The notes under the pieces: model-generated
The model's input: the letters and a program-made list of their open reading frames with translations, nothing else
Databases searched by the model: none
What the model was told of the DNA's origin: nothing
DNA from: Herminiimonas sp.
GTDB lineage: Bacteria > Pseudomonadota > Gammaproteobacteria > Burkholderiales > Burkholderiaceae_D
Assembly: GCA_028292315.1 (NCBI GenBank)
Contig: JAQGMO010000116.1
Coordinates: forward strand, 1-35,761
DNA: 35,761 nt
Direction of reading: 5' to 3'
Part shown: piece after piece, positions 1 through 35,761 of the stretch
Numbering within the stretch: position 1 is the stretch's first letter
Layout: every line of letters begins with the position of its first letter
Position numbers and translations under genes: made by a program

Positions 1-1108
1 GGAATTTAACTCTTTTTTGAAGAAACCCAAATTCACAAGTTCACTCTCCGAGAGTTTTGCAATAAATTCATACGCAGGTGCGGAAGTCGATCGTAGTATC
101 GTTCTCAAAATCACGCAACACTACAGATCTGCGATTGGCATATTGGAATCTGCGCAAAATGCTTATGTCGATCAGCGTAACGATCTCGATTATCATTTTA
201 CATATTCCAGTCCATACACGCGACACAAATTGTCTGTCGCGATTAAAGCACATATTGAAACCTCGACTGCATTAATCGCCGAGATGGAGAGGGTGCCCAG
301 TGATCTTGCGAAAATTGCAACGTCCGGGCGCAAGTCCAAGTCAAGCGTGCCGGTCCTGACAAGAACCGCGAAAGCAACCAAGGGATTAATCAAGAAAAAG
401 GTAACTTCCGCTCCACCGCCGGCTCCACCGGCGACGGCAAAGCCCTACTTCCTGGATAAGCCTGTGGCGTTTGTTGCAAGCGGCGTCGGCCAAGTTGCGG
501 CTGAATTCGGTCGAATCACGTTCGCAAAAATTGAAGACCCGTCCGAACAAAGTAATGAACAGTCCGAATTGTCCGAACAGTCCGAACAACTTGATATGCT
601 CGGCCAGGAAATTGATGGACTATTCGAAAAAGAATTCGGGAGCGCTTTGAATTCCATATCCGGGTCTCCTGCTATCGAGAAGCCGGTGAACCGAAGGAGC
701 GGAGCGGCGTTGCGTCGGCTTCCGGTTCCGGGCAATAAAGTCGACAGAAATGCGACTACAGCTATTATGACGACAATGACAACGATTACGGCTAAGGCAC
801 CAACGATGGCTAAGGCACCAACGACCGTTCCAGTCGCGCTTGGGTCTGTCGCTCCCAATACCCGTGGCTGGACCAGAAAGCGCCCTACGGGAATTAATGG
901 TTTGCCTCACGCGGATGCCGAAATGTTGAAAAATGCTGCGGTGCTGAAGAAAAACAGAGTCGTGCCTGGCAACAAGGTGCAAGCGTCATCTCGGCCGCCC
1001 GGCGGTAATCTTCCTCAACGTTCTTTGCCGCCCACTCCCGGGCAACTGGCTGCGCGCGAGAAAGAAGAAGAGTCATTCAGTTCACGAGAGGAAAAAGATT
1101 CCAATTAA
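1..1108 (+). CDS. Hypothetical protein, 5' end outside window
   Basis: The reading frame is open from the first bases of the window to a TAA at 1106-1108, so the true start is probably upstream; a TTG at 17 is the first possible start inside the window and has no convincing ribosome site. I do not recognise the family. The N-terminal ~110 residues look alpha-helical and ordered. The rest is low-complexity and rich in Ser, Pro, Ala, Thr and Lys, with an SEQ-type acidic repeat near residues 178-195 and a duplicated MAKAPT motif near 260-273. There is no evident signal peptide or membrane segment in the visible part. It is noticeably more AT-rich than the genes that follow, and two hairpins lie just downstream. 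It could be an accessory or recently acquired gene. No function is proposed. Confidence 0.6.
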   Translation, partial: EFNSFLKKPKFTSSLSESFAINSYAGAEVDRSIVLKITQHYRSAIGILESAQNAYVDQRNDLDYHFTYSSPYTRHKLSVAIKAHIETSTALIAEMERVPSDLAKIATSGRKSKSSVPVLTRTAKATKGLIKKKVTSAPPPAPPATAKPYFLDKPVAFVASGVGQVAAEFGRITFAKIEDPSEQSNEQSELSEQSEQLDMLGQEIDGLFEKEFGSALNSISGSPAIEKPVNRRSGAALRRLPVPGNKVDRNATTAIMTTMTTITAKAPTMAKAPTTVPVALGSVAPNTRGWTRKRPTGINGLPHADAEMLKNAAVLKKNRVVPGNKVQASSRPPGGNLPQRSLPPTPGQLAAREKEEESFSSREEKDSN

Positions 1109-1130
1109 GATTAACACACTCCTGAAAGGA

Positions 1131-1157
1131 CATGGAACGGCATTCGCCGGCTCCATG
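1131..1157 (+). other. Stem-loop upstream of terminator
   Basis: CATGGA (1131-1136) pairs with TCCATG (1152-1157), and the inner CGGC/GCCG pairs close an ATTC loop. It sits between the stop codon of the first gene and the terminator at 1167-1198. It may stabilise the 3' end of the mRNA or form part of a small 3'-derived RNA. Its role is unknown. Confidence 0.45.
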
Positions 1158-1166
1158 TTCGGACCG

Positions 1167-1198
1167 AAGCCCGCCAGGCTCCCCGGCGGGCTTTTTTA
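1167..1198 (+). terminator. Rho-independent terminator
   Basis: A perfect 7-bp GC-rich stem, GCCCGCC (1169-1175) with GGCGGGC (1185-1191), closes a 9-nt loop and is followed directly by six T residues. It ends transcription of the first gene and insulates gshA. The interval 1199-1356 otherwise holds only the gshA leader; I see no clear sigma70 promoter in it. Confidence 0.85.
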
Positions 1199-1356
1199 TT
1201 GGAACGGGCTTTAAATCAAGACTATTAGCCTGATGTAAGGAAGCAAGTCTGTTTACGTTTACACTATCATCCGGCATGAAACGATAACGACGCGGACTGG
1301 CGAATCCGTTAGAATCTGCGTCAAATATTATCGTACGCCCTGTAAAGAAGGTTTCT

Positions 1357-2655
1357 ATGGTTCCGCATCTCGTTACTGCTCTGAATGGCCCCCTGCTCGA
1401 TCTTGAAAAGAAAATCCTGGCGGCAACACCGGCCATCGAGCGCTGGTTCCGGCTCGAATGGCAAGAGCACACACCGCCGTTCTATTGTTCGGTCGATTTG
1501 CGCAATGCCGGCTTTAAACTGGCACCGGTCGACACCAACCTGTTTCCAGGAGGCTTCAATAACCTTTCCCCGGAGATGCTGCCGCTGGCAGTCCAGGCAG
1601 CGATGGCTGCGATTGAAAAATATTGTCCGGATGCCAAGAATCTGTTGTTGATTCCGGAGCGCCACACGCGCAATACCTATTACCTGCAAAATGTCGCACG
1701 GTTGACGCAAATCTTCCGCCAGACTGGCCTTAATGTGCGGCTCGGTTCGCTTTCAGAGGATGTCAAGGAGCCGACTCCGGTCGAATTGCCGGACGGGACC
1801 GAGTTGATCCTGGAGCCGCTCGAACTGTTGAACAATGGCCGCCGGGTTGGCCTGAAAAATTTCGATCCGTGCACCATCTTGCTGAATAATGATTTATCCG
1901 CCGGGATTCCCTCGATACTGGAAGGCTTGCACGAACAAAATGTGCTGCCGCCGTTGCACGCCGGCTGGGCCGTGCGCCGCAAAACCAATCACTTCGCTGC
2001 GTATGATGAAGTGGTCAAAAAGTTTTCCAAGCTGATCGATGTCGATCCCTGGATGCTGAATCCGTTTTTTGGAAAATGCGGCGAAATCAATTTCCAGGAA
2101 CGCACAGGCGAAGATTGCCTTGCCGCCAATGTAGATACCCTGCTCGCCAAGATTCGCAAGAAATACAAGGAATACGGCATCAAGGAAACCCCCTTCGTGG
2201 TCGTCAAGGCCGACGCCGGCACGTATGGCATGGGCATCATGACAGTACGCGACGCCAGCGAAGTAAGAGACCTTAACCGGAAACAGCGCAACAAGATGTC
2301 GGTTGTCAAGGAAGGGCTGGAAGTCAGCGACGTGATCATCCAGGAAGGCGTGCACACCTTTGAGCATATCAATGATGCAGTCGCCGAACCGGTTGTGTAC
2401 ATGATAGACCGCTACGTGGTAGGCGGCTTTTACCGGGTGCACGCGGAGCGCGGCGTGGATGAAAATCTGAATGCACCGGGCGCCCATTTCGTGCCGCTCG
2501 CCTTTGCCCAGCAGCACGCGCTGCCGGACCTGCTGGCGAAACCGGGCACGGCTGCGCCGAATCGCTTTTATATGTATGGCGTCGTGGCGCGCCTGGCATT
2601 GCTGGCAGCCTCACTCGAGCTCGAAAGAACCGACCCCAACCCGGAAGTCTACTGA
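1357..2655 (+). CDS. gshA: Glutamate-cysteine ligase (GshA, proteobacterial type)
   Basis: This enzyme catalyses the ATP-dependent joining of L-glutamate and L-cysteine, the first step of glutathione synthesis, in the cytoplasm. The 432-residue product matches the family of gamma-glutamylcysteine ligases found in Thiobacillus/Acidithiobacillus and Burkholderiales rather than the E. coli GshA type. A glycine-rich nucleotide-binding-like segment (KADAGTYGMGIM) lies near residues 285-297. The ATG at 1357 is preceded by an AAAGAAGG ribosome site about 5 nt upstream. The stop codon overlaps the gshB start by one base (TGATG), so the two genes are translationally coupled, which supports the assignment. 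Confidence 0.9.
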   Translation: MVPHLVTALNGPLLDLEKKILAATPAIERWFRLEWQEHTPPFYCSVDLRNAGFKLAPVDTNLFPGGFNNLSPEMLPLAVQAAMAAIEKYCPDAKNLLLIPERHTRNTYYLQNVARLTQIFRQTGLNVRLGSLSEDVKEPTPVELPDGTELILEPLELLNNGRRVGLKNFDPCTILLNNDLSAGIPSILEGLHEQNVLPPLHAGWAVRRKTNHFAAYDEVVKKFSKLIDVDPWMLNPFFGKCGEINFQERTGEDCLAANVDTLLAKIRKKYKEYGIKETPFVVVKADAGTYGMGIMTVRDASEVRDLNRKQRNKMSVVKEGLEVSDVIIQEGVHTFEHINDAVAEPVVYMIDRYVVGGFYRVHAERGVDENLNAPGAHFVPLAFAQQHALPDLLAKPGTAAPNRFYMYGVVARLALLAASLELERTDPNPEVY

Positions 2656-3593
2656 TGAAAATCGCATTTCTCGCTGATCCATTATCCAGTTTTCAAACGT
2701 ATAAGGACACCACCTATGCCATGATGCGTGAGGCAGGCAGGCGCGGTCACACGCTCTACGCATTCGAACATCGGCACATGGCCTTTGCAGGCGGGGCGGT
2801 CGTCGCCGACGTGGCGCGTATCACCCTGACCGGCGACCCCGAGGATTGGTATCGGGCCGAGGTGCCGGCCGCAATGGCGCTGACCGAATTCGACATCATC
2901 GTCGAGCGCACGGATCCGCCATTCAACATGGAATATATTTACGCGACCTACCTGCTTGAAATGGCGCAAGCCCAGGGCGCGCGCGTTGTTAACCGGCCGG
3001 AGGCAATACGCAGCCACAATGAAAAGCTGGCGATCATGCAATTCCCGCAGTTGACGCCGCCTACCCTCGTGACCAGTGACGCCGCGCGCGTCCGCATATT
3101 TCACCGCGAGCACAAGGACATCATCCTGAAGCCTCTGGATGGCATGGGCGGCGCCGGTATTTTCAGGGTCAGGGAAGACGGCATGAACCTGGGCTCGATC
3201 ATCGAAACCCTTTCGCACAATGGCGAGCGTACCATCATGGTCCAGCGTTATGTTCCTGATATCGTCAAGGGTGACAAGCGCGTCCTGCTGATCGGCGGCC
3301 AGGTCGTGCCGTATTGCCTGGCGCGGATTCCACAGGGCGGGGAAGTGCGCGGCAATCTCGCGGCCGGCGGCCTCGGCGTCGCGCAGGCGATTTCACCGCG
3401 CGATCGGGAAATCGCTGAAACCCTTGCGCCAATTCTGTCGGGACGCGGCCTGTTGCTGGTAGGATTAGATGTTATTGGCGATTATTTGACGGAAATCAAT
3501 GTGACCAGTCCTACCTGTTTCCAGGAAATCGAACAGCAGACCGGGTTCAAAGTGGCCGAAATGTTTGTTGATGCGCTCGAAAAGGCAGTTTGA
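2655..3593 (+). CDS. gshB: Glutathione synthase
   Basis: GshB adds glycine to gamma-glutamylcysteine using ATP, the second and last step of glutathione synthesis. The 312-residue length is usual for the family. Visible hallmarks are the substrate-binding RTDPPFN motif near residue 85, NRPEAIRSHNEK near 113-124, and the ATP-grasp loop KPLDGMGGAGIFR near 159-171. The start ATG overlaps the gshA stop by one nucleotide. An 80-nt gap separates it from the PTS genes; no strong terminator is visible there, so read-through is possible. Confidence 0.95.
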   Translation: MKIAFLADPLSSFQTYKDTTYAMMREAGRRGHTLYAFEHRHMAFAGGAVVADVARITLTGDPEDWYRAEVPAAMALTEFDIIVERTDPPFNMEYIYATYLLEMAQAQGARVVNRPEAIRSHNEKLAIMQFPQLTPPTLVTSDAARVRIFHREHKDIILKPLDGMGGAGIFRVREDGMNLGSIIETLSHNGERTIMVQRYVPDIVKGDKRVLLIGGQVVPYCLARIPQGGEVRGNLAAGGLGVAQAISPRDREIAETLAPILSGRGLLLVGLDVIGDYLTEINVTSPTCFQEIEQQTGFKVAEMFVDALEKAV

Positions 3594-3673
3594 ACCATAC
3601 GAAACCATGCTGTGTGTGACTGCATCCGGCCCGGTTCCAATTTATAGATACTCACATTGCTGTTTTAGATAAC

Positions 3674-4078
3674 ATGGTAGGTATATTGCTCCTGACCCAC
3701 GCTCCACTCGGCAATGCCTTCATCGAGGCGGCCGCGCATGTGTTTCGGGGACGGCCGGAACGGCTTGAAGCGGTCGATGTCTGGGCCGACCAGGACCCGG
3801 GCGAGGTCAGGCGCCTGGCGCAGGCGGCGATCGCACGCGTCGATGACGGCTCCGGCGTACTGGTCATTACCGACGTGATGGGGGGCACGCCGTGCAATTG
3901 CACGCTTCAGCTTGGCGACCCCGGTCATGTCGAAGTCATTGCTGGCATCAGTTTGCCGATGCTGCTCCGTGCGATTACCTATCGCAACGACAATGTCGAT
4001 GTTGTGGTCGAAATGGCGCTGGCGGGAGGCCAGAATGGCGCAGTCAAAGTGGATAACCGGGTTCGTCTTTCGCCTTAA
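3674..4078 (+). CDS. PTS EIIA component, mannose/fructose (EIIA-Man) family
   Basis: A 134-residue single-domain EIIA of the mannose superfamily. The phosphoryl-accepting histidine is His9 in the LLTHAPLG motif, and the TDVMGGTPCN segment near residues 67-76 is typical of the fold. It would accept phosphate from HPr. No EIIB, EIIC or EIID partner is encoded nearby, so it probably acts in regulation rather than sugar uptake; that role is inferred from context. It starts at ATG 3674 without an evident Shine-Dalgarno sequence and is followed 21 nt later by the HPr gene. Confidence 0.88.
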   Translation: MVGILLLTHAPLGNAFIEAAAHVFRGRPERLEAVDVWADQDPGEVRRLAQAAIARVDDGSGVLVITDVMGGTPCNCTLQLGDPGHVEVIAGISLPMLLRAITYRNDNVDVVVEMALAGGQNGAVKVDNRVRLSP

Positions 4079-4099
4079 ATACAAACTAAACATAAAAAA

Positions 4100-4369
4100 A
4101 TGATCCAGAAAGAAGTTGAAATCATCAATAAGCTTGGGCTGCACGCGCGGGCATCGGCCAAACTAACGCAGCTTGCGGCAAAATTTCAAAGTGAAGTCTG
4201 GATGACGCGCAACAAGCGCCGCGTCAATGCCAAGTCGATCATGGGTGTCATGATGCTTGCCGCAGGCCCGGGCGCAACGGTTGTCCTGGAAGCGGACGGC
4301 CCCGACGAGCCGGAATGCTTTGACGCGCTGCTGGCGCTAATTCAAACTAAATTCGGCGAAGGCGAATAA
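4100..4369 (+). CDS. ptsH: HPr phosphocarrier protein
   Basis: An 89-residue HPr that shuttles phosphate from enzyme I to EIIA proteins. The catalytic His15 sits in GLHARAS, and Ser46, the regulatory phosphorylation site used by HPr kinase, is present in KSIMGVMM. Retention of Ser46 fits the incomplete, regulatory PTS systems of betaproteobacteria that are commonly paired with HprK; hprK is not in this window. The gene lies between those for EIIA and enzyme I in the same orientation, with short gaps of 21 and 28 nt, consistent with one operon. Confidence 0.95.
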   Translation: MIQKEVEIINKLGLHARASAKLTQLAAKFQSEVWMTRNKRRVNAKSIMGVMMLAAGPGATVVLEADGPDEPECFDALLALIQTKFGEGE

Positions 4370-4397
4370 TCTCGACTACACACCTGGGCTGACACCG

Positions 4398-6146
4398 ATG
4401 GCATCATTCACGTTACACGGCATTCCGGTCTCGCGCGGCATTGCGATCGGGCGCGCGCACCTGCTTGCGCCGGCCGCCCTCGATGTAAAGCATTACCTGA
4501 TTGCCGAAGAACAGGTCGAGGCGGAAGTGCAGCGCTTGCAAAGCGCGATCGACACGGTGCACAAAGAGTTGCAAATCATCTGGAAGGAATTGCCGCCCGA
4601 TGCCCCGGCCGAGCTGGGAGCGTTTATCGATGTGCATGCATTGATCCTGTCGGACCCGATGATTTCCGAAATGCCGCTCGATATCATCCGCAGCCGCCAC
4701 TACAACGCCGAGTGGGCGCTGGTAACCCAGATTGATGAGCTATCCGCCCAGTTCGATGAAATCGAGGACGCTTATTTGCGCGAGCGCAAAAACGATATCC
4801 AGCAGGTAGGCGAACGTGTGCTGAAGATATTGACCGGCAGCGCGGCGCTGCCGGGGATGAAATCCGCCGAAGAATCGACCGCCCACATGATCGTCGTGGC
4901 GCATGATATTTCGCCGGCCGACATGCTGCAGTTCAGGGATCGCGCATTTGCCGGCTTTGTCACCGATCTCGGCGGCCAGAACTCGCATACTGCGATCGTC
5001 GCGCGCAGCCTCGACATACCGGCCGCGGTCGGCATGTACAACGCATCTGCGCTGATTGCGCAGGATGACTGGGTCATTATCGACGGTGATGCCGGGGTCG
5101 TGATCGTCGACCCGACGCCGGCAGTGCTCGAGCAGTATCGCGAATTGCAGGCGCGCCTGGTGCGCGAACGCAAAAAGCTCAGCCGGCTCAGGAAAACCCC
5201 GGCCGTCACACGCGACGGCACCGAGATCACAATGCTGGCCAACATTGAATTGCCGGAAGACTGTGCCGCCGCCCTGGACGCCGGCGCCGTCGGTGTCGGC
5301 CTGTTCCGCTCCGAATTCCTGTTCATGGGGCGCACCGGCTTCGGACACCGCTTGCCGTCGGAGGATGAGCAGTTTGAATCGTATCGCCAGGCGGTAGTGG
5401 CCATGAAGGGCCGGCCGGTGACGATCCGTACCCTTGATATCGGGGCTGACAAGCCGCTCGATACCGCCGAGGAAACAGCGCTCAACCCGGCGCTGGGCTT
5501 GCGTGCGATCCGTTATTGCCTTGCTGAACCACAAATGTTTTTGGCGCAACTGAGGGCGATCCTCCGGGCTTCGGCTTTTGGTCCGATCAAGCTTCTGATT
5601 CCAATGCTGGCCCATGCATTCGAGATCGATCAGACCTTGCTCATGATCGAGCAGGCCAAGGCGCAATTGCGCGAGGCGCACAAGAAATTCGATCCGTTGA
5701 TTCCGGTCGGCGCCATGATCGAAATTCCGGCGGCGGCACTGACCTTGCCGCTGTTCGTCAAGCGGATGGATTTTTTGTCGATCGGCACCAATGACCTGAT
5801 CCAATACACTTTGGCGATCGACCGCGTCGATCATGAGGTTGCGCACCTGTACAATCCGCTCCATCCGGCGATCCTGTATCTGCTGTCCACGACCATCTCG
5901 ATCGGCGCCAAAGCCGGCATCCCGGTTTCGGTCTGCGGAGAAATGGCCGGCGACACCAAGCTCACGCGCCTGCTGCTCGGCATGGGCCTGCGCGAATTCT
6001 CGATGCATCCGGCCCAACTGCTGGCGGTCAAGCAGGAAATCCTGAACAGCGATCTTTCCGTGATTGTGCCGCGGACAAAAAAAATCATGCGCACCTTCGA
6101 GCCCGCCGCGATCATGGAAGCAGTCGATCAATTGCGCGTGGTTTGA
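4398..6146 (+). CDS. ptsI: PTS enzyme I, phosphoenolpyruvate-protein phosphotransferase
   Basis: Enzyme I takes phosphate from phosphoenolpyruvate and passes it to HPr. The 582-residue length is normal. The swivelling-domain active-site histidine is His197 in GGQNSHTAIVAR. The PEP-binding barrel carries the expected FRSEFLFM motif (about 303-310), the SIGTNDLIQY motif (461-470) and the catalytic Cys513 in SVCGEMAGD. All key residues are therefore intact. The start ATG at 4398 lacks a strong ribosome site. It is the last gene of the PTS group; the next 248 nt hold the metX leader. Confidence 0.96.
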   Translation: MASFTLHGIPVSRGIAIGRAHLLAPAALDVKHYLIAEEQVEAEVQRLQSAIDTVHKELQIIWKELPPDAPAELGAFIDVHALILSDPMISEMPLDIIRSRHYNAEWALVTQIDELSAQFDEIEDAYLRERKNDIQQVGERVLKILTGSAALPGMKSAEESTAHMIVVAHDISPADMLQFRDRAFAGFVTDLGGQNSHTAIVARSLDIPAAVGMYNASALIAQDDWVIIDGDAGVVIVDPTPAVLEQYRELQARLVRERKKLSRLRKTPAVTRDGTEITMLANIELPEDCAAALDAGAVGVGLFRSEFLFMGRTGFGHRLPSEDEQFESYRQAVVAMKGRPVTIRTLDIGADKPLDTAEETALNPALGLRAIRYCLAEPQMFLAQLRAILRASAFGPIKLLIPMLAHAFEIDQTLLMIEQAKAQLREAHKKFDPLIPVGAMIEIPAAALTLPLFVKRMDFLSIGTNDLIQYTLAIDRVDHEVAHLYNPLHPAILYLLSTTISIGAKAGIPVSVCGEMAGDTKLTRLLLGMGLREFSMHPAQLLAVKQEILNSDLSVIVPRTKKIMRTFEPAAIMEAVDQLRVV

Positions 6147-6178
6147 CTACGGCGCGCGACTTCGCTATTCTTACAGCA

Positions 6179-6286
6179 ATGCGCCGATTTGACCGGTCGT
6201 GGGGTCTGAGTGTCCTAATCTCGGGATATCAGCTCCAGCCTCAGCTTGCGGGCGCATGGGTTCTACCCGCATAAATACGGCTAAAG
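6179..6286 (+). promoter_or_regulatory. Candidate SAM-II-like riboswitch in metX leader
   Basis: A perfect 7-bp P1 stem pairs 6179-6185 (ATGCGCC) with 6251-6257 (GGCGCAT). The P1 5' strand is followed at once by GATTTGACCGG, and CTTGC precedes the 3' strand. Downstream come ATAAA (6271-6275) and GCTAAA (6280-6285). This order (P1, GAUUU, ACC, UUGC, P1', AUAAA, GCUAAA) is that of the SAM-II pseudoknot. GGTCGT (6195-6200) can pair with ACGGCT (6277-6282) to form the pseudoknot stem, with two G-U wobbles. Differences from the compact form are about 40 extra nt in the first loop, containing a CTGAG/CTCAG hairpin, and a small GGGT/ACCC hairpin after P1. Position before metX and a following terminator fit SAM control. 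No covariance search was possible. Confidence 0.6.
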
Positions 6287-6311
6287 CGAGCTTGATGCAA
6301 ATCTTGAATTG

Positions 6312-6346
6312 AGCCCGATAAGCTGCCAGCTATCGGGCTTTTTATT
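6312..6346 (+). terminator. Intrinsic terminator in metX leader (attenuator)
   Basis: AGCCCGATA (6312-6320) pairs with TATCGGGCT (6331-6339), and an inner GCT/AGC extends the stem. A T-rich run follows (6340-6348, one A). It lies 48 nt upstream of the metX start and after the SAM-II-like element, so it may act as the expression platform that stops transcription when S-adenosylmethionine is bound. It could instead simply terminate ptsI transcription. Confidence 0.8.
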
Positions 6347-6394
6347 TTGGTGAAAAGAGCGCCGGCCGCGCCTTTTCCCAGTGGACCAGGAAAA

Positions 6395-7552
6395 ATGAAA
6401 TCTATCGGAGTCGTATCACCACAGGTCATGCATTTCGCGGCGCCGCTGCCGCTGCAAAGCGGCGCCACCATCGCCGACTACACGCTGATGTATGAAACCT
6501 ATGGCGAGCTGAATGCCAGCCGTTCGAACGCGGTGCTGGTATGCCACGCGCTGAACGCATCGCATCATGTCGCCGGCGTTTATGAGCTGCAGGATGGTAA
6601 AAAGAATATTGGCTGGTGGGACAATATGGTAGGCCCTGGCAAGCCGCTCGATACCGATAAATTCTTTGTCATCGGCGTCAACAATCTCGGCTCGTGTTTT
6701 GGCTCGACCGGGCCAATGCATATCAATGCGGCAACCGGCAAGCCGTACGGCGCGTCGTTCCCGGTCGTGACGGTGGAAGACTGGGTGCATGCCCAGGCGC
6801 GGCTAGCCGACGAACTCGGCATCGCGCAATTCGCGGCGGTCATGGGCGGGTCGCTGGGCGGCATGCAGGCGATGGCATGGAGCATGCTGTATCCGCAGCG
6901 CGTGCGCCATTGCGTGGTGGTTGCCTCGACGCCCAAGCTCTCGGCCCAGAACATCGCCTTCAACGACGTGGCCCGGCAAGCCATCCTTACCGATCCCGAT
7001 TATCACGGCGGCGATTATTACGCCCATGGCGTGGTGCCGAAGAACGGCCTCTCGGTGGCGCGCATGGTCGGTCATATCACTTACCTGTCGAATGACGACA
7101 TGGCGGAGAAGTTCGGCCGCGAACTGCGCAACGGCGACTACCAGTTCGGTTTCGGCATTGATTTCGAAATTGAATCCTATCTGCGCTATCAGGGCGACAA
7201 GTTTTCCGAGTACTTCGATGCCAATACCTATCTTTTAATCACCAAGGCACTTGATTATTTCGACCCGGCGAGGGCATTCGGCGGCGACCTGGCCAAGGCG
7301 CTGGCCGGCACGCAGGCTGAATTCCTGCTCGTTTCCTTCTCGACCGACTGGCGATTCGCGCCGGAGCGCAGCCGCGAAATCGTCCAGGCGCTGGTCCGGA
7401 ACAAGCGCAGGGTCACCTATGCGGAGATCGATGCGCCGCATGGGCATGATGCGTTTCTGCTCGATGATTCGCGTTACATGAGGACGGTGGAGTCCTACTA
7501 CGGCAATGTTTGGAAAGAGATCGAAGGGATCGAGAGCGGGGTGCGCGCATGA
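6395..7552 (+). CDS. metX: Homoserine O-acyltransferase MetX
   Basis: MetX activates homoserine for methionine synthesis. Betaproteobacterial members are often succinyl- rather than acetyl-transferases, so the acyl donor is left open. The alpha/beta-hydrolase nucleophile is Ser153 in GGSLGGMQA; the acid and base residues lie in [11 protein letters not shown] and [11 protein letters not shown] near the C-terminus. The start ATG at 6395 gives [10 protein letters not shown], the usual N-terminus of this family, with AGGA just upstream. Longer in-frame starts (TTG 6347, GTG 6350) fall inside the terminator T-tract and are rejected. The product is 385 residues. Its stop overlaps the metW start (ATGA). 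Confidence 0.94.
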
Positions 7553-8163
7553 ACTTCATTGAACTGAGCCGCCTGCGCGCCGACCTCGCGTTCATCGCGC
7601 ACTGGATCGAGCCCGGGGCGCATGTGCTCGACCTCGGCTGCGGCGACGGCGTCATGCTCGACTATCTGCAGACCGACAAGCAATGCAGCGGCTACGGGGT
7701 CGAGATCGACGACAGCAAGATCCCGGCCTGTGTCGGACGCGGCGTATCGGTGATCCAGCAGGACCTGGAATCCGGGCTCGCGATTTTTGCCGACAGCGCT
7801 TTCGACACCGTGTTATGCCTGTCGGCGCTGCAAATGATGAAAAACGTGGAAGCCATACTGCGCGACATCGCGCGCGTCGGACGTGAAGCTATCGTTTCGT
7901 TCCCGAATTTCGCGTACTGGCCGCATCGCATCGCGCTGCTGCGTGGCCGCATGCCAGTGTCGAAAAGCCTGCCCTATGAATGGTACGACACGCCCAATGT
8001 GCGCTGCGCCACGATCAAGGATTTTGAGGAACTTGCCAATCAGGTCGGACTCGAAGTGCTTGAATGCGTCGCCTTGAATGAAGAGGGCAAGCCAGTCACC
8101 TCGTTGCCAAACTGGCGCGGCAGCCTTGCCGTATTTCGACTACGGAAAAAAACCGCGATATGA
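7549..8163 (+). CDS. metW: MetW, methionine biosynthesis-linked methyltransferase-fold protein
   Basis: A 204-residue protein of the MetW family, a class I SAM-methyltransferase fold almost always encoded next to metX. The nucleotide-binding motif VLDLGCGDG lies at residues 26-34, and [13 protein letters not shown] near 142-154 is typical of MetW. In some bacteria MetW is needed for MetX activity or methionine synthesis; the exact chemistry is not settled. The ATG at 7549 overlaps the metX stop by four bases, so a longer in-frame start at 7510 inside metX is rejected. It also overlaps the next gene by four bases (ATGA). Confidence 0.93.
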
Positions 8164-9662
8164 GTGCAACGCCGATCGAAGCCGCCGCCCCGCCCAAAAT
8201 CCTGCGTTCCAAATTATTCTGGATCAGCCTGCTGTATTTTTCCGAAGGCTTTCCGCTCGGGTTGTTCTTCGACCTGTTCCCGGTGTACTTCCGCCAGCAA
8301 GGCGTCGAGCTATCCAAAATCGGTTTGTTGAGCCTGCTCGGATTGGCATGGACGCTGAAATTCCTTTGGGCGCCGCTGATCGATTACACCCGACGTCACC
8401 GTTACTGGATGGCGGCGGCCGACATCGGCATGGGCCTGGTGATGATCGTGTGCGCCCGCGAAGCGGGCTTCGGGCCATGGGTATGGTTCGCGATCGGCGC
8501 CTTTACCGCCCTGTCGGCGACCAACGATATCGCCATCGACGGCTACACCATCGAGCAGCTGGATAAGCGCGAGTTCGGTTTGGCGAATGGATTCCGCATC
8601 GGGTTTTACCGCGTCGGCATGCTGGCGGCCGGTGTGCTGCTATGGTTTTCGGACAAGGCTGGCTGGACCGCGACTTACGGCTTGGCCGCCGTGCTGTTCC
8701 TTGTGATCGCGGTGGTCAGCCTGCTGGCGCCGAAGGAGCCGCCGCGCCCGGTGCGCGACGCGCCATCGAGTCTCGGCAGCGAAATGGCGGCGCTGGCGGC
8801 GCAGCCGATGCTGATGGTTGCGCTGCTGCTGTTTGTTGCCGGATTGTTGTGGCCGGTGCTGGGCGCGCTCGATCCCGCCTGGATCAAGCCCTTCAAGGCC
8901 GCCTGGTGGTTCAAGGGCGGCGCGCCGGTTGCGCTGATCCTGCTGTCGGCGTTCCTGTTCGCGCGCGCGATTGGCGGCCAGTCCGCGGCGGTTTCCGAGG
9001 CGTCGTCCAAGGGCCCGATGTTTGGCGCCGTGATCTCTCTGCTCAACAAGAAACATGCGCTGCTGCTGATCGGCTTCATCCTGATTTTCAAGCTGGCGGA
9101 TTCATCGATGGGTTTCATGATCAAACCGTTCTGGGTCGACAGCGGCTTCACCAATACCCAGATCGGCCTGGTATCGGTCAACCTCGGGCTGGGATTGTCG
9201 ATCGCCGGCGGCGTCATCGGCGGCTGGTACACCGACCGGGTCGGCATCTTCCGCGCGCTCTGGGTGCTGGGCCTGTGGCAAGCGCTGTCCAATCTCGGCT
9301 ATGTGGCGGCGGCGGCCATAATTCCGCACGCGGTCCAGGGCGCCGATATCGCATTGAGTCACCAGGCGCTGTTGTATGGCGCCAGCGCGATCGAATCGTT
9401 TACCGGCGGACTTGGCACGGCGGCCTTCCTGGCGTTCCTGATGGCTATCGTGGACAAATCGCGGGCCACCACGGAGTATGCGGTTCTCTCCTCCATCTTT
9501 GCTTTTTCGCGCTCGATCGCCGGTTGGGCCGGCGGCGTCGGCGCCCAGGAGATGGGCTATGCTTCCTACTTTGCGCTGACTTTCTTTCTTGCCTTTCCCG
9601 CCTATGCATTGCTGCCGTGGATAAAATCGATCCTGGCTTCCACAGAGGAGAACAAACCGTGA
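8160..9662 (+). CDS. ampG: AmpG-like MFS permease (muropeptide transporter family)
   Basis: A 500-residue integral inner-membrane protein of the major facilitator superfamily with about a dozen hydrophobic helices. It resembles AmpG permeases: the early FSEGFPLGL segment (about residues 28-36), a cation-rich DYTRRHRYW loop near 79-87, and TNDIAIDGYTIEQL near 121-134, which corresponds to the AmpG QDI-x-DAY-type signature. AmpG imports anhydro-muropeptides for cell-wall recycling; the substrate here is inferred from family resemblance only. The gene is translationally coupled to metW (ATGA overlap) and to the peptidase that follows (GTGA overlap), so all four genes probably share one transcript. 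Confidence 0.75.
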   Translation: MSATPIEAAAPPKILRSKLFWISLLYFSEGFPLGLFFDLFPVYFRQQGVELSKIGLLSLLGLAWTLKFLWAPLIDYTRRHRYWMAAADIGMGLVMIVCAREAGFGPWVWFAIGAFTALSATNDIAIDGYTIEQLDKREFGLANGFRIGFYRVGMLAAGVLLWFSDKAGWTATYGLAAVLFLVIAVVSLLAPKEPPRPVRDAPSSLGSEMAALAAQPMLMVALLLFVAGLLWPVLGALDPAWIKPFKAAWWFKGGAPVALILLSAFLFARAIGGQSAAVSEASSKGPMFGAVISLLNKKHALLLIGFILIFKLADSSMGFMIKPFWVDSGFTNTQIGLVSVNLGLGLSIAGGVIGGWYTDRVGIFRALWVLGLWQALSNLGYVAAAAIIPHAVQGADIALSHQALLYGASAIESFTGGLGTAAFLAFLMAIVDKSRATTEYAVLSSIFAFSRSIAGWAGGVGAQEMGYASYFALTFFLAFPAYALLPWIKSILASTEENKP

Positions 9663-10534
9663 AACGCCTGATTTGCCTGCTCCTGTTGTCGACCACGTGC
9701 GCGCTCGGCGCGGCCAAAGATGAAGCGGTCGATCCGCAATCCGGCGTCACGGTCGACAAGATGTCGCGCCTGCGTCAGCTGGTGCCTGCCGAAAAGCTCG
9801 AAGCGCAGGCGGCCCAGCAATACGGCAGCCTGAAACAGCAGGCGCAGCAAAAGGGCGTGCTGGCGCCTGAACAGGATCCGCAGGTGCAGCGCCTGCGCGC
9901 GATCGCGCGCAAGCTGATTCCGCATGCGCGGCAGTGGAATGATCAGGCCGCAAAATGGAAATGGGAGGTGAACCTGATCCAGGCCGGGAATGTCAACGCG
10001 TTTTGCATGCCGGGCGGGAAAATCGCGTTCTTCAGCGGCTTGCTCGACAAGCTGAAGCTGACCGACGATGAAGTGGCGATCGTAATGGGCCACGAAATCG
10101 CGCATGCCTTGCGCGAACATGCGCGCGAACGCATGGCCAAGGGCTCACTGCTGCAGTTCGGCGCGGCAATCGGTTCAGCGATATTCGGTCTCGGCGATGC
10201 CGGACAAATGGTGGTCGGCCAAGGCGCCCAGCTGGCACTGCTGAAATTCTCGCGCGATGATGAAACCGATGCCGACCTGGTCGGCCTCGATATCGTCGCC
10301 CGCGCCGGTTTTGACCCGCGAGCAGGCGTCACGCTGTGGCGCAAGATGGGCATCATCAATAACAGCGCGCCACCGCAATGGCTGTCGACGCACCCGGCCG
10401 GCAAGAATCGGATCGCGCAGATCGAGCGAAACCTGCCGCGCGTGATGCCACTGTATGCCAAGGTCAAGGGGACCAGCGTGAAAGCGCTGCCGCCCTATCA
10501 GAGCAACGTGAAGGAAATAGCGCCTGTCAGATAA
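9659..10534 (+). CDS. Periplasmic M48-family zinc metallopeptidase
   Basis: A 291-residue exported protease. Residues 1-19 form a signal peptide with a short basic start, a Leu-rich core and an ALGA-type cleavage site. The zinc-binding HEIAH motif is at residues 145-149, with the third ligand probably Glu202 in ETDAD. A DP-rich segment and a WLSTHPAGKNRI motif near the C-terminus are typical of M48 peptidases of the LoiP/BepA group. A periplasmic role in protein or envelope quality control is likely. The GTG start at 9659 overlaps the permease stop (GTGA). The same frame stays open into the upstream gene, but only this start gives a signal peptide. Confidence 0.85.
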   Translation: MKRLICLLLLSTTCALGAAKDEAVDPQSGVTVDKMSRLRQLVPAEKLEAQAAQQYGSLKQQAQQKGVLAPEQDPQVQRLRAIARKLIPHARQWNDQAAKWKWEVNLIQAGNVNAFCMPGGKIAFFSGLLDKLKLTDDEVAIVMGHEIAHALREHARERMAKGSLLQFGAAIGSAIFGLGDAGQMVVGQGAQLALLKFSRDDETDADLVGLDIVARAGFDPRAGVTLWRKMGIINNSAPPQWLSTHPAGKNRIAQIERNLPRVMPLYAKVKGTSVKALPPYQSNVKEIAPVR

Positions 10535-10602
10535 TCGCGCATCCCAGGCCAGGCGACAATTTTACGAGCGCCATTCAAAACGCTTACGGTATGGCCCGGC
10601 TA

Positions 10603-10700
10603 CGTATCACAAATGATACGAATGTCCTGTTCCGACCCATGCAGTCTCGCCACACAGCAACTAATCAGTTACGCTGTGGTAATAGATTCCATATCGAATC
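10603..10700. promoter_or_regulatory. Cluster of inverted repeats upstream of wspA
   Basis: The 260-nt leader between the peptidase gene and wspA contains three small dyads: CGTATC/GATACG (10603-10608, 10615-10620), a bulged stem CCACA..GC/GCTGTGG with inner AACT/AGTT (10650-10679), and GATTC/GAATC (10685-10689, 10696-10700). They may be transcription-factor sites or a terminator for the preceding gene. No T-tract follows any of them, and I could not place a convincing sigma70 promoter. Confidence 0.35.
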
Positions 10701-10794
10701 ACAGCCTGTTCCAAGGCGGAATTTGCATTTCGGTGCTTATTACAAACTGATGGATACAACCTGATGGTTCATTGACAACTACCAATAGTGAAGT

Positions 10795-12420
10795 ATGAAA
10801 AACTGGACAATCAAACAACGAATTATCGGTAGCTTCGCCGTCATCCTGACGCTGATGGCATTGATGGCCGCGGTCGCCCATATGCAATTCCGTATTGCCG
10901 AAGAAGAAGCGACCTCCCTTCAAAAGGATTCGCTGCCGGGAATGTATTACGTCATGCGCCTCGACGCTCATTTAAGCAAGGACTTCGCGTTGCTTGAACA
11001 ACTGGCTGAAATGAATGAAAAAGGCGCCCCCATGCAAGCCCAACTGGTAAAGCTGAGGGAAAGCAGCAAGCTGCTCGGCGATCTGGTGCGCAGCTTCGAT
11101 CTCACCATCACCAGCAGTGCGGACCGCGCGGCTTTCGACGAATTCAAGACTGGTCTGGTGGAGTATGAAAAGTATCGGGCTGAGATCCTGATGCAGGATG
11201 CGGCGCGCCCGGAGACGGCAAGCCGTATCTTGTTCGAGCAACTGAAACCCGAATGGGAAAAATTGAACGCGCGGATTGAAAAAATCATCGAGCTGGACAA
11301 GATATTCGCCGATAAGTCCACCCAGAATATCGTTGCGCTCGTCGCGGCGGCAAGGAGGGGCATGCTGATCACCCTGCTCATTGCGCTGGGCACGGCAGTC
11401 CTGTGCGCTTATTTTTTATTGCGTGCCATTACAGTGCCGATGCAACAGTTGCTCGCCGTTCTAGAGGCGATGCGCGCCGGCGATTTTTCGCAACGCCTCA
11501 GGCTTGGAAGGCGCGATGAATTCGGTGAACTGGGGGCGGGCTTCAACCGCATGGCCGACGAACTGACGGCCTTGGTCGGGCAGGCCCAGAAATCGTCGCT
11601 CCAAGTCACTACCTCGGTGACGGAAATTGCGGCCACCTCGCGGCAGCAGCAAGCCACCGCCAGCGAAACAGCCGCCACCACGACTGAAATCGGCGCCACC
11701 TCGCGCGAAATTCTCGCCACCTCGCGCGACCTCGTGAGCACCATGAACGAGGTATCCGCGGTCTCCGGGCAGACGGCGGCGCTGGCCGGCAGCGGCCAGA
11801 CTAGCCTGACGCGCATGGAAGATACGATGAACAACGTGATGGACGCGGCCGGTTCGGTTAATGCCAAGCTCGCCATCCTGAATGAAAAGGCCGGCAACAT
11901 CAACCAGGTGGTCACCACCATCACCAAGGTTGCCGACCAGACCAATCTGCTTTCCCTGAACGCGGCGATCGAAGCTGAAAAGGCCGGCGAATACGGACGC
12001 GGCTTCGCCGTGGTGGCCACGGAAATCCGCCGGCTGGCCGATCAAACCGCGGTCGCGACGTACGACATTGAATTGATGGTCAAGGAAATCCAGTCCGCCG
12101 TGTCGGCGGGGGTGATGGGCATGGACAAATTCTCCGACCAGGTCCGGCGCGGGATGTCGGAGGTACAGCAGGTGGGAACGCAGCTGTCGCAGATCATTGA
12201 TCAGGTGCAGGCGCTGGCGCCGCGTTTCCATGTGGTCAATGAAGGCATGCAGGCGCAAGCGGTCGGTGCCGAGCAGATCAACCAGGCATTGGCCCAACTG
12301 AGTGAAGCGGCCCAACAAACGGTTGAGTCGCTCCAGCAGTCGAGCCTCGCGATCGACGACCTGAATCAGGTCTCCACCGGTTTGCGCAATGGTGTGTCGC
12401 GCTTCAAAGTAGCTGCCTAG
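10795..12420 (+). CDS. wspA: WspA, membrane methyl-accepting chemotaxis protein
   Basis: The receptor of the Wsp surface-sensing system. It has 541 residues, close to Pseudomonas WspA. Transmembrane helix 1 spans about 10-30, followed by a helical periplasmic domain (31-188), transmembrane helix 2 (189-210), a HAMP domain (about 210-262) and a cytoplasmic signalling hairpin whose tip, [19 protein letters not shown], is at 381-399. There is no C-terminal NWETF-type tether; the protein ends in FKVAA. The receptor would hold WspB/WspD and the kinase WspE and be methylated by WspC and demethylated by WspF. It is the first gene of the operon, with a 62-nt gap to wspB and only a weak ribosome site. 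Confidence 0.93.
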
Positions 12421-12482
12421 CGATGTGCGCGGCTTTCCGCGCGCCGGTAGTCGGCGACGCGCACCACAAGTGAAAAGAGATC

Positions 12483-12944
12483 ATGCTGTTTCTTTTGTTT
12501 CAACTCGACGCGGACCGCTACGCACTGGATGCGCGACAAGTGGCTGAAGTCTTGCCGCTGGTCGCGCTCAAGGCGCTCCCGAGAATGCCGCCATGGGTGG
12601 CGGGCACATTCAGTTACCATGGCAAGCCGGTCCCTGTGATCGATTTGACCAGCTTGGCGCTCGGGCGGCCGTCGCATCGCCGCCTGGGTACGCGGATGGT
12701 GCTGATGCATTATCCGGAACCGGGCACGCATAGTCATCTGCTCGGCATCATCGTCGAGAAGGCAACCAATACCGTGCGGCGCGATGAAGCCGATTTCGCA
12801 GCGTGCGGCATCGACAGCGAGAATGCGCGGTATCTTGGTCCGGTCGCCAATGATGCCCGGGGATTGATCCAGTGGGTCAGGATAAAGGATCTGCTCCCGG
12901 CGCCGGTGCGCGCCATGCTGTTTCCCGTACCGCTGGAAGCCTGA
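12483..12944 (+). CDS. wspB: WspB, CheW-like coupling protein
   Basis: A 153-residue single CheW domain that couples the receptor to the kinase. The sequence opens with the CheW beta strand and YALDA-x-QVAEVLPL segment, followed by the GTFSYHGKPVPVIDL motif near residues 41-55, both characteristic. It lacks the Cys-rich N-terminal extension of the second CheW protein, WspD. The ATG at 12483 follows a GAAAAGAGA purine stretch. The stop overlaps the wspC start by one base (TGATG). Confidence 0.9.
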   Translation: MLFLLFQLDADRYALDARQVAEVLPLVALKALPRMPPWVAGTFSYHGKPVPVIDLTSLALGRPSHRRLGTRMVLMHYPEPGTHSHLLGIIVEKATNTVRRDEADFAACGIDSENARYLGPVANDARGLIQWVRIKDLLPAPVRAMLFPVPLEA

Positions 12945-14182
12945 TGTCATTCGCCCGATTCGAAACGTTGCTAAAACAAACCATGGGACTCGATGCGTCC
13001 ACGGTCGGCGCATCCATGATTGAGCGCGCGGTGCGCGACCGGATGGCGGCCGCGTCGGTCGCCGATGCCGACGCCTATTGGAATTTGCTGCATGTGTCCA
13101 CGGCTGAACTGCAAGAGCTGATTGAAACCGTGATCGTGCCGGAGACCTGGTTCTTCCGTGGTCATGAGGCTTTCGATGCAATGGCGCGCCTCGCCTGCGA
13201 GCGAGCTTTGCGCAAGGGCTCGCAGCCGCTGCGTTTCCTCAGCCTGCCGTGCTCGACCGGCGAAGAACCCTATTCGATTGCGATGGCACTGTTCGACGCC
13301 GGGTTGCCGGCGGCGCGGTTTCATATCGATGCCGTCGACATCTGTACCCGATCGCTTGCGATCGCCGGGCGCGCCGTGTACGGCAGGAATTCGTTTCGGG
13401 GAAAATCGCTTGATTTCCGCGCACGCCATTTCAGCCAAACGGAGGATGGTTACGTTCTATCGGAAACAGTGCGCCGGCAAGTACGTTTTCAAAGCGGTAA
13501 TATGTTTGACGCCGATTTCCTGACCGGCTTCGGCGCGTACGATTTTATATTTTGCCGGAATCTGCTGATTTATTTTGATCGTCCGATGCAGGAACGCGCC
13601 GTCGCGGTCTTGAACAGATTACTGAGCCAATCCGGCCTGCTGTTTGCCGGACCAGCCGAGGCCGGGCTCATGGTGCGGCAGGACATGGTGTCGGCCGGTT
13701 TGCCGCTGGCTTTTGCCTTTCGCAAGGCAGACGCGGCGTTGCCGGTGCTCAAGCCGTGGGCGCCGCCGCCGAAGCCGTTGCCGCCCACGGCGCCGCCGAC
13801 CGCCGCCGTAAGGCCAGTGCCGCGTGCCGTCACAACGGCGCCTGCGCCGCCGCCACCGCGGCCGGCGGCTGATGCAATCGATACGGCCAGGCAAATGGCG
13901 AACCAGGGGCAACTGGTGGAAGCCGCTGCCCTTTGCAAACGGCAAATGCAATTGCACGGCCCTTCCGCCGCCTTGCTATGCCTTTTGGGCGTGATCAGCG
14001 ACGCCGCCGGCAACCGCGGCGAGGCGCGCGAGCACTATCGTAGGGCGCTTTACCTCGATCCCGATCATTACGAGTCGCTTTCGCATCTTGCCGCGCTGTT
14101 GCAGATGCAGGGTGACGCCGCCGGCGCGAGGCGCATGGACGAGCGCGCCGGACGCTCCCGGGCAAAACAGGGGCACGCATGA
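12944..14182 (+). CDS. wspC: WspC, CheR methyltransferase with TPR domain
   Basis: A 412-residue receptor methyltransferase. The CheR N-terminal helical domain is followed by the catalytic domain with ETWFFR at 67-72, the SAM-binding LSLPCSTGEEPY at 99-110, and FCRNLLIYFD at 203-212. A Pro/Ala-rich linker of about 40 residues (270-310) joins it to C-terminal TPR-like helices (about 312-400). The fused TPR is typical of WspC. It would use S-adenosylmethionine to methylate WspA and raise signalling. The start at 12944 overlaps wspB; an earlier in-frame start at 12872 lies within wspB and adds unrelated residues. The gene overlaps wspD by four bases. Confidence 0.93.
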   Translation: MSFARFETLLKQTMGLDASTVGASMIERAVRDRMAAASVADADAYWNLLHVSTAELQELIETVIVPETWFFRGHEAFDAMARLACERALRKGSQPLRFLSLPCSTGEEPYSIAMALFDAGLPAARFHIDAVDICTRSLAIAGRAVYGRNSFRGKSLDFRARHFSQTEDGYVLSETVRRQVRFQSGNMFDADFLTGFGAYDFIFCRNLLIYFDRPMQERAVAVLNRLLSQSGLLFAGPAEAGLMVRQDMVSAGLPLAFAFRKADAALPVLKPWAPPPKPLPPTAPPTAAVRPVPRAVTTAPAPPPPRPAADAIDTARQMANQGQLVEAAALCKRQMQLHGPSAALLCLLGVISDAAGNRGEAREHYRRALYLDPDHYESLSHLAALLQMQGDAAGARRMDERAGRSRAKQGHA

Positions 14183-14886
14183 GTGAGCACGCAATGACCA
14201 TGATGACTGGCGGCGCCGGCATCGATGACTGCTGGAACCAAATCGGCATTCGCGGCGACAGCACGTGTCCGCAGCTGCCAGAATATGTGCACTGCCGTAA
14301 TTGCCCGACCTATTCCGCGGCAGCGTCGATCCTGCTTGACCGGGCACTGCCGGATGGCCAGGCGGGCGCCTGGAATGGCGCCGATGCGGCGCCGGTGAAT
14401 GGCTTCGCCTCCGACACCGAATCGGTGATGATTTTCAGGATCGGCGCGGAATGGCTTGGGCTGCCTGTCGCGCTGGTCAGGGAAATCGCGGAATCGCGCA
14501 TGATTCATTCGCTGCCGCACCAGCGCAACCAGTCTGTGCTGGGGATCGCCAACATCCGCGGCGCGCTCGTGATTTGCGTGGCGCTTGCAAAGCTGCTGGG
14601 CCTCGACGAGACAGCCGGGACACGCCGCGGTCATGAACAAAAGCCGGAGCGGACTTTATCGGAGCGCATGCTGGTGGTGAATCACGACGGACAACCAGCG
14701 GTATTCCCGGTGGCGGAAGTGCACGGCATACATCGCTATGACGCCACAGTCCTGAAAGCGGCGCCGACCACCGTGACCCGCGCCGCGGCAACCTGCATTC
14801 GCGGCGTCCTCGAATGGCGCGGCAATACGGTTGGCGTGCTCGATGGCGAATTGCTGTTTTATGCGCTGAACCGGAGCCTCGTATGA
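14179..14886 (+). CDS. wspD: WspD, CheW-like coupling protein with Cys-rich N-terminus
   Basis: A 235-residue CheW-type adaptor. The CheW domain begins near residue 75 (SVMIFRIGAEWLGLPVALV) and contains LGIANIRGALVICV near 120-133. The N-terminal extension carries four cysteines, Cys18, Cys30, Cys39 and Cys42, in DCWNQIG...C...HCRNCPTYS, which resembles the N-termini of WspD-type proteins and could be a metal or redox site; that is speculative. It links the kinase WspE to the receptor. It overlaps wspC upstream (ATGA) and wspE downstream (ATGA). Confidence 0.9.
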   Translation: MSEHAMTMMTGGAGIDDCWNQIGIRGDSTCPQLPEYVHCRNCPTYSAAASILLDRALPDGQAGAWNGADAAPVNGFASDTESVMIFRIGAEWLGLPVALVREIAESRMIHSLPHQRNQSVLGIANIRGALVICVALAKLLGLDETAGTRRGHEQKPERTLSERMLVVNHDGQPAVFPVAEVHGIHRYDATVLKAAPTTVTRAAATCIRGVLEWRGNTVGVLDGELLFYALNRSLV

Positions 14887-17165
14887 GTTCAGGCGATCTC
14901 AGCCAGGTTTCGATGCTCGAACTGTTCCGCCAGGAAGCAGAAACCCAGGTGCGGGTGCTCAATGCCGGCCTGCTGGCGCTGGAACGAACGCCTGCAGCCA
15001 GCGACCAGCTCGAGTCATGCATGCGCGCGGCGCACTCGCTCAAGGGCGCAGCGCGCATCATCGGACTTTCGGCCGGCGTCGAGGTAGCCCATGCGATGGA
15101 GGATTGTTTCGTCGCGGCGCAGCAGGGTGATCTGGCGCTTGGCATTGAACAGATTGACGCGCTATTGTGCGGCGCCGACCTGCTGAACCGTGTCGCCAAT
15201 CCGCCGGCCGATGACCCGGCATGGGCGGAGCAGGCCGGCCGGCAGCAGGTCGATGCATTTCTGGCGCAACTGGAGGCCGCCGCGTATCAGGATTTTGCCG
15301 AGCCGCAGCGGCAGGAAAATATGCAGGAGGCCGCGCCGGCGGCTGAAGCCGCCAGACCGGCGGCAGCGCCGGAACCCGCGGAAAGCCAGGCCCGGCGGCA
15401 AGCGGAGCGCGATAGCCCGGACCGGGTATTGCGTGTCAGCGCGGAAAATCTTAACCGCTTGTTAAGCCTGTCCGGTGAGTCGCTCGTTGAATCGCGCCGG
15501 CTCAAGCCATTTGCCGAATCCATGCTGCGCCTGAAACGTTTGCAGCGGCATGCCATGCAATCACTGGACAAGCTGCATGAAGCGCTGTCGACCTCGCCGC
15601 AGAATGAGCAAACCGAGGCGGCGCTGGCCGAAGCGCGGCGCCAGCTGGCTGAATGCCAGCACATGGTATCGGACCAGTTGGGCGAGCTGGAACTGTTCGA
15701 CCGGCGTTCCGTCAATCTTTCCCAGCGACTTTACGATGAGGCGCTGGCTAGCCGCATGCGTCCGTTCGCCGACGGCGCCGGCGGCCATGCGCGCATGGTG
15801 CGTGACCTTGGCCGCGCGCTTGGCAAGCTGGTCCGGCTCGAGATTGTCGGGCTGGACACGCAGATCGATCGCGACATCCTGGAACAGCTCGACGCCCCGC
15901 TTGGCCACATGTTGCGCAACGCGGTCGACCACGGCATCGAAATGCCGGCGCAGCGCCGCGCCGCCGGCAAACCGGAAGAAGGCGTCATTACGCTGGAAGC
16001 CCGCCATAGCGGCGGCATGTTGCAAATCAATATCGCCGACGACGGCGCCGGAATCGACCTCGATTTTCTGCGTGACCGGATCGTGCGGCGCAATCTGGCC
16101 AATCGCGAAACAGTGTCGCGCATGAGCGAGACCGAACTGCTCGAATTCCTGCTGCTTCCCAACTTCACCACGCGCGATGCCGTAACTGAAATCTCCGGGC
16201 GCGGCGTTGGACTGGACGTGGTTGCAACCATGGTCAAACAGGTCAGGGGTTCGGTCCGCGTGCTTAACCAGCGCGGAGTCGGGACACGCATGCAGTTGCA
16301 CCTGCCGCTTGCCCGGTCAGTGATACGCTGTCTGCTGGTTTCCATCGGCGGCGAACCGTATGCGTTTCCGCTTGCGTATGTCAATCGTGCGCTCGAGCTT
16401 GAGAAGGAGCGGATCGAACAACTGGAAGGGCATCAGCATTTTTCATTCGAGGACCGCCATGTCGGGCTGGTCGCCGCGCGCCAGGTTTTGCAAAATGGCG
16501 AACAGCCGCCGGCGCGCGACACCGTTCCGGTGGTGGTAGTCGGAGACCATGACAACACATATGGCCTGGTGGTGGACCGTTTCCTCGGCGAGCGCATGCT
16601 AGTGGTGCAGCCGCTCGATGCGCGGCTTGGCAAGATCAAGGACGTCATTGCCGGCGCACTGATGGAGGATGGCACGCCGGTGCTGATCCTCGATGTCGAT
16701 GATATGATCCGGTCGGTCGAAAAGCTGGTCGTGTCCGGCCGGCTCGACCAGGTTGGAAAGGATATCGCTGCGGCCGAAACTGGCGGGCGCAAGCGCGTGC
16801 TGGTTGTCGACGACTCTTTGACGGTGCGCGAACTGGAGCGCAAGCTGCTGACTAGCCAAGGCTATGAGGTGGTTGTCGCGGTCGATGGAATGGATGGCTG
16901 GAACGCCGTCCGCACGGAGCAGTTTGACCTGGTCGTCACCGATATCGACATGCCGCGCATGGATGGGATTGAACTGGTCAGATCGATCAGAAAGTCTCCC
17001 AGCCTGCAATCGCTGCCGGTTATGATCGTCTCTTACAAGGACCGCGAGGAGGACCGGCAGCTTGGCCTGGAAGCCGGCGCGGATTATTATCTGGCCAAGG
17101 GCAGCTTCCATGACGATACCCTTTTGCTGGCGGTCGTTGATTTGATCGGGGAGGCGCGCGGATGA
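14883..17165 (+). CDS. wspE: WspE, CheA-type hybrid histidine kinase with receiver
   Basis: The 760-residue kinase of the Wsp system. An N-terminal Hpt domain carries the phosphorylated His51 in AAHSLKGAAR. The CheA dimerisation and HATPase domains follow, with N-box residues LGHMLRNAVDHG near 339-350 and glycine-rich GRGVGLD near 440-446. A CheW-like domain covers roughly 480-630, and a C-terminal receiver begins near 635 with the phospho-acceptor Asp687 in VTDIDMPRMDG. Phosphate would pass to WspR and WspF. The ATG at 14883 overlaps the wspD stop; a start at 14814 lies inside wspD. The stop overlaps wspF by four bases. Confidence 0.94.
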   Translation: MSSGDLSQVSMLELFRQEAETQVRVLNAGLLALERTPAASDQLESCMRAAHSLKGAARIIGLSAGVEVAHAMEDCFVAAQQGDLALGIEQIDALLCGADLLNRVANPPADDPAWAEQAGRQQVDAFLAQLEAAAYQDFAEPQRQENMQEAAPAAEAARPAAAPEPAESQARRQAERDSPDRVLRVSAENLNRLLSLSGESLVESRRLKPFAESMLRLKRLQRHAMQSLDKLHEALSTSPQNEQTEAALAEARRQLAECQHMVSDQLGELELFDRRSVNLSQRLYDEALASRMRPFADGAGGHARMVRDLGRALGKLVRLEIVGLDTQIDRDILEQLDAPLGHMLRNAVDHGIEMPAQRRAAGKPEEGVITLEARHSGGMLQINIADDGAGIDLDFLRDRIVRRNLANRETVSRMSETELLEFLLLPNFTTRDAVTEISGRGVGLDVVATMVKQVRGSVRVLNQRGVGTRMQLHLPLARSVIRCLLVSIGGEPYAFPLAYVNRALELEKERIEQLEGHQHFSFEDRHVGLVAARQVLQNGEQPPARDTVPVVVVGDHDNTYGLVVDRFLGERMLVVQPLDARLGKIKDVIAGALMEDGTPVLILDVDDMIRSVEKLVVSGRLDQVGKDIAAAETGGRKRVLVVDDSLTVRELERKLLTSQGYEVVVAVDGMDGWNAVRTEQFDLVVTDIDMPRMDGIELVRSIRKSPSLQSLPVMIVSYKDREEDRQLGLEAGADYYLAKGSFHDDTLLLAVVDLIGEARG

Positions 17166-18190
17166 GGATCGGGATCGTAAACGACATGCCTGTTGCGGTC
17201 GAAATGCTGCGCCGCGTGCTTGCCTTGAGAGACGATTATCGGATTGTCTGGGTTGCGAGCGACGGGCAGCAGGCGGTCGAGCGCTGCGCCTGGGAGACGC
17301 CCGACCTGGTGCTGATGGACCTGGTCATGCCGAACATGGACGGCGTTGAAGCCACGCGGTGCATAATGAAACAGACGCCGTGCGCGATCCTGGTGGTCAC
17401 GGTCGATGTCGGCGCCCATGCCTGGCGGGTGTTCGATGCGATGGGATATGGCGCGCTGGATGCAGTGGATACGCCGTCCCTCGGAAATGGCGACTTGCAA
17501 AAAAGCGCCGCGCCGCTGCTTGCTAAAATCGATGCAATCGGAAGATTAATCGGCGATCAACACGGCAGGAAAAGCGCGCCGGGAAATCCCTCCTCGCCAA
17601 AGGCCGATGCATCGACCGGCCTGATAGCGATCGGCGCTTCGGCTGGCGGCCCGGCCGCGCTGGCAACCGTGCTGGGCCAGCTTCCGGCGGATTTGTCCGC
17701 GGCTGTGGTCGTGGTCCAGCATATCGATGAATCATTTTCCGCCGGCCTGGCGCAGTGGCTGGACCAGCAGGCTGCGCTGTCGGTGCGCGTGGCGAAGGAG
17801 GGCGACCAGCCAGTCCCCGGCACGGTGCTGCTGGCGGGGACCAATGATCACCTGCGGCTCAAGGGGCCCGGGCAACTCGGCTACACGCGAGAGCCTGCCG
17901 GCGAGTTGTATCACCCCTCGGTCGATGTGTTTTTTCAAAGTGTCGTCCAGCACTGGCGCGGGCCGGCAGTCGGCGTCCTGCTTACCGGCATGGGCCGGGA
18001 TGGCGCGCTCGGCCTGAAGGCGATGCGTGGCAAGGGATACCACACCATTGCGCAGGACCGGCAATCCAGCGCCGTGTACGGAATGCCCAAAGCTGCAGCC
18101 GAACTGGACGCAGCGGTGGAAATTTCGCCGGTCGGAGCGATTGCACAAAAGCTGATCAGCGTCTTTGGCGCGACTGGCTCGAAAGGATAG
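17162..18190 (+). CDS. wspF: WspF, CheB-type methylesterase response regulator
   Basis: A 342-residue protein with an N-terminal receiver (phospho-acceptor Asp53 in [11 protein letters not shown]) and a C-terminal CheB methylesterase domain. The catalytic triad residues are visible in [11 protein letters not shown] (Ser), [10 protein letters not shown] (His) and [11 protein letters not shown] (Asp). It removes methyl groups from WspA and so resets the system; loss-of-function wspF mutants are known in Pseudomonas to give high c-di-GMP and wrinkly colonies. All catalytic motifs are intact here. It overlaps wspE by four bases and is followed after 5 nt by wspR. Confidence 0.94.
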
Positions 18191-18195
18191 GAAAA

Positions 18196-19215
18196 ATGGA
18201 AACAACTGAAATGATCCCCGGCGCCGGGGCGATGCTGCCGCCGGACGATTATAAAATGATGGTATTGCTGGTCGACGACCAGGCCATGGTCGGCGAGGCG
18301 ATCCGGCGCGCGCTGCTGAGCGAGCCGCAGATCGACTTTCATTATTGCGCGCATGCCGACGATGCCCTTGACGTCGCCACGCGCACCGGACCGACAGTGA
18401 TTTTGCAAGACCTGGTCATGCCGGGCGTGGACGGCCTGACCCTGGTGCGCCAGTACAGGCTGAACGCGGCTACCCGCGACATCCCGATCATCGTACTATC
18501 GACCAGGGAAGATGCCGCCATCAAAAGCGCCGCGTTTGCCGCAGGCGTAAATGACTACCTGGTCAAGCTCCCCGATGCGATCGAACTGATTGCCCGCATC
18601 CGGTATCATTCGCGCTCATATATCAATCTGCTGCAGCGAAATGCAGCCTATCGCGCGCTGCGAGAGAGCCAGCAAAAACTGCAGGCAAGCAATCTGGAGT
18701 TGCAGCGCCTGACCAATACTGATGGGATGACCGGCATTGCGAACCGGCGTTATTTTGAAGAGTATCTCGCCGCCGAATGGCGGCGCGCCAAACGCGAGCA
18801 GAGCCCGTTGTCGATGCTGATGATCGATGTCGACAATTACAAGCTCTATAACGATACCAATGGCCACGTCGCCGGAGACGAGGTCTTGCGGCAGGTAGCT
18901 TCCGCCATCGATGCCGGCTGCCGCCGTCCGGCGGACCTGGCGGCGCGTTTCGGTGGCGAGGAGTTTGCCATGATATTGCCGTCGACCTCGCCGGGCGGCG
19001 CCAGGCTTCTGGCGGAAAAAGTGCGGCGCGCCGTGGAGGACCTGCGCATACCGCACCATTTGTCCGCGGTCGCCGACCGGGTGACCGTTAGCATCGGCTG
19101 TGCCACGATCGTGCCGACCGACTCCGAGTCCGCAACGCGGCTGATCGAGCTGGCCGATCTTGCCATGTATCGCGCCAAGGAGCAGGGGAAAAACCGGGCA
19201 GTGGACGCCGAATGA
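18196..19215 (+). CDS. wspR: WspR, receiver-GGDEF diguanylate cyclase
   Basis: The output of the Wsp array: a 339-residue response regulator that makes c-di-GMP when phosphorylated. The receiver domain (about 20-140) has the acceptor Asp72 in [12 protein letters not shown] short helical linker precedes the GGDEF domain, whose active site GGEEF is at 253-257. The product-inhibition I-site RPAD is at 244-247, five residues before it. All residues needed for catalysis and feedback are present. A good ribosome site (AGGA) precedes the ATG. It is the last wsp gene and runs into a convergent kinase gene. Confidence 0.95.
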
Positions 19216-19237
19216 CGCCTGTTCGGCGGCACGGTTT

Positions 19238-19281
19238 GCCTGCATTGTCGACGCCCGGGAGGCTGCGCGGACAATGCAGGC
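19238..19281. terminator. Long stem-loop between convergent genes
   Basis: A perfect 12-bp inverted repeat pairs 19238-19249 (GCCTGCATTGTC) with 19270-19281 across a 20-nt GC-rich loop. It fills the 68-nt gap between wspR and the convergent kinase gene, where a bidirectional terminator is expected. No T-tract is present on either strand, so termination would be of a weaker type or the element may only protect mRNA ends. Confidence 0.5.
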
Positions 19282-19283
19282 CC

Positions 19284-22184
19284 CTAGGTAATCTGCGCGA
19301 GCAAGGACTCCAGCTGCGCCGGGTCCGCCGGTTTCACCAGGTGATAGTCGAAGCCGGCCGCACTTGACCGTTCGCGGTCCTGGCCCTGGCCGTAGCCTGT
19401 CAGGGCGATGAGTACCGAGTACTTCGTTTCCGGATGGGCCCGCAGGCGGCCGGCGAGTTCATAGCCGTCCATATCAGGCAATCCTATATCGAGCAGGAAT
19501 ACACGCGGTGCGGCGATTGCCGCGCGCTCCAGAGCCGTTCGCGCCGCATAGGCCACGGTCACATGGTGACCGGCGGCCTCGAGCACCATTGCAAGGCTGT
19601 TTGCCGCGTCCATGTTGTCGTCCACGATCATCAGGCTCAGCCGTTCGGCGCTGGCCGCGGTATTTGGCATGTCCATGCGCTCGCGTTGTTGTTTCTCTTC
19701 GTTTAGCCGCGGCAGGCGGATCGTGAAGGCGCTGCCCTTGCCTGCGCCTTCGCTGTGCACGGCTATGCTGCCGTCGTGCAGTTCGACCAGACTCTTGACC
19801 AGCGCGAGTCCGAGTCCCAGCCCGCCCTGGGTCCGGTCCGGCGATCGCTTCCCTTGCGCAAAAAGCTCGAACAGGTGCGGCAGCAAATCCGGTGCGATGC
19901 CGATTCCGTCATCGTGCACGCAAAGCTCGACTTGACCCGCACGCACGTCAATCCGCAGCACAATCTGGCCGCCGTTCGGCGTGTACCGGGCGGCATTGTT
20001 AAGCAGGTTTGCGATCACCTGCACTAGCCTGGTCTGATCGCCGCGGACCGGCGCAGGCACCGGCGGTAACTGCAATGTCAGGTGATGGCCGCGCGCGTCG
20101 ATCAGCGCGCGCACCTGGTCCACGGCGCCTGATACGAGGTCGCGCAGGTCGAGGGCTTCCTTATCGATCGTGACCAGGCCCCTGGTTACGCGCGATACGT
20201 CAAGCAAATCATCCACGATCCTGGTCATGTGTCCGACCTGGCGCGAAATGATTTCACTGGATTGCCGCACACGCGGTTCGTCGACGTTGATGAGCTTCAG
20301 GAGTTCGGCCGCGGTGCTGATGGGCGCAAGCGGATTGCGCAATTCATGCGCCAGCATTGCGAGAAATTCGTCCTTCCTGCGATCGGCTTCGCGTAAGCCT
20401 TCCTCGGCCAGCGTGCGCTTGGTGACATCGATCGAAATGCCGCGGATGGATAATGGATTGCCGGCCGCATCGCGCACAACCTTGCCCCGGGCTTCGGTCC
20501 AGATCAGTTCACCACTGGGCGGAACCATGCGTACCAGGGTCTCGAACTGACCGCGTTCGCGGAATGCGCGCGTCGCGGCATCGCGAAATTTTTGCACATC
20601 GTCCGGATGCACCCAGCTCCAGGCCGCTGCTTCATCGTGGCGCGCGCCGCCAAAAATCGGTTTCGCGTTTTCCGACAGCGTCACCTGTCCATTGGCGACA
20701 TTCCAGTCCCATACAACCATGCGGCCGGCCGCCAAGCCTTCCCGCAGCCGCTCCTGGGTTTCGCGCAGAGCCTGGTCCGCAAGCTTGCGTTCGGTGGCAT
20801 CATAACCTTCGACGAAAATGCCCGACACCAGGCCATCGGCCTCGATCACCGGTTGGTAAATGAAATTGACGAATCTTGCCACCGCGGGCGCGTCGGGGGT
20901 GAGCCGGAACAGGACCCGCGCCTCGTGCGCATGGAAGGGCTTGCCGGAATCGAATACCCCGTCGAGCATCTCGAAAAATCCCTGGCCTTCTAAATCAGGC
21001 AGCGCTTCCCGCACCGGCATGCCTAGCACTTCACGTTCCCCGACCAGCCGGATGAATGCGGCATTGGCCAGTTCAAAAACATGGTTTGGTCCGCGCAATA
21101 CAGCCATGAACCCGGGCGCCTGTTCGAACAGGGCTCTGAGCCGGTCGCCTTCATCGGCCAGCCGCCTGCTCAGCGCTTCCTTGGCCTTGCGTTCGTTTTG
21201 TTCAGCCTGGGCACGCTCGACCGCGTCCCAGGTGCGCTCGGCTACTTCTTGCGCCAGCATCACGTCCTGATCGGTCCAGCGGCGCGGCGCCGCCATCCCG
21301 ATGGCAAGGATGGAAGACAGCCGCCCTGCCTTGATCAGCGGAACGATCAGTATCGAGCGTATGCCCAAACCGGCGTAAGTACGGGCATAAGCCGCCGACC
21401 GCTCGTCCTCATCTATATCGACGATTCGTACGGTATATCCGGCGCGCACTTCGGCCGTGACCGGCTGTCCGAACGCTTCAAGCGGGAACGTCCGTCCGAT
21501 CACGCTCGGAACCGTGCCGTCGGTCCATCCCTGTGAAACGTTGAGCACGCTCAGGTGCTGGTCGACTTCGCTATAGCCGACCCGCGTAACGTCCAGATGA
21601 CGGCCAAGGAATTCACAGGCCATTGCGGTGATGTCGGTGGGCGCCGAAAGACCGCGCAGCCGGTCGGCCAGCTCGAGCTGAAACGCTTGGCGCCGTTCGG
21701 CGAGAACCTGGCCTGTCGTCTCGATGCAAGTGCAAAGCATGCCGGCGACCGCGCCGCTATCGTCGCGCAATGGCGAATAGGAAAAGGTGAACCAGGTTTG
21801 TTCTTCGTGCCCGTTACGCCGCATTGTCAGCGTCGAGTCTTTCGAAAAAGTCGCTTCCCCGGCCAGAGCTTGCTCGACCAGGGGATGAATGACGGGCCAG
21901 ATGTCGGCCCAAATATCCTGAAAGCGGCGTCCCAGGGCTGCCGGATGTCTTGCACCAAGAATTTCCGCGTAGGCGTCGTTATACAAGGAGCCGAATCCGG
22001 GTCCCCATGCCACGAACATCGGGAACTTCGAGTCGAGCACCATGCCGGCGATCGTCCGCAATGCCGGCGGCCATGTATCCGGGTGTCCCAGCGGCGAGTC
22101 GGCCCAGCAATGCGTTCGCATCCGAGCACGCATTGCGCCAACGCCATCCAGCAGATCCGTTTTTTCGATTTTTTTCAGACTCAC
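19284..22184 (-). CDS. Soluble hybrid sensor histidine kinase (PAS-GAF-PAS-PAS-HK-REC)
   Basis: A 966-residue multidomain kinase with no membrane segment. The order is: PAS-like domain about 30-160 (WADSPLGHPDTWP start), GAF about 170-325, PAS about 345-470, PAS about 480-595, HisKA 603-668 with His613 in LAHELRNPLAP, HATPase about 710-826 with glycine-rich GGLGLGLALVK, and a C-terminal receiver 848-964 with acceptor Asp899 in LLDIGLPDMDG. The signal is unknown. No separate Hpt or DNA-binding partner is nearby, so the output is unclear. The start is a GTG at 22184 with AGGG close upstream; ATG-initiated alternatives would truncate the first PAS domain. It converges on wspR, but a link to Wsp is only a guess. 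Confidence 0.9.
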   Translation of the reverse strand: MSLKKIEKTDLLDGVGAMRARMRTHCWADSPLGHPDTWPPALRTIAGMVLDSKFPMFVAWGPGFGSLYNDAYAEILGARHPAALGRRFQDIWADIWPVIHPLVEQALAGEATFSKDSTLTMRRNGHEEQTWFTFSYSPLRDDSGAVAGMLCTCIETTGQVLAERRQAFQLELADRLRGLSAPTDITAMACEFLGRHLDVTRVGYSEVDQHLSVLNVSQGWTDGTVPSVIGRTFPLEAFGQPVTAEVRAGYTVRIVDIDEDERSAAYARTYAGLGIRSILIVPLIKAGRLSSILAIGMAAPRRWTDQDVMLAQEVAERTWDAVERAQAEQNERKAKEALSRRLADEGDRLRALFEQAPGFMAVLRGPNHVFELANAAFIRLVGEREVLGMPVREALPDLEGQGFFEMLDGVFDSGKPFHAHEARVLFRLTPDAPAVARFVNFIYQPVIEADGLVSGIFVEGYDATERKLADQALRETQERLREGLAAGRMVVWDWNVANGQVTLSENAKPIFGGARHDEAAAWSWVHPDDVQKFRDAATRAFRERGQFETLVRMVPPSGELIWTEARGKVVRDAAGNPLSIRGISIDVTKRTLAEEGLREADRRKDEFLAMLAHELRNPLAPISTAAELLKLINVDEPRVRQSSEIISRQVGHMTRIVDDLLDVSRVTRGLVTIDKEALDLRDLVSGAVDQVRALIDARGHHLTLQLPPVPAPVRGDQTRLVQVIANLLNNAARYTPNGGQIVLRIDVRAGQVELCVHDDGIGIAPDLLPHLFELFAQGKRSPDRTQGGLGLGLALVKSLVELHDGSIAVHSEGAGKGSAFTIRLPRLNEEKQQRERMDMPNTAASAERLSLMIVDDNMDAANSLAMVLEAAGHHVTVAYAARTALERAAIAAPRVFLLDIGLPDMDGYELAGRLRAHPETKYSVLIALTGYGQGQDRERSSAAGFDYHLVKPADPAQLESLLAQIT

Positions 22185-22379
22185 ACCCTGTTTCCACGTC
22201 CTCGAGTGCCTGCGCGGATGCGCAATGCGTTACAGCAGATCCGGAGACAGTTGAAGCTTCCGCTCTAGACGGGCGCCGCGGCGTTCCGATCCCGCGAACT
22301 TGAAGCATACATGTCTTTGCGACAACATACTAGTCGGGTTTGAATCTCTTGCCTGCGGCCGCGCCTGGCTCAAAGTCCG

Positions 22380-22400
22380 GGTGGCGTTCGGCCGGCCACC
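22380..22400 (-). other. Hairpin just after hpnA stop
   Basis: GGTGGC (22380-22385) pairs with GCCACC (22395-22400) directly after the hpnA stop codon. There is no T-run on the minus strand, so it is at best a weak terminator. The remaining 22185-22379 interval is the leader of the kinase gene; I see no other clear element in it. Confidence 0.3.
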
Positions 22401-23402
22401 TTACTTGAGATAGCCGGTGCGACCAAACCAGTCGAGCGCCGCGCGCAATGCTGGCAGGTGCGGCCCCGGACGATACCCCAATTCGCGCTCGGCTTTGGCC
22501 GACGAGAAAAACATCCGGTTTTTTGACATTTTCAAGCCATCCACCGTCATGAAAGGTTCTTTGCCGGTCAACTGGGCGACGGCTTCGGCGGCGCGCGCAA
22601 GCGGGTACAACGGCCATAAAGGCAATTTTATCGTGGGCGCACGCCGGCCTGTCATCACGGCAATTTCACCGAGCAGGTGCTGCAGGGTGATGTTGTCCCC
22701 GCCGAGGATATAACGCTCGCCGATTTGCCCGCGTTCCAGTGCCAGTAGATGGCCAAGCGCCACATCTTCAACGTTCACCAGGTTCAGCCCGGTATCCACG
22801 AACGCCGGCATCTTGCCGGTCGCAGCTTCAACCAGGAGGCGACCGGTCGGCGTCGGCCGAACATCCTGGATGCCGATCGGCGTAGATGGATTGACGATGA
22901 CAGCCTGCAGCCTATCGCGAACGACCATCTGTTCAACCATACGCTCAGCCAATACCTTGCTGCGCTTATAGGCGCCAATCGCCTCGTGCGCCGGCAACGG
23001 TTCGTCTTCGGTTGCCGCAATAGTCTGACTGTCGACTCGCAGGGTTGCGACGCTGCTCGTGTATACCACGCGCTCGACTTGCCGCGAAAGTGCGGCCCGC
23101 ATCACGGCGCCCGTACCTTCGAGGTTGTTGCGTTCGATTTCGCCGGGATTGCGCGCCCACAGTCGGTAGTCGGCCGCGACATGAAACAGATAACGAACGC
23201 CTTCAAGTGCACGGCCGACGCATGCCTGGTCGCGTATGTCGCCTTCAATGAGCTCGGCATCGAGACCGGCCAGATTACGCCGTGGGCTGCCTGGGCGGAT
23301 TAATACGCGCAGCTGGTAACCGCGTTGTTGTGCCGCCCGCGCGACGGCCGAGCCGACGAAGCCCGCTGCGCCTGTAATGAGTACCCGATCTTCCGCTGAC
23401 AT
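22401..23402 (-). CDS. hpnA: HpnA, hopanoid-associated NAD-dependent sugar epimerase
   Basis: A 333-residue extended short-chain dehydrogenase. The Rossmann motif GAAGFVGSAVA lies near residues 11-21, and the catalytic YxxxK is in AYKRSKVLAE with a Ser in YTSSVATL. HpnA is consistently encoded in hopanoid loci, though its substrate is not firmly known. The ATG at 23402 (MSAEDRVLITG) fits family N-termini; an in-frame ATG at 23489 would add 29 residues without homology-like features and has no ribosome site. Upstream is a candidate promoter with an abutting operator. It diverges from ispH. Confidence 0.88.
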   Translation of the reverse strand: MSAEDRVLITGAAGFVGSAVARAAQQRGYQLRVLIRPGSPRRNLAGLDAELIEGDIRDQACVGRALEGVRYLFHVAADYRLWARNPGEIERNNLEGTGAVMRAALSRQVERVVYTSSVATLRVDSQTIAATEDEPLPAHEAIGAYKRSKVLAERMVEQMVVRDRLQAVIVNPSTPIGIQDVRPTPTGRLLVEAATGKMPAFVDTGLNLVNVEDVALGHLLALERGQIGERYILGGDNITLQHLLGEIAVMTGRRAPTIKLPLWPLYPLARAAEAVAQLTGKEPFMTVDGLKMSKNRMFFSSAKAERELGYRPGPHLPALRAALDWFGRTGYLK

Positions 23403-23509
23403 ACCTAAGTGTTCCCGGTTTTTGTGAATCAACGCAATGAGTTGCGTCAACCATAGCGCGTGCCGCACTACGAACCGTCTTTGCACCATCGCTTTGACGA
23501 ACGAGATGC

Positions 23510-23538
23510 AATTTATGCACCAGCCGACGTAATGTAAA
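23510..23538 (-). promoter_or_regulatory. Candidate sigma70 promoter of hpnA
   Basis: On the minus strand a TTTACA -35 box (23538-23533) and a TAAATT -10 box (23515-23510) are separated by 17 bp, near-ideal for sigma70. Transcription would begin around 23503, giving a leader of about 100 nt to the hpnA start at 23402. Confidence 0.55.
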
Positions 23539-23554
23539 TTGACTGGCAGTCAAT
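23538..23554. promoter_or_regulatory. Perfect inverted repeat, candidate repressor operator
   Basis: ATTGACTG-G-CAGTCAAT is a perfect 8-1-8 palindrome. It ends on the first base of the hpnA -35 box, a position suited to blocking or tuning RNA polymerase. Its compact form resembles operators of TetR-type regulators, but no regulator gene lies nearby, so the binding protein is unknown. It is also upstream of ispH and could affect both directions. Confidence 0.55.
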
Positions 23555-23692
23555 CTTTCGCTGGTGCGCAAGTTTTCATCGCCATAGGTTTCGGTGCAAT
23601 GCGCCAAATGCCAGGACCAGGCGGCAACAAGCCATAAGCCAGAGTTTGTTCCATCCCTCGCAGACGCCGAATTGGCCGAACCTGCACTGTTC

Positions 23693-23713
23693 GAAACAAT
23701 CTAAACTTGTTTC
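23693..23713. promoter_or_regulatory. Inverted repeat before ispH
   Basis: GAAACAA (23693-23699) and TTGTTTC (23707-23713) form a perfect 7-7-7 dyad that ends 3 nt before the GAGGGGAAG ribosome site of ispH. It may be an operator or, if transcribed, a short hairpin beside the ribosome site. The remaining divergent spacer (23403-23728) holds no gene that I can support. Confidence 0.45.
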
Positions 23714-23728
23714 CACGAGGGGAAGAGC

Positions 23729-24724
23729 GTGCCGGACCAGAAACCTATGGACGTCGTCAAGGCCACAGCGCCGATGCGGATCATTCTTGCCCAACCGCGC
23801 GGGTTTTGTGCCGGTGTCGTGCGCGCCATCGAAATTGTCCAACGCTCGCTGGAGCGGCACGGCGCCCCGGTCTATGTACGCCACGAAATCGTACACAACA
23901 AGGCTGTGGTCGACGGCCTCAAGGCCAAGGGCGTTGTATTTGTTGAAGAACTGGACAAGGTCCCGGCCCGCGCCGTCACTATCTTCAGCGCGCATGGCGT
24001 GGGCCGAACGGTCGAGGCGAATGCCGAGGCGCGCCGGTTGCATGTTCTGAACGCCACCTGCCCGCTAGTTACCAAAGTCCATGTCCAGGGCCGCCAATAT
24101 GCGGCGAGCGGACGGGTCGTGATCCTGATCGGGCATGCCGGTCACCCGGAAGTCGAAGGTACGATGGGCCAGATCGATGGCCGCGTGTTACTGGTGCAGG
24201 ACGAGCGCGAAGCCGAGTTGCTGGATTTGCCCAGCGACACGCCGGTGGCCTACGTTACTCAAACCACACTGAGCGTGGATGACACGCGTGGCGTGATTGC
24301 GGTATTGCACCGCCGTTTTACCGACCTCGTCGGTCCGGACATACGTGACATTTGCTATGCCACGCAAAATCGCCAGCGCGCAGTGCGCGAACTGTGCAAA
24401 CAAGTCGATGTGCTGCTCATTGTTGGCGCGAAGAATAGTTCAAACTCGAATCGCTTGCGCGAAATTGGCACTGATACCGGCATTCCAAGCTATTTACTGG
24501 ACGATGGATCCGGACTCGATCCGGACTGGATACGCGGTGTCAATGTAGTAGGTATCACAGCCGGCGCATCGGCCCCGGAAGAAATGGTCGAGCATGTAGT
24601 TAACGCATTACGCGCGCTGACTGAAGTTGAGGTGTCGACGATGGACGGACGTGAAGAACACGTCGAATTCCGTCTGCCATCCGAACTATCGCAAGATTTG
24701 CCGGCGCGGCACAACGCGCGCTAA
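23729..24724 (+). CDS. ispH: IspH, 4-hydroxy-3-methylbut-2-enyl diphosphate reductase
   Basis: The last enzyme of the MEP isoprenoid pathway, making IPP and DMAPP with a [4Fe-4S] cluster. The three cluster cysteines are Cys27 (GFCAG), Cys111 (NATCPLV) and Cys209 (DICYAT), and the catalytic glutamate lies in [10 protein letters not shown]. The 331-residue length is slightly above the classic size because of a 15-residue N-terminal lead. A GTG at 23729 is preceded by a strong GAGGGGAAG site; ATG codons at residues 7 and 16 are alternatives. It heads the hopanoid operon and is probably a cluster-dedicated copy, as many relatives carry a second ispH elsewhere; that is inference. Confidence 0.94.
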
Positions 24725-24740
24725 ATGCAAGGAATTCGAT

Positions 24741-25877
24741 TTGTCTATCCCGATATTACAAAAAGTGGTGGTTGGCGCGTATATCCTTCGCAAACATCTC
24801 TCCAGGGAAAAACGCTATCCGCTGGCCTTGATGCTCGAACCTCTGTTTCGCTGCAACCTCGCTTGCTCCGGATGCGGCAAGATCGATTATCCGGACCCTA
24901 TCCTGAACCAGCGCCTGTCGCTGAAAGAATGCCTGGATTCGGTCGACGAATGTAACGCGCCGGTGGTGTCGATCGCCGGTGGCGAACCGCTGCTGCACAA
25001 GGAAATGCCTGAAATCGTCCGAAGTATTATCGCGCGCCGCAAGTTCGTCTATTTGTGCACCAATGCCTTGTTAATGGAAAAGAAGCTCGATGAATACAAG
25101 CCAGGTCCGTTCTTTGTGTGGTCGGTGCATCTCGACGGCGATAAGCAGATGCATGACCGCTCGGTATGCCGGGAAGGCGTATATGACCGCGCCGTCGCGG
25201 CGATCAAGCGCGCGAAAGAGCGCGGTTTTCGCGTCAATATCAATTGCACTTTGTTTAACGATGCACAACCGGGAAAGGTTGCCGAGTTCTTTGACACGGT
25301 CAAGGCCATGGGCGTCGACGGCATCACGGTTTCGCCGGGCTATGCCTACGAAAGGGCTCCAGAGCAGCAGCATTTCTTAAATCGCGGCACGACCCGGCAA
25401 CTGTTCCGCGACATATTGAGACTCGGTGACGGTGGCCGAAAATGGGCGTTCAGTCAATCGAGCCTGTTTCTCGATTTCCTTGCCGGAAATCAGACTTATC
25501 ACTGCACCCCCTGGGGCAATCCGGCACGCACCGTATTCGGATGGCAGCGTCCCTGCTATCTGCTTGGTGAAGGATATGCCAGGACGTTCAGGGAGTTAAT
25601 GGAAGAAACCGATTGGGATGCGTATGGCACGGGAAAGTACGAAAAGTGTGCCAATTGCATGGTGCATAGCGGCTATGAAGCGACCGCCGTGATGGATACC
25701 GTGACACGCCCCCTGACGGCATTGAAGGTCGCCCTCGCGGGCGTGGGCACCAAGGGCGCAATGGCGCCCGATATTCCACTCGATAACCAGCGCCCGGCGC
25801 AATACGTCTATTCGCGCCATGTGGAAATCAAGTTGGCCGAGATTAAGGACTTAAGGCGGGACATAAAGCGGCCGTAA
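24741..25877 (+). CDS. hpnH: HpnH, radical SAM adenosylhopane synthase
   Basis: HpnH joins a 5'-deoxyadenosyl group to diploptene, the first step in making side-chain-extended hopanoids. The 378-residue protein carries the radical SAM CNLACSGC motif with Cys38, Cys42 and Cys45, and a C-terminal cysteine pair in KCANCMVHSGYEA. I chose the TTG at 24741 (MSIPILQKVVVGAY) because AAGGA lies 7 nt upstream and this N-terminus is the usual one; the frame is open further upstream, but that part overlaps ispH. It begins 16 nt after the ispH stop. Its product would be the substrate of HpnG, encoded at the end of the window. Confidence 0.93.
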   Translation: MSIPILQKVVVGAYILRKHLSREKRYPLALMLEPLFRCNLACSGCGKIDYPDPILNQRLSLKECLDSVDECNAPVVSIAGGEPLLHKEMPEIVRSIIARRKFVYLCTNALLMEKKLDEYKPGPFFVWSVHLDGDKQMHDRSVCREGVYDRAVAAIKRAKERGFRVNINCTLFNDAQPGKVAEFFDTVKAMGVDGITVSPGYAYERAPEQQHFLNRGTTRQLFRDILRLGDGGRKWAFSQSSLFLDFLAGNQTYHCTPWGNPARTVFGWQRPCYLLGEGYARTFRELMEETDWDAYGTGKYEKCANCMVHSGYEATAVMDTVTRPLTALKVALAGVGTKGAMAPDIPLDNQRPAQYVYSRHVEIKLAEIKDLRRDIKRP

Positions 25878-25937
25878 TTAAAATCAAGGCCGCCAAAAAC
25901 CCATTGAAGGTAAAAGCTGAGAAAACCACTTTGGCAT

Positions 25938-27080
25938 ATGACCGTATTATCGACTGGGGCGGGTTATGCCCTGACGCTGCTCGCTTCGCTTTACGCGCTG
26001 ATCGCGTTATTCTGCCACGCGCGGACCTACCATATTGACGTACCGGTCCGGTCTGGCCCGGCATCGTGCCGCTTGCCGATTACCGTGCTCAAGCCCTTGT
26101 GCGGCCTGGAACCACGGCTGGAAGAAAACCTCACCACTCTTTTCGAGCAAAACTATCCGGTCTATCAATTGCTGTTCGGTGTACGTGATCCGGAGGATGC
26201 CGCGATTGCTGTAGTCAAACGCGTCAAGGCTCGTTATCCGGCGCAGGATATCCGGATCGTCGTGGATTCACGGGTACATGGCAGCAACTTCAAGGTCAGC
26301 AACCTGATCAATATGGCGCACGCCGCCCGCTATCCCTGGCTGGTGATCGCCGACAGCGATATCGCAGTGCGCCCAGACTATCTGGCAAAGGTTTCCGCGC
26401 CCTTGGCCGACCCGGCCGTGGGCATTGTCACCTGCTTGTACCGTGGGCGCTCGCTTGATACCTTTTGGACTCGGCTAGGCGTGTTGTTTATCGACACCTG
26501 GTTCATACCTTCGGTACGCGTTGCCAGCGCTTTCGGCGGTAGCTCCTTTGGCTTTGGCGCAACGATCGCATTACGTGCCAGCACATTGACCGCATTAGGC
26601 GGATTCCAAGCGATACGCAATCGCCTCGCGGATGATTTTTGGCTAGGCGAGCTAACCCGCAACCGGGGCCTTGCAACGGTAATATCCGAGGTTTGCGTAA
26701 CAACCGACGTGACGGAAAGCGATTTTCCGTCAATGTGGTCGCGCGAACGACGCTGGATGCAAACCATACGGGCAATCAATCCAGTGGGCTATAGCTTCAC
26801 CTTCGTGACGTTTACGTTCCCGGTAGTGGCAGTCGGTTTATATTTGGCCCCTACGCTGTGGAATTGGTCCTGCGCCTTGCTCGGCATGGCGGCAAGATTA
26901 GGTTTGCATCTGCGTAAACCGGCCCCGGCCTCTGACTTGCCTGCGCCGGGCTATGCTTACTACGCACCGCTGCGCGATTGTTTGCTTTTGCTGACCTGGC
27001 TTAGCGCTTTCCCTGGTTCCACTACGCAATGGCGCAAACAAACGGTGCGGATCGATGATCCGGCCGAGCCGATCACCTAG
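25938..27080 (+). CDS. hpnI: HpnI, hopanoid glycosyltransferase
   Basis: A 380-residue membrane-bound family 2/21-type glycosyltransferase related to ceramide glucosyltransferases. In Burkholderia, HpnI adds N-acetylglucosamine to bacteriohopanetetrol. A transmembrane helix lies at about 8-28 and further hydrophobic segments near 290-320. The GT-A motifs are visible: DSDIAV near 137-142, ADDFWLGE near 232-239 and RERRWMQ near 269-275, equivalent to the QxxRW signature. It lies 60 nt after hpnH and 83 nt before the start chosen for hpnJ. Confidence 0.92.
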   Translation: MTVLSTGAGYALTLLASLYALIALFCHARTYHIDVPVRSGPASCRLPITVLKPLCGLEPRLEENLTTLFEQNYPVYQLLFGVRDPEDAAIAVVKRVKARYPAQDIRIVVDSRVHGSNFKVSNLINMAHAARYPWLVIADSDIAVRPDYLAKVSAPLADPAVGIVTCLYRGRSLDTFWTRLGVLFIDTWFIPSVRVASAFGGSSFGFGATIALRASTLTALGGFQAIRNRLADDFWLGELTRNRGLATVISEVCVTTDVTESDFPSMWSRERRWMQTIRAINPVGYSFTFVTFTFPVVAVGLYLAPTLWNWSCALLGMAARLGLHLRKPAPASDLPAPGYAYYAPLRDCLLLLTWLSAFPGSTTQWRKQTVRIDDPAEPIT

Positions 27081-27163
27081 CAAGTGATCTCCGGACCCGG
27101 CATGACGAGCAAGCGACTTGCCGGAAAAGCTGAATGGAATGGAAATTTTTACGGCGGATCCCG

Positions 27164-28585
27164 ATGAAAACCTTATTTCTGCAAGCACCCTCTTTTGATG
27201 GTTTCGATGGGGGCGCCGGATCGCGTTACCAAGCCAAGCGCGAAATCAAATCATTCTGGTATCCCACCTGGCTGGCGCAACCGGCTGCGATGGTGCCGGA
27301 CAGCCGGGTACTGGATGCGCCCGCCGACGGACTGGATATCGGGCAGACGCTTGCAATCGCGGCCGACTATGGACTGGTGATCCTGCATACCAGCACGCCA
27401 TCATTCCCGACCGACGCGAAATTCGCTGAATTGCTCAAAATGCGCAAGCCCGCGATCGTAATCGGCATGGTTGGCGCCAAGGTAGCAGTGGATGCCGAGG
27501 AATCGTTGCTGGCCAGCGATGCGATCGATTTCGTGGCACGCGAGGAATTCGACTATACCTGCAAGGAAGTGGCCGACGGCCTGCCGTTCGATCAGGTGCT
27601 TGGCATCAGCTACAGGCGGGCGGACGGTACGGTCGCACACAATGCCGCTCGCCCGACGATAGAAGATATGGACGCGCTACCGTTTGTCGCTCCAGTCTAC
27701 CAGCGCGACCTGAATATAAAAAATTACTTTATCGGCTACCTGAACTATCCCTACGTGTCGATTTACACCGGGCGCGGTTGCCGTTCGAAATGCACTTTCT
27801 GCCTATGGCCGCAAACTGTGGGTGGACACCGTTACCGGACCCGCTCGCCCAAAAGCGTGATCGAAGAAGTGAAGTGGATCAAGGAGAATATGCCTGAGGT
27901 CAAGGAGATCATGTTCGACGACGATACCTTCACCGACTTCAAGCCGCGCGCGGAGGAAATCGCGCGCGGCCTGGGGAAGCTGGGTGTGACCTGGTCCTGC
28001 AATGCCAAAGCCAATGTGCCTTATTCGACCTTGAAAATCATGAAGGAAAACGGCTTGCGGCTGCTACTTGTCGGCTATGAATCCGGCGACGACCAGATTC
28101 TGTTAAATATCAAAAAGGGCTTGCGTACCGACATCGCACGTCGTTTCTCCGATGACTGCCACAAACTGGGCATCATGGTGCATGGCACTTTCATTCTCGG
28201 TTTGCCGGGCGAAACGCAGGAAACGATTGCGAAGACCATCGCTTTCGCAAAGGAAATCAATCCCCACACGATCCAGGTATCACTCGCGGCGCCCTACCCC
28301 GGCACGCGGCTTTATGAACAAGCGATCCAAAACAATTGGATTTCACCGGACAAGACCATCAACCTGGTCAATGAAAAGGGAGTGCAGCTGGCGGCGATCA
28401 GTTATCCGCATTTATCCAAGGAGGAAATCTATCACGGTGTCGAACTGTTTTACAAAAGCTTCTACTTCCGCCCTCGCAAGATATGGGAAATTGTCAGTGA
28501 AATGCTGGGAAGCTGGGATATGACGAAACGCCGGCTGCGCGAGGGTGTCGAGTTTTTCCGGTTCTTGCGCGCTCACGGCGCCTGA
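27164..28585 (+). CDS. hpnJ: HpnJ, B12-binding radical SAM hopanoid enzyme
   Basis: HpnJ converts the glucosamine head group of hopanoids into the cyclitol ether by ring contraction. The 473-residue protein has an N-terminal cobalamin-binding-type domain (about 1-160) and a radical SAM domain with CRSKCTFC (Cys206, Cys210, Cys213). The GYESGDD segment and the GLPGETQET motif further on are typical of this class. The ATG at 27164 (MKTLFLQAPSF) has GGCGGA five bases upstream and the conserved N-terminus; an earlier ATG at 27134 adds ten residues and is disfavoured. Confidence 0.93.
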   Translation: MKTLFLQAPSFDGFDGGAGSRYQAKREIKSFWYPTWLAQPAAMVPDSRVLDAPADGLDIGQTLAIAADYGLVILHTSTPSFPTDAKFAELLKMRKPAIVIGMVGAKVAVDAEESLLASDAIDFVAREEFDYTCKEVADGLPFDQVLGISYRRADGTVAHNAARPTIEDMDALPFVAPVYQRDLNIKNYFIGYLNYPYVSIYTGRGCRSKCTFCLWPQTVGGHRYRTRSPKSVIEEVKWIKENMPEVKEIMFDDDTFTDFKPRAEEIARGLGKLGVTWSCNAKANVPYSTLKIMKENGLRLLLVGYESGDDQILLNIKKGLRTDIARRFSDDCHKLGIMVHGTFILGLPGETQETIAKTIAFAKEINPHTIQVSLAAPYPGTRLYEQAIQNNWISPDKTINLVNEKGVQLAAISYPHLSKEEIYHGVELFYKSFYFRPRKIWEIVSEMLGSWDMTKRRLREGVEFFRFLRAHGA

Positions 28586-28679
28586 TGCCGAGAGCCGGGC
28601 ATCGCCGCATGGAATACGGCACAACTTCCGGGCAAGCTGCCTTGTCGAGTGTCGAGTCCAAAATGTGCGAGGGGGCGGC

Positions 28680-29528
28680 GTGACCAGCGCGGCAAACCGG
28701 AAACCGGGCCTGATCATCACGGCCGACGACTTTGGTTTGCACGCGAGCGTCAATCTGGCGGTCGAGCGGGCTCATCGCGAAGGGGTGTTAAGTGCCGCCA
28801 GCCTGATGGTGGCAGCGCCCGCCGCTGCCGATGCGATCGAGCGGGCGCGCGCAAACCCGAGCTTGCGCGTCGGTTTGCATCTGGTACTGGCCGACGGCCG
28901 GGCGCTGTTGCCGCCCGATGCGATTCCGGACCTGGTCGATGCGCACGGCCGCTTTGGCGACCGGATGGCGTACGAGGGCGCGCGTTTCTTTTTTTTGCCT
29001 CGGGTGCGACGCCAGCTTGCCGCCGAAATCCATGCCCAGTTCAAGGCCTTTGCAGCAAGCGGACTGGCTTTGGATCACGTCAACACCCATAAACATTTTC
29101 ATCTGCACCCGACCATCCTTTCGCTGATGATCGACATCGGCCGGCCATTTGGCTTGCGCGCAATACGACTGCCTCGTGAAAACGGACTGCCGCTATTGCT
29201 GAAACCATGGCTTGCGCTGCTGCGCCGTAAGCTGGATGCAGCCGGGATTGCCCACAACGACACCATGGCAGGCATCCAACATTCCGGAAAATTCGACGAG
29301 GCGGCCTTGCTCGAAACCCTGGCGCATCTGCCCGGAAAAGGCGTGGTCGAGATCTATCTGCACCCGGCATTGATTTCGGGTGCCGAGATCGGCGCTTCCA
29401 TGGCGACTTACCGGCATGCCGATGAATTTGCGGCCTTGATTTCGCCACGCGTGCGCCTGGCGCTGGATCGGTTGGGCCAGCGAGGTTTTCGCCTGGGCGG
29501 TTTCTCGGACCTGGTCAGCCTGAAGTGA
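28680..29528 (+). CDS. hpnK: HpnK, hopanoid N-acetylglucosamine deacetylase (YdjC/ChbG family)
   Basis: HpnK removes the acetyl group from the GlcNAc-hopanoid made by HpnI, before HpnJ acts. The 282-residue protein shows the YdjC metal-site residues: Asp16-Asp17 in TADDFG and the histidine cluster THKHFHLHP at 136-144. The GTG at 28680 follows a GAGGGGG ribosome site. A longer in-frame start at 28545 would run back into hpnJ and is rejected. It starts 94 nt after hpnJ and overlaps hpnL by four bases (GTGA). Confidence 0.9.
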   Translation: MTSAANRKPGLIITADDFGLHASVNLAVERAHREGVLSAASLMVAAPAAADAIERARANPSLRVGLHLVLADGRALLPPDAIPDLVDAHGRFGDRMAYEGARFFFLPRVRRQLAAEIHAQFKAFAASGLALDHVNTHKHFHLHPTILSLMIDIGRPFGLRAIRLPRENGLPLLLKPWLALLRRKLDAAGIAHNDTMAGIQHSGKFDEAALLETLAHLPGKGVVEIYLHPALISGAEIGASMATYRHADEFAALISPRVRLALDRLGQRGFRLGGFSDLVSLK

Positions 29529-30550
29529 AACGTCTCGCCTATCTCGGTTATCTCGGCGGCATGGCCGGCCTATTGTTACTGACCGGGCTGGTCGTGCACG
29601 AGGGCTGGTCAGCCTTGCGTCAGGCCTTTGTACATGCCGGCTGGCCCTTGCTGTTGCTGGTGCCGGCGCATCTCGTGCCCTTGGCGCTGGATACGCAGGG
29701 CTGGCGCGTGCTGCTGGAACCGGTCGATCAAGCACGGCGCGCCAGCCTATCCTTTTTACTGTGGGTCGCTGCTGTTCGTGAGGCGGTCGCCCGCCTGCTG
29801 CCGACCGCCGGCATCGGCGGCGAAGTGGTCGGAATCCGCCTCAGCCGATTGCGGATCGCCGATACGACGGCGGTCAGCGCGACCGTGATCGTCGAAGTGC
29901 TGATCACGATCGTGGTGCAATACCTGTTTTGCGGACTGGGCATCGTGCTGATGACGCATGTCGCCGCCGGCAAGAACCAGGCTTGGGCCCTGTCGGCCGG
30001 CTTGCTGCTGTCGGCGCCGCTACCGGGGCTGGCCTATTTTATATTACGCCATGGCGCGGTGTTTGAACGCATGGAAGAATGGGCCAGGCAATTGTTCGGT
30101 GCCCAAAACCGTTTTATCTTGCGCCTGGACGGCGTGAAGCTGGACGCCGAGGTTCATCGCCTCTTTAGCGAGCCCGGGCGCCTGGCACGCGCGCTGGCCT
30201 GGCAATTCGCCGGCTACCTGGTCGGTGCTTTCGAGACGTGGTTCGCGCTCGGATTACTCGGGCATCCGGTCGGCCTGGATACCGCGATTGCCATTGAAGC
30301 GCTGACCCAAGCCACCCGTCATGCAACTTTTATCGTGCCGGGCGGGCTCGGCATACAGGAAGCCGCGGTAATGCTGTTTGCCTATCTGGCCGGCGTGAGC
30401 AGCGAAGTGGCGCTATCGCTGGCGCTAATCAAGCGGGTACGAGAGATATTGTTCGGCGTGCCGGCATTGCTGTCATGGCAATGGGTGGAAGCACGCCAAT
30501 TGCGGCAAGCGCGTCTGGTGCCGGATGCCGAAATTTCCGATTCGGCATAA
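29525..30550 (+). CDS. hpnL: HpnL, hopanoid-associated membrane protein (LPG synthase TM-like)
   Basis: A 341-residue polytopic inner-membrane protein with several strongly hydrophobic segments. It resembles the lysylphosphatidylglycerol synthetase transmembrane (flippase-like) family, with GIGGEVVGIRLSRLR near residues 97-111 and a FIVPGGLGIQEAA segment near 269-281, both typical of that fold. A role in moving hopanoids or their precursors across the membrane is plausible but not shown. It starts with GTG 29525, overlapping the hpnK stop, and ends 12 nt before the convergent hpnM gene. Confidence 0.85.
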   Translation: MKRLAYLGYLGGMAGLLLLTGLVVHEGWSALRQAFVHAGWPLLLLVPAHLVPLALDTQGWRVLLEPVDQARRASLSFLLWVAAVREAVARLLPTAGIGGEVVGIRLSRLRIADTTAVSATVIVEVLITIVVQYLFCGLGIVLMTHVAAGKNQAWALSAGLLLSAPLPGLAYFILRHGAVFERMEEWARQLFGAQNRFILRLDGVKLDAEVHRLFSEPGRLARALAWQFAGYLVGAFETWFALGLLGHPVGLDTAIAIEALTQATRHATFIVPGGLGIQEAAVMLFAYLAGVSSEVALSLALIKRVREILFGVPALLSWQWVEARQLRQARLVPDAEISDSA

Positions 30551-30562
30551 CCGCACTTCTTC

Positions 30563-31174
30563 TCATCGTTCGTTATGCGCCGCCAAGAATTTCACCAACC
30601 CCTCTATCCCGCCTTTGGCAATGTGCCCGGCAAATTGCTGTTGATAAATCGGGATCATCCAGGCTCCCATCATATTGATATCATAAATCTTCCAACCCGA
30701 ACTGGACTTGTTGACCCGGTAATCGATATTCATCATATCGCCATTATTAATGACGACCGTCTTGACCACTGCATCGGTCGCGTCGGCGGCCAGCGGGGCC
30801 ATAGGCTGAAATTTGAATTGCACATTCTGGTCGCGAATCTGGATCAGTTGCGCGGCATAGGCATGCACCATTAAGGTCTGGAATTGCTCGAACAAGGCCT
30901 TTTGCTGGGCCGGTGTGGCCTTCGACCAGGCGCTGCCGACCGCAAACCGCGTGGTCCGGAAAAAATCGGTTTGGGGCAGGAATTTTTGCTCGACCACACT
31001 GTTGATTTTATCCGGATCCCCTGCGCGCGCCGCGGGATCGGTTCTGATGGCCGACATCACGTCTTCGATGGTGCGCTTGACCATGACATCCGGACTTCTG
31101 TTATCGACTTGTTGCGCGTAAACATAGGGGCCAGCGATCAAAACGATCAGCGCTGCCCAGTGAGTGGATTTCAT
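30563..31174 (-). CDS. hpnM: HpnM, periplasmic MlaC/Ttg2D-family lipid carrier
   Basis: A 203-residue exported protein. Residues 1-20 form a signal peptide ending in YVYA before QQ. The remainder matches the toluene-tolerance/MlaC family of periplasmic phospholipid carriers, and it is the member linked to hopanoid loci. MlaC proteins ferry lipids between inner and outer membrane complexes; transport of hopanoids is inferred from the neighbours hpnN and mlaA. The ATG at 31174 has AAGGGG about 8 nt upstream; an upstream start at 31210 would spoil the signal peptide. It is encoded opposite to its neighbours. Confidence 0.85.
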   Translation of the reverse strand: MKSTHWAALIVLIAGPYVYAQQVDNRSPDVMVKRTIEDVMSAIRTDPAARAGDPDKINSVVEQKFLPQTDFFRTTRFAVGSAWSKATPAQQKALFEQFQTLMVHAYAAQLIQIRDQNVQFKFQPMAPLAADATDAVVKTVVINNGDMMNIDYRVNKSSSGWKIYDINMMGAWMIPIYQQQFAGHIAKGGIEGLVKFLAAHNER

Positions 31175-31340
31175 TTGATATTCCCCTTTGCAAGCGGCTG
31201 GTTGCAACAAACGCGGCTGCCGAGCAATGAAATCGGACCCGCCCGAAAAAAGGCGGAAACGCCGCTGATGTCGAGTTAGTCAAGTATAGCGACTCATCCG
31301 CGCCACGCATGTCGCCAAAAGGCGTGCGATTTATCCGGCC

Positions 31341-31370
31341 TTAACCTGTCTCACGGTCGTAATCTATATA
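31341..31370 (+). promoter_or_regulatory. Candidate promoter of hpnN
   Basis: TTAACC (31341-31346) and TATATA (31365-31370) are separated by 18 bp. Transcription would start near 31377, leaving about 34 nt to the ATG at 31411 and excluding a TTG start at 31372. The rest of the 236-nt divergent hpnM/hpnN spacer shows no other clear element. Confidence 0.4.
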
Positions 31371-31410
31371 TTTGATTCAAACCGGCCTCCGACAGAAATA
31401 CACACGACGC

Positions 31411-34023
31411 ATGCTGACTGCCATAGTTGCCAAAACAGTCGATTTTTCCGTTCGCCATGCGTGGCGGGTGATCGCCGTATCAGTGTTGCTGGTGCTTGTC
31501 AGCGCAGTGTACGTGAGCGGCCATTTCGTGATCAATACCGATGTTGGGCGACTGATAGACACGAATGCGCCCAGGGCGCAACGCGAAGCGGCAATAAGCA
31601 ACGCGTTTCCACAACGCAGCGCAGGCACGCTGGTCGTCATACGCGCGCCGGCGCCAGAGTTTGCCATGCAAGCCGCCCGCGAACTGGCGGCACGATTGCA
31701 GCAACAACCCGGTTTGTTTCACTCGGTGAACCTTGCTGATGGCAGCGATTTCTTCACGCGCAATGGCTTGCTGTTCCTGGACTTGAACAAGGTTGCCGAC
31801 TTTGGCGAGCAACTGACTCACGCGCGCCCGCTGCTGAATGCGCTGGCGCATGATCCATCATTGCGCGGCCTGTCAAATTTACTTTCGGTGTCATTGCTGG
31901 CGCCATTGCAAACCGGCCAGCTAAATTTGCCCGATATGGCGCCGTTACTGACTCGCAGCGCCAATGCCATAGACGGCGCGTTGGCCGGCGAGCCGACCGC
32001 GTTGTCGTGGCGCGCCTTGGCCTCCCCCGATGAGGCCGCAGCCGGGGCAGGCCGCAGTTTTATAGAAACGAGGCCGGTTCTAAATTATAGCGATCTCGAG
32101 CCCGGTGCGGCATCGGCGCGCGCAATACGGGCGGCCGCCGGGGATTTGCATCTTGCCGACCGCTATGGCGCCAGCGTCGCACTGACCGGTGAGATACCTT
32201 TGGCGGATGAAGAGTTTTCATCGGTGCGGGAGGGCGCGGTGCTCGGTGGGATCGTTACCGTACTGTTCGTGCTGCTGATCCTATGGTTCGCCCTGCGTTC
32301 TATCAAGCTCGTTCTGGCGGTATTCCTGAGTCTGATCGGCGGCCTGGTGATGACGGCGGCGCTGGGTCTGTTGCTGGTCGGTGCGCTAAACATCATTTCC
32401 GTCGCGTTCGCCGTGCTGTTCGTGGGGATAGGCGTCGACTTTGGGATTCAGTTCGGCGTACGGTTCCGTGAGAAACGTTGTAGCGAGCATGATATGCATC
32501 ATGCCTTGATCGCGGCCGCTCACTCGATTGCGTTGCCGCTGACACTCGCGGCGGCCGCCACGGCAGTTGGGTTTTTGGCTTTTTTGCCCACCGATTATCG
32601 TGGCGTGTCGGAGCTTGGGCAAATTGCAGGCGTCGGGATCTTGTTTGTTGCCTTCCCGTCGTGCATCACTTTATTGCCAGCCTTGATTTCCGTATTGCGT
32701 CCTGGTGGGCGTGAGACGATCCCTGGTTATGGCTGGCTGGCGCCGGTCGACCATGTATTCCAGGCTCATCGCAAGCCTTTATTGGTTGGCACGATAGCGT
32801 TGATTCTCGCCGGCTTGCCGTTACTGCGGCATTTGCATTTCGATTTCAACCCCCTGCATTTGAAGAACCCGAACAGCGAGTCGATGGCAACGCTGATTTC
32901 GCTTGCCAATTCCCCCGAAGCCGGCATCGACAATGTGAAAGTGCTGAGCGCGTCGCTGGCCGATGCGCAGGCGCTTGGGGCCAGGCTCGCACAGCTTCCG
33001 CAAGTAGCCAGGGTCATGACCTTGGCCAGTTTTGTCCCCGACCGGCAGCCGGAAAAATTGCGGATAATCGAGAAGGCCGCGAACAGCTTGCTGCCGGTAT
33101 TGCAACAAACACCGGCGGCCGATGCCGGCGATGTGGAGCGGGTGACGGCGTTACGCCGTGCCGCCCGAATGTTACGCAACGCTGCTCTGGATCATGAGGG
33201 GCCGGGCGCGGCGGAAGCACGCCGCTTGTCCGCCAGCCTGACGGCGCTGGCGCAAGCCGATGCCCACGCGCGCGACCGCGCCGAATCGGCGGTCGCGCTG
33301 CCGCTTAAATTATCGCTGGCAGCTTTGCAAAAAGCGTTGCAACCCCAAGCCATCACCCTGACAAATTTGCCCTTCGAACTGACGCGCGACTGGATCGCGC
33401 CGGACGGCCGGGCGCTGCTCGATATTGCGCCGCGAAAAGCCGCCGCTATCGAGCCGGGGGATGAGTCGCAATTGCGCGATTTTATGCAGGCGGTGTTGAA
33501 GCTTGCGCCGGATGCGACCGGCGGCCCGATTTCCATAGCAGAGTCTGCCGACGTCATAATTCACGCATTTATCGAAGCGGCCATCCTGGCCTTGATTGCC
33601 ATCACCTTATTACTATGGGTCGCTTTGCGACGCTTCGATGACGTATTGTTCACCGTGGTTCCGCTATTGGTATCCGCGCTGGTCACGCTGGAGCTTTGCG
33701 TGGTGTTTGGCATTTCCCTGAATTTTGCGAACATCATTGCGCTGCCTTTACTCCTGGGCATTGGCGTGGCGTTCAAAATTTATTATGTGATGGCTTGGCG
33801 CGGCGGTCAGGCGGAGCTTTTGAAGACCGGCCTGACGCAGGCGATCATTTTAAGCGCGGCGACCACGGGTACAGCCTTCGGCAGCTTATGGCTGTCGGAG
33901 CATCCAGGCACGGCCAGCATGGGCAAGCTGCTGGCGTTATCGCTGGTCTGCACCTTGATCGGCGCGGTGTTTTTTCAGCCGATCCTGATGGGCAAACCGC
34001 GTGAACCTGCGGGATCGAAGTAA
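31411..34023 (+). CDS. hpnN: HpnN, RND/MMPL-family hopanoid transporter
   Basis: A large inner-membrane RND-type transporter of 870 residues. The layout is the usual two halves: one N-terminal transmembrane helix (about 18-36), a periplasmic domain, a block of helices near 265-425, a second single helix near 440-460, a second periplasmic domain and a last helical block near 720-860. The segment VGIGVDFGIQFGVRFRE near 338-354 is typical of MMPL proteins. HpnN is needed to move hopanoids to the outer membrane in other bacteria. ATG 31411 is chosen because the predicted promoter would exclude the earlier TTG at 31372; neither has a strong ribosome site. Confidence 0.92.
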   Translation: MLTAIVAKTVDFSVRHAWRVIAVSVLLVLVSAVYVSGHFVINTDVGRLIDTNAPRAQREAAISNAFPQRSAGTLVVIRAPAPEFAMQAARELAARLQQQPGLFHSVNLADGSDFFTRNGLLFLDLNKVADFGEQLTHARPLLNALAHDPSLRGLSNLLSVSLLAPLQTGQLNLPDMAPLLTRSANAIDGALAGEPTALSWRALASPDEAAAGAGRSFIETRPVLNYSDLEPGAASARAIRAAAGDLHLADRYGASVALTGEIPLADEEFSSVREGAVLGGIVTVLFVLLILWFALRSIKLVLAVFLSLIGGLVMTAALGLLLVGALNIISVAFAVLFVGIGVDFGIQFGVRFREKRCSEHDMHHALIAAAHSIALPLTLAAAATAVGFLAFLPTDYRGVSELGQIAGVGILFVAFPSCITLLPALISVLRPGGRETIPGYGWLAPVDHVFQAHRKPLLVGTIALILAGLPLLRHLHFDFNPLHLKNPNSESMATLISLANSPEAGIDNVKVLSASLADAQALGARLAQLPQVARVMTLASFVPDRQPEKLRIIEKAANSLLPVLQQTPAADAGDVERVTALRRAARMLRNAALDHEGPGAAEARRLSASLTALAQADAHARDRAESAVALPLKLSLAALQKALQPQAITLTNLPFELTRDWIAPDGRALLDIAPRKAAAIEPGDESQLRDFMQAVLKLAPDATGGPISIAESADVIIHAFIEAAILALIAITLLLWVALRRFDDVLFTVVPLLVSALVTLELCVVFGISLNFANIIALPLLLGIGVAFKIYYVMAWRGGQAELLKTGLTQAIILSAATTGTAFGSLWLSEHPGTASMGKLLALSLVCTLIGAVFFQPILMGKPREPAGSK

Positions 34024-34091
34024 TCGGATGGCATATCAGGATTGAGGCCAGGCATCTCTCGCTGGCGGCTAAGATAGTCCCGGAGGTATTT

Positions 34092-34994
34092 ATGTATCGA
34101 ACACTGGGTTCGTGCCCGATGAAGCGCATTCCGGCTTTCGCAATGTGGATGGCAATGCTAGGCGCCATGAGCGGCTGCGCCACGGGCCCGAGCCGCAATC
34201 CCAACGATCCGCTCGAACCCATCAATCGCGCGACGTTTCAATTCAACGAGGCCTTGGACCGTACGATTGCAACGCCGATTGCCAAGGGTTACAACGCGGT
34301 CGTCCCCGATCCGGTCCGGACCATGGTCTATAATTTTTTTTCAAATATCGGCGACGTGACGGTGATGGCAAACAATCTTGCGCAAGGCCGTTTCGGCGAC
34401 GGCGTCGCTGACCTGATGCGCATCGCGGTGAATTCCGTCTTCGGTGTCGGTGGCCTGATCGATATTGCCACCCCGGCAGGCATACCGAAACACAATCAGG
34501 ACTTCGGGCTGACACTAGGACATTGGGGGGTACCGGCGGGGCCCTACGTGGTATTGCCGGTATTTGGACCGAGTACGTTCCGCGATACGGCAGGTTTTGC
34601 CGGGGACTTGAACATTAACCCTACCGGATACCTTAGCCCGGCCGAGCGCAATTCTTTGTATGGAGTGAATTTTGTCAGCACACGCGCTCGTTACCTGGGC
34701 GCCACTGATCTCTTGTCGGCCGCCGCACTGGATAAATATTCATTTACCCGCGATGCCTATCTAGGGCGTCGGAGGTATCAGCTGACCGGAGGTCAGGAGG
34801 AGACCTTGCCCAATTACGAAAGCGAAGCGGCACCAGCCGGCTCGCCTGCCGATAACGGACCGCCGGATAAAAATTCGGGTAACACTGGCACGCGCCCCGC
34901 GGATGGCGCAGCCAGGCCGACAGCTCCTGCTACAGTCAATGGAGCGGCGGGACTGCCGCGTGGCCCGGCTCCAGGCGCGGCGACAGGTCGATGA
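34092..34994 (+). CDS. mlaA: MlaA/VacJ-family outer-membrane lipoprotein
   Basis: A 300-residue lipoprotein. The signal peptide ends in a lipobox, MSGC, with Cys29 as the lipidated residue. The VacJ domain shows NDPLEPINRATFQFNEALD just after it, then DFGLTLGHWGVPAGPY and PTGYLS. MlaA removes mislocalised phospholipid from the outer leaflet and passes it to MlaC. The last ~60 residues (about 240-300) are a Pro/Gly/Ala-rich low-complexity tail, making it longer than E. coli MlaA. A strong CGGAGG ribosome site fixes the ATG at 34092. Its place after hpnN and near hpnM suggests a hopanoid-linked lipid-trafficking role, by inference. Confidence 0.93.
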   Translation: MYRTLGSCPMKRIPAFAMWMAMLGAMSGCATGPSRNPNDPLEPINRATFQFNEALDRTIATPIAKGYNAVVPDPVRTMVYNFFSNIGDVTVMANNLAQGRFGDGVADLMRIAVNSVFGVGGLIDIATPAGIPKHNQDFGLTLGHWGVPAGPYVVLPVFGPSTFRDTAGFAGDLNINPTGYLSPAERNSLYGVNFVSTRARYLGATDLLSAAALDKYSFTRDAYLGRRRYQLTGGQEETLPNYESEAAPAGSPADNGPPDKNSGNTGTRPADGAARPTAPATVNGAAGLPRGPAPGAATGR

Positions 34995-35053
34995 CGGCTT
35001 GGTTTGAATCTGGCGCCGGCCACGAGGTGCCGCTATCGATCGGCCGCATATTG

Positions 35054-35725
35054 TTAGCCCGGATGCGGCGGCAGGGCAAACGAACCACCCGTGCGTGAGC
35101 GGACGGCGCGCAAAGTCCGCTTTGCCGCGCCGGCATCCGATGCCAGCTGAAGCAAGGCCGGCAACTGCCCGGGGTGAGCCGCCAAGGCCCGCAAAATCTG
35201 CATGAGCGCAGCCGTCCCGTCGTCGCGCAAACCGGCCGTGGCAGCAACCGGCAGGCCTCGATGCGCCGGGTCGACCACCACTCGGCACGCTGCGAACGGC
35301 ACCCCATGACGTTGCGCAATTAGCGCTGCGCGATGCGACTCCATGTCAACCGTGCGGGCAAGGCTGCTTTGCCATAGGCGCGCCTTGTCGGCTGCGTCGC
35401 GGACGGGTTGGTCGACGCCGGCGAGTACTCCCTGAATCGCCTCCGGCAAGCAGGCTTGTAAAGCGCGCAGCCAGTGGGCGTCGACCGGAAGACGCCCGGC
35501 CGGGCTCACGATCCCGTCGGCGATCACGCAAGCGCCGGGCGGCAACGCGGGGTCCAGTCCGCCGGCAGTACCGAAGCTGATGATGCCTCGACACGGCCGC
35601 GCGTCTTGCACGATCAGGTCTTCCAGGCGCGCCGCCAGTCGCTCCGAGCCAACGCCGCACAGCGTCATGACGCCCGGTCCCGCCGCGATTGCCGCTTCAA
35701 ACTTCAGGCCGCATACCGCGATCAC
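35054..35725 (-). CDS. hpnG: HpnG, hopanoid-associated nucleosidase/phosphorylase
   Basis: HpnG releases adenine from adenosylhopane to give ribosylhopane, the step after HpnH. The protein belongs to the nucleoside phosphorylase superfamily, with IISFGTAGGLDPAL near residues 48-61 and the substrate-binding VDMESHRAAL motif near 125-134. A GTG at 35725 gives 223 residues, but the frame is open to the window edge, and no clear ribosome site sits close to the GTG, so the true start may lie beyond 35761. It converges with mlaA across a 59-nt spacer. Confidence 0.82.
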   Translation of the reverse strand: MIAVCGLKFEAAIAAGPGVMTLCGVGSERLAARLEDLIVQDARPCRGIISFGTAGGLDPALPPGACVIADGIVSPAGRLPVDAHWLRALQACLPEAIQGVLAGVDQPVRDAADKARLWQSSLARTVDMESHRAALIAQRHGVPFAACRVVVDPAHRGLPVAATAGLRDDGTAALMQILRALAAHPGQLPALLQLASDAGAAKRTLRAVRSRTGGSFALPPHPG

Positions 35726-35761
35726 GGGGGTTGCACCGGCCTCTCTCGAACCGACCGCTCG

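Follow-up and report, generated by a model that had tools for sequence, protein, structure and literature searches.

Which signal does the metX leader read in this Herminiimonas genome, and how would it act on transcription? Within the window, the whole 35,761-nucleotide stretch analysed here, the sequence-only reading had placed a SAM-II-like, terminator-coupled element ahead of metX at positions 6179–6346. Pseudoknot, terminator and metX are all found. We regard it as highly probable that this segment is a long-loop SAM-II riboswitch in which S-adenosylmethionine (SAM) would trigger termination before metXW by strand exchange. The leader RNA thus very probably senses SAM and halts transcription when the metabolite is plentiful. 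Anatomy, homology, promoter, terminator and complementarity can be read directly in the DNA; from them we infer SAM as the ligand, the direction of control and the strands which exchange.

Anatomy of the metX leader

In the 5′ to 3′ direction, the locus comprises a sigma-70 promoter, a SAM-II-type pseudoknot (6179–6346 region), an intrinsic terminator and metXW. The individual features are the following.

6143–6171, plus strand: sigma-70-type promoter, TTGACT-17-TATTCT (9/12 matches; 0.4 expected in shuffles)
6179–6185, plus strand: P1 5′ strand, ATGCGCC, read from the sequence; GCGCC precedes GATTT in 33/33 relatives
6186–6190, plus strand: L1 third strand, GATTT, corresponding to SAM-II G8 A9 U10 U11 U12 (letters after PMC3764141)
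6192–6194, plus strand: ACC, read from the sequence
6195–6240, plus strand: inserted hairpin between the third strand and P2 (9/200 shuffles as good)
6242–6253, plus strand: proposed antiterminator, left side (CAGCTT, CGGGC), overlapping the P2 5′ and P1 3′ strands
6244–6249, plus strand: P2 5′ strand, GCTTGC, read from the sequence (TTGC at 6246–6249)
6251–6257, plus strand: P1 3′ strand, GGCGCAT, read from the sequence
6258–6268, plus strand: inserted hairpin GGGT-TCT-ACCC at the SAM-V P3 position (8/200 shuffles as good)
6271–6275, plus strand: ATAAA, A-rich strand that by analogy with SAM-V A40–A42 should lie in the minor groove of P1
6280–6287, plus strand: P2 3′ strand GCTAAAGC, read from the sequence (GCTAAA at 6280–6285; SAM-II G42 C43 U44 A45 A46 A47 plus two)
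6313–6325, plus strand: proposed antiterminator, right side (GCCCG, AAGCTG), identical with the terminator 5′ arm
6313–6338, plus strand: intrinsic terminator hairpin, −15.1 kcal/mol, followed by the T-run 6339–6343 (from the hairpin test; not in the strict scan)
6395–7552, plus strand: metX, homoserine O-succinyltransferase type (NF047916, 679.3 bits, cut-off 560)
7549–8163, plus strand: metW, the gene after metX (TIGR02081, 250 bits, cut-off 189.5)

Transcription would start near 6178, directly at the 5′ boundary of P1. In 30 of the 31 extracted metX relatives, the motif has a promoter of the form TTGAC..TATNCT no more than 70 nt ahead of it.

The SAM-II elements named in the sequence-only reading (P1, GATTT, ACC, TTGC, ATAAA and GCTAAA) are all found where it placed them. 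P1 pairs 6179–6185 with 6251–6257 over 7 bp and leaves G6250 unpaired. The enlarged first loop holds as well: the P1 loop spans 65 nt (6186–6250) with a hairpin inside, and the small hairpin described after P1 is GGGT-TCT-ACCC at 6258–6268. For the pseudoknot stem P2, the six pairs thought possible can form between 6244–6249 and 6280–6287, with U6282 and A6285 left for triples.

The letters described as fully conserved in SAM-II are U10-12, U20 U21 G22 C23 and G42 C43 U44 A45 A46 A47, and the carbonyls of U11 and U21 are reported to read the SAM sulfonium (PMC3764141). By direct reading, 13/13 of these pocket letters are present in the window. Plain folding of 6170–6350 is unexceptional (z −1.54; 17/200 shuffles are as good), and in this fold a part of the third strand is paired to 6241–6244 instead.

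Model searches, relatives and described elements

The sequence-only reading had proposed an Infernal search with the Rfam SAM models and named a clearly insignificant score as a ground for giving up the idea. For the window itself, the score is insignificant. Every Rfam family stays below its cut-off in the window, and no Rfam SAM family is listed for 6130–6420 even at E≤10. The SAM_alpha gathering score (36 bits) is not reached by the window, which is absent from the list at E≤10, and a search of its own genome with RF00521 gave 0 matches. The window itself is therefore outside the Rfam threshold for SAM-II: an enlarged SAM-II variant in a metX leader would have been missed by a standard RNA database search. 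Hits to mir-935, sX6 and similar Rfam families were taken as chance.

The relatives provide the connection. Among 15 scanned with SAM_alpha, the ten with short loops match at 22.6–34.0 bits, none over 36; an enlarged loop is common to the five that give no match. SAM_alpha at E≤0.05 is found in 80/150 genomes of the order, as opposed to 2/14 named control genomes, none of the controls over the cut-off. We then consider a model, R1, built from 22 short-loop sequences, with the window and all long-loop sequences excluded. It scores 6178–6302 at 25.9 bits, E 5.6e-4 across the whole 4.8-Mb genome. With filters off, R1 preferred an alternative placement at 6245–6302 (23.6 bits), and a weak match at 9904–9930 on the minus strand (12 bits) was dropped.

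At E≤0.001, R1 matches 33/79 metX loci, 10 of the 33 having been in the model (79 of the 80 loci were given, L018 being left out). At E≤0.01, it matches 296/399 genomes of the order, the metK subtype described below being counted in; SAM_alpha passes its cut-off in 26/150, a figure obtained with a different genome draw and a different threshold. On SAM_alpha loci from outside the order, R1 finds 28/30 at E≤1 and 27/30 at E≤0.01. The assignments of the order to Burkholderiales and of these SAM_alpha loci to alpha- and gammaproteobacteria follow kinship labels and named metX relatives. Because short-loop kin match SAM_alpha and R1 recovers the outside SAM_alpha loci, intermediate relatives connect the window with SAM-II. 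These results suggest that the Rfam model under-reports SAM-II-like RNAs in Burkholderiales.

For the metX loci, the best 80 of more were taken from the genome collection. The motif lies upstream of metX in 33 of these best 80, L018 offering 25 nt of upstream DNA only, and all 33 have the GCGCC/GGCGC P1, read without a pairing filter. By motif and R1, the element was not found at metX in the 43 rows of the clade formed by Massilia, Duganella, Rugamonas, Janthinobacterium and their kin. L063 likewise gave no match, and the same holds for L007 and L015, which adjoin the window in the metX tree. Two further rows of that tree, L016 and L079, are labelled 'none' solely because duplicates were removed.

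The wider set contains 166 elements (185 before duplicate removal), namely 152 from betaproteobacteria and 14 from alpha- and gammaproteobacteria. Extraction demanded five standard pairs of P1 in a single register as well as GATTT, TTGC and GCTAAA, so that the set covers elements close to this pattern and leaves divergent ones outside its scope. From the 30 loci outside the order, 14 unique ones passed; in the rest, P1 is shifted by one or the sequences are duplicates. Loci beyond the metX contigs are best-scoring SAM_alpha or R1 hits and are biased to short loops. Short motifs identify the genes downstream of 151 elements as metX (71), metZ (31), metH (9) and metK (5), with 35 unnamed. The window's own genome has an element of type A, the form with GATTTGA, before metH (L127 1500–1650; G000:C48:39798–39889), with enlarged loops, a terminator and an R1 match at E<0.01.

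Covariation, which the sequence-only reading had proposed to check for P1 and the pseudoknot, is found for P1; the P2 core is invariant across the set, its letters being fixed by the search motifs. The inner five P1 pairs are GCGCC/GGCGC in 152/152 beta elements; pairing was demanded by extraction here, and the identity alone is informative. The pair −6:7, left free in extraction, is paired in 109/152 beta elements, with 87.0 expected and 0/2000 shuffles reaching this number, a test inflated by kinship among the sequences. The pair −7:8 shows no covariation (23/152 paired, 38.8 expected). With the 14 alpha/gamma elements added, −2:3 (C-G, G-C, T-A) and −4:5 (C-G, T-A) change on both sides. Single-letter rather than dinucleotide shuffles were used for the P1 pairs and likewise for the terminators, truncated folds, duplexes, insert hairpins and CCCG count reported below.

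With SAM-II RF00521, the window has in common the H-type pseudoknot, the GATTT third strand, TTGC, GCTAAA and the 13 pocket letters. It differs in its two inserted hairpins and in going unreported by the model, and the beta elements (152/152) differ in their GCGCC/GGCGC P1. Furthermore, by eye the window lacks the 5-bp P2a and offers at most two adjacent pairs plus a bulged CTC:GAG. The setting had been thought unusual for SAM-II. It is less so, because SAM-II in alpha- and beta-Proteobacteria, mostly terminator-linked, was already stated in 2007 (PMC2258182); the loops are what remains unusual.

A second described element is metXZ, reported by Leyn et al. (2014) upstream of metXW in beta-proteobacteria as a pseudoknot of conserved regions with a terminator after it (PMC4239095). 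The window likewise has a pseudoknot and a terminator upstream of metXW in a beta-proteobacterium, and the two are very probably the same element, as far as the text description, rather than the letters, allows comparison. Differences exist in how it is presented. The passages of Leyn et al. consulted make no link to SAM-II, report SAM_alpha solely in Rhizobiales and Rhodobacterales and describe the terminators as lacking sequence conservation (PMC4239095); in the arms here, by contrast, CCCG is almost invariant. Among the open-licence papers searched, we found none that links metXZ with SAM-II. The orphan betaproteobacterial metXZ element would thereby gain a likely ligand and a fold known in three dimensions.

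SAM-V shares the pseudoknot and pocket, and its short hairpin P3 lies between the P1 3′ strand and the A-rich strand, the position of the window hairpin 6258–6268 (PMC6061858). In contrast to the window with its terminator, SAM-V is described as translational and from marine alphaproteobacteria and Bacteroidetes, and the SAM-V crystal has a 4-bp P1 as against 7 bp here (PMC6061858). Membership was rejected, no SAM-V family being listed at E≤10 and a terminator standing in place of a translational platform. RF01726 is also a SAM-II set apart under the name 'long loops', listed for Bacteroidetes and marine sequences (PMC2864571). Compared by model and table description, it differs from the window in its taxa. 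It was likewise rejected: the window is unreported, and the matches in its own genome lie elsewhere at 15.8 and 15.4 bits, the cut-off being 44.

The inserts deserve a closer look. At 55 nt, the GATTT–TTGC spacing of the window is the longest first loop of the 166 elements; 140/152 beta elements have 7 to 12 nt in a sample that is short-loop-biased outside the metX contigs. The tree of metX places the window in a set of seven rows (97/92), its six nearest relatives being L003, L004, L010, L041, L007 and L015. In the first four of these, the first loop measures 34 to 49 nt and the second stretch 23 to 29 nt (usually 10), and both hairpins are present in largely different sequences. The first-loop hairpins of the window and these four are equalled by 0 to 9 of 200 shuffles, and 4/5 begin with GACCGG. 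The other seven enlarged first loops, of 21 to 24 nt, are no better than shuffles, 16 to 70 of 200 of which do equally well. For the second stretch, 20/22 long inserts beat 95% of shuffles; one of the two below is L008, for which an upstream GCTAAA was taken as the boundary, so that the 29 nt counted understate its insert. Neither insert alters the strands of the pocket. The SAM-II core thus appears to tolerate large hairpins at two places, one of which is the SAM-V P3 position.

Proposed control by termination and strand exchange, and rival explanations

The terminator claimed to follow the aptamer is present, as hairpin 6313–6338 with T6339–6343, and begins 27 nt past GCTAAA, where 26 had been given. 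A strict terminator scan of the window reported none; the stem is bulged close to the top. A terminator hairpin occurs within 150 nt in 140/152 beta elements, against 20/152 for the reverse complement. Among the 12 elements without one are L010 and five from the Undibacterium group (L036, L053, L058, L074 and L078), in which the element is kept, no terminator was found and TTCAGCCC and TTTTAGCCCC-like stretches follow.

In the mechanism that we propose, transcription would begin at the P1 edge. With SAM bound, P1, P2 and the GAUUU third strand would close the pseudoknot and hold the P2/P1 strand CAGCUUGCGGGC; the terminator 6313–6338 would then fold and RNA polymerase would stop. Without SAM, CAGCUUGCGGGC would pair with the terminator 5′ arm through CAGCUU:AAGCUG and CGGGC:GCCCG, 11 pairs in all, and the blocked terminator would allow metXW to be read.

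The view that the terminator arms are matched to the aptamer draws its support chiefly from the CCCG count. CCCG stands in 118/119 distinct terminator 5′ arms vs 9/90 background hairpins, and in 34/36 non-redundant arms, for which shuffles give a mean of 6.9 and a maximum of 13. Its complement, CGGG, occupies the P2/P1 junction in 151/152 beta aptamers and in 0/14 alpha/gamma ones. TCAGCTTGCGGGCGC forms more stable duplexes with element arms than with background arms (P 0.00054; 0.95 for the reversed strand), and the aptamer:arm duplex of the window, at −21.0 kcal/mol, is equalled by 0/90 background arms. This CCCG/CGGG complementarity suggests the antiterminator; other tests are equivocal. 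In the shuffled-arm duplex test, the reversed control equals the real strand at 29/36 each (−13.29 vs −14.39 kcal/mol). The antiterminator is the predicted fold for the transcript ending at 6335, one of 11 ends tested; at the other ten, the predicted fold keeps P1 and contains no antiterminator, and the terminator forms from 6340. In averaged truncated folds, arm pairing with the P1 3′ strand is 0.036, below the 0.052 of shuffled arms.

The main competitor concerns which strand exchanges. The antiterminator of a SAM-II-like attenuator could be built from the P2 3′ strand instead, GGCUAAA pairing with UUUAGCC or UUUAGC of the arm. TTTAGC is indeed present in 24% of the 119 arms vs 3% of the 90 background arms, and in loop-cut transcripts the arm:GCTAAA pairing amounts to 0.211 per nucleotide vs 0.058 for shuffled arms. 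However, the reversed P2 3′-strand control is also significant (P 0.0087; real strand, 0.034), and in the window the match shrinks to GGCU:AGCC at −6.4 kcal/mol vs −21.0 for the other strand. We therefore judge this arrangement unlikely here, though a genuine contender. As for the ligand, a pseudoknot of the SAM-II/SAM-V fold might sense a related metabolite, e.g. S-adenosylhomocysteine or methionine, and close variants of SAM aptamers can switch ligand, as reported for SAM-I to spermidine (PMC10853860). Our searches, which covered open-licence papers, met no binding measurements on any beta representative. The 13 pocket letters, U11 and U21 included, are nevertheless those of SAM-II and the controlled genes belong to methionine biosynthesis, which makes a ligand other than SAM improbable.

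The strand itself has also been assigned differently. Bp2_287 (RF02424) is filed in Rfam as a 'Burkholderia sRNA', and its matches here lie on the opposite strand: 14/20 scanned loci plus the window (17.3 bits, E 0.068), with values in relatives up to 37.8 bits and E 7.7e-5. In L006, L021 and 12 other loci, the matched stretch is the complement of riboswitch and terminator. All of these matches are under the RF02424 cut-off of 70, while promoter, terminator and conserved letters are all on the plus strand. The authors of the family described it upstream of methionine genes in most genomes and themselves proposed a cis-acting methionine-metabolism element (PMC3521395). An opposite-strand small RNA in place of a riboswitch is thus very improbable, and the matches suggest that RF02424 is probably the complement of a riboswitch. 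The RF02424 'sRNA' and the orphan metXZ appear to be this one riboswitch, a link which is apparently new. Lastly, the silence of Rfam and an MFE z-score of only −1.54 would suit a chance resemblance beside an ordinary terminator. Against this stand the genome-wide E value of the window-free model and the same element at the same place in the 33 of the best 80 metX relatives; it is because of this comparison with relatives that we take the observation to be real and chance to be scarcely credible. A long-loop SAM-II riboswitch acting by strand exchange is the most probable reading.

Related elements before metK

The metK leader of the same genome (L125 1500–1620; G000:C231:2585–2653) has a SAM-II-like pseudoknot with an R1 match at E<0.01; Rfam lists nothing for L125 at E≤1. 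This copy has GAGTTAAC where type A has GATTTGA. In L125 and the metK leaders L253–L297, GAGTTAAY replaces GATTT, which changes U10 to G. The metK pattern occurs in 15/300 genomes of the order (control pattern, 0) and its relaxed form in 91/112 genomes of the family (11 control matches). metK is downstream in all 28 parsed loci of 30 and, by eye, in 14/15 of the first set. These leaders seem to carry a U10-to-G subtype, type K, which looks new. By analogy, the altered U10 would correspond to SAM-V U8, the partner of the uracil which pairs with the SAM adenine.

In the own-genome metK leader, GCAGGCT...AGCCTGC is seen by eye next to the ribosome site, and for type K translational control is suggested. 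In the Massilia/Duganella/Rugamonas/Janthinobacterium metX clade the element was not found, although 91/112 family genomes keep the metK type K. This distribution suggests that the switch was lost at metX in that clade.

We tentatively raise the possibility of a two-armed SAM-II regulon in Burkholderiales that has gone unrecognised. In one arm, type A would control metX, metZ and metH through termination and would have acquired two hairpins in the window's clade, one of them P3-like. In the other, type K before metK would share this pseudoknot plan but have G in place of U10 (GAGUUAAY). Its own-genome copy shows no terminator by eye; type K would probably mask the ribosome site, and it may form an aptamer class of its own that discriminates differently among ligands.

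Two loci (L161 and L222) show type A closely followed by a type K-like element in tandem, and the next gene at L161 is not metK. In five others (L133, L134, L146, L152 and L158), type A lies directly before metK, and the terminator arms hold TTTTAGC or TTCTAGC together with GCTAAA, a copy of the P2 3′ strand.
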